A stretch of DNA of 64,000 bases from Marinobacterium aestuarii. GTDB taxonomy: Bacteria > Pseudomonadota > Gammaproteobacteria > Pseudomonadales > Balneatricaceae. Location of the stretch: the NCBI RefSeq assembly GCF_001651805.1, contig NZ_CP015839.1:868001-932000 (forward strand), read 5' to 3'. Within the stretch, counting starts at the first letter, position 1. Every line of letters starts with the position of its first letter. Positions 1-64,000 of the stretch are shown here, piece after piece. The position numbers were made by a program, and so were the translations under genes. The notes under the pieces are model-generated. The model searched no databases. It was given only the letters and a program-made list of their open reading frames with translations, and had not been told where the DNA came from.

Positions 1-971
1 AGCACCCGCTCCATCAGCTTGTCCTTGATGCCTGCCTGAACAATCAGGCGGGAACCCGCCGAGCAGTTTTCACCCATGTTCCAGAAGGCGGCGGCGACAA
101 CCTGGGCGGCAACTTTATCCAGGTCTTCGGCATCATCCAGCACGATGCAGGGGTTCTTGCCACCGAGTTCCAGCACCACTTCCTTGATGTTGGAGTCGGC
201 CGAGTAGCGCAGAAAACGACGGCCGGTCTGGGTTGAGCCGGTAAAGGTCACCATGTCGATGTCCATGTGGCTGCCAATCGCCTCACCCACGACACTGCCG
301 CTGCCGGTCACTATATTCAGCACGCCATCGGGCAGGCCGGCCTGGGTTGCCAGCTCGGCAACACGCAACGCCGTCAGTGACGTCTGGGCGGCAGGCTTTA
401 CGATCATGCAGCAGCCCGCTGCCAGTGCGGGCGCGATTTTCCACGCCAGCATCAGGATCGGGAAGTTCCAGGGCAGTACGGCGCCAACAACACCAACGGG
501 TTCACGTACCACCATGGCGACGGCGTCGTTACCGACCGGTGCTGTCTGGTCGTATATTTTATCCATCAGCTCGGCGTGCCAGCTGATGGTGTGTGCCACT
601 TCCGGAATATCGATGGTGACGCAGTCAAGAATGGGCTTGCCGGAATCGATGCTTTCCAGCACAGCCAGCTCATTGGCGTTCTCCTCAATCAGTTTGCTGA
701 ACTGAAGCAATACGTTCTTGCGCTCCGTTGGGTGACGCTTGCTCCAGACGCCGCTGTCAAATGCCGCGCGTGCCTTGGCAACGGCAAAATCGACATCGGC
801 AACCGTACAGGCCGCAATTTGGGTAATCAGCTCGCCGGTGGCCGGGTTCGTTACGGAGATGGTTTCCCCGTTGCTGGAGGGCCGGAAGCCGCCATTAACG
901 AAGCTCATGGAGGGAGGCGTCAGCTGGGCAGCAATTGCTTTATATTCTTCAACAGTCAGCAGGGCAGTCAT
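1..971 (-). CDS. Aldehyde dehydrogenase (C-terminus beyond the left edge)
   Basis: NAD(P)-dependent aldehyde dehydrogenase superfamily; oxidises an aldehyde to the acid in the cytoplasm. About 323 N-terminal residues are present and the frame runs off the left edge. Visible motifs are the PWNFP segment with Asn169, the KPA segment with Lys192, the general base Glu268 in LELGGKNP and the catalytic Cys303 in GENCSAG, all at the usual ALDH spacing, so the enzyme should be active. Its ATG overlaps the last base of the upstream lyase stop codon (TAATG), so the two genes are translationally coupled. The pairing with a DapA-family enzyme is known for pathways that end in 2-oxoglutarate semialdehyde (glucarate, hydroxyproline). 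That substrate is an inference; the family assignment is secure. Confidence 0.92.
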   Translation of the reverse strand, partial: MTALLTVEEYKAIAAQLTPPSMSFVNGGFRPSSNGETISVTNPATGELITQIAACTVADVDFAVAKARAAFDSGVWSKRHPTERKNVLLQFSKLIEENANELAVLESIDSGKPILDCVTIDIPEVAHTISWHAELMDKIYDQTAPVGNDAVAMVVREPVGVVGAVLPWNFPILMLAWKIAPALAAGCCMIVKPAAQTSLTALRVAELATQAGLPDGVLNIVTGSGSVVGEAIGSHMDIDMVTFTGSTQTGRRFLRYSADSNIKEVVLELGGKNPCIVLDDAEDLDKVAAQVVAAAFWNMGENCSAGSRLIVQAGIKDKLMERV

Positions 972-1879
972 TACTTGGCCTCCGAAACAATGTCAGCGAT
1001 ATTCTGTTTCAACTGTTCAACCACCTGAGCCATGGCGGTTTTCTCCTGATCGCTCAGGCCCAGTAGCGGTTTGCGGACGTCGCCGGCAAAGCGGCCGTCC
1101 AGGGTTACGCCATGTTTGACGCTTTGAATGAATTTTCCGCCCTGTTCCAGCACGCTCATCAACGGCATCATTGCTGCCATGATGCGACGGCCTTTGGCAA
1201 AGTCGTTTTCCAGCACGCAGGCGGTATAGAGTGCACCGTGTTCTTTGGGCAGGAAGTTGGAACCGGCGCAAACCCAGCTTTTGGCACCCCAGGCAAAAAA
1301 TTCCAGTGCCTGGTCATCCATGCCGCAGGCAACCTGGATGTTCGGGTAATCATTCATCAGCATATGCAGGCGGTTGATGTCGCCAGAGCTCTCTTTAATG
1401 CCGCAGAAATTGGATGATTCGGAAATCAGGTCAAAGAACTCGGCGTCCATGTTTATGCCCATCCGGTCTGGATAGTTATAAAGCATGATGGGCAGGTTGG
1501 CTGCGCGGTCAATTGTCAGTGCGTGCTGTGCCAATTCCTGCTGCGTCGGCAGCGAATAGGGCGGCGTTGCAACCAGAATAACATCGGCCTCATGTTTGAC
1601 AGCCGCTTCTGCCAGCTTCACCGAGGCTGCAGGGTCGATTGATCCGGTTCCGAAGATGATCTGTAAGTTATTGCCGCAGATCTGACGTGCAATTTTCAGT
1701 AATTCAACACGCTCTTCGTGGCTCTCTACATAATACTCGCCCGTGGTGCCGCCAATCATAAGACCCTGAACGCCGGACTCAAGCAGATACTGTACATGGG
1801 CTGCATAGGCATCGTAATCGATGGAATAGTCTGCCTTGAAAGGCGTAATTACCGGCGTGTAAATTCCTTCGAAGTGCAT
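971..1879 (-). CDS. DapA/dihydrodipicolinate synthase-family lyase or deaminase
   Basis: 302-residue class I aldolase-type TIM barrel of the DHDPS/N-acetylneuraminate lyase family. It shows the substrate carboxylate loop GGTTGE (residues 43-48), the proton-relay Tyr in LYNYP (Tyr134) and the Schiff-base Lys162 in GIKES. Family members include DHDPS, KDG aldolase, ketodeoxyglucarate dehydratase and pyrroline-4-hydroxy-2-carboxylate deaminase; sequence alone does not separate these by eye. It is first in an operon with the aldehyde dehydrogenase. A palindromic operator lies about 135 bp upstream (2015-2029). Because its neighbours handle quaternary amines, a deaminase role in hydroxyproline-type catabolism is more likely than lysine biosynthesis, but this is inference. 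Confidence 0.9.
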   Translation of the reverse strand: MHFEGIYTPVITPFKADYSIDYDAYAAHVQYLLESGVQGLMIGGTTGEYYVESHEERVELLKIARQICGNNLQIIFGTGSIDPAASVKLAEAAVKHEADVILVATPPYSLPTQQELAQHALTIDRAANLPIMLYNYPDRMGINMDAEFFDLISESSNFCGIKESSGDINRLHMLMNDYPNIQVACGMDDQALEFFAWGAKSWVCAGSNFLPKEHGALYTACVLENDFAKGRRIMAAMMPLMSVLEQGGKFIQSVKHGVTLDGRFAGDVRKPLLGLSDQEKTAMAQVVEQLKQNIADIVSEAK

Positions 1880-2014
1880 ATTATTTAACCTTCGTTATGA
1901 TTGTCGTGTCCGAATTGGCGCGAAGTTAAAAGGTATAAACCTGATAAACCGCGGATGGGAAAATTCTAAGAGGGGAGTGGAAAAGCCACAATCAACCTTT
2001 TTATCGCAAATAGC

Positions 2015-2029
2015 ATAACGATAGGTTAT
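2015..2029. promoter_or_regulatory. Candidate LysR operator upstream of the lyase/ALDH operon
   Basis: 15-bp palindrome ATAACGATAGGTTAT (ATAAC-N5-GTTAT, fits the T-N11-A LysR box). The same arms recur at 4846-4860 before the ABC transporter and, degenerate, at 3278-3292 beside the LysR gene. Confidence 0.6.
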
Positions 2030-2135
2030 CAGCCTCCAGAGGGTAGCAAACCCCGCTTACGCCCCGGTGCTGCTGTGCCGCCAATGGCTACCCGGGAGCC
2101 TTGGCGAGTGGTGTGCAGGAAGCCTTGATGCGCTA

Positions 2136-2165
2136 AGTAAAAACGGAGCCACCGCGGGGTGGCTC
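2136..2165 (-). terminator. Rho-independent terminator of the LysR gene
   Basis: An 8-bp perfect stem (GAGCCACC at 2146-2153 with GGTGGCTC at 2158-2165, 4-base loop) is followed on the minus strand by CGTTTTTAC. It lies about 130 bp after the LysR stop codon. The rest of the 1880-2295 gap holds only the operator at 2015; no further gene was seen. Confidence 0.65.
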
Positions 2166-2295
2166 GAGGACTGTTTTACAGGGGGGGTGCGTTCTTTGCC
2201 CGGCAGAGCCTGCACTCAGGGCCCCAGAAAACAGCCCATGGAAAGGCGAAGGCAATCGGGTGCCGCAGTGGCGACAGGGTTTTGCCGGCGGGCGG

Positions 2296-3240
2296 CTACT
2301 CGGTCGCAGATACCGCCGTGTGCTCTTTTTCTATGCACGCCAGCATCCAGTTACGGAACAGGCAGAAGGCTTCATTGTGGGTCTTGTTGTCGGCGTAGGT
2401 CAGGTAATGCAGTTTTTCCTTCAGCTCCACCACCGGTGTAACCGGTGCCACCAGGCGGCCGTCGGCCAGCAGAGGGGCTACCAGGTGGTGCCAGCCCAGG
2501 GTAACGCCCTGGTTGTTCAGCACCATCTGAATCAGCATGTTGTAGTCATTGGCATTGAACAGGTGGTAGCTGTCATCAATGCGGGCGTTGGCGCCTATCT
2601 CGAAAAACGAGAACCAGACGTTCCAGTCCAGGTGTTCCGCCACCTGGGAGCGGCCATAGGGGCTCAGGTTCAGCAACACGCTATCGCGCAGCCCCTCAAG
2701 GCTCGCCACTTCCGGGTGCTGGCGCAGGTACTCGGGGGTGCAGATCGGATAGATCAGGTCATGGAACAGCGGGATTGAGTGGTAGCCCTCGCGAGGGTCG
2801 GCGACCTTGTTGATGAATACGTCCGGTGCGACACCGGGCTCCATTTGCAGGAAGTTTTCCGTGGTCACGACGTTGAGGTCGATATCCGGGTTGGCGGTGA
2901 AGAATGCCGGCAGGCGACGGGACAGCCAGAGCGCGGAAAAGGCCGGCGTGCAGCAGATGGTCAGCATCTTCTTGCTGCTGCCAAGCCCCTGCACGCGTTC
3001 GGCGGCCTGGGCGATATTGACGAAGGACAGGTAGGCCGCATCGTAGAAGATGGCGCCGGCTTCGGTCAGCTCCACCGCACGCCCGGAGCGCTTGAACAGT
3101 TCGATCCCAAGGCTGGCCTCGAGTTCGCGAATCTGCCGGCTGATGGCCGCCTGGGTAACACACAGGGCTTCGGCCGCGCGGGTGAAATTCTGATATTTGG
3201 CGGCCGCCACAAATGACCTCACTGCTCTGAGTGAGGGCAT
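2296..3240 (-). CDS. LysR-family transcriptional regulator (GcvA-like)
   Basis: LysR-type activator/repressor with an N-terminal winged helix (LRAVRSFVAAAKYQNFTRAA, then the recognition helix around VTQAAISRQIRELE) and a C-terminal periplasmic-binding-like effector domain. An ATG also exists at 3279, adding 13 residues. I prefer the ATG at 3240 because LysR proteins normally begin a few residues before this helix, and because the 3279 start would sit inside the candidate operator at 3278-3292. It is divergent from the Rieske oxygenase gene. The recurring palindrome at three promoters suggests that it controls the Rieske gene, the ABC transporter and the lyase/ALDH operon. The effector is unknown; a betaine or a degradation intermediate is likely. 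Confidence 0.9.
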   Translation of the reverse strand: MPSLRAVRSFVAAAKYQNFTRAAEALCVTQAAISRQIRELEASLGIELFKRSGRAVELTEAGAIFYDAAYLSFVNIAQAAERVQGLGSSKKMLTICCTPAFSALWLSRRLPAFFTANPDIDLNVVTTENFLQMEPGVAPDVFINKVADPREGYHSIPLFHDLIYPICTPEYLRQHPEVASLEGLRDSVLLNLSPYGRSQVAEHLDWNVWFSFFEIGANARIDDSYHLFNANDYNMLIQMVLNNQGVTLGWHHLVAPLLADGRLVAPVTPVVELKEKLHYLTYADNKTHNEAFCLFRNWMLACIEKEHTAVSATE

Positions 3241-3277
3241 CTTGACCAATACCTTGTCCGGTTCTGCGTGTTTAACC

Positions 3278-3292
3278 ATAACGATACGTATT
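3278..3292. promoter_or_regulatory. Degenerate LysR operator in the LysR/Rieske divergent region
   Basis: ATAACGATACGTATT matches the left arm of the 2015 and 4846 palindromes exactly (ATAACGATA is identical to the first 9 bases of the 2015 site) and the right arm partly. It lies about 38 bp upstream of the preferred LysR start, a usual place for autoregulation. Confidence 0.5.
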
Positions 3293-3509
3293 TAATAACC
3301 TTGATAAAAAGTCGCTTTGCCCGATAGAGGGGCGCTTCTAGACTGGTTGCCATGATAAAAACGCCGGCTGGCGCCACGGCGCGTTCCCAAAGCAGCTTGC
3401 CATAAAGCAGCACGCGGGGACAGACGAGTAACAGATTCAGACCCTGTAGGTCAGAACGCCACGCCGGCGTAACAATAACCGCGAGCCCCGCTGTGACTGG
3501 AGTGAGGAA

Positions 3510-4721
3510 ATGACAACAAAAGCGAAGACACTGGCCCTGATCAATCAGCGCAAGCCACGCCATGCCCTGAGTAGCGAGCTCTATTCGGATGCCGACGTGT
3601 ATGAGCAGGATCTGGAGCAGATCTGGCACAAGGAGTGGATCTTTGCCGGTCACAGCTTCGAGATTCCCAAAGCCGGCGAATACCTGACACTGCAGATCGG
3701 CAAGTATCCGGTACTGGTGGTGCGCGATGCCAAGGGTGATGTGCGTGCCTTCCACAATGCCTGTCGTCACCGCGGTTCCCGTATCTGCTCCCAGGCCCAG
3801 GGCAAGGTGGCCAAGCTGGTGTGTCCTTACCACCGCTGGACCTACGACCTGGATGGCAAGCTGCTGTTTGCCGCCAATATGGGCGAGAACTTCAAGACCG
3901 ATGATCATGGCCTGGAACCGGTGCATTGTGAGGTGGTGAACAGCTATATCTATGTCTGTGTTGCCCCAGAGGCGCCGGATTTTGAAGCATTCCGCGCAGA
4001 AGTCGCGCCCTTTATCGAGCCCCACAACCTGGATAACTGCAAGGTGGCTTTCGAGTCCAACCTGGTAGAAAAGGGCAACTGGAAGCTGGTATTCGAGAAC
4101 AATCGCGAGTGCTATCACTGTGATGGTGCGCACCCGGAGCTGCTGAACTCCTTTATGGAAAACCTGGCCGTGGCCGGTGTCGGCGGTGCCGAAAGCGCAG
4201 AGCTGGTGGCCTACTGGGATCGCTGCGAGGCCGCCGGTCTGCCGAGTCGGCTGGTGATGGACCCGAACGGCTACCATCGCATGACGCGCATTCCGCTGTT
4301 CAAGGATGCCGTCAGCTACACCATGAACGGCAAGCCTGCGGTCAATGGGCGCCTGGATAACACCGATGAGGAAAACATTGGTGCCTTGTTGTATTTCCGC
4401 TATCCCTCTACCTGGAATCACTTTCTGGGCGATCATGCCCTGAGCTTCCGTATCCTGCCCCTGGGCGCGGGTGAAACCCTGGTAACCACCAAGTGGCTGG
4501 TGCCGGCCAGCGCCGAAGAGGGCAAGGATTACGACCTGGATAACCTCACCAAGGTCTGGCTGGCCACCAATGACCAGGATCGCCAGCTGGTGGAGGAAAC
4601 CTTCAGGGGTGTCAGTTCGCCATCCTATATTCCGGGCCCCTTCTCGGACCTGGCAGAGAACGGTGTTTGCCAGTTCGTTGACTGGTACTGCGCCACCATG
4701 CAGAAAAAACTGGCCGACTAA
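3510..4721 (+). CDS. Rieske non-haem iron oxygenase, GbcA/Stc2-type betaine demethylase
   Basis: Oxygenase component that oxidatively N-demethylates quaternary amines (glycine betaine, stachydrine and relatives) using electrons from a separate reductase. 403 residues, the usual size. The Rieske cluster ligands are Cys85/His87 (NACRHRG) and Cys105/His108 (CPYHRW). The mononuclear iron site is in ENNRECYHC-DGAHPE: His203 and His208, with Glu200 at the bridging position that is Asp in aromatic-ring dioxygenases. This Glu-x2-His-x4-His pattern is typical of the GbcA, Stc2 and CntA group. The start has GAGTGAGG upstream. No reductase gene (GbcB/Stc3/Stc4 type) lies in the window. The adjacent ProVWX-like transporter fits a quaternary-amine substrate. 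Which betaine is used cannot be told from sequence. Confidence 0.9.
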   Translation: MTTKAKTLALINQRKPRHALSSELYSDADVYEQDLEQIWHKEWIFAGHSFEIPKAGEYLTLQIGKYPVLVVRDAKGDVRAFHNACRHRGSRICSQAQGKVAKLVCPYHRWTYDLDGKLLFAANMGENFKTDDHGLEPVHCEVVNSYIYVCVAPEAPDFEAFRAEVAPFIEPHNLDNCKVAFESNLVEKGNWKLVFENNRECYHCDGAHPELLNSFMENLAVAGVGGAESAELVAYWDRCEAAGLPSRLVMDPNGYHRMTRIPLFKDAVSYTMNGKPAVNGRLDNTDEENIGALLYFRYPSTWNHFLGDHALSFRILPLGAGETLVTTKWLVPASAEEGKDYDLDNLTKVWLATNDQDRQLVEETFRGVSSPSYIPGPFSDLAENGVCQFVDWYCATMQKKLAD

Positions 4722-4845
4722 TCCTGTCTTTGGAGCCCCTGCGCCGGCTTGCCAGCTGGGCGCAGGGCAGTGAAGTACCTTTGCGGTTTTCACAGCCTTT
4801 TCCCTGTTGGCGGGTTTCCACCAAGGCTCGTCGGAAAATATCACC

Positions 4846-4860
4846 ATAACGCAAGGTTAT
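4846..4860. promoter_or_regulatory. Candidate LysR operator upstream of the ABC transporter
   Basis: ATAACGCAAGGTTAT has the same arms as the 2015-2029 palindrome with a different centre. A further half-site ATAACG lies at 4898-4903. The site is 174 bp upstream of the transporter ATG, in an AT-rich segment between the Rieske gene and the transporter. Confidence 0.6.
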
Positions 4861-5033
4861 GATTTAAACGCCACAAATGTCGTTGGACGCTAGGCCCATA
4901 ACGCCATAAATTATTGTGTAGCAAATAACAAAAACGTACTGGTTTATTGCAAGTAACAAGGCTCGGTAAAAGTTTTGTTGGTTGTATTTTTTTGCCATGA
5001 ACCCTGCGGAATAAAAAGTGAAACGAGGGATAC

Positions 5034-6215
5034 ATGACTAAGACAGATGAAATTCTCAGCATTAAGAATGTTTACAAGGTATTTGGGAATGAACCCGATA
5101 CTGCCATGCAAATGCTGGAAAAAGGCGCGGACAAAAACGAGATATTCGAAAAGACCGGTCAGGTTATTGGTGTTTTCGATGCCAGCTTCTCGGTTCGCAA
5201 AGGCGAAATTTTTGTCATCATGGGGTTGTCGGGCTCCGGCAAGTCCACCCTGGTGCGACTGCTCAACCGTCTGATCGAACCTACCGCCGGCAGTATCACG
5301 CTGAACGGCCGAGATATTACCCGCCTGGCGGACAAGGATCTGCTGGATGTAAGGCGCAAGGACATGAGCATGGTGTTTCAGTCCTTCGCGCTCATGCCCC
5401 ATATGAGTGTGCTGGAAAACGCCGCTTTCGGTCTGGAGATCTCCGGTGTACCTGAAGTCGAGCGCCATCGCCGTGCCCAGGATGCGCTGTCCCAGGTGGG
5501 CCTGGGTGAACACGGTGCCAGCTTCCCGCATCAGTTGTCTGGCGGCATGCAGCAACGCGTGGGCCTGGCCCGGGCGCTGACTAATGATCCCACCATTTTG
5601 CTGATGGACGAAGCCTTCTCGGCGCTGGATCCCTTGATCCGCTACGAGATGCAGGGCGAGCTGATCCGGCTGCAAAAGGAACAGGAACGCACCATCATCT
5701 TTATCTCCCACGATCTGGATGAAGCCATTCGTATTGGCGATCGCATCGCCATCATGGAAGGCGGGCGTATCGTCCAGATCGGCACCCCGCAGGAGATTCT
5801 GCGCAACCCTGCCGATGACTACGTCGAAACCTTTTTCAAGGGTGTGGATATCTCCAAGATCCTCAAGGCCGGCGATATTGCGCACAAAGACCCGCGCAGC
5901 CTGATCAAACTGAACGGCAGCGTCAGCCTGCTGGATGCCTCCGCCGATATTCAGTTTCGTTATCTGCTTGATGACCAGGAACAGTTGCAGGGCATCGTCA
6001 CCGGTGGCGATTTCGCCGGGCAAGCGCCGGACATGGCCGCGCTGGATGCGCTGAAAGTGGCTCAACCCCTGAGCATCCGCAGTGATACGCCGCTGCACGA
6101 GGTGATGACGCTGGTGGCCGACACGGCTTACCCGCTGCCGGTGCTGGACGGCCAGGGGGCTTTCCTGGGCACCATTTCGAAAAGCCTGCTGCTGCAGACG
6201 CTGAGCCATCAATAA
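5034..6215 (+). CDS. proV: ProV-like glycine betaine/proline ABC transporter ATPase
   Basis: ATP-binding subunit of a quaternary-amine uptake ABC transporter on the inner face of the membrane. 393 residues. Walker A is GLSGSGKST (64-72), the Q-loop is at Q116, the signature is LSGGMQQR (168-175) and Walker B is ILLMDEAFSALD (188-199), followed by the switch His in FISHDLDEA. The N-terminal extension before the Walker A strand and the C-terminal CBS pair (about 275-390) are typical of ProV/OpuAA. The ATG has GAAACGAGG upstream. It is the first gene of a three-gene operon with the permease and binding protein. It may serve nutrient uptake for the adjacent demethylase and not only osmoprotection. 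Confidence 0.93.
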   Translation: MTKTDEILSIKNVYKVFGNEPDTAMQMLEKGADKNEIFEKTGQVIGVFDASFSVRKGEIFVIMGLSGSGKSTLVRLLNRLIEPTAGSITLNGRDITRLADKDLLDVRRKDMSMVFQSFALMPHMSVLENAAFGLEISGVPEVERHRRAQDALSQVGLGEHGASFPHQLSGGMQQRVGLARALTNDPTILLMDEAFSALDPLIRYEMQGELIRLQKEQERTIIFISHDLDEAIRIGDRIAIMEGGRIVQIGTPQEILRNPADDYVETFFKGVDISKILKAGDIAHKDPRSLIKLNGSVSLLDASADIQFRYLLDDQEQLQGIVTGGDFAGQAPDMAALDALKVAQPLSIRSDTPLHEVMTLVADTAYPLPVLDGQGAFLGTISKSLLLQTLSHQ

Positions 6216-6242
6216 AACCGCCAGTTTTCAAGAGGACGTCAG

Positions 6243-7205
6243 ATGTCTGAATTCAGCTTGCTTGATCCGTTTCAGTATCTCCACCTTCCGCTGGGAGAGT
6301 GGGTCGAATCCATACTTAACTATCTGGTACAGAACTTCCGCGGTTTTTTCCGTGCCATTCGCTGGCCCATAGACCAGGTGCTCAACGGCATCGAATTTAC
6401 CCTGCAGTCACCACCGCCGCTGATCGGCATTGTGCTGGGCAGCCTGCTGGGCTGGCAGCTGGCGGGCAAGCGCATGGGTGTGTTCTGCGCCATCACGCTG
6501 TTTTTCCTGGGTCTGATCGGGGTCTGGTCCGAGTCCATGACGACCCTGTCCCTGGTACTGACTTCGGTCTTTTTCTGTGCCCTGTTCGGTGTGCCCCTGG
6601 GCATTGTCTGTGCCCGCAGTGACCGGGCCGAGCGCTTCGTGCGCCCCGCACTGGATGCCATGCAGACACTGCCGGCCTTCGTTTACCTGGTACCGGTGGT
6701 CATGCTGTTTGGTATCGGCAATGTGCCGGGTGTGCTGGTGACCATTATCTTTGCGCTGCCGCCGCTGGTGCGCCTGACCAACCTGGGCATCCGCCAGGTG
6801 CCGGACGACAAGGTGGAAGCCGGCCGCGCCTTTGGCTGTACGCCACGGCAGATGCTGTTCAAGGTACAGCTGCCACTGGCCATGCCCACCATCATGGCGG
6901 GCCTGAACCAGACGCTGATGCTGTCCCTGTCCATGGTGGTAATCGCCTCCATGATCGCCGTGGGCGGGCTTGGCCAGATGGTGCTGCGTGGTATCGGCCG
7001 TCTGGACATGGGGCTTGCCACCGTCGGTGGTGTGGGCCTGGTCTTGCTGGCCATCTTCCTCGATCGCCTGACCCAGGCTATCGGTGAGCGCTCCGATGTC
7101 AGCAATACCCTGCGCTGGTACGAAAGCGGTCCCGTTGGTATCTGTGTGCGCCTGTTTCGCAGCCTTCGCGGTACCCGCAACACAACAGTACGAACCAACC
7201 CTTAA
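6243..7205 (+). CDS. proW: ProW-like glycine betaine/proline ABC transporter permease
   Basis: Integral membrane subunit, 320 residues, that forms the translocation path of the quaternary-amine transporter. Several hydrophobic helices are visible from about residue 60 to 275, with the BPD-type EAA loop around [21 protein letters not shown]. The soluble N-terminal stretch (about 45 residues, carrying [13 protein letters not shown]) is typical of ProW. It starts 27 bp after proV with AGAGGACG upstream of the ATG. Confidence 0.93.
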
Positions 7206-7233
7206 AACAAGAAACACAACCAGGAGTACGCCC

Positions 7234-8259
7234 ATGCGCACCCAACTCGATACATTTATTAGTCGCACCCGCAGTGTCACCGCGGCCGTTTCCCTCGGCG
7301 CCCTTTTGCTCAGCGGTGCAACCCAGGCGAGCGAGCTGCCCGGCAAGGGTGAGTCTGTAACGCCGATTTTCCCGAGCATCGCCGAAGAGCGTTTTCGCGG
7401 TGAGGTGGCCATCGCCGGCCTGAAGGAACTGGGGTATGACGTTAAAGAGCCCAAGGAGACCGAATACGCCACCATGATGATGGCGCTGTCCTACGGCGAT
7501 GCCGACTTCAGCGTGCACCTGTGGGACAAGCTGCACGATACCTTCTACCAGAAGGCCGGTGGCGACGAGACCATGATCAAGACCGGCAGTATTATTCCGG
7601 GCGTTCTGCAGGGATACCTGATCGACAAGAAAACCGCTGAACAGTACGACATCAAGTCGATTGCCGACCTGAAAAAACCTGACATCGCCAAGCTGTTCGA
7701 TTCCAACGACGACGGCAAGGCCGATCTCACCGGCTGCAACCCGGGCTGGGGCTGCGAGCTGATTATCGACCACCACATGCAGGCCTACGGCCTGGAAGAC
7801 ACCGTGACCCATAACCGCGGCTCCTACTTCGCCCTGATGGCCGATACCATCGCCCGTTACAGGGAAGGTAAGCCGGTGCTGTATTTTACCTGGGTGCCGC
7901 AGTGGATCGCCGGTGTACTGGTGGAAGGTGAAGACGTGGTCTGGCTGGAAGTGCCCTACACCGATCTGCCCGATGGCAAGAACGACATCAACACCTCCTA
8001 CGAAGGCAAGAACCTCGGCTTTGCCGTCGACCAGGTCATGGCCGTGATGGGGCGCGAGTTTGCTGAAGCGCATCCGGCGGCCAGGTCCTTCCTGTCCCAG
8101 GTGCAGATTTCCACCGCTGACGAAAGCGCCCAGAACCTGAAGATGCAGGACGGTGAAAAGTCCGTTGAAGATATCAAGCGTCACGCCCAGGAATGGATAG
8201 CCGCGCACCGTGACCAGTTCGATAGTTGGCTGACCCAGGCACGCACCGCGTCCAACTGA
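7234..8259 (+). CDS. proX: ProX-like glycine betaine-binding periplasmic protein
   Basis: Substrate-binding protein of the ABC transporter. 341 residues from the ATG at 7234, which has CAGGAGT upstream; longer in-frame versions overlap proW and lack this site. A signal peptide is visible (basic start, hydrophobic VSLGALLLSG, cleavage near TQASE). The mature part belongs to the OpuAC/ProX fold, with a Cys pair in TGCNPGWGCEL and the aromatic-rich segment YFTWVPQW that in this family forms the cation-pi cage for the trimethylammonium group. It ends just before a strong terminator. Confidence 0.93.
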   Translation: MRTQLDTFISRTRSVTAAVSLGALLLSGATQASELPGKGESVTPIFPSIAEERFRGEVAIAGLKELGYDVKEPKETEYATMMMALSYGDADFSVHLWDKLHDTFYQKAGGDETMIKTGSIIPGVLQGYLIDKKTAEQYDIKSIADLKKPDIAKLFDSNDDGKADLTGCNPGWGCELIIDHHMQAYGLEDTVTHNRGSYFALMADTIARYREGKPVLYFTWVPQWIAGVLVEGEDVVWLEVPYTDLPDGKNDINTSYEGKNLGFAVDQVMAVMGREFAEAHPAARSFLSQVQISTADESAQNLKMQDGEKSVEDIKRHAQEWIAAHRDQFDSWLTQARTASN

Positions 8260-8279
8260 GTACCAGGCAGGTCTTTTTG

Positions 8280-8302
8280 GGGGCCTTCGGGCCCCTTTTT
8301 TT
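8280..8302 (+). terminator. Rho-independent terminator of the proVWX operon
   Basis: Stem GGGGCC/GGCCCC with a TTCG tetraloop (8280-8295), followed by seven T residues. It lies 20 bp after the binding-protein stop codon. Confidence 0.9.
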
Positions 8303-8324
8303 GTCTTCAGGCTGAGATAGCACC

Positions 8325-9659
8325 ATGTCTTTGTATCGATTTGTTCAGGATTTGAGCTTTGCCGAGGTTCCCGCCCATACCCGCTACCTGATGAGCACCG
8401 CGCTGCTGGATATACTCGGCGTGGCGGCAGGTGCGCGGCACAACCACACCACCACCAGCATCAGGGCCTATGCCACCGAGCACTACCTGCCTGGCCGGCT
8501 CAGCAGCCGTCTGCTGTTTGATGGCAGGCCAGTGCATCCGCTGGGGGCGGCCTGGGTAGGGGGCTTTTGCATCGATAGCCTCGATGCCCATGAAGGTCAC
8601 TTCACCTCCAAGGGCCATGCCGGTGCCACTGTAGTGCCGGCGTTGCTGGCGCTGGTGGATGCCTGTCGTGCACAGGGGCGCGACATCAGCGGTGCCGAGT
8701 TTATGGCCGCCCTTACCGTTGGCTATGAAACGGCCCTGCGTGCAGGTGTCGCACTGATGGATACGGCGCCGGAATACCATGCATCCGGTGCCTTTTCGGG
8801 GCTGGGTGTGGTGTGTGGCGGTGCCCGCCTGCTGGGGCTGGATGAAGACACCTTCCTGCATGCATTGGGCATTGCCGAGTATTTCGGTCCGCGCTGCCCG
8901 ATGATGCGCCTGGTGGACTTCCCGACCATGCTGCGGGACGCCCATGGCGCCGGTGCCTACGCCGGTTTGAACGCGCTCTTTATGGCCCAGGCAGGCATTA
9001 CCGGGGCGCCTGCGGCAACGGTTGAAGCCGATGGGGTCAAACACTGCTGGCAGGGTCTGGGACAGCGCTGGGAGATTGATGCCCAGTACTTCAAGCCCTG
9101 GCCGGTATGTCGCTGGGCGCAGCCGGCACTGACCGCTGTTACGGCACTGATGGCCGAGCACGGGGATATCAAGGGTAGCGACATTGAGCAGGTGCGGGTT
9201 GAAACCTTCCACGAATCCATGCGCCTGCAGGGGCATTTCCCGGCCAATGCCGATGAAGCCCAGTACGGTCTGGCGTTCCCGCTGGCGGCATTGATCAGCC
9301 GTGGCCAGGTGGGCCCCAATGAGGTCACCGGGGATGCGATTCATGCCGAGGACATTCTGGCTGTGAGCAGGCGGATCGACATCGTTGAAGCCGAGGATCT
9401 GTCGGCACGCTTCCCCGGGGAGATCCTCTCCAGGGTGAGCATCAGCCTGAAGGATGGCCAGGTGTTGCAGAGTCCTGTGACCGCCGCCAAGGGCGACCCC
9501 GCCACCGCCATGACCCGGGCGGAGTTCCGTGACAAGTTCCAGCGCCTGGCATTGGTCAATTTCGACCAGGCCCGTATCGACGCCATCATTGCGGCCGTCG
9601 ACACTCTGGAGCAGGCACCGGATTGCAGTGGGTTGCTGGAGCAGGTGCTGAACGCCTGA
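8325..9659 (+). CDS. MmgE/PrpD-family protein
   Basis: 444 residues of the MmgE/PrpD fold, whose known members are 2-methylcitrate dehydratase and cis-aconitate decarboxylase and which also includes many uncharacterised enzymes. The N-terminal helical domain begins at residue 1 (TRYLMSTALLDILGVAAGA), has the family segment SLDAHEGHFTSKGHAG (about 86-101) and continues through KPWPVCRWAQPALTA to the C-terminal domain. The gene follows the transporter terminator by 22 bp, so it depends on read-through or its own promoter. No other methylcitrate-cycle gene is nearby, which argues against a propionate role. The substrate is unknown; a link to the betaine locus is only by position. Confidence 0.85.
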   Translation: MSLYRFVQDLSFAEVPAHTRYLMSTALLDILGVAAGARHNHTTTSIRAYATEHYLPGRLSSRLLFDGRPVHPLGAAWVGGFCIDSLDAHEGHFTSKGHAGATVVPALLALVDACRAQGRDISGAEFMAALTVGYETALRAGVALMDTAPEYHASGAFSGLGVVCGGARLLGLDEDTFLHALGIAEYFGPRCPMMRLVDFPTMLRDAHGAGAYAGLNALFMAQAGITGAPAATVEADGVKHCWQGLGQRWEIDAQYFKPWPVCRWAQPALTAVTALMAEHGDIKGSDIEQVRVETFHESMRLQGHFPANADEAQYGLAFPLAALISRGQVGPNEVTGDAIHAEDILAVSRRIDIVEAEDLSARFPGEILSRVSISLKDGQVLQSPVTAAKGDPATAMTRAEFRDKFQRLALVNFDQARIDAIIAAVDTLEQAPDCSGLLEQVLNA

Positions 9660-9776
9660 GTTTTCCGGTAGAGGCCCTGCCGCTCAGCAACTAGTAGCCA
9701 GGGGGCTTGCGGTGTAAAGGTGCGCCTGGTTGCCACCTTTTAGCTGGAGCTATCTGCAGCCATCCGGCTTGTCGGT

Positions 9777-9790
9777 TTGTTATATAACAA
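9777..9790. promoter_or_regulatory. Perfect 14-bp palindrome before the diguanylate cyclase gene
   Basis: TTGTTATATAACAA, immediately before a possible -10 box (TATATT at 9794-9799). Its position suggests an operator over the cyclase promoter. The regulator is unknown. Confidence 0.4.
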
Positions 9791-9893
9791 TGCTATATTG
9801 GCGAACAATCGACCCCAACGCGTTGATATGGATGCTGATGTATTGGTGTATAAACATTCGGCTAGGCATAAATTGCAGCGTGAATCTGACGTG

Positions 9894-11810
9894 ATGCTGT
9901 GCGGCCAACGCCGTGCTTCGGCAGTGACAGCCCGGGCATGGCTTTGCTCACTGGTCATGCTGCTATTGGGCGTTTTTCCTGGGGTGGGATTGGGCGCTGA
10001 GTCTGGTGCCCTGCTGGTGCTGCAGCCGGTGATGCAGGTCGTGCAGCTCGCGCCCTATCTGTCAGTGCTGGAAGATCCTGGCCGTGCGCTCACCGTGGAT
10101 GAGGTTCGCAGTGATTCCCTGCGACAACAGTTTGTCCCGTTGCCCACGGGCAGGACGGCCTTTGGAGTATCCTCATCCGCCTGGTGGGTGCGACTGAAGG
10201 CTCAAAATCCTGGGCGCGAAGCCGTCGCCTGGGTTCTGAATGTACCCCACAACACCACTGACTACGTCGACAGCTACGAGGTTCGGCCAGAGGGTACTGT
10301 CGTCACGCAGCTGGCCGGCGACCACCGCCCCTTTGAGGCGCAGCGCCCTGCGAGCGAGACATTCAGCTTTTCCTACCTGACGGCACCGGGCGCGAGCAGC
10401 GAAATCTATATCCGTTTTGCCTACGACTCGGCCGGCATTATCAATGTATACCAGGAGGCCTCCACGGCGGTGGCCTTTGCGCAGCAGCAGCACACCAAGG
10501 CCCTGTGGCTTGGCGTTTTCCTTGGCGCCACCCTGCTGGTCATCCTCTACAATCTTTTCCTGATACTGTCTGTACGCGAGGCGCCATTCTTCTGGTATCT
10601 GCTTTACGCTTCGGCGGCCACCTTGACCTATCTGTCCCTGAGCGGGCTTGGATACCGTTATCTGTGGCATTTCAGCCCGCAGTTGTCTGACACCATCCCC
10701 AATATGGCGGTGATTCTGTTCTATATGCTGGCGGTGCAGTTCAGCCGCAGCTTTCTGGAAACCCGGGTCAGGGCTCCGCGCTTTGATCGCATCCTGCTGG
10801 GGTTGATTGCTCTGACTGCAGTCAGCGCGCTGCTGTTATTCACCGGCTATCGTGGCGTGTCAGTCAAGCTGACGCTGCTGATCGGACTGCTGCTGGGGCT
10901 GTTTCCCGTGCTCGGTGCCTGGCTGTGGTATCAGGGTCATCAGATCGCCCGCGGCTATACGCTGGCCTGGACCATCTGGTCGCTCACGGTTATAGGCGCC
11001 ATTCTGCGCTTCACGGGCATTATGCCGTCCGATCCTTTTTCCATTGGCGCGACCCGTTTCGGCATGATCTCGCAGACAGTGCTGCTGGCCTTTGCGCTGG
11101 CGGACCGAATCAATATTCTGCGCAATGAAAAGCTCAGCGCCGAAAAGCGCGAGCTGAGTGCCTCGTTAAAGTCCAGGAACGAGCTGGAGTCCAAGGTACT
11201 GGAGCGGACGCGGGAACTGGAAGCCTCAAGGCACCAGGCCGAGATTCTGGCACGGGAAGATTCCCTGACAGGCTTGCTGAACAGGCGTGCATTTTTTGAG
11301 CGTGGCAATGAAGAAGTGGGGCGGGCCCTGCGTCATCGGCATCCGCTTAGCGTCATCATGCTGGATATCGACAGCTTCAAGACGGTGAATGACGGCTTCG
11401 GTCACGGGGTGGGGGACAAGGTCATCCGGGAAGTGGCCCTGACGCTCACCAGAGTACTGCGGGATTCGGATATCAAGGCGCGGATGGGGGGCGAGGAGTT
11501 TGCCGTGATCCTGGTACAGACGCCACAGGAGTCCGCTTTGCTAATGGCTGAGCGGCTGCGGGTTGCGGTGCAGGCTTGCCAGGTGGCGGTGGAAGGAAGG
11601 GCGGCGGGCAGAGCAGGTGGTGCGGCGGTGACAGTGACCTCCAGCTTTGGTGTCTCGCAGCTGACAGACGGCGTGGATACGTTGGAGGCCGTGTTGGCCC
11701 GCGCCGACGCCGCGCTCTACCAGGCCAAGAACAGGGGGCGCAACCGTGTCTGTGCCGCGAATATGGCGGAGCCTGCCGTACCTCACTTTGAACAGCTGCA
11801 GAACGGCTAG
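9894..11810 (+). CDS. Membrane diguanylate cyclase with 7TMR-DISM sensor
   Basis: Makes cyclic di-GMP. From the ATG at 9894 it has 638 residues; another ATG at 9828 (22 residues longer) and a TTG at 9777 are in frame, and none has a clear ribosome site. I chose 9894 because a signal peptide follows directly (LCSLVMLLLGVFPGVGLGAE). Order: a periplasmic DISMED2-like beta domain (about 30-190), seven hydrophobic helices (about 205-405), a short coiled coil (AEKRELSASLKSRNELESKV) and a C-terminal GGDEF domain. The active site reads GGEEF, and the inhibitory I-site RDSD lies exactly five residues before it, so product feedback should be intact. It may influence motility, given the flagellar cluster in the same window, but that is inference. 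Confidence 0.9.
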   Translation: MLCGQRRASAVTARAWLCSLVMLLLGVFPGVGLGAESGALLVLQPVMQVVQLAPYLSVLEDPGRALTVDEVRSDSLRQQFVPLPTGRTAFGVSSSAWWVRLKAQNPGREAVAWVLNVPHNTTDYVDSYEVRPEGTVVTQLAGDHRPFEAQRPASETFSFSYLTAPGASSEIYIRFAYDSAGIINVYQEASTAVAFAQQQHTKALWLGVFLGATLLVILYNLFLILSVREAPFFWYLLYASAATLTYLSLSGLGYRYLWHFSPQLSDTIPNMAVILFYMLAVQFSRSFLETRVRAPRFDRILLGLIALTAVSALLLFTGYRGVSVKLTLLIGLLLGLFPVLGAWLWYQGHQIARGYTLAWTIWSLTVIGAILRFTGIMPSDPFSIGATRFGMISQTVLLAFALADRINILRNEKLSAEKRELSASLKSRNELESKVLERTRELEASRHQAEILAREDSLTGLLNRRAFFERGNEEVGRALRHRHPLSVIMLDIDSFKTVNDGFGHGVGDKVIREVALTLTRVLRDSDIKARMGGEEFAVILVQTPQESALLMAERLRVAVQACQVAVEGRAAGRAGGAAVTVTSSFGVSQLTDGVDTLEAVLARADAALYQAKNRGRNRVCAANMAEPAVPHFEQLQNG

Positions 11811-11821
11811 GCCTGCAGGAT

Positions 11822-11892
11822 GACCGCCAGGGATGGTGGAAATCCTGAAAATGCAGGAGCACATTTCAGGGGACCGCCAGGGATGGTGGAAA
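11822..11892. repeat. Duplicated hairpin repeat after the cyclase gene
   Basis: Two identical 21-bp copies at 11822-11842 and 11872-11892 (50-bp period), each containing CCGCCAGGGATGGTGG, which can fold as CCGCCA/TGGTGG with a GGGA loop. They lie between convergent genes and may act in termination or be a dispersed repeat family. Confidence 0.7.
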
Positions 11893-11925
11893 GCCCCAAA
11901 AAAACGGCCTGTTCGACAGTGTTGC

Positions 11926-13440
11926 TTAAGTGGCTTTTCCTCTGGAGAAGCGAGCCTTGATCAGACGCGGCAGCGCTGTCTGGCTGATGATCAGCCAGGT
12001 GACCACCAGGGTCAGGATCAGCGAGATCGGGCTGGTCACCAGTTCGTGCATGAGGCCCAGCGTGCTGTCCCCCACCGAGATCATCGCCCGTCTATAGGAC
12101 ACGTCCATCAGGGGGCCCAGGATCACGCCGAGAATAATAGGCCCCACCTGGAACCCGGCCATCTTCAGGAAGTAGCCAAAGACCCCAAAGCCCAGCAGCC
12201 AGAAGATATCGGCAATGTTGTTGTTGATGGCATAGGCACCCACTACCGACAGAATAATAATCAGTGGCAACAGCAGCCCCTTGGGCATTTCCACCATCTT
12301 GGCAAAAATCTTGATGCCGGTGAGGCCAAAGATCAGCAGGAAGATGTTGGCCAGGGTCAGGTTACCTACGGTAAACCAGAACAGGTGCGGGGTTTCGATC
12401 ATCATCATCGGGCCTGGTTTCAGGCCGTGGATATAGAGTGCACCGATAATGACGGCGGTCACTGCATCACCCGGCATGCCGAGTGTCAGCATCGGAATAT
12501 AGGCACCACCGACGGCGGCATTGTTGGCCGATTCCGGCGCCACCAGGCCTTCGTAAGCGCCTTCGCCAAAGGGTTTGGACGGATTTTTTACCGAGCGCTT
12601 GGCGTGGTCATAGGCCATCAGGGAGGCAATATCGCCGCCGGTGCCGGGCAGAGCGCCGATAAAGACGCCAATAAAGGATGTCCGGATCGACAGGGGCAGG
12701 TATTTCAGCACCACCGACCAGGATGGAATGATTTTGGAGACATCCTGCTTGATGGGTTTGAGGCCTATATGGTGCAGCTGGAACAGGGCCTCGGAGACAC
12801 CGAAGAAGCCGATCATGGCGACCACATAGGGAATGCCGCCCAGCAGCATCACTGTATCGAAGGTAAAGCGGCCTTCCGCGGTCATCGGGTCCATGCCCAC
12901 CATGCCGATACAGGCACCGAAGGCGGCACAGAAGATGCCCTTGGCCATGGACTCGCCCGACAGGCTCGCCACCAGCAGCAGTCCCATCAGCGCCAATAGC
13001 AGATAGTCGCGCGGGGCAAACATCAGCGCCACATCCGACACCAGTGGTGCGGCGATGGCCAGTACCAGAATGCCGATAAAACCACCGATAACCGAGACGA
13101 CAGTGGTGACGCCGATGGCCTGGCCGGCGAGGCCCTGCTTGGCCAGCGGGAAGCCATCGAAGGCGGTGGCGATGGCCGATGGCGCACCTGGAATATTCAG
13201 TAAAATGGCAGAACGGGAACCCCCATAAACACCGCCGATATAGACGCCGACCATCAGCGCCAGGGCGTTGTTCACGTCCCAGGAAAAGGTAAAGGAAATC
13301 AGGATCGATACGGCCATGGTGACCGACAGACCCGGAATGGCACCGACATAGATCCCCGCCAGGGTGCCCAGGGCGGTAAGCCCGAGCAGCGAGGGGTCCA
13401 TCCAGGACATCATAAAGTAACCGAACATGGAATCAGCCAT
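11926..13440 (-). CDS. tctA: TctA-family permease of a tripartite tricarboxylate transporter
   Basis: Large membrane subunit of a TTT-family secondary carboxylate transporter; 504 residues with about 11-12 hydrophobic helices. The N-terminal repeat carries the TctA glycine/proline motif GIYVGAIPGLSVTMA (about 29-43), and a second such motif, GALPGTGGD, lies in the middle of the protein. AAGGAGT precedes the ATG. It is the last gene of tctC-tctB-tctA on the minus strand. Substrates of this family range from citrate to aromatic and other carboxylates and cannot be predicted from the permease. Confidence 0.93.
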   Translation of the reverse strand: MADSMFGYFMMSWMDPSLLGLTALGTLAGIYVGAIPGLSVTMAVSILISFTFSWDVNNALALMVGVYIGGVYGGSRSAILLNIPGAPSAIATAFDGFPLAKQGLAGQAIGVTTVVSVIGGFIGILVLAIAAPLVSDVALMFAPRDYLLLALMGLLLVASLSGESMAKGIFCAAFGACIGMVGMDPMTAEGRFTFDTVMLLGGIPYVVAMIGFFGVSEALFQLHHIGLKPIKQDVSKIIPSWSVVLKYLPLSIRTSFIGVFIGALPGTGGDIASLMAYDHAKRSVKNPSKPFGEGAYEGLVAPESANNAAVGGAYIPMLTLGMPGDAVTAVIIGALYIHGLKPGPMMMIETPHLFWFTVGNLTLANIFLLIFGLTGIKIFAKMVEMPKGLLLPLIIILSVVGAYAINNNIADIFWLLGFGVFGYFLKMAGFQVGPIILGVILGPLMDVSYRRAMISVGDSTLGLMHELVTSPISLILTLVVTWLIISQTALPRLIKARFSRGKAT

Positions 13441-13460
13441 CAGAACACTCCTTACTCAGC

Positions 13461-13931
13461 TCAGGGCAAGACAACCCGGAACAGGTAGTTGAACAGGCCG
13501 TAAATCACGACAACAGCGACGGCGGCGATAAGAATGCTGCGCAGCGGTGTGCTGCCGCGCAGGTAGATAAAGCCGCAGCACAAAAACAAAAAGGTGCTGA
13601 TCAGAAAGCCCAGCGGCTGCAACAGGAACATGTAAGCCACGATGAGTGCGGTGAACAGCACGATGCGCAACGGCATCAACTCGTTGATCACGCGCCAGGC
13701 AGGTGGCTTGTCCTGTTTCGGTATCCGGCGTGCGATGCGCCAGTTCTGCACCACCAGACAGAGCATGGCGCCGGTCATGATGGCGGAGGACACCACCGGA
13801 AAGGCGCCGGGGGTACTGAGGCCCGAGAAGCCTGAAATGGCGATGGCCTGATACAAAACGAAAGCGCTGAACGCCAGCAACAACCAGCTGATCACCGCTT
13901 CGCCGGGGTGAAGTTTGCGTGCAATTTTCAT
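13461..13931 (-). CDS. tctB: TctB-family small membrane subunit
   Basis: 156 residues with four predicted helices (AVISWLLLAFSAFVLYQAI; FPVVSSAIMTGAMLCLVV; MPLRIVLFTALIVAYMFLL; ILIAAVAVVVIYGLF), typical of the poorly conserved TctB subunit. I start it at the ATG at 13931; a GTG four codons earlier is possible. It lies 20 bp before tctA and after tctC, so the three form an operon. Confidence 0.88.
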   Translation of the reverse strand: MKIARKLHPGEAVISWLLLAFSAFVLYQAIAISGFSGLSTPGAFPVVSSAIMTGAMLCLVVQNWRIARRIPKQDKPPAWRVINELMPLRIVLFTALIVAYMFLLQPLGFLISTFLFLCCGFIYLRGSTPLRSILIAAVAVVVIYGLFNYLFRVVLP

Positions 13932-13985
13932 AGGGAGTACCACTTGTCCACAGGGCAGGGGTGCCCTGTGGAAGAGCTTGCGGGA

Positions 13986-14990
13986 TCAGGGCTTGGCGAT
14001 GCCAAACTCGGCCGGTGACACCTTGGTTTCACCTACGGCTTCCAGCGACCAGGCAGTGACGGACTGCCAGTGCTTGAGGAAAGCATCGGCTTCGTCACCG
14101 CTGATATTGGTGACCACGGCGCCGAAATCCTGCATGAACTTGCCGAACTGCTCGGTGGCAGCGGCCTGCTGGAAGGCATCGGTCAGCTTGGCCTTGGCAT
14201 CTTCTGGAATATCACGCTTGGCAAAGACGCCGTAGAAGGGCCCCCAGGGCAGGAATTTTTTGAATTCCGGCAGGTCAGCGGTGATCAGCGGAATTTCTTC
14301 CAGACCTGCTACCGGTGTATCGGACAGTACCGCCAGGGCTTTTACACGACCGGCGCGGATATGTTCGCGTACGGCGGTAAGGCCGGCCGGCATGAAGTCG
14401 ACATGGCCGCCCTGCAGGGCGGTGATGCCGGGGCCTTCGCCGTCAAAGGGGACGGCACGAACATCAAAGTCGGTGGCGGTTTTCAGCATGGCGCCGACCA
14501 CAAAGGGCAGGCCGCCGGGGCCGGTTGAACCCATTTTGACCGTGCCAGGGTTGGCCTGGGCATCGGCAACCAGTTCTTTCATCGAGGTCCAGGGCTTGTC
14601 GTTGTTGGCGACAATGACCACCACGCCACGGGCCAGAATGTTCACCGGGTAGAAGTCGGCGTAATCCAGCTTGGACAGGCCCAGCACCTTGTGCAGCTGC
14701 GGGTTTTCCGCACCGTACAGCAGGGTGTAGCCATCGCTGGGGCGTGAATTGACGTAGTTGGTAGAGATGGCACCGGCGCCGCCGGACTTGTTCACCAGTA
14801 CGATCTCCCCGCCGAGCAGCGGTTCAACCAGCGGCGTCACGGCACGGGCGACGTTATCGGTCGCACCGCCAGCGCCCCACATGATGGCGCCCTGAAGGTT
14901 TTTCTCGGGGAAATCGGCGGCCTGGAGGCCGGTAGACAAAAGGCCTGCCAGAGCGCTGCAGACGAGGGCTTTCTTGATGGAGTGAGTCAT
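13986..14990 (-). CDS. tctC: TctC-family (Bug) periplasmic substrate-binding protein
   Basis: 334-residue extracytoplasmic binding protein of the TTT transporter. Signal peptide MTHSIKKALVCSALAGLLST with cleavage near LQA-AD. The mature protein has the Bug-family features: GGATDNVARAV near the N-terminus (ligand-carboxylate loop), the NKSGGAGAISTNYV segment and GSTGPGGLPFVVGAML. Upstream (14991-15220) is an AT-rich region with a duplicated TATATATGTTAT motif and no gene. The neighbouring dehydrogenase, TIM-barrel protein and VOC protein suggest a cyclic polyol acid or shikimate-type ligand, as inference. Confidence 0.92.
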   Translation of the reverse strand: MTHSIKKALVCSALAGLLSTGLQAADFPEKNLQGAIMWGAGGATDNVARAVTPLVEPLLGGEIVLVNKSGGAGAISTNYVNSRPSDGYTLLYGAENPQLHKVLGLSKLDYADFYPVNILARGVVVIVANNDKPWTSMKELVADAQANPGTVKMGSTGPGGLPFVVGAMLKTATDFDVRAVPFDGEGPGITALQGGHVDFMPAGLTAVREHIRAGRVKALAVLSDTPVAGLEEIPLITADLPEFKKFLPWGPFYGVFAKRDIPEDAKAKLTDAFQQAAATEQFGKFMQDFGAVVTNISGDEADAFLKHWQSVTAWSLEAVGETKVSPAEFGIAKP

Positions 14991-15057
14991 TGTGGTTTCC
15001 TTTTTGTTATTGAACCCGGCGTGCGCGTGGCAGTGGCTCGGGGGTGGAGCAAAATCG

Positions 15058-15138
15058 TATATATGTTATATCTCTACCGGTATGCCTATGTAAAATAACA
15101 ATACGCATGGTTTATATTCTTTATTCTATATATGTTAT
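15058..15138. promoter_or_regulatory. Duplicated AT-rich motif in the tctC promoter region
   Basis: TATATATGTTAT occurs at 15058-15069 and 15127-15138, 69 bp apart in the same orientation, between tctC and the Gfo/Idh gene. It is a candidate binding site for one of the local regulators (LysR 16397 or GntR 19371) or simply AT-rich promoter DNA. Confidence 0.35.
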
Positions 15139-15220
15139 TGGTATCAGTTAATTAAATTAAGTCCTATCTATGTTTATTTGTCGAATCTGTTTTCCTCGCG
15201 CTGGAGGCCCTGTCAGCTGC

Positions 15221-16270
15221 TCAGTTTGATATCTGAACGCTGCCACCGGTACGGGTTGCCAGGCTGATGGCTTCGATTACCCTCAGGTTCTGCAAGCCAT
15301 CCGCAATGCTGACAAGAGGCGACGCCTGGTCGCGAATGACGGCGCAAAAGTGCACCAGTTGCTGGGCCAGCGGATCCAGGCGTTCCACATTGAGCGTAGA
15401 GCACTCAAAGGGCTTCCACCAAGAACGTTCAGCCTGGCCTGGATAGCGCTTCATGCGCAGCGTGGGGATTGCCAGGGAGCCCTGAGTGCCGGCGATGAGG
15501 TAGCAGTCTTCATCCGGGTAGTGGGCGTAGCTTTTGTTCTCATGGGAGCTTTGCTCCCAGCTGCGGGCACAGGCGGCGGTATCGGACAAGATGAACGAGC
15601 CCAGGGTGCCGTTGGCAAAACGCAGGCTCAGAGCCACCGTATCTTCAACCTCGAAGTTACGCTGCGCACTGGATGCCATGGCCTGTACCTCCAGGATCTC
15701 GCCGCACAGATAACGCAGGTTGCCGATCTCATGCACCATGTTGACCAGAATGGGGCCGGCGCCCTTGCGGCTGCGCCAGGGGGATTGCTCGAAATAGGCG
15801 TCGGGCTTGAAAAACATGGCGCTGCCGCTGACGGCCACCAGATCACCGAGAACATACTCGTCGATGATCTGTTTGGCTTTGGCAATAATGGGGCTGTGGT
15901 AGCGGTGATGACCCACCAGGCACTTGGCCTTGGCCGATAGCGCCGCATTCAGTAATTTGGCGCCTTCTTCCAGGGTGTGGGCGACCGGCTTTTCGATCAG
16001 TACCGGCACTGCGGCGGCGATGCAGGCAAGTCCCTGCTCGACATGAAGGTGGTTGGGCGTGGCCAGAATGATGCCGTCGGGTCTGCCGTGGTTTAACAGC
16101 TCATCAAGTGATGCGAACCAGGTTGTGCCATAGCTCTGGGCCATGGTTCTGGCGTCTGCACAGGGATCTACCACCGCCGCGAGCATGCAATCTTCGCTCG
16201 CGACCAGTAGATCCATATGGGCTTTGCCAATGATGCCTGCACCGACAACGGCAATCTTGAGTGGAGTCAT
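15221..16270 (-). CDS. Gfo/Idh/MocA-family NAD(P)-dependent oxidoreductase
   Basis: 349 residues. The N-terminal Rossmann fold begins at residue 4 with KIAVVGAGIIGKAHMDLL. The EKP motif of the family is at about residue 93-95 (VLIEKPVAHTL), where Lys is the usual catalytic residue. The C-terminal alpha/beta domain contains MVHEIGNLRYLCGE, where His is the usual substrate-contacting residue. The enzyme probably oxidises a hydroxyl of a cyclic polyol or sugar acid. It is divergent from a LysR gene and upstream of tctCBA on the same strand, so it is likely part of the same catabolic unit. The exact substrate is unknown. Confidence 0.9.
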   Translation of the reverse strand: MTPLKIAVVGAGIIGKAHMDLLVASEDCMLAAVVDPCADARTMAQSYGTTWFASLDELLNHGRPDGIILATPNHLHVEQGLACIAAAVPVLIEKPVAHTLEEGAKLLNAALSAKAKCLVGHHRYHSPIIAKAKQIIDEYVLGDLVAVSGSAMFFKPDAYFEQSPWRSRKGAGPILVNMVHEIGNLRYLCGEILEVQAMASSAQRNFEVEDTVALSLRFANGTLGSFILSDTAACARSWEQSSHENKSYAHYPDEDCYLIAGTQGSLAIPTLRMKRYPGQAERSWWKPFECSTLNVERLDPLAQQLVHFCAVIRDQASPLVSIADGLQNLRVIEAISLATRTGGSVQISN

Positions 16271-16328
16271 CTTCTGCGGTGTCCATTTTTATTTTATTGA
16301 TATCAAAGAATTGCTTTTTCGCTGATCT

Positions 16329-16354
16329 GGTTACCATGCTACATCAAGGTAATC
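16329..16354. promoter_or_regulatory. Inverted repeat in the Gfo/Idh-LysR divergent promoter
   Basis: GGTTACC (16329-16335) and GGTAATC (16348-16354) form a 6/7 inverted repeat separated by 12 bp. It is a candidate LysR site, located about 45 bp before the LysR start and 60 bp before the dehydrogenase start. Confidence 0.35.
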
Positions 16355-16396
16355 GGTTTATAATTGGGCGAATTGTTTAATCATTGATAGCAAAAC

Positions 16397-17317
16397 ATGA
16401 AGAATAACTGGGAGCTGGTCGACCTGTCGGTGTTCTGCGCGGTGGTCAAGTGCGGCAGTTTTACCGAGGCGGCGAAGGAGCTGGGTTATTCGGGGCCCTA
16501 TGTCAGCAAGCGCATTGCGGACCTTGAAACCAAGCTCGGCGCCAGGCTGTTTAATCGCACCACGCGCAGCATTCAGATCACCCCCGAGGGGCAGATTGCC
16601 CATGCCTGGGCCTGCAAAATTCTGGATGCTACCCAGGCCATGGCCAGGGATGTGGCGAACAGCAAGACCTCACCGACCGGGAGCCTGCGCATCAGCACCA
16701 GCCTGCGGCTGGGGCGCAATCATGTCGCGCCCATCCTGTCGCAGCTGGTAAGGGATCATCCTGGGCTCGATGTATGGCTGGAGCTGGTGGATCGCCGGGT
16801 GGATTTGCTGGAAGAGGGTATCGATATCGACATAAGGTCCGGCGGCGTTGATGAGCCCCATCTGGTGTCGCAGCTGGTGGTGGAATCGGCCCGGATTTTA
16901 TGTGCCACACCGGAGTATCTGGCAAGACAGGGTACGCCCAAGGTCCTGACCGACCTGAGTCAGCATCAGTGCATGCTGTTTCGGGATGGGGACTATCCCT
17001 TCGGTTCCTGGCGGCTGAATGGGCCCAATGGCCTTGAAACCGTTCGTGTGTCCGGCAATGTGCTGCGTTCTCATCACAGCGATGTGGTGAAAAACTGGGC
17101 GCTGGATGGCCAGGGCGTCATTCTGTTATCAGAGTGGGACGCCGCAGCCAGTTTGCGCGATGGCAGCTTCGTCAGGGTGTTGCCGCAATACAGTTACAAG
17201 GTTGATATCTGGGCCGTTACACAGGCGCGCCTGAGCCATTCGGCGCGAATGAAAGTCTGTGTCGATTATCTGGTTGAAAAGCTGAGAGTCGGTCCCTTTG
17301 CGCTGGATACCATGTGA
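16397..17317 (+). CDS. LysR-family transcriptional regulator
   Basis: 306 residues. The N-terminal winged helix-turn-helix is DLSVFCAVVKCGSFTEAAKELG, followed by the recognition helix around SGPYVSKRIADLE. The effector domain resembles the CrgA/DsdC-like branch (GSLRISTSLRLGRNHVAPIL). It is divergently transcribed from the Gfo/Idh dehydrogenase and convergent with the TIM-barrel gene, so it probably regulates the surrounding carboxylate cluster. The inducer is unknown. Confidence 0.9.
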   Translation: MKNNWELVDLSVFCAVVKCGSFTEAAKELGYSGPYVSKRIADLETKLGARLFNRTTRSIQITPEGQIAHAWACKILDATQAMARDVANSKTSPTGSLRISTSLRLGRNHVAPILSQLVRDHPGLDVWLELVDRRVDLLEEGIDIDIRSGGVDEPHLVSQLVVESARILCATPEYLARQGTPKVLTDLSQHQCMLFRDGDYPFGSWRLNGPNGLETVRVSGNVLRSHHSDVVKNWALDGQGVILLSEWDAAASLRDGSFVRVLPQYSYKVDIWAVTQARLSHSARMKVCVDYLVEKLRVGPFALDTM

Positions 17318-17340
17318 ATTGAGGGGGTTGCGAGCGAGGT

Positions 17341-18195
17341 TCAGTCCAGCCCGTCGAGCAGCCACTGGCGTGACTGGGTGGCGTGTTGCAGCGCATCCTG
17401 CGGTGCCTGGGCCAGGTACTTGTCGTTGAAAACGTCGAACACATAATCCCCCCGGTAGCCGATACCCTGGCAGTAGCGAATCAGTTCACGGATGCTCTGG
17501 CCATGGCTGCCTTCCCCCGGGTAAAGACGGGCATGGCGGGCGATATCGATCTGGTCTTCCAGAGCCGGAATGGCGCTCATGGCAAAATCCGACAACTGCA
17601 CCAGGCTGATACGCTCAACAGGAATCTCGGCCAGGGACTCAGGACCCTGAGCCTGGGCCAGCAGGTGGAAGCTGTCGATCACCAGGCTGAGGTTGGTGTT
17701 GCCCGCCCGTTTGATAATGTCCCAGGCCAGCGGATAGTTGTGCACATCGTGGGCCCAGGCCAGCGGCTTGAAGCCGATACGGATACCGCGCAGCGTTGCC
17801 AGTGTCGCCAGGGTGCGCAGGTCCGCCGCCATGCGGTCTATATCCACCGAAGCGTGGGACGAGGTGGCGGGGGTGACGATCAGCAGGCGACAGCCCAGGC
17901 GAGCCATGAGTTGCAGGTAGGTTTTGGCCAGCTCAATCTTGTAGGCCATGATCCGGCCTGAGTGCCCGCCAAAGTCACGCACTTCCTGCAGCGCGCTGAT
18001 GCGCAGGCCGCTGCTGCGGATGCGCTCTATCGAGCCGCTGAGGCCATCCTTGGCCCCCGACAAATCCAGTGCGCCCAGTTCGACGGCATCAAAGCCCGCC
18101 GCGGCTATGGCCTGGAGTTTGGCGTCCAGGGTGCCGGTCAGGCTCAGGCTGCTGATGGAAAAATGCGGTACTGTGCTGTTGTCGCCTTGAGTCAT
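17341..18195 (-). CDS. TIM-barrel protein, QuiC1-type 3-dehydroshikimate dehydratase-like
   Basis: 284 residues of the xylose-isomerase-like/AP endonuclease 2 TIM-barrel family, closest in layout to the N-terminal half of QuiC1-type 3-dehydroshikimate dehydratases (SLSGTL-like start, LAWAHDVHNYPLAWDI, IDSFH, LVQLSDF, FNDKY). In metal-dependent relatives a Glu sits in the FExLAW strand and another precedes I-F-N-D. Here these are Lys143 and Asp254, while Asp174 and Gln200 are kept. The metal site is therefore altered, and dehydratase activity should not be assumed. It starts 6 bp after the VOC gene stop, so the two are an operon. In QuiC1 proteins known to me, both parts are one polypeptide with the TIM barrel first; here they are separate and the order is reversed. 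Confidence 0.8.
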   Translation of the reverse strand: MTQGDNSTVPHFSISSLSLTGTLDAKLQAIAAAGFDAVELGALDLSGAKDGLSGSIERIRSSGLRISALQEVRDFGGHSGRIMAYKIELAKTYLQLMARLGCRLLIVTPATSSHASVDIDRMAADLRTLATLATLRGIRIGFKPLAWAHDVHNYPLAWDIIKRAGNTNLSLVIDSFHLLAQAQGPESLAEIPVERISLVQLSDFAMSAIPALEDQIDIARHARLYPGEGSHGQSIRELIRYCQGIGYRGDYVFDVFNDKYLAQAPQDALQHATQSRQWLLDGLD

Positions 18196-18201
18196 GGATA
18201 C

Positions 18202-19050
18202 TTACCGGCCGATAAAGAAATTGACGCTGGAATCGAACAGCGGGTGCTGCACGGCATAACAGTCGTTTGGCTGTGTGCCTGTCTGGGTACTCGCAGGGCC
18301 TGCGGGCCTGAACTGTAGCCCGCTAGCGCTGAAGTGGGCCTCTGTACCGGCCAGGTCCGAAGTGCTGAGCTCGATACTGGCAAAGCCTTCGTCGGCAAGA
18401 TCTCTGTGCTCGCCGTCCAGTTCCTGAAACCGCAATTGCAGTACTCCATCGGGGCTGGTGACAAGGTCAGGTTCGGTGGCGCTGAATCCGAATAGCTGAC
18501 AAAAGAAGTCGCTCCATTCGGGGCTGCGCCCGGCACAGACTGACAGCGTCAGCCCGCTGACCTGCTGCAGCTGTTCTGCCGGGACTTCAGTGTCTGGCAG
18601 GGCCTTGAAATCAATATCGTAAATACTGAGGTCCTGACCGTAGCGGTCGATCAGGTAAATCTGGCTGCCGCCGATGCACTCCAGCGCCGGGATGTTGAGT
18701 TCCATCACGCCTGCTGTCGTGCTGGCCTCCCAGGCGCCCCGTGCCAGCAGGGTCTGGTAGGCGCTGTTGGCATCGTTAACCCGCAGCGCCAGGGCGCAAA
18801 TGGAAGCACCGTGCTGCTGCGCGTAAGACTGGGCAAAGCTGCCAGGGGTGGCGTTGACGATAAAATTGATCTCTCCCTGACGGTACAGGGTGACATCCTT
18901 GCTGCGGTGCCGGGCGCAGGCCCTAAATCCCAGTTGCTCCAGAAAACTCACCAGCTGTGCAGGATCGGGCGCGGCGAATTCAACAAATTCCAGACCCTCA
19001 ATGCGCACGGCAGAGGTGTCAGTGACGGTCTTGGTACTGGTGTCCGACAT
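18202..19050 (-). CDS. VOC-family, 4-hydroxyphenylpyruvate dioxygenase-like protein
   Basis: 282 residues from the ATG at 19050; an in-frame ATG at 19185 would add 45 residues that do not resemble the family. The N-terminal half is clearly HPPD-like (LEFVEFAAPDP, RSKDVTLYRQGEINFIVNA, ELNIPALECIGGSQIYLIDRYG). In the C-terminal half, which carries the catalytic iron in HPPD, the expected ligands are replaced. No His is found in VSGLTLSV or GFASIEL, and the final Glu position reads NFFIGR. It is therefore probably not an HPPD but a partner of the downstream TIM-barrel protein, like the C-terminal domain of QuiC1. It is divergent from the GntR regulator. Confidence 0.78.
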   Translation of the reverse strand: MSDTSTKTVTDTSAVRIEGLEFVEFAAPDPAQLVSFLEQLGFRACARHRSKDVTLYRQGEINFIVNATPGSFAQSYAQQHGASICALALRVNDANSAYQTLLARGAWEASTTAGVMELNIPALECIGGSQIYLIDRYGQDLSIYDIDFKALPDTEVPAEQLQQVSGLTLSVCAGRSPEWSDFFCQLFGFSATEPDLVTSPDGVLQLRFQELDGEHRDLADEGFASIELSTSDLAGTEAHFSASGLQFRPAGPASTQTGTQPNDCYAVQHPLFDSSVNFFIGR

Positions 19051-19370
19051 GTGCTGGATGTCTCCCTGGGGTGATTCAACCTGGTCTCGCAGGCGCTGTC
19101 CGGCGGCGCAGCCACTGCAGTATAGGCGCTCGGTTGTGCAGCGGGGCTCGGGCAGGGCTGGTTTGATATCGCGATCAAGTGCCATATCTTTATTGTTAAA
19201 TACTACTTAATTAGTTTAATAATATCTATTTTTATATGTGATGTTACTTGTCGCAGCCGCAATACTTCATTGAAATGCGGCGATTGGCTTTCAATGCCGA
19301 TCTTGTTAGCTTAGGCCCCTACTTGAACAAAGGGTGCCGCGTTCCTGCGCAGGCCCAGACCGGTACAGCA

Positions 19371-20048
19371 ATGAACACTGACGACGAGAACAGCAGCACC
19401 TGTCAGCAGCTGCGCAATGACATTCTGGATGGCTCCATTGAGCCTGCCAGCAAGCTGTCCATCAGTCACCTGTCGGCTCGCTATGAATCCAGCGCAGCGC
19501 CGGTGCGTGAAGCTCTTTCCCGCCTGGCGGCGGAGGGGCTGGTTGTTCGCAAGGGCCAGCGCGGTTACTGGGCAGCGCCGGTGTCGGTGGAGGAGTTTCT
19601 GGAAGTGGCGCGCCTGCGTGTCATGCTGGAAGTGGATGCGTTTCGCCAGTCCATCCGCCACGGCGACCTCGATTGGGAAGCAGGTATTGCTGGTGCTAGG
19701 CACCGTGAACTGAGCGTGCGCCGCGCAGCCCAGGGGCAATTAAAGGAGAGGGCTGGTGAGCTGATTCGCGAAAATCGCCGTTTTCACATGGCGCTGATCG
19801 CCCAGTGCCCGTCCAAATGGCAGCTGCGTTTCATCTCAACACTATATGATCAGTCCGAGCGCTTTCGTCGCCTGTCCCTGATTAATCTGCGCGAAGGCCC
19901 CGCGGAAGTAGACGAGCACGAGCTGATCATGGAAGCGGCCTTTCGCCGCGATGAAGAGGCCGCCTGCGAGTTACTGCGCGCGCATATCGAGCACTCCAAT
20001 AGCCGCGTCGTCGAAACCCTGTTTCCGGATACAAAAGCAGACGGGTAG
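19371..20048 (+). CDS. GntR-family regulator, FadR/FCD type
   Basis: 225 residues from the ATG at 19371; an upstream in-frame TTG (19248) would add 41 residues without family resemblance. The N-terminal winged helix (about residues 10-70: LRNDILDGSI, then SAAPVREALSRLAAEGLV) is followed by an FCD ligand-binding domain (about 80-215) with the metal/ligand His pattern in FHMAL and in LRAHIEHS. These regulators usually repress carboxylate or sugar-acid catabolism until a small acid binds. The divergent VOC/TIM-barrel operon is the most likely target; the AT-rich 19190-19240 segment would hold the operator. Confidence 0.88.
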   Translation: MNTDDENSSTCQQLRNDILDGSIEPASKLSISHLSARYESSAAPVREALSRLAAEGLVVRKGQRGYWAAPVSVEEFLEVARLRVMLEVDAFRQSIRHGDLDWEAGIAGARHRELSVRRAAQGQLKERAGELIRENRRFHMALIAQCPSKWQLRFISTLYDQSERFRRLSLINLREGPAEVDEHELIMEAAFRRDEEAACELLRAHIEHSNSRVVETLFPDTKADG

Positions 20049-20072
20049 CCTCTTGGACAATACTCGGCCTAG

Positions 20073-20093
20073 CGCTCCTGAAAAGCAGGAGCG
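20073..20093 (+). terminator. Hairpin after the GntR gene
   Basis: An 8-bp perfect stem CGCTCCTG/CAGGAGCG with a 5-base loop, 25 bp after the stop codon. There is no T run, so termination is uncertain. The remaining 20094-20620 is AT-rich non-coding DNA before pntA, with TATAAT at 20220-20225 and a small hairpin GTACGG/CCGTAC near 20507-20524. No gene was recognised there. Confidence 0.4.
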
Positions 20094-20620
20094 TCCTGTT
20101 GGGTGATATGGATTGTCACCCAACTTTAAACATTAATTACCTTTAATTAACCAGTCGGTCAGTTTAAATAGCTTCCCGTGTGGCCTGGGTCGATAAAAGT
20201 CTGCCTAATCTCTGCTATATATAATGGGGTTGTGGCCGGAAAAGTCGGAAATATAATTATGGAAAAGACGAACTTTATTGCAGCTATAAGAAATCTATTA
20301 TGGCTAAAGGACTAATCCTAAAAAATAACTAAAAAAGTTACAATTCCCCCTCGACTGAAACAATTGAAACACATACATTAAGCTAAATTAGACCCCAGCT
20401 CGGTCGTCAGGAGTTGTTGGCCACCTTGTTCAAAGACAATCAGGTGTCGTTATTGGTGAGATGGTGGCGTCCGAATCACGGCATAATCGAGTGACATCAG
20501 CTGTCTGTACGGCAATGACCGTACGTCTATGGCCGGTACGCGAATTTCAGGTGCCTTGTCCAGCTTTGGGCAGCGCCGTCCGTTTTTGAAAACCTTTGGT
20601 ATTGCGGAGTGTAAAAAGAG

Positions 20621-22183
20621 ATGCGAATAGGTGTCCCTAAAGAGATCGACGAAGGGGAAAAGCGGGTTGCGCTTACCCCCGAGGTGGCCGGCCAATTGCA
20701 AAAGCTGGGCTTTAGCCTGGCGATTGAAACCCGAGCAGGCGAAGCCGCCCATTTCGACGATGACCAGTATCGCGAAGCCGGCGTCGAGATTATCGAAGAC
20801 CCGAAAGAACTCTGGCGTTCGTCCGATATTATTATGAAGGTGCGCCCGCCCAGTCAGCATCCGGAGCTGGGTTTTTATGGCGTTGAACTGCTGCGCAAGG
20901 GTCAGACCCTGATCAGTTTCCTCTATCCTGCGCAAAACCCCGAGCTGCTGCAGGCGCTGTCTGAGCGCGGTGTTACGGCGCTGGCGATGGATTCAGTGCC
21001 GCGTATTTCCCGCGCCCAGAAAATGGATGCCCTGAGCTCCATGGCCAATATCGCCGGTTATCGTGCGGTGGTTGAGGCGGCGCAGCATTTTGGCCGTTTC
21101 TTTACCGGCCAGATCACCGCCGCCGGCAAGATTCCGCCGGCCAAGGTGCTGGTCATCGGTGCCGGTGTCGCGGGTCTTGCAGCCATAGGTGCGGCCAAGA
21201 GCATGGGCGCCATCGTGCGTGCTTTCGATACCCGTCCCGAGGTGAAGGAACAGGTCGAGAGCATGGACGCCGAGTTCCTGATGCTGGACTTCAAGGATGA
21301 GGATGGCAGCGGCGAGGGCGGTTATGCCAAGACCATGAGCGCCGAGTTCATCAAGGCCGAGATGGCGCTGTTCGCGGCCCAGGCCGAGGAGGTGGATATC
21401 ATCATCACCACGGCGCTGATCCCGGGCCGCGCTGCGCCCGAGCTGATCACCGAAGGCATGGTCACCTGCATGAAGCCCGGCAGCGTGATCGTCGATCTGG
21501 CGGCCGAGGCGGGTGGCAACTGCAAGCTGACCGTCGCCAACGAGGTGGTGGTGCGCCACGGTGTTACCCTGATCGGCTATACTAACCTGCCGAGCCGCCT
21601 GGCGGCTCAGTCGAGCCAGCTGTACGCCACCAACCTGCGCCATCTGCTGACCGATTTGTGCCCGCAGAAGGACGGCGAAATCGTCGTCAACATGGACGAC
21701 GAAGTCATCCGTGGCGCCACAGTGGTGAAGGAAGGCAATGTCACCTGGCCGCCGCCTGCACCGCGTATTTCCGCCGCACCCAAGGCGGATATGGGCGACA
21801 AGGCGAAGGCCGCGATGCCAAAGCCAGCTGCAAAACCGGCGCACCCGCTGGCCTTCCTGATACCGCTGGCAGTCGCCGGCCTGGTGCTGTTTGGCCTGGG
21901 TGCCGTGGCGCCACCGGCCTTTATCGGCCACTTGACGGTGTTCGTGCTGTCCTGTTTTGTCGGCTACATGGTGGTCTGGGGCGTGTCCCATTCGCTGCAC
22001 ACGCCGCTGATGAGTGTGACCAACGCTATCAGTAGCATCATCGTTATAGGGGCACTGATTCAGATCTCCAGCGACAGCACGCTGGTCGTGGTGCTGTCGA
22101 CGCTGGCGGTGTTTATCACCAGCATCAACATAGTCGGTGGTTTCGCCGTGACTCAGCGCATGCTGCGCATGTTCAGGAAATAA
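20621..22183 (+). CDS. pntA: Proton-translocating NAD(P) transhydrogenase subunit alpha
   Basis: Couples proton re-entry to reduction of NADP+ by NADH. 520 residues with domain I (NAD-binding) at the N-terminus starting [20 protein letters not shown], the dinucleotide-binding [18 protein letters not shown] at about 180, and four hydrophobic helices of domain II at the C-terminus (about 405-520). This is the E. coli-type two-subunit layout with a fused alpha. A Pro/Ala/Lys-rich linker (about 375-405) joins the domains. AAAAGAG precedes the ATG. It is followed 10 bp later by pntB. Confidence 0.96.
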
Positions 22184-22193
22184 GGCCAATACG

Positions 22194-23600
22194 ATGAGTA
22201 CAGGTGTAATCACAGCGTCCTATATCGGTGCCAGTGCACTGTTCATCCTGGCGCTCGGTGGCCTCAGCCACCAGGAAAGCGCGCGCCGGGGCAATCTCTA
22301 CGGCATGCTGGGCATGGGGCTGGCATTGGTCGTCACCATTTTCGGCCTGGTCACCGACAATCGCTTCGCGCTCATTGTTGGCATGCTTGCCGGCGGCGGT
22401 ATCGGCTGGTATCTGGCGAAAAAGGTCGAGATGACCCAGATGCCGGAGCTGGTGGCGATTCTGCACAGCCTGGTGGGCCTGGCGGCGGTGTGCGTCGGTT
22501 TTGCCAATGCGCTGGATCACGGCGCTGACATCAGCGGTGTCGAGAAAACCATTCACGATGTTGAAACCTATATCGGCATCCTCATCGGTGCCGTGACCCT
22601 CTCAGGTTCGGTGGCGGCCTACCTCAAGCTCAGCGCCAAGATCAGCGGCAAGCCACTGCAGCTGCCGGGTCGGCATCTGTTTAACGTAGGCCTGCTGCTA
22701 CTGTCGATCTGGTTTGGTGTGCTCTTCGTCCAGCAGTCCGCCCTGGGTGGCGGTACCGTCTGGTTGCTCCTGATGACCCTGCTGGCGCTGCTGTTCGGCG
22801 TGCACATGGTCATGGCCATCGGTGGTGCCGACATGCCGGTGGTGGTGTCGATGCTCAACAGCTACTCCGGCTGGGCCGCAGCGGCCATGGGCTTCATGCT
22901 CGGCAATGACCTGCTGATCGTGGTCGGTGCCCTGGTGGGTTCCAGCGGTGCCATCCTCAGCTACATTATGTGCAAGGCGATGAACCGCAAGTTCGTCAAT
23001 GTCATCCTCGGTGGTTTTGGCACCGGCGCCAGCAAGAGCGGCGCCGCGGCGGGTCCTGCCGGCGAAGCCGGTGATGTTAAACCGATAGAGGCGGAAGAAG
23101 CGGCAGACCTGCTGGAAAACGCCCGTGAAGTCATGATAGTGCCGGGTTACGGCATGGCGGTGGCGCAGGCGCAGCATATCGTCTACGAAATCACCAAGAA
23201 GCTGCGTGACAAGGGCGTCAACGTACGCTTTGGTATTCACCCGGTGGCCGGGCGCATGCCGGGCCACATGAACGTGCTGCTGGCCGAAGCCCGGGTGCCC
23301 TACGATATCGTCTACGAAATGGACGAAATCAACGGTGACTTCTCCAAGGTGGATGTGTCCATCGTGATCGGTGCCAATGACATCGTTAACCCTGCGGCGC
23401 AGGAAGTGCCTGACAGCCCCATTGCCGGCATGCCGGTGCTGGAGCCCTGGAAAGGCAAGACCACCATCGTGCTCAAGCGCAGCATGGGTACCGGCTACGC
23501 CGGCGTTGATAACCCGCTGTTCTACAAGGACAACACGCGCATGCTGTTCGGCGATGCGAAGGAAAGCGTCGATGCGGTGCTGAAGTTCCTGAGTCACTAA
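22194..23600 (+). CDS. pntB: NAD(P) transhydrogenase subunit beta
   Basis: 468 residues. Eight to nine hydrophobic helices of domain II come first (about 5-265), then a short linker, then domain III, which binds NADP(H), from about 290 ([37 protein letters not shown]; the [10 protein letters not shown] and [15 protein letters not shown] motifs). All usual sequence landmarks are present. It forms an operon with pntA and ends before a clear terminator. Confidence 0.96.
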
Positions 23601-23642
23601 AAGCGGCGAAAGGTGCGCCCTTCGCGAGGAGGGCTAGACGAT

Positions 23643-23674
23643 AAAAAATGCCAGTCCATTGACTGGCATTTTTT
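23643..23674 (+). terminator. Terminator of pntAB (bidirectional-looking)
   Basis: AAAAATGCCAGTC and GACTGGCATTTTTT form a perfect stem with a CATT loop and are flanked by A and T runs. It can also serve the convergent LysR gene that ends at 23736. Confidence 0.92.
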
Positions 23675-23735
23675 ATGGGCGCGGCTCAATAGGAGCGACA
23701 GCCTGTCAGGTCCTATTTACACAGGCTAACAGAGC

Positions 23736-24644
23736 CTATGAAAATTCCGGATAGCGTTTGCGCATATCCTCAAGCAGGATTCGGAACAGCTCTGTGGCGG
23801 CTTGGGTCATGATGTCGCGCTTGGGTGTCACCATTGAAATCAGGCTGTCGGGAATGTTTTCGACCAGCGGTACTATGCTCAGCTCTGCCTTGATATGGTC
23901 GAATTCCAGCGCTTCGAGGGAGTAAAGCGCAGCCAGGTCGGTGCTTTGAAGCAGCATGCGCGCCAGCGTCATTGAGGTGCATTCCCGCACGCTGGTCGGT
24001 AGCGGCACGCCATTGACAGCAAATAGCTGGTAATAATAGGTGCTCTGATCCTGCGGCGGATCTAGGGTGATCCAGCCGGTCTGCTGCAATGCGCGCAGCG
24101 ACCTTGTCTTGCGCAAGGGGTGATCCTTGCGTACCACTACGACATTGGGAATGCGGCAGATGGGTTGCCATTCCAGTGCGCTTTCCATCACGGGCACCTG
24201 GGATGTGATGGCGAAGTCGATGCCGCCCTGGCGCAGCTGTTCCAGTAGCTGCGCCGGGCGCATCTCCAGAATACGCAGTTTGGCAGCGGGGTGGCGGCGC
24301 TGAAATTCGTTAAGACTGCCAACCAGCGGCTTGAGCAGCGACGACACCGGGGTTATGCCGATAGTCACTTCGCTGTTCAGCGCCCCTTGCATGCTTTCCA
24401 GATCCTGCTGTGCCCGTCGAGCCGTTTCCTGCATCAGGCGGGCATAGCCGAGCAGGCGCTGGCCATAGGGAGTCAGGGTGATGCCGTGAGCACTGCGGTT
24501 GAACAGGCTGACGCCATACTGGTTTTCCAGCTCCTTGATCGCCTTGCTCAGAGCGGGCTGGGTTATATGCAGTTGCCGTGCGGCGGCCTGCAGGCTGCCG
24601 GCTTCGTGAACCGCCAGAAAAGCTCTTAAGTGATGGGTTTTCAT
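23736..24644 (-). CDS. LysR-family regulator (AbgR-like)
   Basis: 302 residues; N-terminal helix-turn-helix HHLRAFLAVHEAGSLQAAARQL followed by ITQPALSKAIKELE, then an effector domain. The architecture resembles regulators next to amidohydrolase/transport modules such as AbgR. Here it lies 43 bp downstream of an M20 amidohydrolase gene, on the same strand as the transporter-amidohydrolase operon, so it may be the third gene of that unit or its local regulator. Confidence 0.88.
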   Translation of the reverse strand: MKTHHLRAFLAVHEAGSLQAAARQLHITQPALSKAIKELENQYGVSLFNRSAHGITLTPYGQRLLGYARLMQETARRAQQDLESMQGALNSEVTIGITPVSSLLKPLVGSLNEFQRRHPAAKLRILEMRPAQLLEQLRQGGIDFAITSQVPVMESALEWQPICRIPNVVVVRKDHPLRKTRSLRALQQTGWITLDPPQDQSTYYYQLFAVNGVPLPTSVRECTSMTLARMLLQSTDLAALYSLEALEFDHIKAELSIVPLVENIPDSLISMVTPKRDIMTQAATELFRILLEDMRKRYPEFS

Positions 24645-24687
24645 GGCGTTATTCTACACCGGGCTAGCTGCAGGTCACCTGTCGAGG

Positions 24688-25866
24688 TCAGCAAAGATAG
24701 CGGTTGACCAGCTCGACCCAGCAGGCGGCACCGAGCGGCACCAGTCGATCGTTGAAATCATAGTGGGGGTTGTGTACTGAGCAACCGACCCAGTCACCGG
24801 TGCCGTTGGCCAGCAGGAAGTAGCACCCCGGCCTTTCCTTCAGCATCCAGGCAAAATCTTCGCTGCCCATGAGTGGCTGGGCCTCACTTCCCTCTACAAA
24901 ATCGGCGCCCAGGACATCACTGATGCAGTCGTGCACCAGCTGGGTTTGCTCAGCGCTGTTTTGCAGTGGTGGTACCAGGCGGTGGTACTCGATATGAGCA
25001 TCGATGCCATAGGCGCTGCACTGACCCTGGACTATTTCGCGAATGCGTTTTTCCAGTAGTTCCCGGCTCTCGGGCGTGAGAGCACGCACTGATAGTGTTA
25101 GCGAAGCCTGATCCGGTATCACATTGGAGGCGGTGCCGGCTTCAAGCTTGCCGATGCTGAGTACCGCCGCTTCTATGGGGTCAAGGTTGCGTGAAATGAT
25201 GGTTTGCAGTGCCAGCACTATGCTGGCCAGGGCCGGAGTCGGGTCGATCGAAAGATGGGGCAGGGCGGCATGACCGCCTTTGCCCTGCAGGCGAATTTCG
25301 ACGCGATCCGACGAGGCCATGAAGACGCCGGCCCTGGCGACGCCGTGGCCAACCTCCTTGCCCGGCATATTGTGCAGCGCATAGACCGCATCGCAGGGGA
25401 AGCGCTCGAACAGGCCGTCCTCGATCATCGCCTTGGCCCCGCTCAGGCCTTCTTCATCGGGCTGAAATATCAGGTTAAGGGTGCCGTCGAAGTGGCGGTT
25501 GTGGGCCAGATACTGGGCCGCTGCCAGCAGGATAGCGGTATGACCGTCGTGACCACAGGCATGCATGCGACCATCGATAGTGCTCGCATGGGCTAGGCCG
25601 GTGCGCTCCTGCATAGGCAGGGCATCCATGTCGGCCCGCAGGCCGATACTGCGGCTGCCGGTGCCGTTATGTAGTACGCCGACCACTCCCTGACCGCCGA
25701 TGCCGGTGTGGGTCTCGTAGCCCCAGTCTTGCAGTAGGCGGGCGACCAGCGCGGAAGTGCGCGGCACCTCGGCGCCGAGTTCCGGATGGGCATGGATATC
25801 CTGGCGAATACGCACGAATTCTGCGCAGCTGTGCAGGAAGTCGGGGTTTTCAATCAGTCGGGTCAT
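24688..25866 (-). CDS. M20-family amidohydrolase/aminoacylase
   Basis: 392 residues, a cytoplasmic dinuclear metal hydrolase of the M20D group (hippurate hydrolase, N-acyl amino acid amidohydrolase, AbgA/B relatives). Metal and catalytic segments are visible: GLRADMDALP, ACGHDGHTAILLAA, FQPDEEG with the general-base Glu pair, ALHNMPG, and the late His in HNPHYDFND. The lid/dimerisation domain (about 185-295) carries KGGHAALPH. I start it at the ATG at 25866, whose first bases overlap the transporter stop (ATGA); longer frames run back into the transporter gene. It likely cleaves an N-acyl or amide compound brought in by the MHS transporter. Confidence 0.92.
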   Translation of the reverse strand: MTRLIENPDFLHSCAEFVRIRQDIHAHPELGAEVPRTSALVARLLQDWGYETHTGIGGQGVVGVLHNGTGSRSIGLRADMDALPMQERTGLAHASTIDGRMHACGHDGHTAILLAAAQYLAHNRHFDGTLNLIFQPDEEGLSGAKAMIEDGLFERFPCDAVYALHNMPGKEVGHGVARAGVFMASSDRVEIRLQGKGGHAALPHLSIDPTPALASIVLALQTIISRNLDPIEAAVLSIGKLEAGTASNVIPDQASLTLSVRALTPESRELLEKRIREIVQGQCSAYGIDAHIEYHRLVPPLQNSAEQTQLVHDCISDVLGADFVEGSEAQPLMGSEDFAWMLKERPGCYFLLANGTGDWVGCSVHNPHYDFNDRLVPLGAACWVELVNRYLC

Positions 25867-27191
25867 TGGAGGGCTCCTGCTGTGTGCTGATTGTCTGCAC
25901 GGGTTGGTGTGGGAAAGCGCCACATGGCAATGCTGCTCACTACTACCGCGAGCATGAGGTAATAGGCCGGCGCCATCTTGTCGCCACTCCAGACGATCAG
26001 CATCGAGACCAGCAGTGGCGTGAATCCACCAAAGACGGTGACACCGAAGCCATAGATGGCTGACATGCCGCTGGCACGATACTGCTGGCGAAAGGCTTCC
26101 ATGATCAGTACGAAGAGGGAGGACGAGACAGTAGCGAACAGGGTGATCAGTACACCGATAATCAGCAGTGCCTGCCACAGGGCGGTGGTGTTGTGCAGCA
26201 GCGCGAACGCCGGGTAGATCAGGACGAAGGTCAGTGCCAGGCCGATCAATGGCAGGGTCTTGCGACTGTGTAGGCGGTCGCAAAAACGGCCCAGTATCGG
26301 AGGCAGGATAAAGAGTGTCAGGCCCGCGAGCACGGCAACGGCAAAGGCGGTGGTGGCTGGGTAGTTGAGCTCGCGGATCAGGTAGGTCGGCATGTAAAAC
26401 ACTTCGATATACATCGAGGCGGTACCGGCCCAGATCATCAGCATGCCGCAGATGATGGTGCGCCACTGGGTTTTCAGCACGGTCTTGATGGGCGATGCCT
26501 CGGTGCTGGTGCCCGTGTGGGTTTCGTCCAGGTTGCGGCGTATATAGAGCCCGACCGGGCCGATAAGCAGGCCGAGGATAAACGGAATCCGCCAGCCCCA
26601 GGCGAGGATCTCATTTTCTTCCAGCAGGCCGTTAATGGCAAAGCCCACCAGGGCACCGGCCAGTGCGGCTGCGCCCTGGCTGGCGAGCTGCCAGCTGACC
26701 ATGTAACAGCGGCGGTGACGGTTGTCCGATTCCATCAGGGCGGCGGAGGCGGCACCAATCTCGCCACCGGCCGAGAGGCCTTGCAGTAGCCGCCCCAATA
26801 CCAGCAGCACTGTTGCTGCCAGGCCGATACTGTCATAGGTAGGTGTTAGCGCGATCAGCGCGGTGCCCAGTGTCATCAGCGCTATGGTCAGCGTGAGGGC
26901 CGCCTTGCGACCGTGGCGGTCGGCGTAGTTGCCAATCAACACGGCGCCGAGGGGACGCATGACAAAGCCGACGCCGAAGGTGGCCAGCGATAGCAGCAAG
27001 GCGACAGCCGGGCTTTCGACGTTGAAAAACAGCTGGCCGATGACGGCGGCGAAAAAGCTGTAGACGGTGAAGTCATACATCTCGAGGCCATTGCCGACCG
27101 AGATGGCGATTACGTTTTTACGTGCCGTTTTGGCGGGTCGGGCCGAAGCCGTTTCCCCCAGCGGTAAGGTTACTTCCAGAGTGCCGCTCAT
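25863..27191 (-). CDS. MFS transporter, metabolite:H+ symporter (MHS) family
   Basis: 442 residues with 12 hydrophobic segments. MHS-family features: NVIAISVGNGLEMYDFTVYS in helix 1, RPLGAVLIGNYADRHGRK in loop 2-3 and GLSAGGEIGAASAALMES in helix 5. Relatives carry proline/betaine, 2-oxoglutarate, citrate, shikimate and aromatic acids. AGGAAAAG precedes the ATG. It is first in an operon with the M20 amidohydrolase (4-bp overlap), so the natural substrate may be an acylated amino acid or amide. The 27192-27524 gap upstream is AT-rich and holds the promoter; no gene was seen in it. Confidence 0.9.
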   Translation of the reverse strand: MSGTLEVTLPLGETASARPAKTARKNVIAISVGNGLEMYDFTVYSFFAAVIGQLFFNVESPAVALLLSLATFGVGFVMRPLGAVLIGNYADRHGRKAALTLTIALMTLGTALIALTPTYDSIGLAATVLLVLGRLLQGLSAGGEIGAASAALMESDNRHRRCYMVSWQLASQGAAALAGALVGFAINGLLEENEILAWGWRIPFILGLLIGPVGLYIRRNLDETHTGTSTEASPIKTVLKTQWRTIICGMLMIWAGTASMYIEVFYMPTYLIRELNYPATTAFAVAVLAGLTLFILPPILGRFCDRLHSRKTLPLIGLALTFVLIYPAFALLHNTTALWQALLIIGVLITLFATVSSSLFVLIMEAFRQQYRASGMSAIYGFGVTVFGGFTPLLVSMLIVWSGDKMAPAYYLMLAVVVSSIAMWRFPTPTRADNQHTAGALQ

Positions 27192-27524
27192 AGTCTTTTC
27201 CTGCTTGTTATTGGATACATATGGAATGAAATTGTCAGCATGCTGGTTTTCGATAATACAGAGCGCGCAGGAATTGGCTCTGAACTAAAAATTATTGGTA
27301 TTCGTTAAAATGTGTTTCTGTGGCGGGTATTTAAATTGAAATGTACGGCTTTAGGGATGTTGCTTGGATCTGCTTTGGTGGCTTTAAGTAGGACGTATTT
27401 TGGTGATTGTTAGGTCGAAGCGGCGGGGTGGGCGGCGATACGGTAGTGAAAGTGTCGGTGGGTCGAGCTCGGTGGCGGCTGTCTATTTTTGGTTATGTAT
27501 ATAACTATTATTCATAAATTTAGT

Positions 27525-28454
27525 TTATTCCGGCGTGGTATCGAAGTTGTTTTCGCTGCGAAAGCGGCCGGGGGTGAGGCCGGTGGCGCGCTTGAAGAAG
27601 CGGGAGAAATAGGCCGGATCCTGGAAGCCCAGGTCGTAGGCAATTTCATCCAGGTTGCTGCGGGTATAGATCAGGCGGCGCTTGGTTTCGAGCAGCAGGC
27701 GCTCCTGTGGCACGGCTTTGGCGGTCTTGGCGAGCAGTTGCTTGCACAGGCGGTTGAGCCGGGCAGCTGAGGTGCCCAGGCTGTCGGCGTACTCGACCAC
27801 GGTCCTGTGGTCGCGAAAATGCGCCTCGACCTGCTGGCGGAAGGCGGCGAGGGTGGCGCTGGGGGTGCTGGCCGATTCTGCCGACAGGCCGTGCAGGTCA
27901 AGCTGGCGCCGCAGCGTCATCAGTACCGCCTGGGCCAGCCATTCGCACATCAGGGCGCGGCCGGTATCGGGGCGGTTAAACTCCCAGTCGATCTGGCGCA
28001 ACAAGTGCTGCAGCTGCGCGAAATGTGGCCCGTTCTGCTCGAAGGCGATGGTCATGGGGGTGCTGAGCAGGGGTTCGAAATAGGGCTGGCTGCGGCTGTA
28101 GGATGCATCGCTGAGCATGGGCTCGGCCAGTGTCAGCACCATGCCGAGGGTGTCCGGCTCGAAACGAAACCCATGCACGGCACCGGGCGGAATGGTGATG
28201 GCCCAGGGGCCTTCCAGCCTATGTACCTTTTCGTCCAGCTGGACCTCTACACCGCCTGAAAACATGCAGATCATCTGAAACATGCGACCGTGGCGGTGTG
28301 GCTTGATGACCCAGCCATGCACGCTGCTGCGGCTGGTGATGTTTTCAATATGCACAAAGGCCGGGTCTTCAATGGTGCCGGCTTCGCCATAGAGGCTGAA
28401 GTGCGGAATCTGCGCCTGGTCTGAGGCTGTGCGGGAACGGGTGGGTGCTGTCAC
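27525..28454 (-). CDS. pobR: AraC-family regulator of pobA (PobR-like)
   Basis: 309 residues from a GTG start (28454). The N-terminal cupin-type sensing domain includes IKPHRHGRMFQMICMFSGG and IPPGAVHGFRF. The C-terminal double helix-turn-helix (about 215-300) ends with the AraC signature LGFQDPAYFSRFFKRATGLTPGRFR. It is divergent from pobA with 327 bp between them, the usual layout for AraC-type PobR activators that respond to 4-hydroxybenzoate. The intergenic region carries a 12-bp inverted repeat (28474-28485 and 28680-28691). Confidence 0.85.
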   Translation of the reverse strand: MTAPTRSRTASDQAQIPHFSLYGEAGTIEDPAFVHIENITSRSSVHGWVIKPHRHGRMFQMICMFSGGVEVQLDEKVHRLEGPWAITIPPGAVHGFRFEPDTLGMVLTLAEPMLSDASYSRSQPYFEPLLSTPMTIAFEQNGPHFAQLQHLLRQIDWEFNRPDTGRALMCEWLAQAVLMTLRRQLDLHGLSAESASTPSATLAAFRQQVEAHFRDHRTVVEYADSLGTSAARLNRLCKQLLAKTAKAVPQERLLLETKRRLIYTRSNLDEIAYDLGFQDPAYFSRFFKRATGLTPGRFRSENNFDTTPE

Positions 28455-28473
28455 GGGACCGGCCTGCTGTATT

Positions 28474-28691
28474 GATTGAAGGAATCGCTGGGGTGGCGTC
28501 CTGCGTAAAAGTACAGCTTGGGCGTCTTTGGGTTGCCTTCTGCTGATCTTGAAAATACCTGCAAGCGGCCTATGGTTTCTATCATAAGCAGCGCAGGCTG
28601 AAGCGCAGGGTAGCTGCGTTGCCTTGATGGCTGGAAGGCTATCATGAACGAAAAGTACAAGTTTTTACGGGAAATGTGAATTCCTTCAATC
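28474..28691. promoter_or_regulatory. Widely spaced inverted repeat in the pobR-pobA intergenic region
   Basis: GATTGAAGGAAT at 28474-28485 (20 bp before the regulator start) and ATTCCTTCAATC at 28680-28691 (about 90 bp before pobA) are perfect inverted copies 194 bp apart. Each is placed for control of one of the two divergent genes. They are candidate PobR sites. Confidence 0.45.
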
Positions 28692-28700
28692 GCTGCATAG

Positions 28701-29963
<1,263 letters not shown>

Positions 29964-30035
29964 CGCTTATCAACGGATTCACGACCGACCAAGCCCGACA
30001 GGCTGCTAGTCTGCTTTCATGAGAGGAGTACAACA

Positions 30036-30956
30036 ATGATAAAGCTCAGAACTCAATTATCCGTCTTGCTCTTTGCGACCCTGGCCGTCCTGCCTTTGCT
30101 GGCACCTTCGGCCCAGGCGCAGACCGATGTCGTTATCCTTGGCACCGGCACGCCCGTGCCGGATGCTGACCGTTCAGGCCCCTCGGCCGCGGTCATCTAT
30201 AACGACCAGGCCTATGTGTTTGATGCCGGCGGTGGCATGGTGCAGCGCGCCATCGAAGCGGCGCAGAAAAAGGGTATCAAGGCGCTCTATCCGACCAACA
30301 TCAAGCATGTCTTTCTGACCCATCTGCACAGTGATCATGTGCTGGATTACGCGGAACTGGCCGCGACCTACTGGTGGCGGCGCACCGAGCAGCTGAACGC
30401 CTATGGCCCCACCGGCCTGCAGGCAATGACCGATGGCTACTATGCCATGCTGGCGCGGGATATAGAGCTGCGCACCGATGGCCATCAGCCGGTCGAAAAC
30501 CCGACCTTCTATCAGGTCAAGGTGAATGAGTACAGCGAGGGTGGCTGGGTTGTGCAGGATGGCGACGTAAGGATCGAAGCCTTCAGTGTGCCCCATGGCA
30601 GTATTGAGCCGGCTTTTGGCTACAAGATCACCACGCCCGACAAGGTGGTGGTGATATCCGGCGATACCGCCTACAGCGAAAAGCTCGCCGAAATAGCCAA
30701 AGGTGCCGATGTACTGGTGCATGAGGTGATCAATGAAGCGGGTCTGTCGAAACTGCCTGAATTCTGGCAGCGCTATCATGGCAGCTCCCACACCAAAACC
30801 AGCGAGCTGGCCAAACTGGCGACCACTGCAAAGCCTGGAGTACTGGTGCTGACCCATGTGCTGCATTACGGTGCTCCGATCGAGTCTACCCTGACAGAAG
30901 TGCAGCAGGGCTATGACGGCAAGGTGGTGCTGGCCAAGGATCTGGATGTTTTCTGA
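30036..30956 (+). CDS. Exported metallo-beta-lactamase-fold hydrolase
   Basis: 306 residues with a clear signal peptide (LSVLLFATLAVLPLLAPSA, cleavage near AQA-QT), so it acts in the periplasm. The metal-binding THLHSDH motif (95-101: His96, His98, Asp100, His101) and later ligands (VPHGS, SGDTAYS, LTHVLHYG) are complete. The pattern resembles the RNase Z/arylsulfatase (AtsA)-like branch, which cleaves phosphodiesters, sulfate esters or other esters. AGAGGAG precedes the ATG. It lies 72 bp after pobA on the same strand, so it may release a hydroxybenzoate or other aromatic from a conjugate; this is inference. Confidence 0.85.
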   Translation: MIKLRTQLSVLLFATLAVLPLLAPSAQAQTDVVILGTGTPVPDADRSGPSAAVIYNDQAYVFDAGGGMVQRAIEAAQKKGIKALYPTNIKHVFLTHLHSDHVLDYAELAATYWWRRTEQLNAYGPTGLQAMTDGYYAMLARDIELRTDGHQPVENPTFYQVKVNEYSEGGWVVQDGDVRIEAFSVPHGSIEPAFGYKITTPDKVVVISGDTAYSEKLAEIAKGADVLVHEVINEAGLSKLPEFWQRYHGSSHTKTSELAKLATTAKPGVLVLTHVLHYGAPIESTLTEVQQGYDGKVVLAKDLDVF

Positions 30957-31199
30957 GGGCAGGGTTCGCATATCGAAAGTGATATGTGACAAGGCAATAA
31001 AATCATTAGTGAAACACACCGGCAGGACTTAGCTTGAATGCCGCCAGGCACAAGGCCAAAGTCTTTGAATAGAGTTGACTTTCTGCTTGCAGAGTCGCTC
31101 TTCCTCCGAGCGAGGAGCGCCGTTTTCGAGCAGGGTTCTGTCGAGTCAGACAGCCCGGCTGTGGCGCCATTGCTATAACAACAATAGACAGGTAAACCC

Positions 31200-32240
31200 A
31201 TGAAAAAATTGACCACAATTGCCAAGACAAGCGCCAAAACTGCAGCTGCCACGGCGCTGCTGAGCCTGCTGCCATTCAGTAATGCCATGGCCGCCGACTT
31301 CAATCTGCGTTTTGCCCATTTCTGGCCGGCGAGCTCAGGCGTGCATGCAGGCTTTGAAGCCTGGGGTAAGTCGCTGGAAACCGCCTCCGATGGCCGCATC
31401 AAGGTTGAGTTTTACCCCTCCCAGACCTTGGCCAAGGCGCCCCAGAGCTACGATGCGGTGAAGAATCGCATCGCCGATATCACCGCCACCGTGCAGGGGT
31501 ATAGCGCCAACCGTTTTCCGTTGACCCAGGTGGTTGAGCTGCCGGGGCTGGCCAAGACCGCCACCCAGGGCTCCTGCGTGATCCAGTCGCTGTACGACGA
31601 GGGCCTGATCAGCAGCGAATACGACGATACCCATGTGCTCTTTCTGTTTACCCACGGCCCTGGCGATATTCACAGCCGCGAGAAAGCCATCAAGACGCCT
31701 GAAGATCTGGCGGGGCTGAAAATTCGCCGCCCGACCACAGTGGTCGCCGATATGCTGGAAGGTCTGGGAGCTCAGCCGGTTGGCATGCCGGCACCCGAGA
31801 CCTATCCCTCCTTGCAGCGCGGCGTGATTGATGGCGTTGCCATGCCCTGGGAAGCCATGACCAGCTTTCGTCTGAATGAACAGGCGAAATATCACACGGA
31901 ACTGGGCCTCTATACGCTGTCGTTCGTGGTGACCATGAACAAGGGTGTCTACGACGGCATGCCGGCCGATCTGCAGCAGATCGTTGATCAGCACTCCGGC
32001 AAGGAGTGGGCACAGAAGCAGGCGGTCAAGTTTGATGAACTCGACGCCAAGGGACGTGCCGAAGCCGTTGCTGAAGGTCACGAGATTATTACGCTGGAAG
32101 GCGGCACTGAGAATGCAGCCTGGAAGCCCGTACTCGACAAGGCCACCGAAGGCTACCTGGCCGACCTTGAAGGTCGCGGCCTGGCCGCACGGGATGTCTT
32201 CGCCCGCGCCAAAGAGCTCAGCCTCAGCTGCGACAACTAA
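31200..32240 (+). CDS. dctP: TRAP transporter DctP-family substrate-binding protein
   Basis: 346 residues with signal peptide (KTAAATALLSLLPFSNAMA, cleavage near AMA-AD). The DctP fold is shown by LRFAHFWPASSGVHAGFEAWGKSLE, the carboxylate-clamping Arg segment GLKIRRPT and PSLQRGVIDGVAMPWEA. It heads a dctP-dctQ-dctM set. The 30957-31199 gap before it is non-coding. Being next to pobA, the ligand could be an aromatic or other organic acid; sequence does not decide. Confidence 0.92.
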   Translation: MKKLTTIAKTSAKTAAATALLSLLPFSNAMAADFNLRFAHFWPASSGVHAGFEAWGKSLETASDGRIKVEFYPSQTLAKAPQSYDAVKNRIADITATVQGYSANRFPLTQVVELPGLAKTATQGSCVIQSLYDEGLISSEYDDTHVLFLFTHGPGDIHSREKAIKTPEDLAGLKIRRPTTVVADMLEGLGAQPVGMPAPETYPSLQRGVIDGVAMPWEAMTSFRLNEQAKYHTELGLYTLSFVVTMNKGVYDGMPADLQQIVDQHSGKEWAQKQAVKFDELDAKGRAEAVAEGHEIITLEGGTENAAWKPVLDKATEGYLADLEGRGLAARDVFARAKELSLSCDN

Positions 32241-32313
32241 GGCCGCTCAAGGCCGCTCCTTCCACTGAGGGCGCGGCCTTGTGGTATTCAATCCCTGGCG
32301 CGAGGTATGCGAT

Positions 32314-32826
32314 ATGAAGTGGCTGATCAAGGCAATCGATACGATGGCGCTGATCCTGTACCGGATCAGCGGCCTGCTGCTGGTCATGATGATGTTCAGT
32401 GTGGTGGCGGATGTGGCTGCGCGCAGTCTGTTTGCCATGACCGAGGGCGCGGTGGACCTGACCTTCGTCGGCGGTATCGAGCTGGTGAAGTACGGCCTGC
32501 TGTTTGCCATGCTGTTTGCCTTCCCCCATACCGTCGACAAGGGCCAGATAGTGGTGGATCTGTTCACCCACAAGATGCCGGCATCCCAGCTGCGCTGGTT
32601 CGATGGTTTCTACACCTTTTGCTTCGGCGTGTTCGGCGCCCTGCTGTGCTGGCGCTTTCTTGAGGCCGCCGAGGCCTCCCGCATGAGCGGCGAGCTGACC
32701 CAGGACCTGCTGCTGCCACTGGCGCCCATGTATCTGGTGTCCGCCATTGCGCTGGCGGTACTGGCCCTGCGCGGCTTTAGCTGCGGGATTCTGGAATTAA
32801 TGGGCAAGAAGGAAGTAACGGCATGA
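32314..32826 (+). CDS. dctQ: TRAP transporter small membrane subunit (DctQ)
   Basis: 170 residues with four hydrophobic helices and the usual DctQ pattern (RISGLLLVMMMFSVVADVAARSLF; ELVKYGLLFAMLFAFPHTVDKGQIVVDL). I start it at the ATG at 32314 with GCGAGG before it; an upstream GTG at 32281 is in frame. Its stop overlaps the dctM start (ATGA). Confidence 0.9.
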   Translation: MKWLIKAIDTMALILYRISGLLLVMMMFSVVADVAARSLFAMTEGAVDLTFVGGIELVKYGLLFAMLFAFPHTVDKGQIVVDLFTHKMPASQLRWFDGFYTFCFGVFGALLCWRFLEAAEASRMSGELTQDLLLPLAPMYLVSAIALAVLALRGFSCGILELMGKKEVTA

Positions 32827-34109
32827 GTGCACCCCTGATCGGTCTCGTCTGCATGGGCCTGATGCTGGTGATGATAGCGCTGCGTTGCCCTATCGCCCTG
32901 GCGATGGCGGCCACCGGGGTTATCGGCTTTGGCACCATCGTCGCCTTTGATCCGGCGTTCGCTATTCTGGAGGCCGGGCCCTTTGAAACCCTGAGCAACT
33001 ACAGCTTCAGCCCTATTCCGATGTTTCTGTTGATGGGTGTGCTGGCGTCCCATGCCAATATGTCCAGCGAGCTGTTCAATGCCGCGCGCTCCCTGTTCGG
33101 CGGCTGGCGTGGTGGCATGGCACTGGCGGCGGTCTCGGCCTGCGGTACCTTTTCTGCCATTTCTGGCTCCTCGGTGGCCACGGCGGCGAGCATGGCGCGA
33201 GTGGCGTTGCCGGAGATGCGCAGGCACGGTTATGCCGACTCCCTGGCCACCGGCACCCTGGCGGCGGGCGGGACCCTGGGGATCATGATTCCGCCCAGTA
33301 TCGCCCTGCTGCTCTATGCGCTGATCACCGAACAGTCGGTGGGCGACATGTTTATTGCAGGCCTAATACCCGGCATTCTGGGGCTGCTGCTCTACTGCGC
33401 CACCATTGCCCTGCTGGTGTACTTCTATCCGCAACTGGCGCGGGCCGGTGAGCCGACCACGCTGAAACAGAAGATCGTCGGCATGTGGGGCTTCGTACCT
33501 TTCATGTTCGTGTTTGCGATCATTATCGGCGGTATCTATACAGGCATCTTCACCCCGACGGAAGCGGCCGCCATAGGCGCCTTTGCCACCCTGCTGGTGG
33601 CGTTGTACCGGGGCATGAAGTGGGCGGGCTTTATGGCGGCGGTGGAGGAGGCGCTGGCGCTGAGCGCGATGATCTTCTTTATGATCGTGGGGGCGGAAAT
33701 CTTCGGCTACTTCCTCTCGGTGTCGCGTATTTCCTTCTTTCTGACAGAAACCGTGAGTCAGCTGGGCTGGCCGCCCTACGGCGTGCTCTTTGCCGTGCTG
33801 CTGCTATTTATCCTGCTGGGCTGCGTCATGGACAGCATCGCCATGCTGCTGCTGACCGTGCCGGTGGTACTGCCGCTGATTCTGGAGGCAGGTTTTGATC
33901 CGGTCTGGTTCGGCATAGTGGCGGTCATCACGGTGGAGCTCGGGTTGATAACTCCGCCAGTCGGCATGAACGTCTTCGTCATCAAAAGCGTGGCACCGGA
34001 CGTGCCCATGGGGCAGATCTTTCGCGGCGTATTTCCGTTCGTGCTGTCGGATGTACTGCGCCTGATTCTGCTGATCCTGTTCCCGGTGCTGGCGCTGGGG
34101 CTGGTCTGA
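32823..34109 (+). CDS. dctM: TRAP transporter large permease (DctM)
   Basis: 428 residues, 12 or so hydrophobic segments; forms the sodium- or proton-driven path for the DctP ligand. DctM family segments: SPIPMFLLMGVLASHANMS, SGSSVATAASMARVALPEM, GTLAAGGTLGIMIPPSIALLLYALITEQSVG and ITPPVGMNVFVIKSVAP. It overlaps dctQ by 4 bp and ends before a strong terminator. Confidence 0.95.
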   Translation: MSAPLIGLVCMGLMLVMIALRCPIALAMAATGVIGFGTIVAFDPAFAILEAGPFETLSNYSFSPIPMFLLMGVLASHANMSSELFNAARSLFGGWRGGMALAAVSACGTFSAISGSSVATAASMARVALPEMRRHGYADSLATGTLAAGGTLGIMIPPSIALLLYALITEQSVGDMFIAGLIPGILGLLLYCATIALLVYFYPQLARAGEPTTLKQKIVGMWGFVPFMFVFAIIIGGIYTGIFTPTEAAAIGAFATLLVALYRGMKWAGFMAAVEEALALSAMIFFMIVGAEIFGYFLSVSRISFFLTETVSQLGWPPYGVLFAVLLLFILLGCVMDSIAMLLLTVPVVLPLILEAGFDPVWFGIVAVITVELGLITPPVGMNVFVIKSVAPDVPMGQIFRGVFPFVLSDVLRLILLILFPVLALGLV

Positions 34110-34171
34110 TCACCATCGCTTCAGTACCGCTGGGCTGCTTTTTACCGGTCTGAATTGAGATCATTGTGGTT

Positions 34172-34213
34172 GCCTCCGCGGCGGATCTTCGGATCCGTGG
34201 CGGGGGCTTTTTT
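34172..34213 (+). terminator. Terminator of the TRAP operon
   Basis: A long stem (arms 34172-34187 and 34192-34207, one mismatch and two wobble pairs) with a TTCG tetraloop, followed by TTTTTT. Confidence 0.9.
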
Positions 34214-34251
34214 CGTTTTGGCGCTTTAGGCGTTACCTTCAATAACCGCTG

Positions 34252-35355
34252 TCAGAAACGGCTTTGATAAAGTGTCTCGGGCGTAATATCACTGATGCAC
34301 GGCGTGCCGGCCAGGGCCATGGTCACTTCCAGCTCTTCGCGCAGCACGCGCAGCATATGGGCAACACCGACGGCGCCGGCGACGGCCAGTGCATAGATCT
34401 GCGGGCGGCCGAGCAGCACGGCATTGGCGCCCAGCGCCAGGGCCTTGAACACATCGGTGCCGCGGCTGATGCCGCCATCGAGCAGCAGGCTAAAGTCGGG
34501 CCCCGTGGCGGCGCGTATCTGCGGCAGCATCTCGATGGCGGAGGGCACGCAGTCCAGCCCACGGCCGCCGTGGTTGGAGACGATTACGCCGGCCAGGCCC
34601 ATGCCAGCCACGCGGATGGCATCCTGGGGGTGCAGCACGCCCTTGACGATAATCGGCAGGCGGGTGTGGCGAGATAGCCATTCCAACTGCTCCCAGCCGG
34701 GGGCTTCGCTCATCATGCCCTGGAACACGATGCTCTGGCTCGGCTCCAGCACGGCCCGGGGCAGCGGTGGGCGCTCACGCAGGTTCACCGCCTCGACATC
34801 ATCCGGCAGCACGAAACCGGCGCGCTGGGCACGGTTGCGAATGCCGTGCAGTGGCGCGTCCACCGTGACCACCAGCTTGCTGTAGCCGGCCTGTTCGGCC
34901 CGGCGTACCAGGGACAGGGTGAAGTCGCTATCCTGTTGAAAATACAGCTGAAACCATTTTCCAGCCTGGGTTTGGGCGGCAACATCCTCCAGGCTGTGGG
35001 AGGCCAGGGTGCTGACCACCATGGGGGTGTCCAGGGCATCGGCGGCCCGGGCCGTGGCCAGTTCGCCGTCCGGGTGCACCATGCGCTGAAAGGCCACCGG
35101 CGCCAGCAGTATGGGGTGGCGCAGATCTTCATCCAGCACCCGGGTGTGGGTGGCGCCTGCGGTGACGTCGCGCAGTATCCTGGGCAGCAGCTGGATGCGG
35201 TCGAGCGCCGTGCGGTTGCGTTGCAGCGTCAGCTCATCGGCACCGCCGCCTGCGATGTACTCGAACAGGCTGTGGGGCAGCAGCTGGCGTGCGTAACGTT
35301 CGTAATCGCACAGGCTGACGAGGTCGGCGGGGATCTGGCTCAGGGGTTCATGCAT
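34252..35355 (-). CDS. FMN-dependent alpha-hydroxy-acid oxidase/dehydrogenase
   Basis: 367 residues of the glycolate oxidase/L-lactate dehydrogenase/mandelate dehydrogenase family. Landmarks: FEYIAGGGADE, PILLAPVAFQRMVHPDGE, WFQLYFQQD, the Lys strand PIIVKGVL, the catalytic His/Arg motif SNHGGRGLD and FMN phosphate loops DGGISRGTDVFKALALGA and LLGRPQIY. I start at the ATG at 35355 (MHEPLSQIP); the frame is open to 35421 with extra residues that overlap the preceding gene. It lies 50 bp after piuC, on the same strand, and may be read through from the iron operon. Its acid substrate cannot be fixed from sequence. Confidence 0.9.
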   Translation of the reverse strand: MHEPLSQIPADLVSLCDYERYARQLLPHSLFEYIAGGGADELTLQRNRTALDRIQLLPRILRDVTAGATHTRVLDEDLRHPILLAPVAFQRMVHPDGELATARAADALDTPMVVSTLASHSLEDVAAQTQAGKWFQLYFQQDSDFTLSLVRRAEQAGYSKLVVTVDAPLHGIRNRAQRAGFVLPDDVEAVNLRERPPLPRAVLEPSQSIVFQGMMSEAPGWEQLEWLSRHTRLPIIVKGVLHPQDAIRVAGMGLAGVIVSNHGGRGLDCVPSAIEMLPQIRAATGPDFSLLLDGGISRGTDVFKALALGANAVLLGRPQIYALAVAGAVGVAHMLRVLREELEVTMALAGTPCISDITPETLYQSRF

Positions 35356-35405
35356 GCTGGTTTTCCGTGCTGTGCTGACGGCGGGGCTGGAGGGGCTAGG
35401 AGAGC

Positions 35406-36107
35406 TCAGGTCTCGGCCCACTGGCGAATCAGGTTGTGGTAGAGCCCGCTCAGGCGCATCACATCGTCATGGGCCTGGCCAAGCTCGCTGCCGAGCGACT
35501 GTACGCTCTGGTCGAGATCGAACAGCATTTCACGCTGGCTGCTGTCGCGCACCATGCTCTGCAGCCAGAATACGGCGCAGCTGCGGCTGCCGCGGGTGAC
35601 GGGCGTAACGCGGTGCTGGCTGCTGGCGGGGTAGAGAATCAGGTCGCCGGCCGCAAGCTTGATGCTCTGGGCGCCGAAGCTGGATTCGATCTCCAGCTCG
35701 CCACCGTCGTAGTCTTCTGGGTCGGTCAGGAACAGGGTGGCCGAGAGGTCGGTGCGAACCGGGATGGCAGCGCCTTGGCCGGGGCCTGTCGGCTGAATAA
35801 AGCGCAGGGCGTTATCCACATGCAGGCCGTAGGTTTCGCCTGCTTCGTAGCGGTTGAACAATGGCGGCATGATGCGCAGGGGCAGGGCCGCCGAAATGAA
35901 AGTGGGATGGCGCGACAGGGCCGCCAGTATGAGGTCGCCCAGCTGTTGTGCCAGCGGGCTGTCGGCGGGCAGTTGCCGGTTGCGCTTGACCTCAAGCGCC
36001 TGGGCCCCGGCGCTGCTGCGACCGTCCACCCAGTCGGCACGGTCGAGCAGGGTGCGCATCTGGGCCAGCTGGGTGCTGCCAAGCAGTGAGCCTATGGGGG
36101 TAATCAA
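35406..36107 (-). CDS. piuC: PKHD-type Fe(II)/2-oxoglutarate hydroxylase, PiuC/YbiX-like
   Basis: 233 residues from a TTG start at 36107. This start has GGAGG four bases upstream and aligns with the family N-terminus (LITPIGSLLGSTQLAQM, then DWVDG). Upstream in-frame codons would add 19 atypical residues. Iron ligands are His96 and Asp98 (YGLHVDN) and His165 (SSQHRVTPV); the 2-oxoglutarate Arg lies in RGSR. YbiX/PiuC genes are usually found next to Fiu/PiuA-type catecholate siderophore receptors, as here. Its substrate in iron uptake is not established. Confidence 0.9.
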   Translation of the reverse strand: MITPIGSLLGSTQLAQMRTLLDRADWVDGRSSAGAQALEVKRNRQLPADSPLAQQLGDLILAALSRHPTFISAALPLRIMPPLFNRYEAGETYGLHVDNALRFIQPTGPGQGAAIPVRTDLSATLFLTDPEDYDGGELEIESSFGAQSIKLAAGDLILYPASSQHRVTPVTRGSRSCAVFWLQSMVRDSSQREMLFDLDQSVQSLGSELGQAHDDVMRLSGLYHNLIRQWAET

Positions 36108-36226
36108 GTGGCCTCCGTTACACAGGTGAAAGGGAAAAACTGCAAGGATAAAGGAGCAGGTCAAAAAAGGCCCGACAGTCGCGTTATTAACGGGTCTGCC
36201 GGGCGGGGAAATGCTGCAATCTGTAT

Positions 36227-38503
36227 TTAGAACTTGTAGTTCAGGCTCAGGTTGGCAGAGCGGCCATCGCCGATGTAGACGATGCTGCCGCCGCGGTAAA
36301 CTGCGGTGTAGTAGTCCTCATCCAGCAGGTTCTGGATGTTGGCGCGCAGGCTCAACTGTGGGCTGAACGCGTAGCTGGCGAAGGCATCGAACACCCAGTA
36401 ATCCGGCAGCTCAATACTGGTGCGCGCTGCTGCATCGGGCTGGCCACCAAAGATTTCGCTGGAGTAGGTGGCGGTACCGCCGAAGGCAAACTGAGACGTG
36501 GCCTGGTAGCGCAGCTGCAGGTTGGCGCTCTGCTCGGCAAAGTTAGCCTTGGGCTTGCCGATGTTGTCGGCGTTGTAGGAATCCAGGGTTTCGGAGTCCA
36601 TGAAGGCGACGCCGAACTGGCCGCTGAGGCGTGATGTGAGGTTGCCGGACAGCCCAAGTTCAATACCCTCGACCCGGTTCTTGCCGGTATTGAGGTGGCC
36701 GCCGCTGGCGTAGGAGTCGCCGTTGTCCTCGATCACATCATCCTTGGTGGTCTGGAATATAGCGGCGGTGAGCAGCAGCTGTTCGTCCATCAGATTCCAT
36801 TTTGTACCCAGCTCCAGGTTAACGGACTGCTCGGGTTCGGCGGCACTGAAGTTGCCGTCGGCATCGGTACAGAGGCCACCGTAGCCGCAGCTGGTGCCGG
36901 CGTCGGATTCGCCGCCGTTGATGTTGGACGAGGTGCTCCAGCTGGCGTAGACATTGCCGTGCTCCCAGGGCGAGTAGACCGCACCCAGGTGGCCGTTCAC
37001 AAAGCCATCGCTGTACTGGTAGGTGGTTTCGGGGGTGACCGAGCCATCGCGGTTGGTTTTTTCCGCCGCCCAAAGCTCATAGTCGAAACGGTCGTAGCGC
37101 AGGCCGCCGAACAGCTCCCAGTCGTCGTTCAGGGTGACGGTATCCATCACGTAGGCCGAGAGGGTGGTCAGATTCAGGTCAGTAGCGGCGCTGTTGCGGC
37201 TGGTGGAGCCCACCCAGCTGCTGTTGTCCGGGTTGTAGGGATCAATCGAGACGCTGTCGGTGGTGACGCTGTAGCTGCCGCCCTTGGTATCTTCGCTGGC
37301 ATATTCGATGCCGGTGATCAGGGTGTGGCGCATGCCGCCCAGGCGGGTATCCAGGATCAGGTTGGTCTGGTTGCCGAGGTAGTCATTTTCCTGCCAGCCG
37401 GTGAAGTTGCGCAGGCTGCCGCTGCGCGTGCTGTAGGTGGAAATAATGTAGTCGTTGCTGGTGGAGCCCAGGCGCGTCTTGTTTTCCAGGCGCAGTTCAT
37501 TGCTGAGCTGGTAGTCGAGTTTCAGCGTCGCGATATCGGCGGCGGTGTCCTGGAAGTCGAGCCCGTCCTGGCCGACGTACTGCACGCGCTTGTCGGGTTT
37601 GCCGTCGGTGAGGAAGGTGCCGCCGTCGGTCTTGTCGTTGCCACGGAAGTAGTAGTAATCAGCGGAGATTTCCAGATCATCGGTGGCCTGGAATACGCCG
37701 GAGATGAGCGCGCCCTGGCGCTGTTCGCTGGCCGGCGCCCGGTCGGGGATGTCGGCATCGGTGTAGAGGGCGTTGAAGCGCAGCGCCAGGTCATCGCTGA
37801 CCACCTTGTTGGTATCCAGACTGTAACGCTGGTAGCTGTCGGTCCCCAGACCTGCCTGTACGCTGCTGAAATCATCGTCCAGCGAGGCTTTCTTGGTGAC
37901 GCTGTTGACCGCGCCGCCGGTGGAGCCGCGGCCGGCGAAGGTGGAGCTCGGGCCCTTGGCGATTTCGATCTGTTCCAGCGCGAAGGTTTCGCGGGTGATC
38001 AGGCCCGGATCACGCAGACCGTCGGTGTAGATGTCGTTACGGGCTTCATAGCCGCGGATAATATAGCGGTCACCGAAGGAGTTGCCGCCCTCACCAGTGC
38101 CCAGGGTAATGCCAGGCTGGGCGCTGAGGATATCCTTGAGTTCGGTCTTGCCGGACTCCTCGATCACGGCCTTGGTAATGACCGTCATGGTCTGAGGCGT
38201 GTCGGCGATGTCGCGCACATGGCGGCTGTCGGCGCTGCGTTTGGCCTTGTAGGGCGCGTTGGGCTCGGCATAGGGGTTGGCATCGGCGGCGATGCGGCCG
38301 TCTTCAATAACCAGCGTATCCAGCGAGACTTCCTCGGCATGAGCCGAACCTATCATGGCGGTTGAGATTACCAGGGTCAGACTGCCGGCCAGGGTAGCGC
38401 TGCGGCTGAAATCCCGTTCCCGGCGCAGGCTGAGTGCTCCCCTGATGGCGGAATTCGAGTTGCCGAGCCCGGGTTTGCTGTTGTCGGACATTGCTTCTGA
38501 CAC
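36227..38503 (-). CDS. TonB-dependent catecholate siderophore receptor (Fiu/PiuA-like)
   Basis: 758-residue outer-membrane receptor. The start is a GTG at 38503 with AAGGAAAG five bases upstream. The N-terminal 55 residues are an unusually long signal region with a hydrophobic core (ATLAGSLTLVISTAMIGSAHA). A TonB box-like segment (VSLDTLVIED) follows, then the plug (DIADTPQTMTVI, RGYEARNDIYTDGLRDPG, IEIAKGPSSTFAGRGSTGGAVNSVTK) and the 22-strand barrel ending in the aromatic-terminal ...LNYKF. The adjoining piuC and tonB/exb genes and the Fur box at the operon head support iron-siderophore uptake. No siderophore biosynthesis gene is nearby, so it may take up foreign siderophores. Confidence 0.93.
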   Translation of the reverse strand: MSEAMSDNSKPGLGNSNSAIRGALSLRRERDFSRSATLAGSLTLVISTAMIGSAHAEEVSLDTLVIEDGRIAADANPYAEPNAPYKAKRSADSRHVRDIADTPQTMTVITKAVIEESGKTELKDILSAQPGITLGTGEGGNSFGDRYIIRGYEARNDIYTDGLRDPGLITRETFALEQIEIAKGPSSTFAGRGSTGGAVNSVTKKASLDDDFSSVQAGLGTDSYQRYSLDTNKVVSDDLALRFNALYTDADIPDRAPASEQRQGALISGVFQATDDLEISADYYYFRGNDKTDGGTFLTDGKPDKRVQYVGQDGLDFQDTAADIATLKLDYQLSNELRLENKTRLGSTSNDYIISTYSTRSGSLRNFTGWQENDYLGNQTNLILDTRLGGMRHTLITGIEYASEDTKGGSYSVTTDSVSIDPYNPDNSSWVGSTSRNSAATDLNLTTLSAYVMDTVTLNDDWELFGGLRYDRFDYELWAAEKTNRDGSVTPETTYQYSDGFVNGHLGAVYSPWEHGNVYASWSTSSNINGGESDAGTSCGYGGLCTDADGNFSAAEPEQSVNLELGTKWNLMDEQLLLTAAIFQTTKDDVIEDNGDSYASGGHLNTGKNRVEGIELGLSGNLTSRLSGQFGVAFMDSETLDSYNADNIGKPKANFAEQSANLQLRYQATSQFAFGGTATYSSEIFGGQPDAAARTSIELPDYWVFDAFASYAFSPQLSLRANIQNLLDEDYYTAVYRGGSIVYIGDGRSANLSLNYKF

Positions 38504-38644
38504 TGTTGCTTTCCTTGAAAATAGGCACAGAAATACCCGGCCACCGCGATCTGGGCAGCCATGCCTGGGGTTTGTTTATGGCTGAAGTTTCAGCCCGCTT
38601 TACAGGGAATTGCTTGAAATGGAGCTGGCTTTCAGGGGATCTTT

Positions 38645-39463
38645 TCAGTTAATTGAAAAGGCCACCGGGATATTAATTGTGAGCGTGTCCATCGTCATGT
38701 CCGCCGGGAATGCCGGTAGCGGCGTTGCGCTTTTAAGCATGTCGATCACGGCGCGGTCCAGGCTTTTAAAACCGGAACTTTCGCTCAGACGGTATTCAAT
38801 AACGCTGCCGTGGCGATCGAGTATGAAAAACAGCCGGGCGGTTCCTTCCTCACCTTTTTTACGGGCCCGAATCGGGTAGCGCTTGTGCTGCGCCAGGCGC
38901 GCGGCGATCAATGCATAGTAGGACTGCTCGGCCCCCGGATTTCCGCCGGAACTCAGTGCATTCTGGCTGCCGGTGGTCATGCGGCGGCTGTCACTGCTGT
39001 CCTTGCCCGGGGTACTGCTGGGGGCGGCTGATGCCGCCTGTACGGCTTTGACCTTGGGCGTTGGCGGCGACTGGGGCGCTACGGGTTTTGGCTTTTGTTT
39101 TGGCGCCGGTTTAGGTTCGGGTTTGGGCTCTGGCGCCTTGACCGCAAGCGCTGGTGTTTGTCTGGCGTTAACAGGCTCAGGCAAAGGCACGAGCTCTGCT
39201 TCAGGCGCGGGGGGCACGTCGGGCACCGGTGTCGGAAGCGCCTGTGGCGCAAGGGGCTCGGGTGTTTGTTCGGGCTGAGCCGCCTGCTTGTTCTGTGTCT
39301 CCGAACCCAGGTCGCCGAGCATGCCCAGATCTATCTCGATACCCTGTTCTCCCGGCGCGCGGGCACCTTCGGCCGGTTCGCGGGCCAGTACCAGGCCCAG
39401 GGTAAGCAGATGCACGCCCAGGGCCAGGCCCAGCGCAAGGATCCAGTGCTGTGGACGGATCAT
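38645..39463 (-). CDS. tonB: TonB energy-transducing protein
   Basis: 272 residues: a single N-terminal membrane anchor (HWILALGLALGVHLLTLGLVLA), a long Pro-rich spacer with Glu-Pro and Lys-Pro runs (about 60-135), and the C-terminal TonB domain with the conserved Tyr-Pro segment HKRYPIRARKKGEEG and LFFILDRHGSV. It overlaps the preceding exbD by 4 bp and precedes the receptor by 141 bp, so this is a dedicated TonB system. Confidence 0.93.
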   Translation of the reverse strand: MIRPQHWILALGLALGVHLLTLGLVLAREPAEGARAPGEQGIEIDLGMLGDLGSETQNKQAAQPEQTPEPLAPQALPTPVPDVPPAPEAELVPLPEPVNARQTPALAVKAPEPKPEPKPAPKQKPKPVAPQSPPTPKVKAVQAASAAPSSTPGKDSSDSRRMTTGSQNALSSGGNPGAEQSYYALIAARLAQHKRYPIRARKKGEEGTARLFFILDRHGSVIEYRLSESSGFKSLDRAVIDMLKSATPLPAFPADMTMDTLTINIPVAFSIN

Positions 39464-39891
39464 GCCGGGCGCTCCGCAACACGGGTCGCGAGGGATATTT
39501 TCAGCATGCCGGCGGCCTTTATCTGCTCCAGGGTCTGCAGCAAGGTATCCACCGGTGTGGCGGCATCCACCTTGAGTAATATCGACAGCGCCTGCGGATC
39601 CTGGCTGTTATCAAGCGCAGTGGTGACGGCATGGGTTAATTGCTCGGATTCCAGTTCCATATCATCCATGTAAATCACGCCTGTCGCTGAAAGCAGGATA
39701 TTAATCGGCTCTTCGCTGGGAGCGGTTGTTTCACTTGTCGATGCCGGCGGGTTAATGGCAATGGCATCGGAACGGCTTATTTTCCCCGCCACCATAAAAA
39801 AGATCAGCATTAGAAACACGACGTTAATCAGCGGAATCAGGTTGTCATCCCGGTTCGTCGCGCGGGGGCTTGTCTGGGGAGTGAATTTCAT
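39460..39891 (-). CDS. exbD: ExbD biopolymer transporter, second copy
   Basis: 143 residues, one membrane helix (LIPLINVVFLMLIFFMVAGKI) and a periplasmic domain. The membrane segment carries Asn (LINVVF) where ExbD/TolR proteins usually carry the proton-carrying Asp (LIDVVF), so this copy may not conduct protons by itself. The gene overlaps both neighbours by 4 bp. Two different ExbD proteins in one operon are known from other TonB systems. Confidence 0.92.
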   Translation of the reverse strand: MKFTPQTSPRATNRDDNLIPLINVVFLMLIFFMVAGKISRSDAIAINPPASTSETTAPSEEPINILLSATGVIYMDDMELESEQLTHAVTTALDNSQDPQALSILLKVDAATPVDTLLQTLEQIKAAGMLKISLATRVAERPA

Positions 39892-40280
39892 GGTGTCTGC
39901 GCCAGTGACAGCTGTCGTGCGCCAGCGGCTTTCAGGGCATCCAGCAGCTCGATCAAGGTCTGGGTCGCAATGCCGCTGTCGGCACTGATCACAAAGAGGT
40001 CATCGCTCTGCTGACTGATCTGTCGGTCCAGTGCGCCCCTGTCCTGCAGGTTCAGCTCCAGGTTATCGAGTCGAAAGCGTCCATCCTCGGACAACAGCTG
40101 GACCTGATGCTGTACAGGCGGTGTTGCTGCGCCTGTACCGGGCACGGCCAGATCAAGCTGACGCCACTGAGTAAAGGTGGATGACAGCATGAAAAACAGC
40201 AGCAGAATAAAGACGACATCAATCAGCGGCGTCAGGCTGATGGCGCGCCGGCGCGCAGGCAATGTCAGATCAAGCCGCAC
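39888..40280 (-). CDS. exbD: ExbD biopolymer transporter, first copy
   Basis: 130 residues; the membrane helix LTPLIDVVFILLLFFMLSSTF contains the proton-carrying Asp (Asp22 region), and a short periplasmic domain follows. It overlaps exbB by 11 bp upstream and the second exbD by 4 bp downstream. Compared with the second copy, this one has the complete proton-pathway residue. Confidence 0.93.
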   Translation of the reverse strand: MRLDLTLPARRRAISLTPLIDVVFILLLFFMLSSTFTQWRQLDLAVPGTGAATPPVQHQVQLLSEDGRFRLDNLELNLQDRGALDRQISQQSDDLFVISADSGIATQTLIELLDALKAAGARQLSLAQTP

Positions 40281-41127
40281 GGCGCAACGCCTCGCTGGCG
40301 GCCTGGTGCTGCAGTGCCGGGGCGCTGGTAAAGACCCGGGTGACCGAATCGCTCATCAGGGCGGCGACGCGCTCGGTTTTGCGTTCCAGCCAGCTGTGGG
40401 CCAGGGTCACCGGAATGGCCACGGCTATACCTACGGCGGTGGTGAGCAGCGCCTGCCAGATACCGCCGGACAGCACGGACGGATCGACCTGGTTGCCGGC
40501 GATTTCCATCTGCTGGAAGGCGCCGATCATGCCCAGTACGGTGCCCAGCAGACCCAGCAGCGGGCTGAGCATGGCGATAACCTCGAGCGGGCGCAAAAAG
40601 GCACGCAGCTGATTGAGGCGCAGGGTGGCGACCCGCTCCAGTTCGTCCCGCAGCAGCGGCGTGTCGCCACCATTTTGCAGTCCGACCATGGCCAGCGCCA
40701 CCAGTTCGTATATGGGGCCCTGGCCCTTGAGTCCCTCCAGGGCTTCGTCGGTGCGGTCGGCGCGCCAGAGTCCAAGGCTGTACTCCAGTCGTGGGCTGGA
40801 CTCGGGCCGCAGCAGGGTAAACTGCCAGATCTTGAGCAACACAATGCTAAGGGCAATAACGGAGAAGCCCAGCAGGATCCAGACGACAGGCCCGCCGACG
40901 TTGAGGAACTGCTGCAACTGGTCGAGAAAGCCTGGGGGCAGGGCGGTCGGATCTGCCAGGGGGAACTCTGTGCTCAGCAGGTCTGTGGCGTCAGTTACGC
41001 TCGGCAAGGTGGCGCCGGTATCGGTGGTCAGTCCTGTGGGAAGAGTCGCGTTCAGCGCAGAGGGGGCTGCGGCCAGGTCACCGGTTAGGGTAGCGTCCTG
41101 CTGTATTGGCGTTGTTGCTGTCTCCAT
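40270..41127 (-). CDS. exbB: ExbB/TolQ/MotA-family proton channel subunit
   Basis: 285 residues from the ATG at 41127, which has AAGGTGG upstream (an in-frame GTG at 41139 would add four residues). A Thr/Ala/Leu-rich periplasmic N-terminal part of about 70 residues precedes the first helix (VVWILLGFSVIALSIVLL). Two more helices and the conserved segment AMLSPLLGLLGTVLGMIGAFQQM and GIWQALLTTAVGIAVAIPV follow. It is first of the exbB-exbD-exbD-tonB operon and lies directly downstream of a Fur box. Confidence 0.93.
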   Translation of the reverse strand: METATTPIQQDATLTGDLAAAPSALNATLPTGLTTDTGATLPSVTDATDLLSTEFPLADPTALPPGFLDQLQQFLNVGGPVVWILLGFSVIALSIVLLKIWQFTLLRPESSPRLEYSLGLWRADRTDEALEGLKGQGPIYELVALAMVGLQNGGDTPLLRDELERVATLRLNQLRAFLRPLEVIAMLSPLLGLLGTVLGMIGAFQQMEIAGNQVDPSVLSGGIWQALLTTAVGIAVAIPVTLAHSWLERKTERVAALMSDSVTRVFTSAPALQHQAASEALRRAA

Positions 41128-41177
41128 TGAGGGTTCCACCTTGAGCTCCGACGATCAATCATTGAAATAGTGTTGCC

Positions 41178-41196
41178 AATGATAATCGTTATTATT
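41178..41196 (-). promoter_or_regulatory. Fur box before exbB
   Basis: AATGATAATCGTTATTATT agrees with the Fur consensus core (AATGATAATCATTATC) at 14 of 16 positions. It lies about 50 bp upstream of exbB, so iron repression of the operon is expected. Confidence 0.8.
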
Positions 41197-41440
41197 TAGA
41201 TTTCAACAATGAATTGGACTATTCTCGACTTTTAATTGAGAAAGGGGGGGGGAACTTTTACCGGTATCAGGTCTTGGGAATGGGGCCTGGCGGGGAACAG
41301 GGCTTAAGTGCGAGCTATCTAATAAAGGTACAGAGCCGCGCGGGCGATGCATCGGTTGACGCCGCAGGACGAATGCAATAGCATTCCCCGCGCTGCAAAC
41401 AAGTCGCTCTGGCGCCCTGCGCAGCGCAGACGTTATGTCT

Positions 41441-41516
41441 CTCTCCGTAGTTCAACTGGATAGAACGAGGCCCTCCTAAGGCTTAGATCGGGGTTCGAGT
41501 CCCTGCGGGGAGACCA
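41441..41516 (+). tRNA. tRNA-Arg (anticodon CCT)
   Basis: Complete cloverleaf: acceptor CTCTCCG/CGGGGAG, D stem GTTC/GAAC, anticodon stem AGGCC/GGCTT with loop CTCCTAA (anticodon CCT), T stem CGGGG/CCCTG with TTCGAGT loop, and an encoded CCA end. It decodes AGG. The flanks (41200-41440 and 41517-41865) hold no recognisable gene and no copy of the tRNA 3' end that would mark an integrated element. Confidence 0.93.
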
Positions 41517-41865
41517 TTTAACGCCAGACGCCTGACGGGCGTTGCCCTCGGCGGCGGTGGTCTCGAGTGTTTTAACTGTGTTGCGTCCCTGCAATGCCGT
41601 TGTTAGTGCGATACTGGCTTGTTTCCTGCTTTGCGTGTTCTTTCTCGACTCTATATACGGTTGTTTTCCAGCCATCAGGCACTCCCTGTCCAGACCTGGG
41701 ATGGGATCGCTGTATTTCCGATTATGTTTCCGTATTTGCCTGATTGGTCGTGCTGGCGGGGTATCCCATCAGTTTTGGGCTGTTTGTTGACATTGATTCT
41801 GCCGTCGGATGCTGGGTGCGTGCTATCTTTCTTTGTACATTCAATGCCCTGCAAGAAGATGTCGC

Positions 41866-43044
41866 ATGAGTGCCAATAAAAATATTCTGGTTGCTGCTGA
41901 AGACGTGGATGATACGAATATCGTCCGTGAGTTGCTGTGCAAGGAATTTGATCAGGTATTTATCTCCACCGACCCGGACAAGGCGGTGCAGGATTTTGAA
42001 CAGCACAGCCCCGCCGTTCTGGTGCTGGCGTTCCCGACACTGGCTCGTGCCCAAAGCTACTACCTGGGGCTCTATCGCCTCAGCGCCCGCGCCCACGCAC
42101 ACCCTCACAGAACCCTGATTCTGTGCAACAAGGCCGAGTTGCAGGAAGTGTACAGCCTGTGCAAGAAGGATCACTTTTCAAGCTATGTGCTGTTCTGGCC
42201 GCTGGGGTATGACGCCACGCGCCTGGGGATGGAAGTGCATCACGCGCTGCGACAGGTAGCGCTAAACGAAGCCGAGACGCCCACCACCAGTGAATTTGCC
42301 GCCCAGGCGCGGCGTATCGCCGGGCTCGAAGCGCTGCTGGAGATGAGTCTTACCCAGGGGAGCGAGCATATCGCAGCGGGTCAGCAGGTGGTGGAGCAGT
42401 CCGGCGATGATATCCGCGTTGCGCTGGATGGCTTTGCGTCCCGCTTCTCGACCCAGGGACAGCAGCAGCTGCGTGAGGCTGAAGGGGTGGATATCTCGGT
42501 GCTGGAGCTGCTGCAGAGCGAGTTTGCGCGCCTGCAAACCGAGCAGATTGATGTGCATCTGCGTACCGCATCCAGCGCGCTGCAGCCGGTCAGCGACTGG
42601 GCAAAACAGTTTCGTCAGAATATGGCACCTGAGATGGAGTCCGTGCGTGGGCTGCAACAGCTCACCGAGACGCGCAAACCGCTGGTGCTGGTGGTGGATG
42701 ATGATGCCTTTCAGCACAAGCTGGTGGCACGCCTGCTCAAGGATGCAGGTGTTGAACTGATGTTTGCACTGTCCAGTCAGGAGGCCATGGCGGCCATACA
42801 CAGGCGTCGACCTGAACTGATCTTTATGGATATCAGCCTGCCGGACCTCAGTGGCATTGAAACCACGCGGCGCATCAAGGCCATTGAATCATTTGCCAGC
42901 ATCCCTGTGGTCATGATCACCGGGCACAGCAAGAAAGATGTGGTGGTTGAAAGCCTTAAGGCCGGTGCCTGTGACTTTGTGGTCAAGCCCTTCGACAAGG
43001 CCGTTTTGCTGAAAAAGTTCAGTACCCTGCTGCATATGGAATGA
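41866..43044 (+). CDS. Response regulator with N-terminal pseudo-receiver and C-terminal receiver
   Basis: 392 residues from the ATG at 41866. The C-terminal 125 residues are a standard receiver (LVLVVDDDAFQHKLVARLL; phospho-acceptor Asp322 in FMDISLPDLSG; MITGHS; the conserved Lys in VVKPFD). The N-terminal about 120 residues look receiver-like (ILVAAEDVDDTNIVRELL) but show FPT where the phospho-Asp segment would be, so that domain is probably a pseudo-receiver. The middle (about 135-270) is helical without a known output domain. It is 51 bp before the large hybrid kinase and most likely its phosphorelay partner. Confidence 0.85.
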   Translation: MSANKNILVAAEDVDDTNIVRELLCKEFDQVFISTDPDKAVQDFEQHSPAVLVLAFPTLARAQSYYLGLYRLSARAHAHPHRTLILCNKAELQEVYSLCKKDHFSSYVLFWPLGYDATRLGMEVHHALRQVALNEAETPTTSEFAAQARRIAGLEALLEMSLTQGSEHIAAGQQVVEQSGDDIRVALDGFASRFSTQGQQQLREAEGVDISVLELLQSEFARLQTEQIDVHLRTASSALQPVSDWAKQFRQNMAPEMESVRGLQQLTETRKPLVLVVDDDAFQHKLVARLLKDAGVELMFALSSQEAMAAIHRRRPELIFMDISLPDLSGIETTRRIKAIESFASIPVVMITGHSKKDVVVESLKAGACDFVVKPFDKAVLLKKFSTLLHME

Positions 43045-43095
43045 CCCTGAAACCGCTGTTGGCGCGCACCCGCGTGTTATGACGAGGCAAGGACG

Positions 43096-46000
43096 ATGAC
43101 CCCGACTTCTCCGGACACTGCCCAGACGGATACTGCCCAATCGGCGGCGGCCAGGCCGCTGTCTGCCTGCTCTATTGCCAGCTGGCCGCGTCCCGCTCGA
43201 ATACTCGCCATTGCGCTGATTTATGTGACCCTGGCGCAGCTGGCACTGCGCGTGCTGTCACCGGACTCAATACTGGCCTTTATCTGGCCTATGGCGGGGT
43301 TGTCGATAGCTGCGCTGCTGATGTATGGCCGTAGCTGCTGGCCCGGCATTGCGCTGGGAGCCCTTGGCTCCGGGGTGATCAGTCTGAGCCAGCTGGGCGA
43401 CCCTGGCAACCTGCCGTCCTTGCTGGTCGCTACAGCGGCGGCGCTGGGCGCGACGCTGCAGGCCATGATCGGTGCGAGGGTGTTGCAGCCCTTGTACCGG
43501 GGGCTTATCCGACACTATGACCAGACTCCGCTGCTGATCCCGTCGATACTGCTGGTGCCTGTGGTCTGTCTGGTGGCCGCCAGTATCGCAACGGCGGCAC
43601 GCTTTGGCTTTGGCACGGCGGATTTCGCAGCGCTGAGCGGAATCTGGTTCAGCTGGTGGGCCGGAGACAGTCTTGGCGTTCTGCTGATTATGCCGCTGAT
43701 CATGGCCTGGGTGCTGTACCGGCGCCATCAGCAGGTGCGAGCGGGCCTGGTGCTGATGCTGCCGCTGCTTACGGTGGCTCTGGTGCTGAGCGGTTATTAC
43801 TGGCTGGCGCGCAGCGAACAGCTTGAAAAACAGGCGGATCTGGCGGTTCAAGGGCAGGACTTGAGTACCCAGTTAAGCGGCCTCTATGTCAGCCAGGAAA
43901 ATGCCGTCATGATGGCGGCGGCCTATGTTGCCTCCAGCCGGGACCTAAGCGCCGCTACCTTCAGCGAGTTCACCCAGCGGGCATTGAGTGCCGAGGGCGT
44001 GCTCTGGCTCGGCTGGGCCGAGCCCGATACCCCGGGAGGCGGTTTTCGATTGCAGTTTGCCGCAGGCCCCGATGCACAAAAGGTGCAGCCCGGGCTGGAT
44101 TTTAGTGTTGATGCGCGCGTAAACGCAGCCCTTGTGAGGGCGGCGCAGAGCGGCCAGCCAGCTCAGGTGTTGCACTCTGAGCTGGAGTCTGGCGGTACCC
44201 GTTTACTCTTTGTGCCCGTCTACCACAGGGACCTGGATATTGGCAGTGCCAGCCTCGAAGAGCGCCGAGCCGGCGTGCGGGGCTTTGCCCTGGGTGCGCT
44301 GTCGCTGGAGCCTGCGGCTGCACTGGCCGGCGATACGATAGGCGTACGCTTTGGCATGGCCCTGGCCGCAGCGCCTGTTTCCCAGGTGCTGTTTGAGCGC
44401 CAGGTGCCGCAGGACACAGTGCCTGGCTGGACCGACCAGCTGCACGCCGGTCAGGGCGAGGACATGCTGCTGGAGCTTTGGTCACTGGCGCCCTGGCGGC
44501 CGGGGCAGAGTGCCAGTGTCAAAATCTACCTGATCGCGGCAGTACTGGCGGCGCTGTTCGCGACCCTGCTCACCTTTCTTTCCGCCGGGCAGCAGGCGCG
44601 GGTGCGTCACGAAGTAACGCATCGCACCGCCGAGCTGACCCAGGCCAAGGCGCGGCTGCAGCGGGTCATTGATGGCAGCAGGCTCGGCTTCTGGGACTGG
44701 GATCTGGTCAGGGACGAAATTCAGTACAGCGGCTGCTGGGCCAGTATGCTGGGGTACCGGCTCGATGAGCTGGAACACAGCTACGAGACCTGGGCTGAGC
44801 TGGTACATCCGGACGATAAGCCGGTACTGGAGCAGGCCATGGATGATCTGCTGCATGGGCGCTGCGAGGATTATGAGCACGATCACCGGCTGCGTACCGC
44901 CACGGGAGACTGGCGCTGGATCCGCACCAGTGCCGGCGCCCTGAGTCGGGGCGAGAGCGGCAAGCCGCTGTACATTTCCGGCACCCATACCGACATCCAC
45001 GACAAGAAACAGCTCGAGCTGGCACTCAAGGCCAGCGAGCAGCAGCTGCATGAGGCCAACGCCACCCTGGAGCGGCGTGTCGCGGCACGCACGGCCCAGC
45101 TGCGGGTCAGCGAGGGCTTTATGCGTGCGCTGATCAATGCGCTCAATGTGCATATAGTGGTGCTGGATGCCGATGGCGGCCTGATTACCTGCAACGAGTC
45201 CTGGCGCAGCTTTGTTGAAAGCAACTGGCGCCAGAGCAGGCCTATCCGCCGCGGAGTGAATTACTTCAGTGTCTGTGGCCCGGCAGAGCAGGAGGGCACA
45301 GGGGCGGCGGCACTGATCCAGGCGGTCATGCAGGGCACGCGGCAGCAGGGTGCCTTTGAGTATGCCTGTCACAGTGCCGATCAGCAGCACTGGTTTCTGT
45401 GCAAGGTCAGCCGTTTCCGGGTGGGAGGCGGCGCCCTGCGGGTGGTGCTGTCCCATGAAAACATCACCCTGCGCAAGCAGGCCGAGGTTGCGCTCAAGCA
45501 GCTGAATGATCAGCTGGAGCAGCGTGTGCTGGCGCGTACCGAGCAGTTGCAGCAGGCGCAGCAGGGGGCCGAACAGGCCAGCCAGGCAAAATCCCAGTTT
45601 CTGGCCACCATGAGCCATGAGATACGTACCCCGCTGAACGGCGTGATCGGCATGGTGGATGTGCTGGAGCAGACCCGGCTGGAACCCAAGCAGAAAGGCA
45701 TGGTGGATCTGATTCGCGTTTCCGGCCTGTCGCTGCTGAGCATCATTGACGACATTCTGGATTTTTCCAAGATCGAAGCCGGCCATCTGGAACTGGATCC
45801 GGCGCCTTTCTCCATTACCGCGCTGGTGGAGCAGTGCTGTGCCATGGTGGATAACCAGGCCAGCAACCGGGGGGTGGAGCTGCGCATGTTTACCGATCCG
45901 CAGCTTGCACCCTTGCTGTTGGGGGATGAGCTGCGCATACGCCAGGTGCTGCTGAATCTGGCCAGCAACGCCATCAAGTTTTCCAGCGAAGGCGACGGCG

Positions 46001-47664
46001 GCCAGGTGTCTGTACGCGTCTCGCTGGAGCAGGAATCGGCGCAGCAGGTGCGGGTTTTGTTGCAGGTGGCCGACAATGGCATTGGCATGAGCGAAAAAGC
46101 CCAGGCCAGCCTCTTTACCGCGTTCAAGCAGGCGGATGCCTCCACCACGCGCCGTTTCGGGGGTACCGGGCTTGGACTGGCGATTTCGCTGCATCTGGTG
46201 AACATGATGCAGGGTGATATCAAGGTCAGGAGTGCACCCGGTGAAGGCTCAGTATTCAGTGTGTCGCTGCCGCTGGAGCGCCTGCCGGAGGTGCAGGACA
46301 TGGCTGTCACCGAGTCAAAGGTGGCGGGGCTGAACTGCCTGCTGGTGGGGTCGGCGCAGAGTCTGGCGGACGACCTGCAGCTGTATCTGCAGCACGCAGG
46401 CTGTATTACCGACAGGGTGAGCAGCCTGGAAGAGGCGCAGCGCTGGCAGCTGCAGCAGGGCGACGGACTCTATATCTGGGTGGTGGATATCGAACGCCAG
46501 GCGCGGGATATCCCCGGCTTTGAACTGGCGGCCGACCTTGCCCCCGGCCAGGACCTGGTGTTCGTGCAGATCGAACGTGGCAAACGGCGCTATCCACGCC
46601 AGGCGCGGCCCAACCGGGTTGAGGTGGACGGTAATGTGCTGTCACGGGAGATGCTGCTGGCCGCCGTAACCTATGCCAGCCGGCGTGAGATACTCGAACC
46701 GGTCAAATGGGGCCAGGCCGAGGCTGTGGAAGCCGATGTGCTGCCGACCCGTGAGGAAGCGCTGCAGCAGGGGCGCCTGATTCTGGTGGCAGAAGACAAC
46801 AAGGTGAACCAGAAGGTACTTATGCATCAGCTGGGTCTGCTGGGCTATACCGCCGATATTGCCGGCAATGGCATCGAGGCGCTGGAGCTGTGGCGCCAGG
46901 GTGACTACGCCGTGTTGCTGACCGACCTGCATATGCCGGAGATGGACGGCTATCAGCTGACCAAGGCGCTGCGGGCCGAGCAGACGCAGAAGGCGCGCCT
47001 GCCCATCATTGCCCTGACCGCCAACGCGCTCAAGGGCGAGGCGCAGCGCTGCAAGGATATCGGCATGGATGATTTCCTCAGCAAGCCGGCCCGGCTGGAA
47101 CTGCTGCGCGCCATGCTGGACAAGTGGATGCCGAGCGCCGCTGCGGCTGCTGCGCATGCGAATGACGCCGCCGATGAGCCTGATGCCGCGCAGCCGGTCA
47201 CAACATCAGAGCTGGCAGAAAGGGCCTTGCTGCAGGCAGGGGCAGCTGAGGCTATGGCAATTACTGGGGCCGAAGTTGAAGCGGCCGTTGCAGACGAGCC
47301 TGCAATGGAAAGCATGGCGGAGAGCGAAACCGCGAGCGCGGTGCTGGATACCGCCGAGCTGGCGGCGCTGGTGGGGGATGATCCCGAAGCCATTCTGGAA
47401 CTGTTGCAGGATTTTCGTCACTACGGTCTGCAGACCTCCGTCGAGCTGCTGCAGGCCTATGCGGATGGTGAGGCTGAGGGTGTCAGTGCCATGGCCCACA
47501 AGCTGAAGTCATCCGCCCGCTCGGTCGGTGCTATACGCCTGAGTGAGTACTGTGAGCAGCTGGAAGACGCCGCCCGCGACCAGGACATGGCCAGGGTTGA
47601 TGGTCTTATTCCGTTGTTCAGGGGGCAGATGAACGAGGTGGATCAGCGCATCGCAGCGCTCTGA
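43096..47664 (+). CDS. Hybrid sensor histidine kinase: MASE1-CHASE-PAS-PAS-HisKA-HATPase-REC-REC-HPt
   Basis: 1522 residues. Order: MASE1 membrane domain (about 30-245), CHASE-like extracellular domain (about 250-460), transmembrane helix (VKIYLIAAVLAALFATLLTFL), two PAS domains (about 515-650 and 675-795), kinase core with phospho-His841 in MSHEIRTPLNG, N box NLASNAIKF (about 954), G boxes DNGIGMS and GGTGLGLAIS, and a receiver-like segment (about 1075-1200) without clear acidic pocket. A complete receiver follows (EDNKVNQ; Asp1277 in LLTDLHMPEMDGYQ), then a C-terminal HPt domain with His1468 in MAHKLKSSA. All phosphorelay steps are thus in one protein. It forms a unit with the response regulator and converges on the flagellar gene flgN. 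The signal is unknown. Confidence 0.93.
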   Translation: MTPTSPDTAQTDTAQSAAARPLSACSIASWPRPARILAIALIYVTLAQLALRVLSPDSILAFIWPMAGLSIAALLMYGRSCWPGIALGALGSGVISLSQLGDPGNLPSLLVATAAALGATLQAMIGARVLQPLYRGLIRHYDQTPLLIPSILLVPVVCLVAASIATAARFGFGTADFAALSGIWFSWWAGDSLGVLLIMPLIMAWVLYRRHQQVRAGLVLMLPLLTVALVLSGYYWLARSEQLEKQADLAVQGQDLSTQLSGLYVSQENAVMMAAAYVASSRDLSAATFSEFTQRALSAEGVLWLGWAEPDTPGGGFRLQFAAGPDAQKVQPGLDFSVDARVNAALVRAAQSGQPAQVLHSELESGGTRLLFVPVYHRDLDIGSASLEERRAGVRGFALGALSLEPAAALAGDTIGVRFGMALAAAPVSQVLFERQVPQDTVPGWTDQLHAGQGEDMLLELWSLAPWRPGQSASVKIYLIAAVLAALFATLLTFLSAGQQARVRHEVTHRTAELTQAKARLQRVIDGSRLGFWDWDLVRDEIQYSGCWASMLGYRLDELEHSYETWAELVHPDDKPVLEQAMDDLLHGRCEDYEHDHRLRTATGDWRWIRTSAGALSRGESGKPLYISGTHTDIHDKKQLELALKASEQQLHEANATLERRVAARTAQLRVSEGFMRALINALNVHIVVLDADGGLITCNESWRSFVESNWRQSRPIRRGVNYFSVCGPAEQEGTGAAALIQAVMQGTRQQGAFEYACHSADQQHWFLCKVSRFRVGGGALRVVLSHENITLRKQAEVALKQLNDQLEQRVLARTEQLQQAQQGAEQASQAKSQFLATMSHEIRTPLNGVIGMVDVLEQTRLEPKQKGMVDLIRVSGLSLLSIIDDILDFSKIEAGHLELDPAPFSITALVEQCCAMVDNQASNRGVELRMFTDPQLAPLLLGDELRIRQVLLNLASNAIKFSSEGDGGQVSVRVSLEQESAQQVRVLLQVADNGIGMSEKAQASLFTAFKQADASTTRRFGGTGLGLAISLHLVNMMQGDIKVRSAPGEGSVFSVSLPLERLPEVQDMAVTESKVAGLNCLLVGSAQSLADDLQLYLQHAGCITDRVSSLEEAQRWQLQQGDGLYIWVVDIERQARDIPGFELAADLAPGQDLVFVQIERGKRRYPRQARPNRVEVDGNVLSREMLLAAVTYASRREILEPVKWGQAEAVEADVLPTREEALQQGRLILVAEDNKVNQKVLMHQLGLLGYTADIAGNGIEALELWRQGDYAVLLTDLHMPEMDGYQLTKALRAEQTQKARLPIIALTANALKGEAQRCKDIGMDDFLSKPARLELLRAMLDKWMPSAAAAAAHANDAADEPDAAQPVTTSELAERALLQAGAAEAMAITGAEVEAAVADEPAMESMAESETASAVLDTAELAALVGDDPEAILELLQDFRHYGLQTSVELLQAYADGEAEGVSAMAHKLKSSARSVGAIRLSEYCEQLEDAARDQDMARVDGLIPLFRGQMNEVDQRIAAL

Positions 47665-47671
47665 TCCGCCG

Positions 47672-47697
47672 GCACAGCTGCTTTCGCCTAGCTGTGC
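47672..47697. terminator. Hairpin between the hybrid kinase and flgN
   Basis: Perfect 8-bp stem GCACAGCT/AGCTGTGC with a 10-base loop between convergent genes. There is no T run, so it is only a possible terminator. Confidence 0.35.
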
Positions 47698-47777
47698 GGG
47701 CAGCCAGTTCGGAGCTATTTGGGGCTGGTCTTTAGCGCAGGGGCTGGGGGCAGCAGACTTGAATCGCAGGAATCGCC

Positions 47778-48272
47778 TCAGGCTTTGCCGAGACGATTCT
47801 GGGCTGAAAGCTGGCCCTTGCCGCCGCTGGCATCGTACAGGGTGTGGCGCTGATTCTGTCCGCGCAGCAGTGCCAGCAACTGGTCGTTGTTGCGGCTGCT
47901 GCGGCGCAGTACCTGTTCGTTGCGCAGGTTCAGGCGCTGGATCTGCTCAAGCGCCTGCTGCAGTCTTTGCCACAGGGTTTCACTGGCGGGGCGCACGTCT
48001 TCCGGCAGGGCTGCAAACCACTGTGCCATGCCGTCCGGCGTTGCGCTGTATCCGCACTGTGTCATGAGCTGTTCGCGCTGCGCACTTGATTCTGCGAGCT
48101 GTTCGAGCAGCAGCTGCTTGCTGGCGGTGGACTGTTGCAGATCTTCGAGGTTGTGCTGCGAGAGGGCGGCGAACTCGATCTCAAGCTGGGCCTGCAGATC
48201 GGTCAAAACGACAACACCCTGATGAGTCAGGGTGTCAAAGGCGTTCTGATGCGGTATCGAAAGGGGTGTCAA
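47778..48272 (-). CDS. flgN: FlgN-type flagellar export chaperone
   Basis: 164 residues, all helical, with the FlgN pattern (LEIEFAALSQHNLEDLQQST-type heptads, then LNLRNEQVLRRSSRNNDQLLALL near the C-terminus). It escorts the hook-filament junction proteins FlgK and FlgL, which are encoded later in this cluster. It follows flgM with a 4-bp overlap. Confidence 0.88.
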   Translation of the reverse strand: MTPLSIPHQNAFDTLTHQGVVVLTDLQAQLEIEFAALSQHNLEDLQQSTASKQLLLEQLAESSAQREQLMTQCGYSATPDGMAQWFAALPEDVRPASETLWQRLQQALEQIQRLNLRNEQVLRRSSRNNDQLLALLRGQNQRHTLYDASGGKGQLSAQNRLGKA

Positions 48273-48583
48273 TCCAGTGTGCTCTCAAAGTCGACCATGC
48301 GCTGGGCAAGGCGCTCGTAGTTGATTTCGTAGCTACCCGATTCGATGGCGCTGCGCAGTGCCTGCACCCGGCTTTCATTCACCTCGGGCGTATCCGCCAG
48401 CGCCTTGTCGGCACCCTGCAGCGCCTGGGCGGCTTCGCTCAGCCGGACCTCGGCAGCGCTGCCGGCCCTGGGGGCGGACGGCGTCTGCGGCTGGGCCTGA
48501 TCGCCAACGCGGTTGTTGTCTGTCTGGGCACGGGTTCCGCTGGCCTGGCTTTTCGGCGGCAGCCCCGTGAAATCAATAACCAT
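48269..48583 (-). CDS. flgM: Anti-sigma-28 factor FlgM
   Basis: 104 residues from the ATG at 48583 with GAGGATC upstream. Starts MVIDFTGLPP, as FlgM proteins do. The N-terminal half is disordered-looking (Gln/Ser/Pro-rich); the C-terminal half has the FliA-binding helices (LSEAAQALQGADKALADTP; RVQALRSAIESGSYEIN; RLAQRMVDFE). It holds FliA inactive until exported after hook completion. A consensus sigma-28 promoter lies at 48617-48643, which gives the usual feedback loop. Confidence 0.92.
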   Translation of the reverse strand: MVIDFTGLPPKSQASGTRAQTDNNRVGDQAQPQTPSAPRAGSAAEVRLSEAAQALQGADKALADTPEVNESRVQALRSAIESGSYEINYERLAQRMVDFESTLD

Positions 48584-48616
48584 CCTGCTGATCCTCAATT
48601 TCGCTTCTGATGAGGT

Positions 48617-48643
48617 TTATCGGATGTATCGGGCAAAACTTTA
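48617..48643 (-). promoter_or_regulatory. Sigma-28 (FliA) promoter of flgM
   Basis: On the minus strand TAAAGTTT, 11 bases, then TCCGATAA: 7 of 8 in the -10 and all of the -35 consensus (TAAAGTTT-N11-GCCGATAA). The start codon is about 34 bp downstream of the -10. Confidence 0.85.
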
Positions 48644-48751
48644 GTACTTTTTCCAAAGGCTTTTATCACTGTCATCACAGTGGCGTTACCTCGCTGCAGT
48701 ATATCCCAGACAGGCGCCGCGGTCATGGGCTGGCATTAGGTTCAAGGAGCC

Positions 48752-48862
48752 GTGATTGGTGATTGGTGATTGGTAAATCGTGAATAGTGATTCGTAATTC
48801 GTGCCGGCGGCCACCATCTTTTTCAGCTTTCAGCTTTCAGCTTTCAGCTTTCAGCTTTCAGC
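48752..48862. repeat. Heptanucleotide repeat block 1 (flgM-flgA)
   Basis: Seven consecutive 7-bp units of GTGATTG/GTGATTC/GTAATTC type (48752-48803, all in phase) are followed by a 17-bp GC-rich spacer and six exact copies of TTTCAGC (48821-48862). The block ends 4 bp beyond the flgA stop codon. A related block lies at 53382-53529. Confidence 0.9.
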
Positions 48863-48866
48863 TGCT

Positions 48867-49568
48867 TTAGCGCGCCAGCGGCCGTACCAGGCCGCGGGCC
48901 ACCACCCGGGCCTTGATCTCCTGCCCGGAGCGGTCGTTGCGCACCCGAATCTGGGCGCCGTCCTCGCCGTCTTCCAGGGCGGTGCCCTGGGCGCGCAGGT
49001 GCATGGCGCCGGTACGGACTTCGATAATGACACTGTCGCCGCGCTCAATCAGGGTGCTGTTGGTCAGCATGCCAGCATTGAGGATACTGGCATTGGGCAG
49101 GTGGCGGCTGGCACTGCGGCCTATGACATCCTCTGGCGCCAGGTAGTAACCGCGGGTTTCGTCGCTGATATCCAGCAGGCGGCTTTCGATATCGTTATTG
49201 CCAAGCACTTCGCCACGGCCCACCGGGCGGCGGGTGATGATGACCTGGTGCAGTATGCCGACCTTGGCCGTCACAAAAAGCGCCCAGTGCTGCGGCCCGT
49301 CGCAGGCAACCCTGGTGGTAATGCGGCTGCCGCTGCCCCTGGGGACTTCAACTGTCAGGGGGGAGGCGCAGTCGGGCAGTCGCAGGCGGGTGCTGACCGG
49401 GTTGATGTGCACGTCTATCTGGGCGTCGGGATTCTGCTGTCGGTACAGTTCGGTCAGGTAGTCGCGGGCGCTGTTCTCGACGGCGGCGGCGGAAGTATCG
49501 GCCTGGGTCATCGTAGAGAGGAGCAGGCTGGCGCACAGGGCGAGGGCAGAAAGAGAAAGACGCGTCAC
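48867..49568 (-). CDS. flgA: Flagellar P-ring assembly chaperone FlgA
   Basis: 233 residues from a GTG start at 49568 with AGGA upstream; the frame is open farther but the added residues are not signal-like. Signal peptide RLSLSALALCASLLLSTMTQA. The mature part has the two SAF/beta-clip halves (PVGRGEVLGNNDIESRLLDIS, then the C-terminal RAQGTALEDGEDGAQIRVRN and VVARGLVRPL). It binds FlgI (encoded at 55967) in the periplasm. The direction is opposite to flgBCDE. Confidence 0.92.
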   Translation of the reverse strand: MTRLSLSALALCASLLLSTMTQADTSAAAVENSARDYLTELYRQQNPDAQIDVHINPVSTRLRLPDCASPLTVEVPRGSGSRITTRVACDGPQHWALFVTAKVGILHQVIITRRPVGRGEVLGNNDIESRLLDISDETRGYYLAPEDVIGRSASRHLPNASILNAGMLTNSTLIERGDSVIIEVRTGAMHLRAQGTALEDGEDGAQIRVRNDRSGQEIKARVVARGLVRPLAR

Positions 49569-49774
49569 AGGGATTTCCTGAGTGAATGGGCAAAGCGGGC
49601 GTTGCAGGTAGATGCTGCAGCGCCCGTCGATGATGTCAGGTCTGTCCTGGGCTGTAAACCGCAGCGGCAGACGCGGATTGCCGCTTTGCCGCCGGCCGGT
49701 ATTGAGCGGTAAAAGGTTGCCGCCCAGGCTGCCACAAAAATACGCAAAGCCCGCGGTTACTGGGGTTTTCGGCT

Positions 49775-49792
49775 TTGGCATGTTGATTGCTT
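49775..49792 (+). promoter_or_regulatory. Sigma-54 promoter of flgB
   Basis: TTGGCATGTTGATTGCTT has the invariant GG (49777-49778) and GC (49789-49790) exactly 10 bp apart. The flgB start is about 35 bp beyond the -12 element. Confidence 0.8.
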
Positions 49793-49825
49793 TAATGATT
49801 GGCAGTCATGAAAAGAGGCAATCGG

Positions 49826-50230
49826 ATGACCATCAGCTTCGATAGCGCACTGGGGATTCACGAGTCGGCAACACTGTTGCGGGCCCGCCGGGCGGAGGTT
49901 TTGTCCAACAATATCGCCAATGCCGATACCCCTGGCTTCAAGGCGCGTGACCTGGATTTCGCCAGCATGCTCAAGGGTGCGCAGGCGCCGGCCAGCGGTC
50001 TTGCGATGCAGACAACCCAGGCCGGGCACCAGCAGCTGACGTCTGATCCGTCATCCCTGGCGGCAGACATGATGTTCCGCACCCCGACCCAGCCCAGCAT
50101 TGATGGCAATACGGTTGAGGTGCAGGAAGAAATGGCGCGCTATACCGAAAACGCCCTCGATTATCAGGCTTCCTTCGACTTTTTGAACCGCAAGTTCAAG
50201 GGTTTGAGCAAGGCCATCACCGGGAACTAA
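49826..50230 (+). CDS. flgB: Flagellar proximal rod protein FlgB
   Basis: 134 residues. Rod protein with the N-terminal signature LRARRAEVLSNNIANADTPGFKARD and C-terminal helix YTENALDYQASFDFLNRKFKGL. AAAGAGG lies upstream of the ATG at 49826; a GTG-type start at 49799 would add 9 residues. First gene of flgBCDE. Confidence 0.94.
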   Translation: MTISFDSALGIHESATLLRARRAEVLSNNIANADTPGFKARDLDFASMLKGAQAPASGLAMQTTQAGHQQLTSDPSSLAADMMFRTPTQPSIDGNTVEVQEEMARYTENALDYQASFDFLNRKFKGLSKAITGN

Positions 50231-50233
50231 GCG

Positions 50234-50665
50234 ATGTCACTATCCAACGTATTCAGTATCGCGGGCTCCGCAATGAACGCCCAGAGCGTACGCCTGAACA
50301 CCACCGCCAGTAACCTGGCGAATGCCGAGAGCATTAGCTCCAGCACCGGTGAAACCTACCGCGCGCGCAAGCCGGTGTTCGAGGTGCGCGCGCCAGAGGC
50401 CATGCAGTCCTTTGCCGCTCCTGGGCTTGAGGCGGGGGTTGGCGTGCATGTGGCTGAGGTGGTGGAAAGCGACGCGCCACTGCGCCAGGAGTACAGCCCG
50501 AATCATCCGATGGCCGATGACAATGGCTTCATTTTCTACCCCAATGTAAATGTGGTGGAGGAGATGGCCGACATGATTTCGGCGTCGCGCTCCTTTCAGA
50601 TCAACGCGGACATCATGAATACAGCCAAGCAGATGCTGCAGCGCACCCTGCAGCTGGGGCAGTAG
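50234..50665 (+). CDS. flgC: Flagellar proximal rod protein FlgC
   Basis: 143 residues with the family N-terminal segment SAMNAQSVRLNTTASNLANAES and C-terminal VNVVEEMADMISASRSFQINADIMNTAKQMLQRTLQLG. It starts 3 bp after the flgB stop. It assembles on FlgB in the rod. Confidence 0.95.
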   Translation: MSLSNVFSIAGSAMNAQSVRLNTTASNLANAESISSSTGETYRARKPVFEVRAPEAMQSFAAPGLEAGVGVHVAEVVESDAPLRQEYSPNHPMADDNGFIFYPNVNVVEEMADMISASRSFQINADIMNTAKQMLQRTLQLGQ

Positions 50666-50684
50666 GCCTGGGAGGTAACCGGTC

Positions 50685-51353
50685 ATGAGCACCATTGACA
50701 GCAACAACAATATTTTCAATCAGATTAACCAGACCAACCAGAGTAACAGCAAGGCGACCAGCGCCGACGAGTCGGACAGTGAAATGTTCATGAAGCTGAT
50801 GATCGCCCAGCTGCAAAATCAGGATCCGACCAGCCCTGCGGATACGTCCGACTTCATGCAGCAGATCGCCAGCATGAGTACGGTCGAGAGCATCGCCAAT
50901 CTGAGTACTTCGGTGGATCAGCTCGGCCAGTCGCTGATGAGCAGCCAGGCGGCGCTGCAGGCGTCCTCAATGGTGGGGCAGCAGGCCTACGTCAAAACGG
51001 ATCTGGCGGTGTTGCCTGAGGGTGGCAAGGTTGAGGGGCTGCTGTCTCTGGACAGCAGCGCATCGAATGTCTGGGTGTCGATTTACGACCGCAACGGCGT
51101 GCTGGTGGATACCCAGCAGATGGGTGCCCAGAGCGCGGGTGATCACAGCTTTGTCTGGAGTGGCACCCAGAATACGCCGCCCGGTCAGTATCGCGTTGTG
51201 GCCCAGGCCCAGGTGAATGGCGAGGTCAAAACCCAGGATCTGTACATGGGGCACCGCATCAATAGCGTGACGCTGGGCCAGAACGGCATCGGCATGAAAG
51301 TAAATACGGATGTCGGCTCCGCCGGAATCAACGATATCAAGCAACTCGGATAG
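50685..51353 (+). CDS. flgD: Flagellar hook-capping protein FlgD
   Basis: 222 residues. The N-terminal FlgD region (MFMKLMIAQLQNQDPTSPAD) and the C-terminal FLIS/Tudor-like beta region (YDRNGVLVDTQQMG; VWSGTQNTPPGQYRV) are both present. It caps the growing hook and is removed later. Good ribosome site GGGAGGT upstream. Confidence 0.95.
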   Translation: MSTIDSNNNIFNQINQTNQSNSKATSADESDSEMFMKLMIAQLQNQDPTSPADTSDFMQQIASMSTVESIANLSTSVDQLGQSLMSSQAALQASSMVGQQAYVKTDLAVLPEGGKVEGLLSLDSSASNVWVSIYDRNGVLVDTQQMGAQSAGDHSFVWSGTQNTPPGQYRVVAQAQVNGEVKTQDLYMGHRINSVTLGQNGIGMKVNTDVGSAGINDIKQLG

Positions 51354-51417
51354 GCGTCGCCTAGGCTGAGCTGAATCTGACTCAGCGCAGCCGGCAGGCA
51401 CCCCACAGGAGAGCAGC

Positions 51418-53301
51418 ATGGCAGGTTTCAATACGGCAATTACCGGGCTCAAGTCGGCGTCCACCGATCTGGATGTCACCGGCAACAACATAGCGAACTC
51501 CAGCACAGTGGGCTTCAAGTCCTCGCGCACCGAGTTCGCCGATATCTATGCCACTGCCGTGGTGGGGGCGGGATCCAGCAATACGGCCGGCTCCGGCGTG
51601 ACGGTGTCCGATATCGCCCAGGATTTCAGCGCCGGTACCATCGAATTCACCAACAATAACCTTGATCTGGCGATTAACGGTTCGGGCTTCTTCCAGCTCG
51701 ACAACGGCCAGGGCAGTGTGACCTACACCCGTGCCGGTGCCTTTGAGCTCGACAAGAGCGGCAACATCGTTTCCAAGGACGGCAAGAACCTGCAGGGCTA
51801 CGGCATCGATGATCAGGGCAACCTGCTGCCGGTGGGCAATCTGGCCGTGACCCAGAAGGAGAGTCCGCCCAAGGCGACCACCAATATAGATCTGTCGGTC
51901 AATATTGATTCGCGCGCTGATGCCACCAAGCTGCTGACCCCCTACAGCAAGGACGAACCTTCGTCCTTCACCTACAGCACCACGGTGCGTACCTTCGACA
52001 GCCTGGGTAACGAACATACCGTCAAGCTGAACATGGTGGAACAGCCCCCGGTGCGCGAAGTGCAGACGCTGGAGTTCGATGCCCTGCCAAACTCTGTCAC
52101 CATCTCGGGCTACACCTTTGATCCCAGCGACGGTATTTCCGCCGCCGAGTCGGCGGCGCTGATCAATGCCGATCCGCGTATCGCCGATATCAGTATCAGC
52201 GGGTCCAATCTGGTGGTACGCATGAACGCCTCGGCCACTGATATCGATGAGCTGCAGGTGGTGAATAACGATGCTGGCGTGAGCTTCTCGGGCATCAGCT
52301 CGGCGCAGCTGGCGGCCAACGAAGCCCATACCTATGGCGTGGCGGCAGGCCCGCTGGCAGCGGATACGGTGGTCGAGATTGGAGGTGTTGAGATCGCCCT
52401 GGATTCGGGCATGACTCAGGATCAGATGGGCGCCGCCCTGGCCTCGCGTCAGGGGGCGATCAAGGATCTCAACCCTGATGTCGAGTCCGTGATCTATGAC
52501 GCCAACAACGGCGAACTGATCATTACCTTCAAGGCGGCCTCCGGTGATATTGCCGACGGTATGCTGGCGGTAAGTGATCCGGGTGCCATCATAGGTGCGC
52601 CGGCGGTAACGCCGGGGGACAACTCCTTCCAGGGCGTGTACCAGATGTACGCCTACCTGAATGGCGAGGAATTGCTGGATATCGGCAAGGTGGTGGATCC
52701 CGGTGAGGCGGGTTTTGCGTCTCAGCAGTCCGAGGTTGGACCTGTGCTGATTACCTTTGATCCCAGCAGCGGCCTGCTGAACAGCATTAACGGCCAGCAG
52801 TTCCTGGCCGGCGGCAGTGTACCGGGCATCACTATTGCCGGCGCTGACCCCGCCAATGCCGAAACCGAAATCCGACTGGACATGAGTAACACCACCCAGT
52901 TTGCGTCTGCCTCGATCGTGAAGACGCAGAATCAGGATGGTTACACCAAGGGTGACCTGGTAGGGGTGAGTTTTGGCGGCAACGGTGAAATGATTGCATC
53001 CTTCAGCAACGGCCAGAATCAGCAGTTGGGTGTGGTGGCCATCGCGACCTTTGAAAACCAGGCGGGCCTTCGCTCCAGCGGCGGCACTGAATGGACAGCG
53101 ACGCTGGATTCGGGGTCTGCGATCGTCAACCCACCGGGTTCGGGTCTTAGCGGCAGTCTGCGCTCGGCGGCGCTGGAGCAGTCCAACGTCGATCTGTCGG
53201 CCGAGCTGGTAAGCCTGATTGAGGCGCAGCGCAACTTCCAGGCCAATTCCAAGACCCTGGAAACCCTGAATACAGTAACGCAGACCATTCTGCAGATCTG
53301 A
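51418..53301 (+). CDS. flgE: Flagellar hook protein FlgE (long form)
   Basis: 627 residues, much longer than the 400-residue enteric protein; the extra length is in the middle (about 170-470), which should form added outer hook domains. The N-terminus FNTAITGLKSASTDLDVTGN and the C-terminus VSLIEAQRNFQANSKTLETLN are conserved and polymerise the hook. GGAGAGC precedes the ATG. It is the last gene before the terminator at 53324. Confidence 0.95.
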   Translation: MAGFNTAITGLKSASTDLDVTGNNIANSSTVGFKSSRTEFADIYATAVVGAGSSNTAGSGVTVSDIAQDFSAGTIEFTNNNLDLAINGSGFFQLDNGQGSVTYTRAGAFELDKSGNIVSKDGKNLQGYGIDDQGNLLPVGNLAVTQKESPPKATTNIDLSVNIDSRADATKLLTPYSKDEPSSFTYSTTVRTFDSLGNEHTVKLNMVEQPPVREVQTLEFDALPNSVTISGYTFDPSDGISAAESAALINADPRIADISISGSNLVVRMNASATDIDELQVVNNDAGVSFSGISSAQLAANEAHTYGVAAGPLAADTVVEIGGVEIALDSGMTQDQMGAALASRQGAIKDLNPDVESVIYDANNGELIITFKAASGDIADGMLAVSDPGAIIGAPAVTPGDNSFQGVYQMYAYLNGEELLDIGKVVDPGEAGFASQQSEVGPVLITFDPSSGLLNSINGQQFLAGGSVPGITIAGADPANAETEIRLDMSNTTQFASASIVKTQNQDGYTKGDLVGVSFGGNGEMIASFSNGQNQQLGVVAIATFENQAGLRSSGGTEWTATLDSGSAIVNPPGSGLSGSLRSAALEQSNVDLSAELVSLIEAQRNFQANSKTLETLNTVTQTILQI

Positions 53302-53323
53302 TCGGTTTAGCTGGCGGTTAACA

Positions 53324-53356
53324 AGCGGCGCGGGAGCAGTCCCTGCGCCGCTTTTT
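53324..53356 (+). terminator. Terminator of flgBCDE
   Basis: Stem AGCGGCGC-GGG with CCC-GCGCCGCT (one bulged T) and a 6-base loop, followed by TTTTT. It separates flgBCDE from the flgF operon. Confidence 0.9.
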
Positions 53357-53381
53357 GGTATCTGGCTGCAGTATCCTTTTC

Positions 53382-53529
53382 TTGGTAATTGGTAATTGGT
53401 AATTGGTAATTGGCTATTCGTCAGCGCGGAGCGCTCCGCTGTGGCCGCTTTGCCAATGACTATTCACGAATTACGAATCACATCACCTTTCACCTTTCTC
53501 CTTTCTCCTTTCTCCTTTCTCCTTTCTCC
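53382..53529. repeat. Heptanucleotide repeat block 2 (flgE-flgF)
   Basis: TTGGTAA x4 plus TTGGCTA (53382-53416), a GC-rich spacer, three heptads of TATTCAC/GAATTAC/GAATCAC type (53461-53481), then TTTCACC and five exact TTTCTCC (53488-53529). The segment CACGAATTACGAATCAC (53465-53481) is the exact reverse complement of 48787-48803 in block 1. The rest of the 53302-53615 gap is the terminator and the promoter. Confidence 0.9.
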
Positions 53530-53544
53530 GCCTGCCCTGGCTGT

Positions 53545-53562
53545 ATGGCACAGCAATTGCTT
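53545..53562 (+). promoter_or_regulatory. Sigma-54 promoter of flgF
   Basis: ATGGCACAGCAATTGCTT: TGGCAC-N5-TTGC, the full -24/-12 consensus, with GG at 53547-53548 and GC at 53559-53560. The flgF start is about 55 bp after the -12. Confidence 0.88.
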
Positions 53563-53615
53563 TATATCCGTAAAGGTCGCGAAAGCGGCAACGGTTTTCC
53601 CAGCAGGAGCGGTCG

Positions 53616-54359
53616 ATGGACAAAGTGCTGTATGTGGCAATGAGCGGAGCCCGCGAAAGCATGGTGGCGCAGCAGGCCCATGCCAACAACCTGGCCAACG
53701 CAACCACCACCGGATTCAAGACCGATCTGGCCCAGGCCCGCGCCATGCAGGTGTTTGGCGAGGGGCTGCCGAGCCGGGTCTATGCCATGACCGAGCGCCC
53801 CGCTACTGATACCGGCACTGGCACTCTGATGCAGACCGGACGGGATCTGGACGTTGCCATCAACGGCGAAGGCTGGATTGCGGTGGTGGCACCGGACGGC
53901 ACCGAGGCCTATACCCGTGCCGGAGAGCTGCAGATCAATGCCGCCAACCAGCTGGTGACAGGCAGCGGATTGCCGGTGCTGGGTGCCGGCGGCATTGCCG
54001 TTGTGATCCCGCCCTCGGAAAAGGTTGATATCGGCAACGACGGTACCATTAGCGCCCGCCCGCTGGGTGAAGGGGCCGCCGAGCTGCTGCTGGTGGATCG
54101 CATCAAGCTGGTGAAGCCCGACGACGACGCCCTGTTCAAGGGGCTGGACGGTCTGATGCATGTCCCCGGCAACGCCCCCTTGCCGCCGTCGCAGGATGTG
54201 AGCCTGCGCTCGGGCTATCTGGAATCGAGCAACGTCAATGCGGTGAACGAATTGACCGAGATCATTAGCCTGGCCCGCCAGTTCGAAATGCAGGTCAAAC
54301 TGATGAAAACCGCCGAAGAAAATTCAAGTGCTGCGGCCCGTATCCTGCAGCTCAGCTAA
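53616..54359 (+). CDS. flgF: Flagellar rod protein FlgF
   Basis: 247 residues with N-terminal LYVAMSGARESMVAQQAHANNLANATTTGFK and C-terminal LESSNVNAVNELTEIISLARQFEMQVKLMKTAEE. Proximal/distal rod component; first gene of flgFGHIJKL. CAGGAGCGG precedes the ATG. Confidence 0.95.
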   Translation: MDKVLYVAMSGARESMVAQQAHANNLANATTTGFKTDLAQARAMQVFGEGLPSRVYAMTERPATDTGTGTLMQTGRDLDVAINGEGWIAVVAPDGTEAYTRAGELQINAANQLVTGSGLPVLGAGGIAVVIPPSEKVDIGNDGTISARPLGEGAAELLLVDRIKLVKPDDDALFKGLDGLMHVPGNAPLPPSQDVSLRSGYLESSNVNAVNELTEIISLARQFEMQVKLMKTAEENSSAAARILQLS

Positions 54360-54418
54360 CGCAGTGGCTGGCAACAGTCTGATGGCTGTTACCGGTAAAA
54401 TGCCAAGGAGTTAATGCT

Positions 54419-55204
54419 ATGAATGGTGCTTTGTTTGTCGCCAAGACAGGCCTCAGCGCGCAGGATACGGCGCTCAAGGTCATCTCCAACAACCTGGCCA
54501 ACGTCGCCACAGTGGGTTTCAAGAAAGACCGCGCCGTGTTCGAGGATCTGCTGTATCAGATCAAGCGCCAGCCCGGCGCCCAGTCGGCGCAGGAATCCCA
54601 GCTGCCCTCGGGTCTGCAGCTGGGCAGCGGTGTGCGCACAGTGGGCACCCAGAAGCTGTTTTCAACCGGCGACCTGCAGGTCACCGATGAGCCCTTCGAT
54701 GTGGCCATCAATGGCCGTGGCTTTTTGCAGGTCGTGCAGCCCAGCGGCGAGATTGCCTATACACGCAATGGCCAGCTGCATCTCAATGGCGACAATCAGC
54801 TGGTGACCGCCGAAGGCTTCCAGATTGAACCGGCCATTACCCTGCCCGCCGAAGTGCAGACCTTCAGCGTAGGTCTGGATGGCACCGTGCAGGTGACGGT
54901 GGCGGGGGATGCGAATCCGCAGACGATCGGCCAGCTGGAGCTGGCGGACTTCGTTAACCCCCAGGGTCTGCAGGCCATCGGCCAGAACCTGTTTCTGGAA
55001 ACGGCCGCCAGTGGCGCTCCCGTGGTGGCGCAGCCTGGGGATGGCGGCACTGGCCTGTTGCAGCAGGGCATGCTGGAGGGGTCCAACGTCAATGCGGTGG
55101 AAGAACTGGTGAACATGATCACCACGCAGCGGGCCTACGAGCTCAATTCCAAGGTTATCTCCACCGCCGATGAAATGCTGTCCTTCGTGACGCAGCAGCT
55201 GTAA
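54419..55204 (+). CDS. flgG: Flagellar distal rod protein FlgG
   Basis: 261 residues, the standard length, with ALFVAKTGLSAQDTALKVISNNLANVATVGFKKDR at the N-terminus and the C-terminal rod motif LEGSNVNAVEELVNMITTQRAYELNSKVISTADEML. AAGGAG precedes the ATG. It forms the distal rod under the hook. Confidence 0.96.
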   Translation: MNGALFVAKTGLSAQDTALKVISNNLANVATVGFKKDRAVFEDLLYQIKRQPGAQSAQESQLPSGLQLGSGVRTVGTQKLFSTGDLQVTDEPFDVAINGRGFLQVVQPSGEIAYTRNGQLHLNGDNQLVTAEGFQIEPAITLPAEVQTFSVGLDGTVQVTVAGDANPQTIGQLELADFVNPQGLQAIGQNLFLETAASGAPVVAQPGDGGTGLLQQGMLEGSNVNAVEELVNMITTQRAYELNSKVISTADEMLSFVTQQL

Positions 55205-55252
55205 CAGGCTGAAGGGGGCAAGGTGAAAGGTGCAGTCGATAAGGTGCAGGGG

Positions 55253-55942
55253 ATGACAGAAGCCATGATGATGACACGCAGCTTGCTGCTGGCGGCGCTG
55301 GTGCTGGTACTCAGCGGCTGTGTAACCAAGGCGCCGAAACCGGATAATCCGTACTTCGCGCCCATCCCTGCGCAGTCCTACGAGACGGTACCCCCGGCCA
55401 ACGGTTCTATCTACCAGGCGGCGACCAGCATTAACCTCTACGGTGATGGCCGTGCGCTGCGGATCGGCGATGTGATTACCGTACTGCTGTCTGAAAAGAC
55501 CCAGTCGACCAAGTCCGCCTCGACCGATGTCGACAAAAGCAATCAGATCAATCTGCCGCAGCCACAGCTGTTTGGCCGCGGCCTCAGCGCCTTTGGCAGT
55601 CCGTTGAGTCTGTCGGCCCAGAGTGACAGCGCCTTTGCCAGTGAAGGCAGCTCGGATATGAGCAACAGCCTGAGCGGCAGCATTACGGTCACGGTGCACG
55701 AGGTGAGGCCCAACGGCCTGCTGCTGGTAAAAGGCGAGAAGTGGCTGACGCTGAACCAGGGCGATGAATATATCCGTGTCAGCGGCATGGTGCGGGCGCG
55801 GGATGTCGCGGCCGACAATACGGTGTCATCGACCAAACTGGCCGATGCGCGCATTGCCTACAGTGGTACCGGTGCCGTGCATGACTCCAATGTCATGGGC
55901 TGGCTGGGCAAATTCTTTATCAGCCCGTTCTGGCTGTTTTAA
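55253..55942 (+). CDS. flgH: Flagellar L-ring lipoprotein FlgH
   Basis: 229 residues from the ATG at 55253 (a second ATG triple lies four codons on). Lipoprotein signal LLLAALVLVLSGC with lipidation Cys23. The mature protein has LYGDGRALRIGDVITVLLSEKTQSTKSA and ends LGKFFISPFWLF, typical of FlgH. It forms the outer-membrane ring. Confidence 0.95.
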   Translation: MTEAMMMTRSLLLAALVLVLSGCVTKAPKPDNPYFAPIPAQSYETVPPANGSIYQAATSINLYGDGRALRIGDVITVLLSEKTQSTKSASTDVDKSNQINLPQPQLFGRGLSAFGSPLSLSAQSDSAFASEGSSDMSNSLSGSITVTVHEVRPNGLLLVKGEKWLTLNQGDEYIRVSGMVRARDVAADNTVSSTKLADARIAYSGTGAVHDSNVMGWLGKFFISPFWLF

Positions 55943-55966
55943 CAGCCGTCAGGGGGAGTGCAGCGA

Positions 55967-57070
55967 ATGTTCAAGCGCATGATGAATCGGGTTATTGCAG
56001 CGGTGTTGTTGTGCCTGCTGGTGTCTGCGGCCCAGGCCGAGCGCCTCAAGGATATCGCCTCGGTACAGGGTGTGCGCAGCAACCAGCTGGTGGGCTACGG
56101 TCTGGTGGTGGGGCTCGATGGCACCGGCGACAAGACCAGTTTTACCTCCCAGACCTTTCGCAACATGCTGACGAATTTCGGCGTGATCCTGCCGGCCAAC
56201 CAGAATCCGTCGTCCAAGAACATTGCCGCCGTGGCGATTCATGCCGAACTGCCGGCCTTTGCCAAGCCTGGCCAGACCATCGACATTACCGTGTCCGCCA
56301 TTGGGGATGCCAAGAGCCTGCGCGGCGGCAGTCTGCTGATGTCGCCACTCAAGGGCGCCGATGGCAACGTCTACGCCATTGCCCAGGGCAACCTGGTGGT
56401 GTCGGGCTTTGGCGCCGAGGGGCGGGATGGCTCGCGTTTGTCGGTGAATGTGCCCAGCGTCGGGCGCATTCCCAATGGCGCCTCGGTTGAGCGCGCCGTG
56501 CCCAGCGCTTTTGCCCAGAGCGATACCCTGACCCTGAACCTGCACTACGGTGACTTCACCACGGCCAGGCGCGTGGCCGAACAGATCAACGGCCTGCTGG
56601 GCCCGGACATGGCGGTTGCGATGGATTCCACTTCCATACAGGTGCGCGCCCCGCGGGATCCGTCGCAGCGGGTGTCCTATCTGTCGGTGCTGGAAAACCT
56701 GGAAGTGCAGCCGGCCGAAGAAGTGGCAAGGGTCATTATCAACTCCCGCACCGGCACCATTGTCATCGGCCAGAATGTGCGCATTTCGCCGGTGGCCATC
56801 ACCCACGGTGGCATGACGGTGTCCATTACCGAGGCGTTTGATGTCAATCAGCCCGAGGGCCTGAGCGGCGGAGCGACCGTGGTGACACCGCGCACCGGCA
56901 TCGAGGTGGATGAGGGCTCGGGCCACATGTTCGAGTTCGCGCCGGGCACCTCGCTGCAGGATATAGTCGCGGCGGTAAACCAGGTGGGCGCGGCGCCGGG
57001 CGATCTGATGGCGATTCTTGAAGCCCTGAAGCAGGCGGGTGCCCTGCGGGCCGAGCTGGTGGTGATATGA
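55967..57070 (+). CDS. flgI: Flagellar P-ring protein FlgI
   Basis: 367 residues from the ATG at 55967 with GGGGGAG upstream. Signal peptide [17 protein letters not shown]; mature N-terminus [26 protein letters not shown], then the conserved [20 protein letters not shown] and [21 protein letters not shown]. It forms the ring in the peptidoglycan and needs FlgA. Confidence 0.95.
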
Positions 57071-57122
57071 GCCGTCATGGCCGGCACCCCGTTAAGACTT
57101 GCTTTATGGGAGCGTGGATCTG

Positions 57123-58187
57123 ATGGAACGCAGTAACGGTCTTGGCAGCAAGGCGCAGGTCTATACCGACCTGAGTCAGCTGACGCAGCTCAAGCGCGAT
57201 GCCAAAAGTGATGGCCCTGAAGCGCTGGCCCAGGTGGCCAAGCAGTTCGAGCAGATGTTCATGAGCATGATGCTCAAGAGCATGCGCGAAGCCAACGCCT
57301 CCCTGGCGGAAGACAGCCCGTTTAACAGCGGCGATGTGAAGTTCTATCAGGACATGCTCGATCAGCAGATGACGCTGGAACTCTCCACCGGCAAGGGCAT
57401 GGGGCTGGCCGAGGTGCTGGTCAAGCAGTTGGGTCAGCAGCTCAATATGCCGGCCGAGCAGGATGAAACTGAACTGCGGCCGCTGGATGAATCCGAACGC
57501 ATGCTCAAGCGGGCGTTCGGTGGCGGGGCTCAGTTGGCGGCGCTGGCGCAATTGCAGCCTTCGCAGCCGTCTGACGCGGCGGAGTTGCCACCCCATGTCA
57601 CCTCACCTTATGCGCCTGGGCCCCAGGTCGGTTCGGCGCCGGCAGCAGATGCAGCAGCCGAGGCGACCAGGAGCGGCGCCGCTGCAGGCCCCGAGACCTT
57701 TGAAACCCCCGCCGAGTTTGTTGCGACCCTGCTGCCGCTGGCGCAGCGGCTGGCGCCGGAGATTGGCGTCGATCCCAAGGTGCTGGTGGCCCAGGCGGCG
57801 CTGGAAACCGGTTGGGGCCGGCATATCAGCCGGGACAGCAGTGGCCGAAATAGCCGCAACCTGTTCAATATCAAGGCAGACAGCGCCTGGCAGGGCGAGC
57901 GCGTAGGGATCAGCACGCTGGAATACCGCGGTGGTGTGGCGGTGCGCGAGTCGGCGGCATTCCGTGCCTACGGCTCCTTCGAACAGAGCTTTGAAGACTA
58001 TGTCAGCTTTCTGCAGCAGAACCCGCGCTACCGCCAGGCGCTGGAGAAAGCCGCCGATCCAGAGGCGTATCTGCAGGAGCTGCAGGCGGCGGGCTATGCC
58101 ACGGATCCGGCCTACGCCAAAAAAATCGGGCGTATCTTCGACAGTGAACTGCTGTTGCAGGCGCGAGCAGATTCGGCTCAAGAATAA
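57123..58187 (+). CDS. flgJ: Flagellar rod-cap and peptidoglycan hydrolase FlgJ
   Basis: 354 residues from the ATG at 57123; a TTG at 57099 would add 8 residues. The N-terminal rod-binding domain (about 25-110: QVAKQFEQMFMSMMLKSMREA; FYQDMLDQQM) is joined by an Ala/Pro-rich linker to a C-terminal glucosaminidase-type domain (about 195-350) with catalytic Glu228 in AALETGWG and the NLFNIKA motif. It opens the cell wall for the rod. The fused two-domain form is typical of gammaproteobacteria. Confidence 0.93.
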   Translation: MERSNGLGSKAQVYTDLSQLTQLKRDAKSDGPEALAQVAKQFEQMFMSMMLKSMREANASLAEDSPFNSGDVKFYQDMLDQQMTLELSTGKGMGLAEVLVKQLGQQLNMPAEQDETELRPLDESERMLKRAFGGGAQLAALAQLQPSQPSDAAELPPHVTSPYAPGPQVGSAPAADAAAEATRSGAAAGPETFETPAEFVATLLPLAQRLAPEIGVDPKVLVAQAALETGWGRHISRDSSGRNSRNLFNIKADSAWQGERVGISTLEYRGGVAVRESAAFRAYGSFEQSFEDYVSFLQQNPRYRQALEKAADPEAYLQELQAAGYATDPAYAKKIGRIFDSELLLQARADSAQE

Positions 58188-58249
58188 CCGCGGTCGGCCG
58201 CTAAGAATCTAGTGGCGCGTTCTGTCTGGCGCCGCAAGGGAGAGAGTCA

Positions 58250-59944
58250 ATGTCCAGTTTCAATCTGTTGAACATCGGTACCCAGGCGCTGCAGTCCAAC
58301 ACCAGCGCGCTATCGGTGATCGGGCAGAATATTGCCAACGTCAATACGCCGGGCTACTCGATGCAACGGGCGGATCTGGTTGCGCGGGATAACCTGAGTG
58401 GCGTCCAGGTGCGTGATGTACAGCGCATGGCCAATGATTTTCTGACCGGCCAGATCATGTCTGATACCTCGGCCTATAACAGTGCCCTGGCATTCGAGCA
58501 GCTGGCGAATCAGCTCGACAATATGCTGGCCTCGGATGTATCCAGCATTTCCAAGTCCATGGATGATTACTTCGCGGCCTTGCAGGGCGCTGTGGATGAT
58601 CCGAGCAACCTGGCCAACCGTGAGCTCTTTCTGGCCCAGGCCGATGCGCTGGTGCGCCGCTTTCAGGATCTGGACGCCAGCCTGACGCGTCAGCAGGATA
58701 CGATCAACGGCCAGGTCGAAAGCTCCGTGGCTCAGGTTAACAGTCTGGGTCAGGGGCTGGCGCAGATTAACGATCAGATACGTCTGGCCACGGCCTCTGG
58801 CGCCTCAACCAACGAACTGCTGGATGAGCGTGATCGCCTGATGGAGTCTCTGGCCGGCTATGTCGGTTTCACCACAGTGCCGCAGCCCAATGGCGAGATG
58901 AACCTGTTTATCGGTAACGGCGAGCCGCTGGTGGTAGGCGGCAGTGCCAGCCGGCTGCTGACGATACAGGACAGCCTGGACCCCAGTCAGCATAATATCG
59001 CGCTGCAGGTTGGCAGTACCCTCAGTGATATCAGTGGCCAGCTCAGTGGTGGCCAGATCGGTGGTTTGCTCGATTACCGCGCCGATGTGCTGGACAAGAC
59101 AAAGGACGAAATGGGCCTTATCGCCATGGTGTTCGCCTCCAGCATGAATGCCCAGCAGCTGCAGGGGCTGGATCTGGATGGCAATGCCGGTCAGCGCCTG
59201 TTCGCCGATATTAATGCCAGTGCGGCGGCGACTGACCGGGTACTGGTGGACAGCGGCAACGCCGGCAATGCGACTTCCCGCGTGGATATTGTCGATACCG
59301 GTGCCCTCAAGGCCTCTGCCTATGAGCTGGTGTTCAATACCGACAGCAGCTTTACCGTGACGCGCCTGAGTGATGGCGTGCGCTGGAACAGCAACCAGCT
59401 CAGCAGCCAAAGCGGTGCCGCGGGTGTGGATGCGAACCAGGAGTTTTATTTCGATGCCAGCAGCGGCAGCCTGACGCTGCAGGTCGATGGCTTTCGGCTG
59501 GATCTGGATTCCAGCGCGCGCTTTGTAAAGGGCGACAAGTTCGAGATCCAGCCCACCCGCAGTGGTGCTTCCGAGTTTGCGCTGGAGCTGAGCAGCGGTC
59601 GAGGTCTGGCCCTGGCCGACAGCGCAGGTGGCGTGTCCAACAACCGCAATGCCCTGGCCATGTCCGATCTGCAGTTTGCCAAGCTGGTGGGGGGCGGTTC
59701 ATACCAGGAGCAGTACGGCCGCCAGATCGAGCGTGTCGGCAGTCTTACGGCCACCGCCCAGATCACCACCCAGTCCAGCAAGGCGGTGCTGGATGCCAAC
59801 CTGCAGACCAAATCCAGTCTCAGCGGCGTCAATCTCGATGAGGAAGCGGCCAGGCTGGTGCAGTTCCAGCAGGCCTACCAGGCGTCGGCGCGTTTGATCG
59901 CGGCGTCCCAGACGATCTTTGACTCACTGCTGGCCGCGATTTAG
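58250..59944 (+). CDS. flgK: Hook-filament junction protein FlgK (HAP1)
   Basis: 564 residues with N-terminal LLNIGTQALQSNTSALSVIGQNIANVNTPGYS and C-terminal VNLDEEAARLVQFQQAYQASARLIAASQTIFDSLL. A client of FlgN. GGGAGAG precedes the ATG. Confidence 0.95.
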   Translation: MSSFNLLNIGTQALQSNTSALSVIGQNIANVNTPGYSMQRADLVARDNLSGVQVRDVQRMANDFLTGQIMSDTSAYNSALAFEQLANQLDNMLASDVSSISKSMDDYFAALQGAVDDPSNLANRELFLAQADALVRRFQDLDASLTRQQDTINGQVESSVAQVNSLGQGLAQINDQIRLATASGASTNELLDERDRLMESLAGYVGFTTVPQPNGEMNLFIGNGEPLVVGGSASRLLTIQDSLDPSQHNIALQVGSTLSDISGQLSGGQIGGLLDYRADVLDKTKDEMGLIAMVFASSMNAQQLQGLDLDGNAGQRLFADINASAAATDRVLVDSGNAGNATSRVDIVDTGALKASAYELVFNTDSSFTVTRLSDGVRWNSNQLSSQSGAAGVDANQEFYFDASSGSLTLQVDGFRLDLDSSARFVKGDKFEIQPTRSGASEFALELSSGRGLALADSAGGVSNNRNALAMSDLQFAKLVGGGSYQEQYGRQIERVGSLTATAQITTQSSKAVLDANLQTKSSLSGVNLDEEAARLVQFQQAYQASARLIAASQTIFDSLLAAI

Positions 59945-59981
59945 CGGCTGGTTTCCAGACAGCAGATGAGGAGGAGCAACA

Positions 59982-60902
59982 ATGCGCATATCCACCCAGC
60001 AAGTTTTTCTGAACAACGTCGATAACCTCAGTCGGGCCAACAGCGCGTTGATCAAGACTCAGGAACAGATCGCCACCGGCAAGCGGGTGCTGCAGCCCTC
60101 GGATGATCCGCTGGCAGCCAGCCAGATTATCAAGCTGGAGCAGGAGCTGGCCCGTACTGACCAGTTCCAGAGCAATATTGATGTCAGCAACCGTCGCCTC
60201 AGTTTTGAGGAAACGACTCTGGATGAGCTGTTCAACAATGCTGTGCGGTTGCGGGAAATTACCATTCAGGCAGGCAGCGCGGCACTGGGCTCACAGGATC
60301 GTGCTGCCCTTGCCACCGAGGTGGACGGTATCATCGATCAGATGCAGGGGTTGATGAACACCAGGGATGTGCAGGGCGAGTATCTGTTTTCTGGTTTTCA
60401 GGGCGACAAGCAGGCGTACAGCTTTAATGATGTCACCGAGCGCTATGAGTTTCAGGGCGATGCCGAGCAGCGCTTTATCCAGATAGGGCCAGATAACCGC
60501 ATTGCTTCCACCGACTCTGGTGCGCAGCTGTTTGAGCCCGAAAATCCGCTCAATATCGCACTGGGTCTGAGCAATGGTCTGAAGAATATAGATACCAGCA
60601 CAGAAGCCGGGCGGGCGCAGATGCAAACTTTGCTGGGGGATACCCTCACGTCAATCGACAGCGCTCAGGATGCGAATATCCGTGGCCGTACATCCATTGG
60701 TGCGCGCATGAACGCGCTGGATCAGCAGCAGCTCGTGAACGAGGATTACACCCTGCTGACCCAGGAAACCCTGTCGTCCTTTCAGGACCTGGATTACAAC
60801 GAAGCCATCAGTCGCCTGACCCTGCAAAAGACAACACTGGAAGCGGCCTACGCCAGCTTCAGCAAAGTCAGCGGGCTAAGTCTGTTCGATTACATCCGCT
60901 AG
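59982..60902 (+). CDS. flgL: Hook-filament junction protein FlgL (HAP3)
   Basis: 306 residues, flagellin-like: the N-terminus has MRISTQQVFLNNVDNLSRAN and QIATGKRVLQPSDDPLAAS, and the C-terminus ends in FSKVSGLSLFDYIR. Last gene of the flgF operon. AGGAGGAG precedes the ATG. The REP array begins 8 bp after its stop codon. Confidence 0.95.
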   Translation: MRISTQQVFLNNVDNLSRANSALIKTQEQIATGKRVLQPSDDPLAASQIIKLEQELARTDQFQSNIDVSNRRLSFEETTLDELFNNAVRLREITIQAGSAALGSQDRAALATEVDGIIDQMQGLMNTRDVQGEYLFSGFQGDKQAYSFNDVTERYEFQGDAEQRFIQIGPDNRIASTDSGAQLFEPENPLNIALGLSNGLKNIDTSTEAGRAQMQTLLGDTLTSIDSAQDANIRGRTSIGARMNALDQQQLVNEDYTLLTQETLSSFQDLDYNEAISRLTLQKTTLEAAYASFSKVSGLSLFDYIR

Positions 60903-60909
60903 GGGGCCT

Positions 60910-61606
60910 GTAGGGTGCTGATGAGCGTAGCGAATCGCACCGTTTACCACCGTGCCCCGGCAGTTACCTGATACCTCGGCGGTTGCATCCAGCAGAGGTG
61001 CTTTCGAAGGGTGGAATTCGCAGGCTCATTCCACCCTACAGGTACGGTATCACACCGTGATAATCCGCCATTTTTCGCAATGCACGGCTTCGCAGGGGGC
61101 CGTAGGGTGCTGATGAGCGAAGCGAATCGCACCGTTTACCACCGTGCCCTGGCAGTTACCCGACACCTCGGCGGCTGCATCCAGCAGAGGTGCTTTCGAA
61201 TGGTGGAATTCGCAGGCTAATTCCACCCTACAGGTACGGTATCACACAGTGATAATCCGCCATTTTTCGCAATGCACGGCTTCGCAGGGGGCCTGTAGGC
61301 TGCTGATGAGCGAAGCGAATCACCGTGACCCCGGCGTTTACCCGATACCTCGGCGGCTGCATCCAGCAGAGGTGCTTTCGAATGGTGGAAATCGCAGGCT
61401 CATTCCACCCTACGGGTATAGCACTACACCGTGATAATCCGCCATTTTTCGCAATGCACGGCTTCGCAGGGGGCCGTAGGGTGCTGATGAGCGCAGCGAA
61501 TCGCACCGTTTACCACCGTGACCCCGGCGTTTACCCGGTGCCTCGGTGATTGCATCGGGCGGCAGTGCTTTCGAGTGGTGGAAATCGCAGGCTCATTCCA
61601 CCCTAC
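60910..61606. repeat. REP-pair (BIME-like) array, units 1-4
   Basis: Four tandem units with cores 60910-61039, 61102-61231, 61295-61413 and 61476-61606, joined by about 62-bp linkers ending in a conserved GCACGGCTTCGCAGGGGGCC. Each core starts GTAGGGTG (GTAGGCTG in unit 3) and ends CACCCTAC. It contains a REP A hairpin (GTAG, then GGTGC...GCACC) and an inverted REP B hairpin (GGTGGAAT...ATTCCACC, then CTAC). The GTAG foot plus imperfect hairpin is the hallmark of REPs handled by RAYT transposases. Unit 3 lost about 12 bp of REP A. The short open frames here are repeat artefacts. Confidence 0.9.
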
Positions 61607-61687
61607 GGGTATAGCACTACACCGTGATAATCCGCCATTTCTCTCAATGCAGGGGAATGCATCGTTTACGCATTCGCATGCCTTCTG

Positions 61688-62221
61688 TTAATCGTCATAG
61701 GCCAGTTGGCGTGCCTGGCAGTCATCTGCCCAGTCTTCGCGATAGAGCCCCTTGGCGACACTGTGGTGGAAGGTCGAATAGGGCCAGTCTGATACGCGTT
61801 CAACAAGACCATGTTTTAAGGGATTAATGTGGATGTAATCCAGATGCGCCCGGTAGTCCTGTTCATTGCGGATTGCATGTTCCCAGTATCGGCGTTGCCA
61901 GATGCCGCGTTCGCCACGCCGGGATTGGCTTTTCGAGCGTCGCTCGTATGGAGGGATATTGCGGCTGAAACGGCTTTTGATCAGAGACCAGCGGATGGCA
62001 TAGTTGCAATCCCCGGCGGGTAGTTCGATCAGACAATGCAGGTGATCCGGCAGCACCACCCAGCCATGAATAATAAACGGATGCCGGCTTCGTACATGCC
62101 GCACGGCCTCGCGCAGGGTATCGATGTGCCGGATCAAAAGATCATTATTGCGGCGTTGCTGAAGATTGACGGTAAAGAAATAGCAGCCCCCAAGGTTCCA
62201 TAGCCGCAGGTACTTGGACAT
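61688..62221 (-). mobile_element. REP-associated tyrosine transposase (RAYT) gene
   Basis: 177 residues from the ATG at 62221, which has AAGGAGG seven bases upstream; the in-frame extension to 62299 reads into repeat unit 5. This is the Y1/HUH transposase fold: the two-His motif is LPDHLHCLIELP (His60, His62), and the C-terminal block HLDYIHINPLKHGLV carries the conserved Tyr and Asn-Pro-x-Lys-His. Length and motifs are intact, with no frameshift. RAYT proteins cut single-stranded REP hairpins at the GTAG foot and are thought to spread REPs in the genome. It lies within the repeat array, four units on one side and one on the other. Confidence 0.92.
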
Positions 62222-62268
62222 CCTTGTCCTCCTTTTTGGCATTTTTCGCAATGTACCGTAGGGCGCCT

Positions 62269-62378
62269 GTAGGGTGCCGATGAGTGCAGCGAATCGCACC
62301 GTTTACCCGATACCTCGGTGGTTGCCCCCAGCGGCGCTGCTTTCGAGTGGTGGAATTCGCAGGCTCATTCCACCCTAC
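62269..62378. repeat. REP-pair unit 5, on the 5' side of the RAYT gene
   Basis: Core begins GTAGGGTGCCG and ends CACCCTAC, with both hairpins kept and about 20 bp of the middle deleted compared with unit 1. The sequence before it (62239-62265) matches the inter-unit linker of units 1-4, so the RAYT gene occupies the position of one linker. Confidence 0.88.
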
Positions 62379-62448
62379 GGGTACGGCATCACACCGGTTA
62401 CCGAACGTGCTTTTGTTGCAGCGAAGCCTTTACGCATCCGCAAAGGTA

Positions 62449-62811
62449 TTAAAGCCCGCGATAGGCATTAATGCCGGCGTGGGCTTTTTTTTGTTTGTTA
62501 TGGGCTTCGCTGATGGCGCTGCGACGGGCGCTGAACAGTGACTGCAATTCAGTGTTCATCGCTACCAGTTCTTGCAGCAGGGGCGGGGCAAAAGCGGGGT
62601 CGTCGGCCAGCTGGCTGATATCCAGTGACCGGATACTGGCGTTCCAGCGCTCAAGCAGGGCGGCGGGATCTAGCGGCTCGGTAATGGGTTGCTGTGCCAG
62701 CTGGCGCAGTTCGTCAAAGCAGGCCACAGCAATGGCGTGTTGCGCGCGCCACTGCTGTTCGTTCAAATGTGCGTAGGCTGATTCGCCCGGCTTATCATCC
62801 ACGGTTGCCAT
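62449..62811 (-). CDS. FliT-like flagellar chaperone
   Basis: 120 residues, mostly helical, no membrane segment. Position directly after fliS with a 1-bp overlap (TGATG) and small helical nature suggest FliT, the export chaperone of FliD. Sequence resemblance alone is weak, so the name is inferred from position. Confidence 0.65.
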   Translation of the reverse strand: MATVDDKPGESAYAHLNEQQWRAQHAIAVACFDELRQLAQQPITEPLDPAALLERWNASIRSLDISQLADDPAFAPPLLQELVAMNTELQSLFSARRSAISEAHNKQKKAHAGINAYRGL

Positions 62812-63218
62812 CAGGCGGGCTCTGGGGTACCGGCCTGAGGGGTGCCTATGGCATCCCAGCCCGCCTTGATTTCGATAATCAGTTGCGCCACTTCGTTGAG
62901 TTTTTCACTGGAGGATTCCAGGTTGGCCTGCACCAGGGTATTGGTCATGTAGTCGTACAGCCGATCCAGGTTGCCGGCCACTTCATTGGTCTCGATATCC
63001 CGCAACGAGCCCTGTAGTTCGCCGATAATGCTGATGGCCTTGCCGATAGTTTCACCCTTGGCGGCGTTGTCCTTACGCTCGATCGCGCCTTTGGCCTCGG
63101 CCAGACGCTTAAGTACGCCTTCGAGCAGCATGCCGATCAGGCGGTGTGGCGAGGCGCCCTGGGCTTCGGAACTGATATTGATCTGCTGGTAGGCTTTGGT
63201 GGCCTGAAGTCTGTTCAT
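62811..63218 (-). CDS. fliS: Flagellin export chaperone FliS
   Basis: 135 residues with the FliS pattern: AYQQINISSEAQGASPHRLIGMLLEGVLKRLAEAKGAIE and LDRLYDYMTNTLVQANLESSSEKLNEVAQLI. It binds the C-terminus of flagellin. Located 26 bp after fliD. Confidence 0.93.
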   Translation of the reverse strand: MNRLQATKAYQQINISSEAQGASPHRLIGMLLEGVLKRLAEAKGAIERKDNAAKGETIGKAISIIGELQGSLRDIETNEVAGNLDRLYDYMTNTLVQANLESSSEKLNEVAQLIIEIKAGWDAIGTPQAGTPEPA

Positions 63219-63244
63219 CTGGGTCCGTTCCGCTCTGAATAACG

Positions 63245-64000
63245 TTATTTATTTCTGAAGTTACTGATCTGGCTGATGCTTTCCAACTGCTGGGTCAGAA
63301 AGTCGCCGGTGCTGCTGAGCTGTGCGACCATGGCGTCCATTGCATTAAACTGGCTCAGCAGGCGGGCTTCAAGTGCGCTCATGCGAATATCGAGGGATTC
63401 ACGGTCATCGCCGAGCTTGGCCATCTGGGTGCTGATCGATTCGGTACGGCTGGCGAAGCTACCATCGCTTTGCAGATAGGTATCGAGACTGGTGTCCAGG
63501 CGGTTCGCCAGGCCGCTTTCAGCCGAGAAAAACGCCGTCACAGCTTCAAAGTTGTCCGCCAATGCGGTTTTCAGCTTGTCGCTGTCCAGCTTCAGGGTGC
63601 CATCCGTATTGGTCGTCATGCCCAGGTCAAGCAGGCTGCTGATCGCGCCGCCGTCGTTGTAGCTGCCGGAGATCATGCTGCGTAACTGGTTCTGTACCGT
63701 ACGGGTCAGAGAGTCGCCCTGCAGGCTGCCGGCCTGACCGGTTTCGGCATTGTAACGGGTTTGCTCGCTTATCAGGCTTTGCAGGCTGTTGTAGGCCTTT
63801 ACGAAGCTTTCTATCACCGTTTTGATACCGGTGGTATTAGTGCCTACGGTCAGGGCAACGGGCTTGTCGGCTTCGGTGGTGTCTTTCAGTGTCAGGGTGA
63901 CACCGGGAATAACCGAATCGACTGTATTGCTGGCCGAGGTTAGTGCCTGGCCTTCCAGCGTGAAGGCAGCATCAGTCGCGGCCCGCACCTGATCGTAGTT
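63245..64000 (-). CDS. fliD: Flagellar filament cap FliD (N-terminus beyond the right edge)
   Basis: The C-terminal about 251 residues are present and the frame continues to the edge (...QVRAATDAAF), so no start is claimed. FliD C-terminal features: TLEGQALTSASNTVDSVIPGVTL, the repeat-rich middle, and the coiled-coil end SISTQMAKLGDDRESLDIRMSALEARLLSQFNAMDAMVAQLSSTGDFL. It caps the filament. Flagellin genes are expected just outside the window. Confidence 0.93.
   Translation of the reverse strand, partial: NYDQVRAATDAAFTLEGQALTSASNTVDSVIPGVTLTLKDTTEADKPVALTVGTNTTGIKTVIESFVKAYNSLQSLISEQTRYNAETGQAGSLQGDSLTRTVQNQLRSMISGSYNDGGAISSLLDLGMTTNTDGTLKLDSDKLKTALADNFEAVTAFFSAESGLANRLDTSLDTYLQSDGSFASRTESISTQMAKLGDDRESLDIRMSALEARLLSQFNAMDAMVAQLSSTGDFLTQQLESISQISNFRNK

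Follow-up and report, generated by a model that had tools for sequence, protein, structure and literature searches.

A VOC and TIM-barrel gene pair in Marinobacterium aestuarii: a probable two-protein relative of QuiC1 with lysine and aspartate at metal-site positions

Two adjacent genes of Marinobacterium aestuarii, encoding a VOC protein and a TIM-barrel protein (TIM), are homologous to the two halves of the fused, quinate-degrading 3-dehydroshikimate dehydratase QuiC1, and on the evidence of their sequences they are best read as a two-protein QuiC1-like lyase, probably free of metal, that would act on ketones derived from quinate or shikimate. They are one example of a patchy, widespread family in which the order of the two genes, VOC then TIM, is fixed, and the pair is very probably a two-protein relative of QuiC1. 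The most specific reading we offer is that QuiC1-type dehydratases have a two-protein counterpart, and that the pair represents its Marinobacterium branch, where Lys143 has taken over from the metal; we put this forward tentatively, with somewhat less than even confidence. The window referred to below is the whole stretch of 64,000 nucleotides that was analysed, bases 868001–932000 of the 5.19-Mb chromosome, and its relevant features are listed in Table 1.

Table 1. Features of the window around the VOC-TIM pair (positions in the window)
Feature	Position	Strand	Remarks
TctCBA tripartite tricarboxylate transporter, candidate uptake system	11926-14990	-	PF03401, PF07331, PF01970
TctA	11926-13440	-	
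TctB	13461-13943	-	
TctC	13986-14990	-	
Gfo/Idh/MocA oxidoreductase, optional companion	15221-16270	-	PF01408
LysR-type regulator, convergent with TIM	16397-17317	+	PF00126/PF03466
TIM-barrel protein (AP_endonuc_2), QuiC1 N-domain homologue with K143/D254/A219	17341-18195	-	284 aa
VOC protein, HPPD N-domain and degenerate C-half without iron ligands	18202-19050	-	282 aa
Candidate -10 element of VOC-TIM operon (TATACT on - strand; CCTATACT)	19119-19124	-	conserved in all six upstream sequences aligned within the branch
Candidate operator, inverted repeat TAGATAYYAY-N12-GTAGTATYTA	19197-19228	.	four closest species; weak in the window
Divergent GntR/FCD regulator	19248-20048	+	PF00392 and PF07729; ORF read from TTG; an internal true start is possible
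FAD_binding_3 protein	28782-29963		PF01494

The coordinates and strand of the two genes, the upstream position of VOC and the gap of 6 bp (18196–18201) are as given in an earlier note on this DNA. The VOC start codon was picked by analogy with homologues, the reading frame being open to 19185. TIM matches PF01261 (E 1.2e-23), and its best PDB sequence match is the QuiC1 fusion 5hmq (E 6.6e-37), with IolI (1i60, 1e-7) next. The same structure is the best Foldseek PDB match of its AlphaFold2 model (pLDDT 93.0; TMq 0.89, 31% identity). VOC carries the N-terminal domain of HPPD, 4-hydroxyphenylpyruvate dioxygenase (PF14696, E 1.1e-53, 181.6 bits against a cut-off of 27). It is closer in sequence to bacterial HPPD (1cjx, E 1.5e-44) than to the C-terminal part of 5hmq (E 1.6e-29), and the Foldseek PDB order for its AlphaFold2 model (pLDDT 89.7) is likewise bacterial HPPD, then 5hmq. 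The same genome encodes two ordinary HPPDs and an intact QuiC1 fusion, a 626-aa open reading frame at 862439–864319 (12439–14319 of locus L054) that lies 3.7 kb before the window start, with a PcaH gene at a distance of 2.5 kb. The VOC-TIM pair is thus present in addition to QuiC1 and does not stand in for it, and we conclude that it did not arise as a local breakage of QuiC1.

The earlier note saw in the pair the halves of QuiC1 set apart as separate, reordered genes, and proposed a search for co-occurring split pairs. Homologues of both halves are indeed present in reversed order, but the arrangement is not one odd split; the search recovered a conserved unit and a widespread family. With one genome taken per species, at least 553 relatives were found, and the best 80 of these loci were kept; to them were added three plasmid loci (from Azoarcus, Massilia and Vitreoscilla) and three more loci of the family, which gives 86 TIM loci beside the window, mostly from Burkholderiales. 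VOC is present in 83 of the 86, and all 83 have it in the same orientation as TIM and upstream of it; in the three loci without it (L089, L120, L123) the sequence ends close to the TIM gene. A homologue of AroE (shikimate dehydrogenase) is placed between the two genes in 13 of the 83. The window, where the gap is 6 bp, shares the features by which we propose to define the family, namely VOC upstream on the same strand and Ala at the position of QuiC1 Ser206. At E ≤ 1e-46 the pair is found in 16 of 250 genomes from the order of G267 (by sequence, the order of the Burkholderiales-type members), in 14 of 116 from the window's own family and in 2 of 369 from an even draw of the class, the last two counts including its own genome. 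In the literature searched, which did not extend to Peek 2017 and Xue 2020, no separate VOC and TIM pair is described; that the pair is new to the literature is therefore not assured.

The active site of QuiC1/QsuB comprises Arg64, Leu97, Glu134, Leu136, Asp165, His168, Gln191, Ser206, Arg210 and Glu239, as listed in the available part of the published description (PMC7442255). Their equivalents in the window are Arg73, Lys143, Leu145, Asp174, His177, Gln200, Ala219, Arg223 and Asp254, the counterpart of Leu97 alone not being resolved. The set Glu134, Asp165, Gln191 and Glu239, which we take to be the metal ligands of QuiC1, reads Lys143, Asp174, Gln200 and Asp254, and so departs from QuiC1. 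In the local alignment with 5hmq, where the chain index is the published QuiC1 numbering plus 2, Lys143 aligns to Glu134 and Asp254 to Glu239, gap-free at both sites, which bears out the assignment of these two residues to metal-Glu positions in the earlier note. Site geometry was judged from the alignment and secondary structure: in the model, Lys143 comes right behind strand 139–142 and Asp254 right behind strand 250–253, as expected for metal-site positions. The counterparts of Arg64, Leu136, His168 and Arg210 are all present in the window, positions 73 and 177 being variable within the branch.

Outside the Marinobacterium branch, both Glu ligands (143 and 254) are found in 77 of 79 split TIMs, Asp174 in 79 of 79 and Gln200 in 78 of 79; all six QuiC1 fusions also have both Glu. 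The exceptions are Azoarcus (E/D) and G030 (R/S). These residue counts leave out loci L055, L057, L058, L060 and L061, which come from the same genomes as L064–L068. Separation into two genes and change of the metal site are hence distinct events, as nearly all split TIMs outside the branch have both Glu. The replacement of Ser206 by Ala is common to 85 of 87 split TIMs.

Within the branch, Lys143 and Asp254 occur together in 12 of 12 members, down to 63% identity, which is more than chance. The changed metal site reported in the earlier note is therefore a conserved feature, and it is one held under selection, as described below. Leu145, Asp174, Gln200 and Arg223 are kept in all 12 proteins; the counterpart of QuiC1 Arg64 is Lys in eight, and that of His168 is Gln in six. 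The alignment holds 80 other single-protein TIMs, of which 77 are E/E and one is K/F (G109), beside the E/D of Azoarcus and the R/S of G030. The divergent relative G030 has Arg143, Arg200, Ser254 and Arg259, and Arg at 143 is confined to this one long-branch sequence. In the G109 relative, which has Lys143 and Phe254, TIM stands alone next to a LigB gene (PF02900, 224 bits), and no VOC gene is seen in the 3.8 kb available. The earlier note had allowed that Lys might be normal in some subfamily; this holds for the Marinobacterium branch and the lone G109 protein, and for no other split TIM examined. Persistence of a cation at position 143 while residue 254 varies, in the two divergent sequences G030 and G109, argues for metal loss.

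The C-terminal half of VOC has lost all three iron ligands, in agreement with the earlier note. The two iron-His positions are His in 7 of 7 HPPDs used (nine loci were tried, two of them without a usable frame), and in 8 of 8 Marinobacterium-type VOCs they are Gly, Ser or Ala (first) and Ser, Ala or Cys (second). The third ligand, a Glu as in the SFELV of betaproteobacterial members, is Phe in the window. In the betaproteobacterial VOCs the first position is Gly in 74 of 75 and the second is Arg in 74 of 75; the iron-binding His residues are already gone there, and their loss is thus not special to the M. aestuarii genome.

Phylogenetic trees place the split VOCs in one clade (support 97/92) that groups with HPPDs, apart from the C-terminal domains of the fusions (100/99). 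This suggests that an HPPD was recruited separately as VOC partner, independently of the QuiC1 fusion. A tree in which split and fusion VOCs are held together is not rejected, at p-AU 0.058, and we therefore stop short of claiming independent recruitment. The TIM tree divides into a fusion side (97/98) and a pair side with weak support (67/84). From 87 split rows, 26 were chosen for the TIM tree and 25 for the VOC tree; the former was built without L035, L036 and L049, the latter without L063 and without the 5 of 20 HPPD-type stretches that did not match the motif.

Genome context bears on the function of the common, betaproteobacterial form. An AroE or AroQ/AroD homologue lies within 5 kb of the pair in at least 28 of 48 well-covered loci, a lower bound given the few Aro reference proteins used; these are the non-Marinobacterium loci with at least 4 kb of sequence on both sides. 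No QuiC1 fusion is found within 5 kb of the pair in any of the 48. Across 24 split-pair betaproteobacterial genomes, one gives a match spanning both halves of the fusion and 23 show no fusion. PcaH (PF12391) or LigA (PF07746) is above cut-off in all 33 split-pair genomes (the 24 betaproteobacterial and 9 of the window's family), PcaH in 24 and LigA in 20. Within one order, 15 of the 16 genomes with the pair have PcaH or LigA, compared with 8 of 53 control genomes (Fisher p 1.2e-8); with only genomes of at least 3.5 Mb counted, the figures are 14 of 15 and 8 of 20 (p 0.0015), kinship being ignored in both tests. The 53 controls are handles G528–G582 less two, taken as pair-less members of the 250-genome order draw. 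From these sequence data we infer that the common form is an unrecognised two-protein class of 3-dehydroshikimate dehydratase; that the betaproteobacterial members are dehydratases seems to us likely. On three plasmid records (Azoarcus, Massilia, Vitreoscilla) the pair is annotated as '4-hydroxyphenylpyruvate dioxygenase' and 'sugar phosphate isomerase/epimerase'. A non-aromatic quinate pathway (IolE/IolD-like steps, then CoA transferase and citryl-CoA lyase), an idea taken from the Azoarcus KH32C plasmid operon, was rejected at the present locus because no TPP enzyme, CoA transferase or citryl-CoA lyase is among the 30 window proteins scanned with Pfam, which were drawn from 53 non-overlapping open reading frames of at least 100 aa.

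The surroundings of the pair in the Marinobacterium branch are varied. VOC has a divergent GntR gene next to it in G000, G002, G003, G006, G009 and G024; none is seen beside the pair in G004 and G005, and in G030 a homologue lies about 3.7 kb away, beyond TctCBA. Between the GntR and VOC genes, the arms of the candidate operator are clear in G006 (10/10, with 0 of 100 shuffles of the region as good) and G002 (9/10) only; at the same site they match 7/10 in the window and in G003, 6/10 in G009 and 5/10 in G024. The best arm match in the window, 9/10, is in another register and is reached by 8 of 100 shuffles. The LysR gene is at the same place in G002, and in G003 and G006 the pair has neither the oxidoreductase gene nor the LysR or Tct genes beside it. 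Relatives of the Gfo/Idh/MocA protein (49–58% identity) occur in 10 of the 75 loci L069–L143; among the 48 well-covered loci, five have such a gene within 5 kb of TIM, and at E ≤ 1e-50 it is found in five of the 24 genomes, in three of them within 3 kb of the pair. A TctA homologue is near the pair in G002, G024, G009 (a fragment at the contig end) and G030, and between AroE and VOC in Polaromonas L109. In G004 a TRAP transporter, AroQ, VOC and TIM follow one another on one strand. The QuiC1 fusion gene adjoins the pair in G024 and is within 2 kb of it in G009, a PcaH-like (intradiol) dioxygenase gene lies just beyond GntR in G002 and G006, and the window itself encodes a PF01494 protein that we take to be PobA-like. 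Together these neighbours (AroQ, fusion QuiC1, the PcaH-like and PF01494 proteins, regulators and transporters) point to quinate/shikimate/hydroxybenzoate catabolism.

A mechanism can be proposed by reference to QuiC1, in which a divalent metal would polarise the ketone, a base take the proton and water leave. QsuB uses Co, Mg or Mn, and the available part of the source describes QsuB, QuiC1 and AsbF as divalent-metal users and proposes the C-terminal domain of QsuB as an oligomerisation or stabilising part (PMC7442255). In the pair, the TIM barrel would be the catalytic subunit that binds the keto acid, and VOC, by analogy with that domain, a partner of HPPD origin without catalytic activity that keeps TIM stable or helps it to assemble. 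The betaproteobacterial members, with the divalent-metal site kept, would most likely convert 3-dehydroshikimate to protocatechuate. In the Marinobacterium branch, the ammonium group of Lys143 may replace the metal and polarise the keto or enolate oxygen of the substrate during elimination, with the shortened Asp254 opposite pairing with it, and Arg/Lys73, Leu145, Asp174, Gln200 and Arg223 retained for binding and acid-base steps. The substrate would most likely be 3-dehydroshikimate or a close quinate/shikimate-derived ketone, and the pair would be under the divergent GntR regulator. Judged from the aligned residues, it is rather more probable than otherwise that the branch is metal-free; that it is still a dehydroshikimate dehydratase is possible but doubtful.

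The intact QuiC1 fusion in 9 of 9 K- or R-type genomes examined (G000, G002–G006, G009, G024, G030) indicates that protocatechuate can be formed there without the pair, which may have another role. It could act on a different hydroaromatic or inosose-like substrate, as a new dehydratase, isomerase or epimerase, a reading that we regard as rather unlikely. Besides 143 and 254, the branch has 29 positions fixed differently from the common form, including Glu71, His78, Thr108-Pro109 and Lys259 (11 versus 77 sequences, G030 and Azoarcus being set aside), and the companions of the pair vary, from the Gfo/Idh/MocA oxidoreductase and TctCBA to TRAP. These fixed differences would be expected equally from a new mechanism, from a new substrate or from simple divergence, and the proximity of quinate/shikimate genes in the well-covered relatives, the PcaH-like dioxygenase beyond GntR and the LigB gene beside the G109 relative speak against a substrate outside this pathway.

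The same nine genomes would also suit a paralogue that has lost catalysis and serves to regulate the intact fusion or to assemble with it; this seems to us unlikely. The loss of two metal Glu, of Ser206 and of all VOC iron ligands is what such a protein might show. Between G000 and G024, moreover, TIM has diverged further than the fusion (64% against 75% identity); at such wider distances the dN/dS of TIM from the window is 0.23 (G005) and 0.20 (G024), against 0.09–0.10 for the fusion (G004 and G024). Over short distances, however, TIM is as constrained as QuiC1, with dN/dS of 0.046–0.090 between the window and the three closest species (G003, G002, G006) compared with 0.071 for the whole fusion gene (G003); VOC gives 0.15–0.19 against close species. 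The branch TIM is under selection and not decaying, yet freer than QuiC1 over longer spans. Its substitutions are fixed clade-wide, unlike random decay, and the invariance of Leu145, Asp174, Gln200 and Arg223 also tells against a dead protein.

Two further readings keep an active enzyme and give Lys143 another role. Carbamylated Lys ligands occur in other TIM barrels, and Lys143 carbamylated by CO2 could still bind a metal, the shorter Asp254 compensating for the longer ligand opposite, as the strict pairing of the two residues in the branch would allow; we consider this improbable, given that Arg143/Ser254 in G030 and Lys143/Phe254 in G109 keep the cation and not the geometry, that Asp254 occurs with Glu143 in Azoarcus, and that Arg forms no carbamate. 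Schiff-base (class I) chemistry is used by type I dehydroquinate dehydratase, and Lys143, at a metal-ligand position that would face the substrate carbonyl, might adopt it in place of the metal, but Arg143 in G030 is incapable of it and the reading is very improbable.

Comparison with known systems places the pair closest to QuiC1/QsuB (5hmq; NF042435), with which it shares both folds, most active-site residues and a quinate/shikimate/protocatechuate gene context. QuiC1 is a single polypeptide with TIM at the N-terminus and the HPPD-like part at the C-terminus, whereas the pair consists of two genes, VOC first; it also differs in the Ala at Ser206 and, in the Marinobacterium branch, in the two replaced metal Glu. 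The QuiC profile NF042435, whose full-length cut-off is 1200, is matched at just 158 bits (TIM) and 133 bits by the pair. VOC is closest in its N-terminal half, by sequence and fold, to bacterial HPPD (1cjx, 9qmf; PF14696), but its C-terminal half is shortened and lacks the two His and one Glu of the iron site, and TIGR01263 is matched at 110.8 bits against a cut-off of 277. The inosose isomerase/dehydratase proteins IolI and IolE (1i60, 3cny) have the same AP_endonuc_2 barrel, with a Glu of IolI opposite Lys143; IolI is more distant from TIM than 5hmq is (TMq 0.84 and 18% identity). Other dehydroshikimate dehydratase classes, in the available part of the review, are AsbF, fungal Qa-4 and a membrane-associated class (PMC9324987). 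AsbF and the fungal enzymes are single-domain, and the TIM-barrel classes share a fold with the pair; the distinction is drawn from descriptions, the reaction of the pair being presumed, and no AsbF chain is among the four PDB sequence matches of TIM. Listeria QuiC2 is reportedly a further such enzyme. That the family is a two-protein class outside the published four-class scheme, with one branch carrying a Lys/Arg cation for the divalent metal and a dead HPPD-derived partner recruited independently, is as a whole an unlikely conjunction.

If the proposal is right, gene pairs now annotated as HPPD and sugar phosphate isomerase/epimerase would be misnamed and would supply a dehydratase step that has been missing from quinate/shikimate degradation in many betaproteobacteria. 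Producers of protocatechuate would have an interest in a metal-independent dehydroshikimate dehydratase, QsuB, QuiC1 and AsbF being described with divalent metals in the available part of the source (PMC7442255). The Marinobacterium branch would then be a natural experiment, in which sister enzymes with and without the catalytic metal site could be compared in one fold, and a natural replacement of metal by ammonium inside a xylose-isomerase-like barrel.

Homologues of shikimate dehydrogenase separate the VOC gene from the TIM-barrel gene in 13 loci. The window itself encodes a Gfo/Idh/MocA oxidoreductase, which has relatives at 49–58% identity in 10 of 75 loci (L069–L143) and may be a quinate/shikimate-type dehydrogenase. 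Found repeatedly near the split pair is a trio in which a second TIM barrel accompanies an FAD_binding_2 protein and a NIPSNAP protein.

Two Marinobacterium species carry an additional gene for a PcaH-like intradiol dioxygenase directly past the divergent GntR regulator gene; the window genome has only one PcaH match, located elsewhere. A TIM barrel of the K143 type stands alone in another genome (G109, locus L148), with Phe at position 254 and an adjoining LigB gene, no VOC gene being found within 3.8 kb of sequence at this locus.

Features in the window and at loci of the TIM barrel and its relatives
Feature	Locus	Position	Source
Gfo/Idh/MocA oxidoreductase	window	15221-16270	
Shikimate dehydrogenase homologue between VOC and TIM	L075, L083, L093, L098, L103, L104, L106, L114, L118, L130, L132, L137, L142		
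FAD_binding_2/NIPSNAP/second TIM barrel	L061	16036-19384	Marinobacterium litorale
FAD_binding_2/NIPSNAP/second TIM barrel	L097	325-3510	Limnohabitans MAG
FAD_binding_2/NIPSNAP/second TIM barrel	L117	2307-5504	Comamonadaceae MAG
Extra PcaH-like intradiol dioxygenase past GntR	L057	10510-11226	
Extra PcaH-like intradiol dioxygenase past GntR	L058	11760-12476	
VOC-TIM-CaiB CoA transferase-citryl-CoA lyase-TPP enzyme-shikimate dehydrogenase-AroD, operon-like run	L051	9134-16648	Azoarcus sp. KH32C plasmid

The gene run on the Azoarcus sp. KH32C plasmid points to a possible non-aromatising ring-cleavage route, by which hydroaromatic acids would be cleaved.
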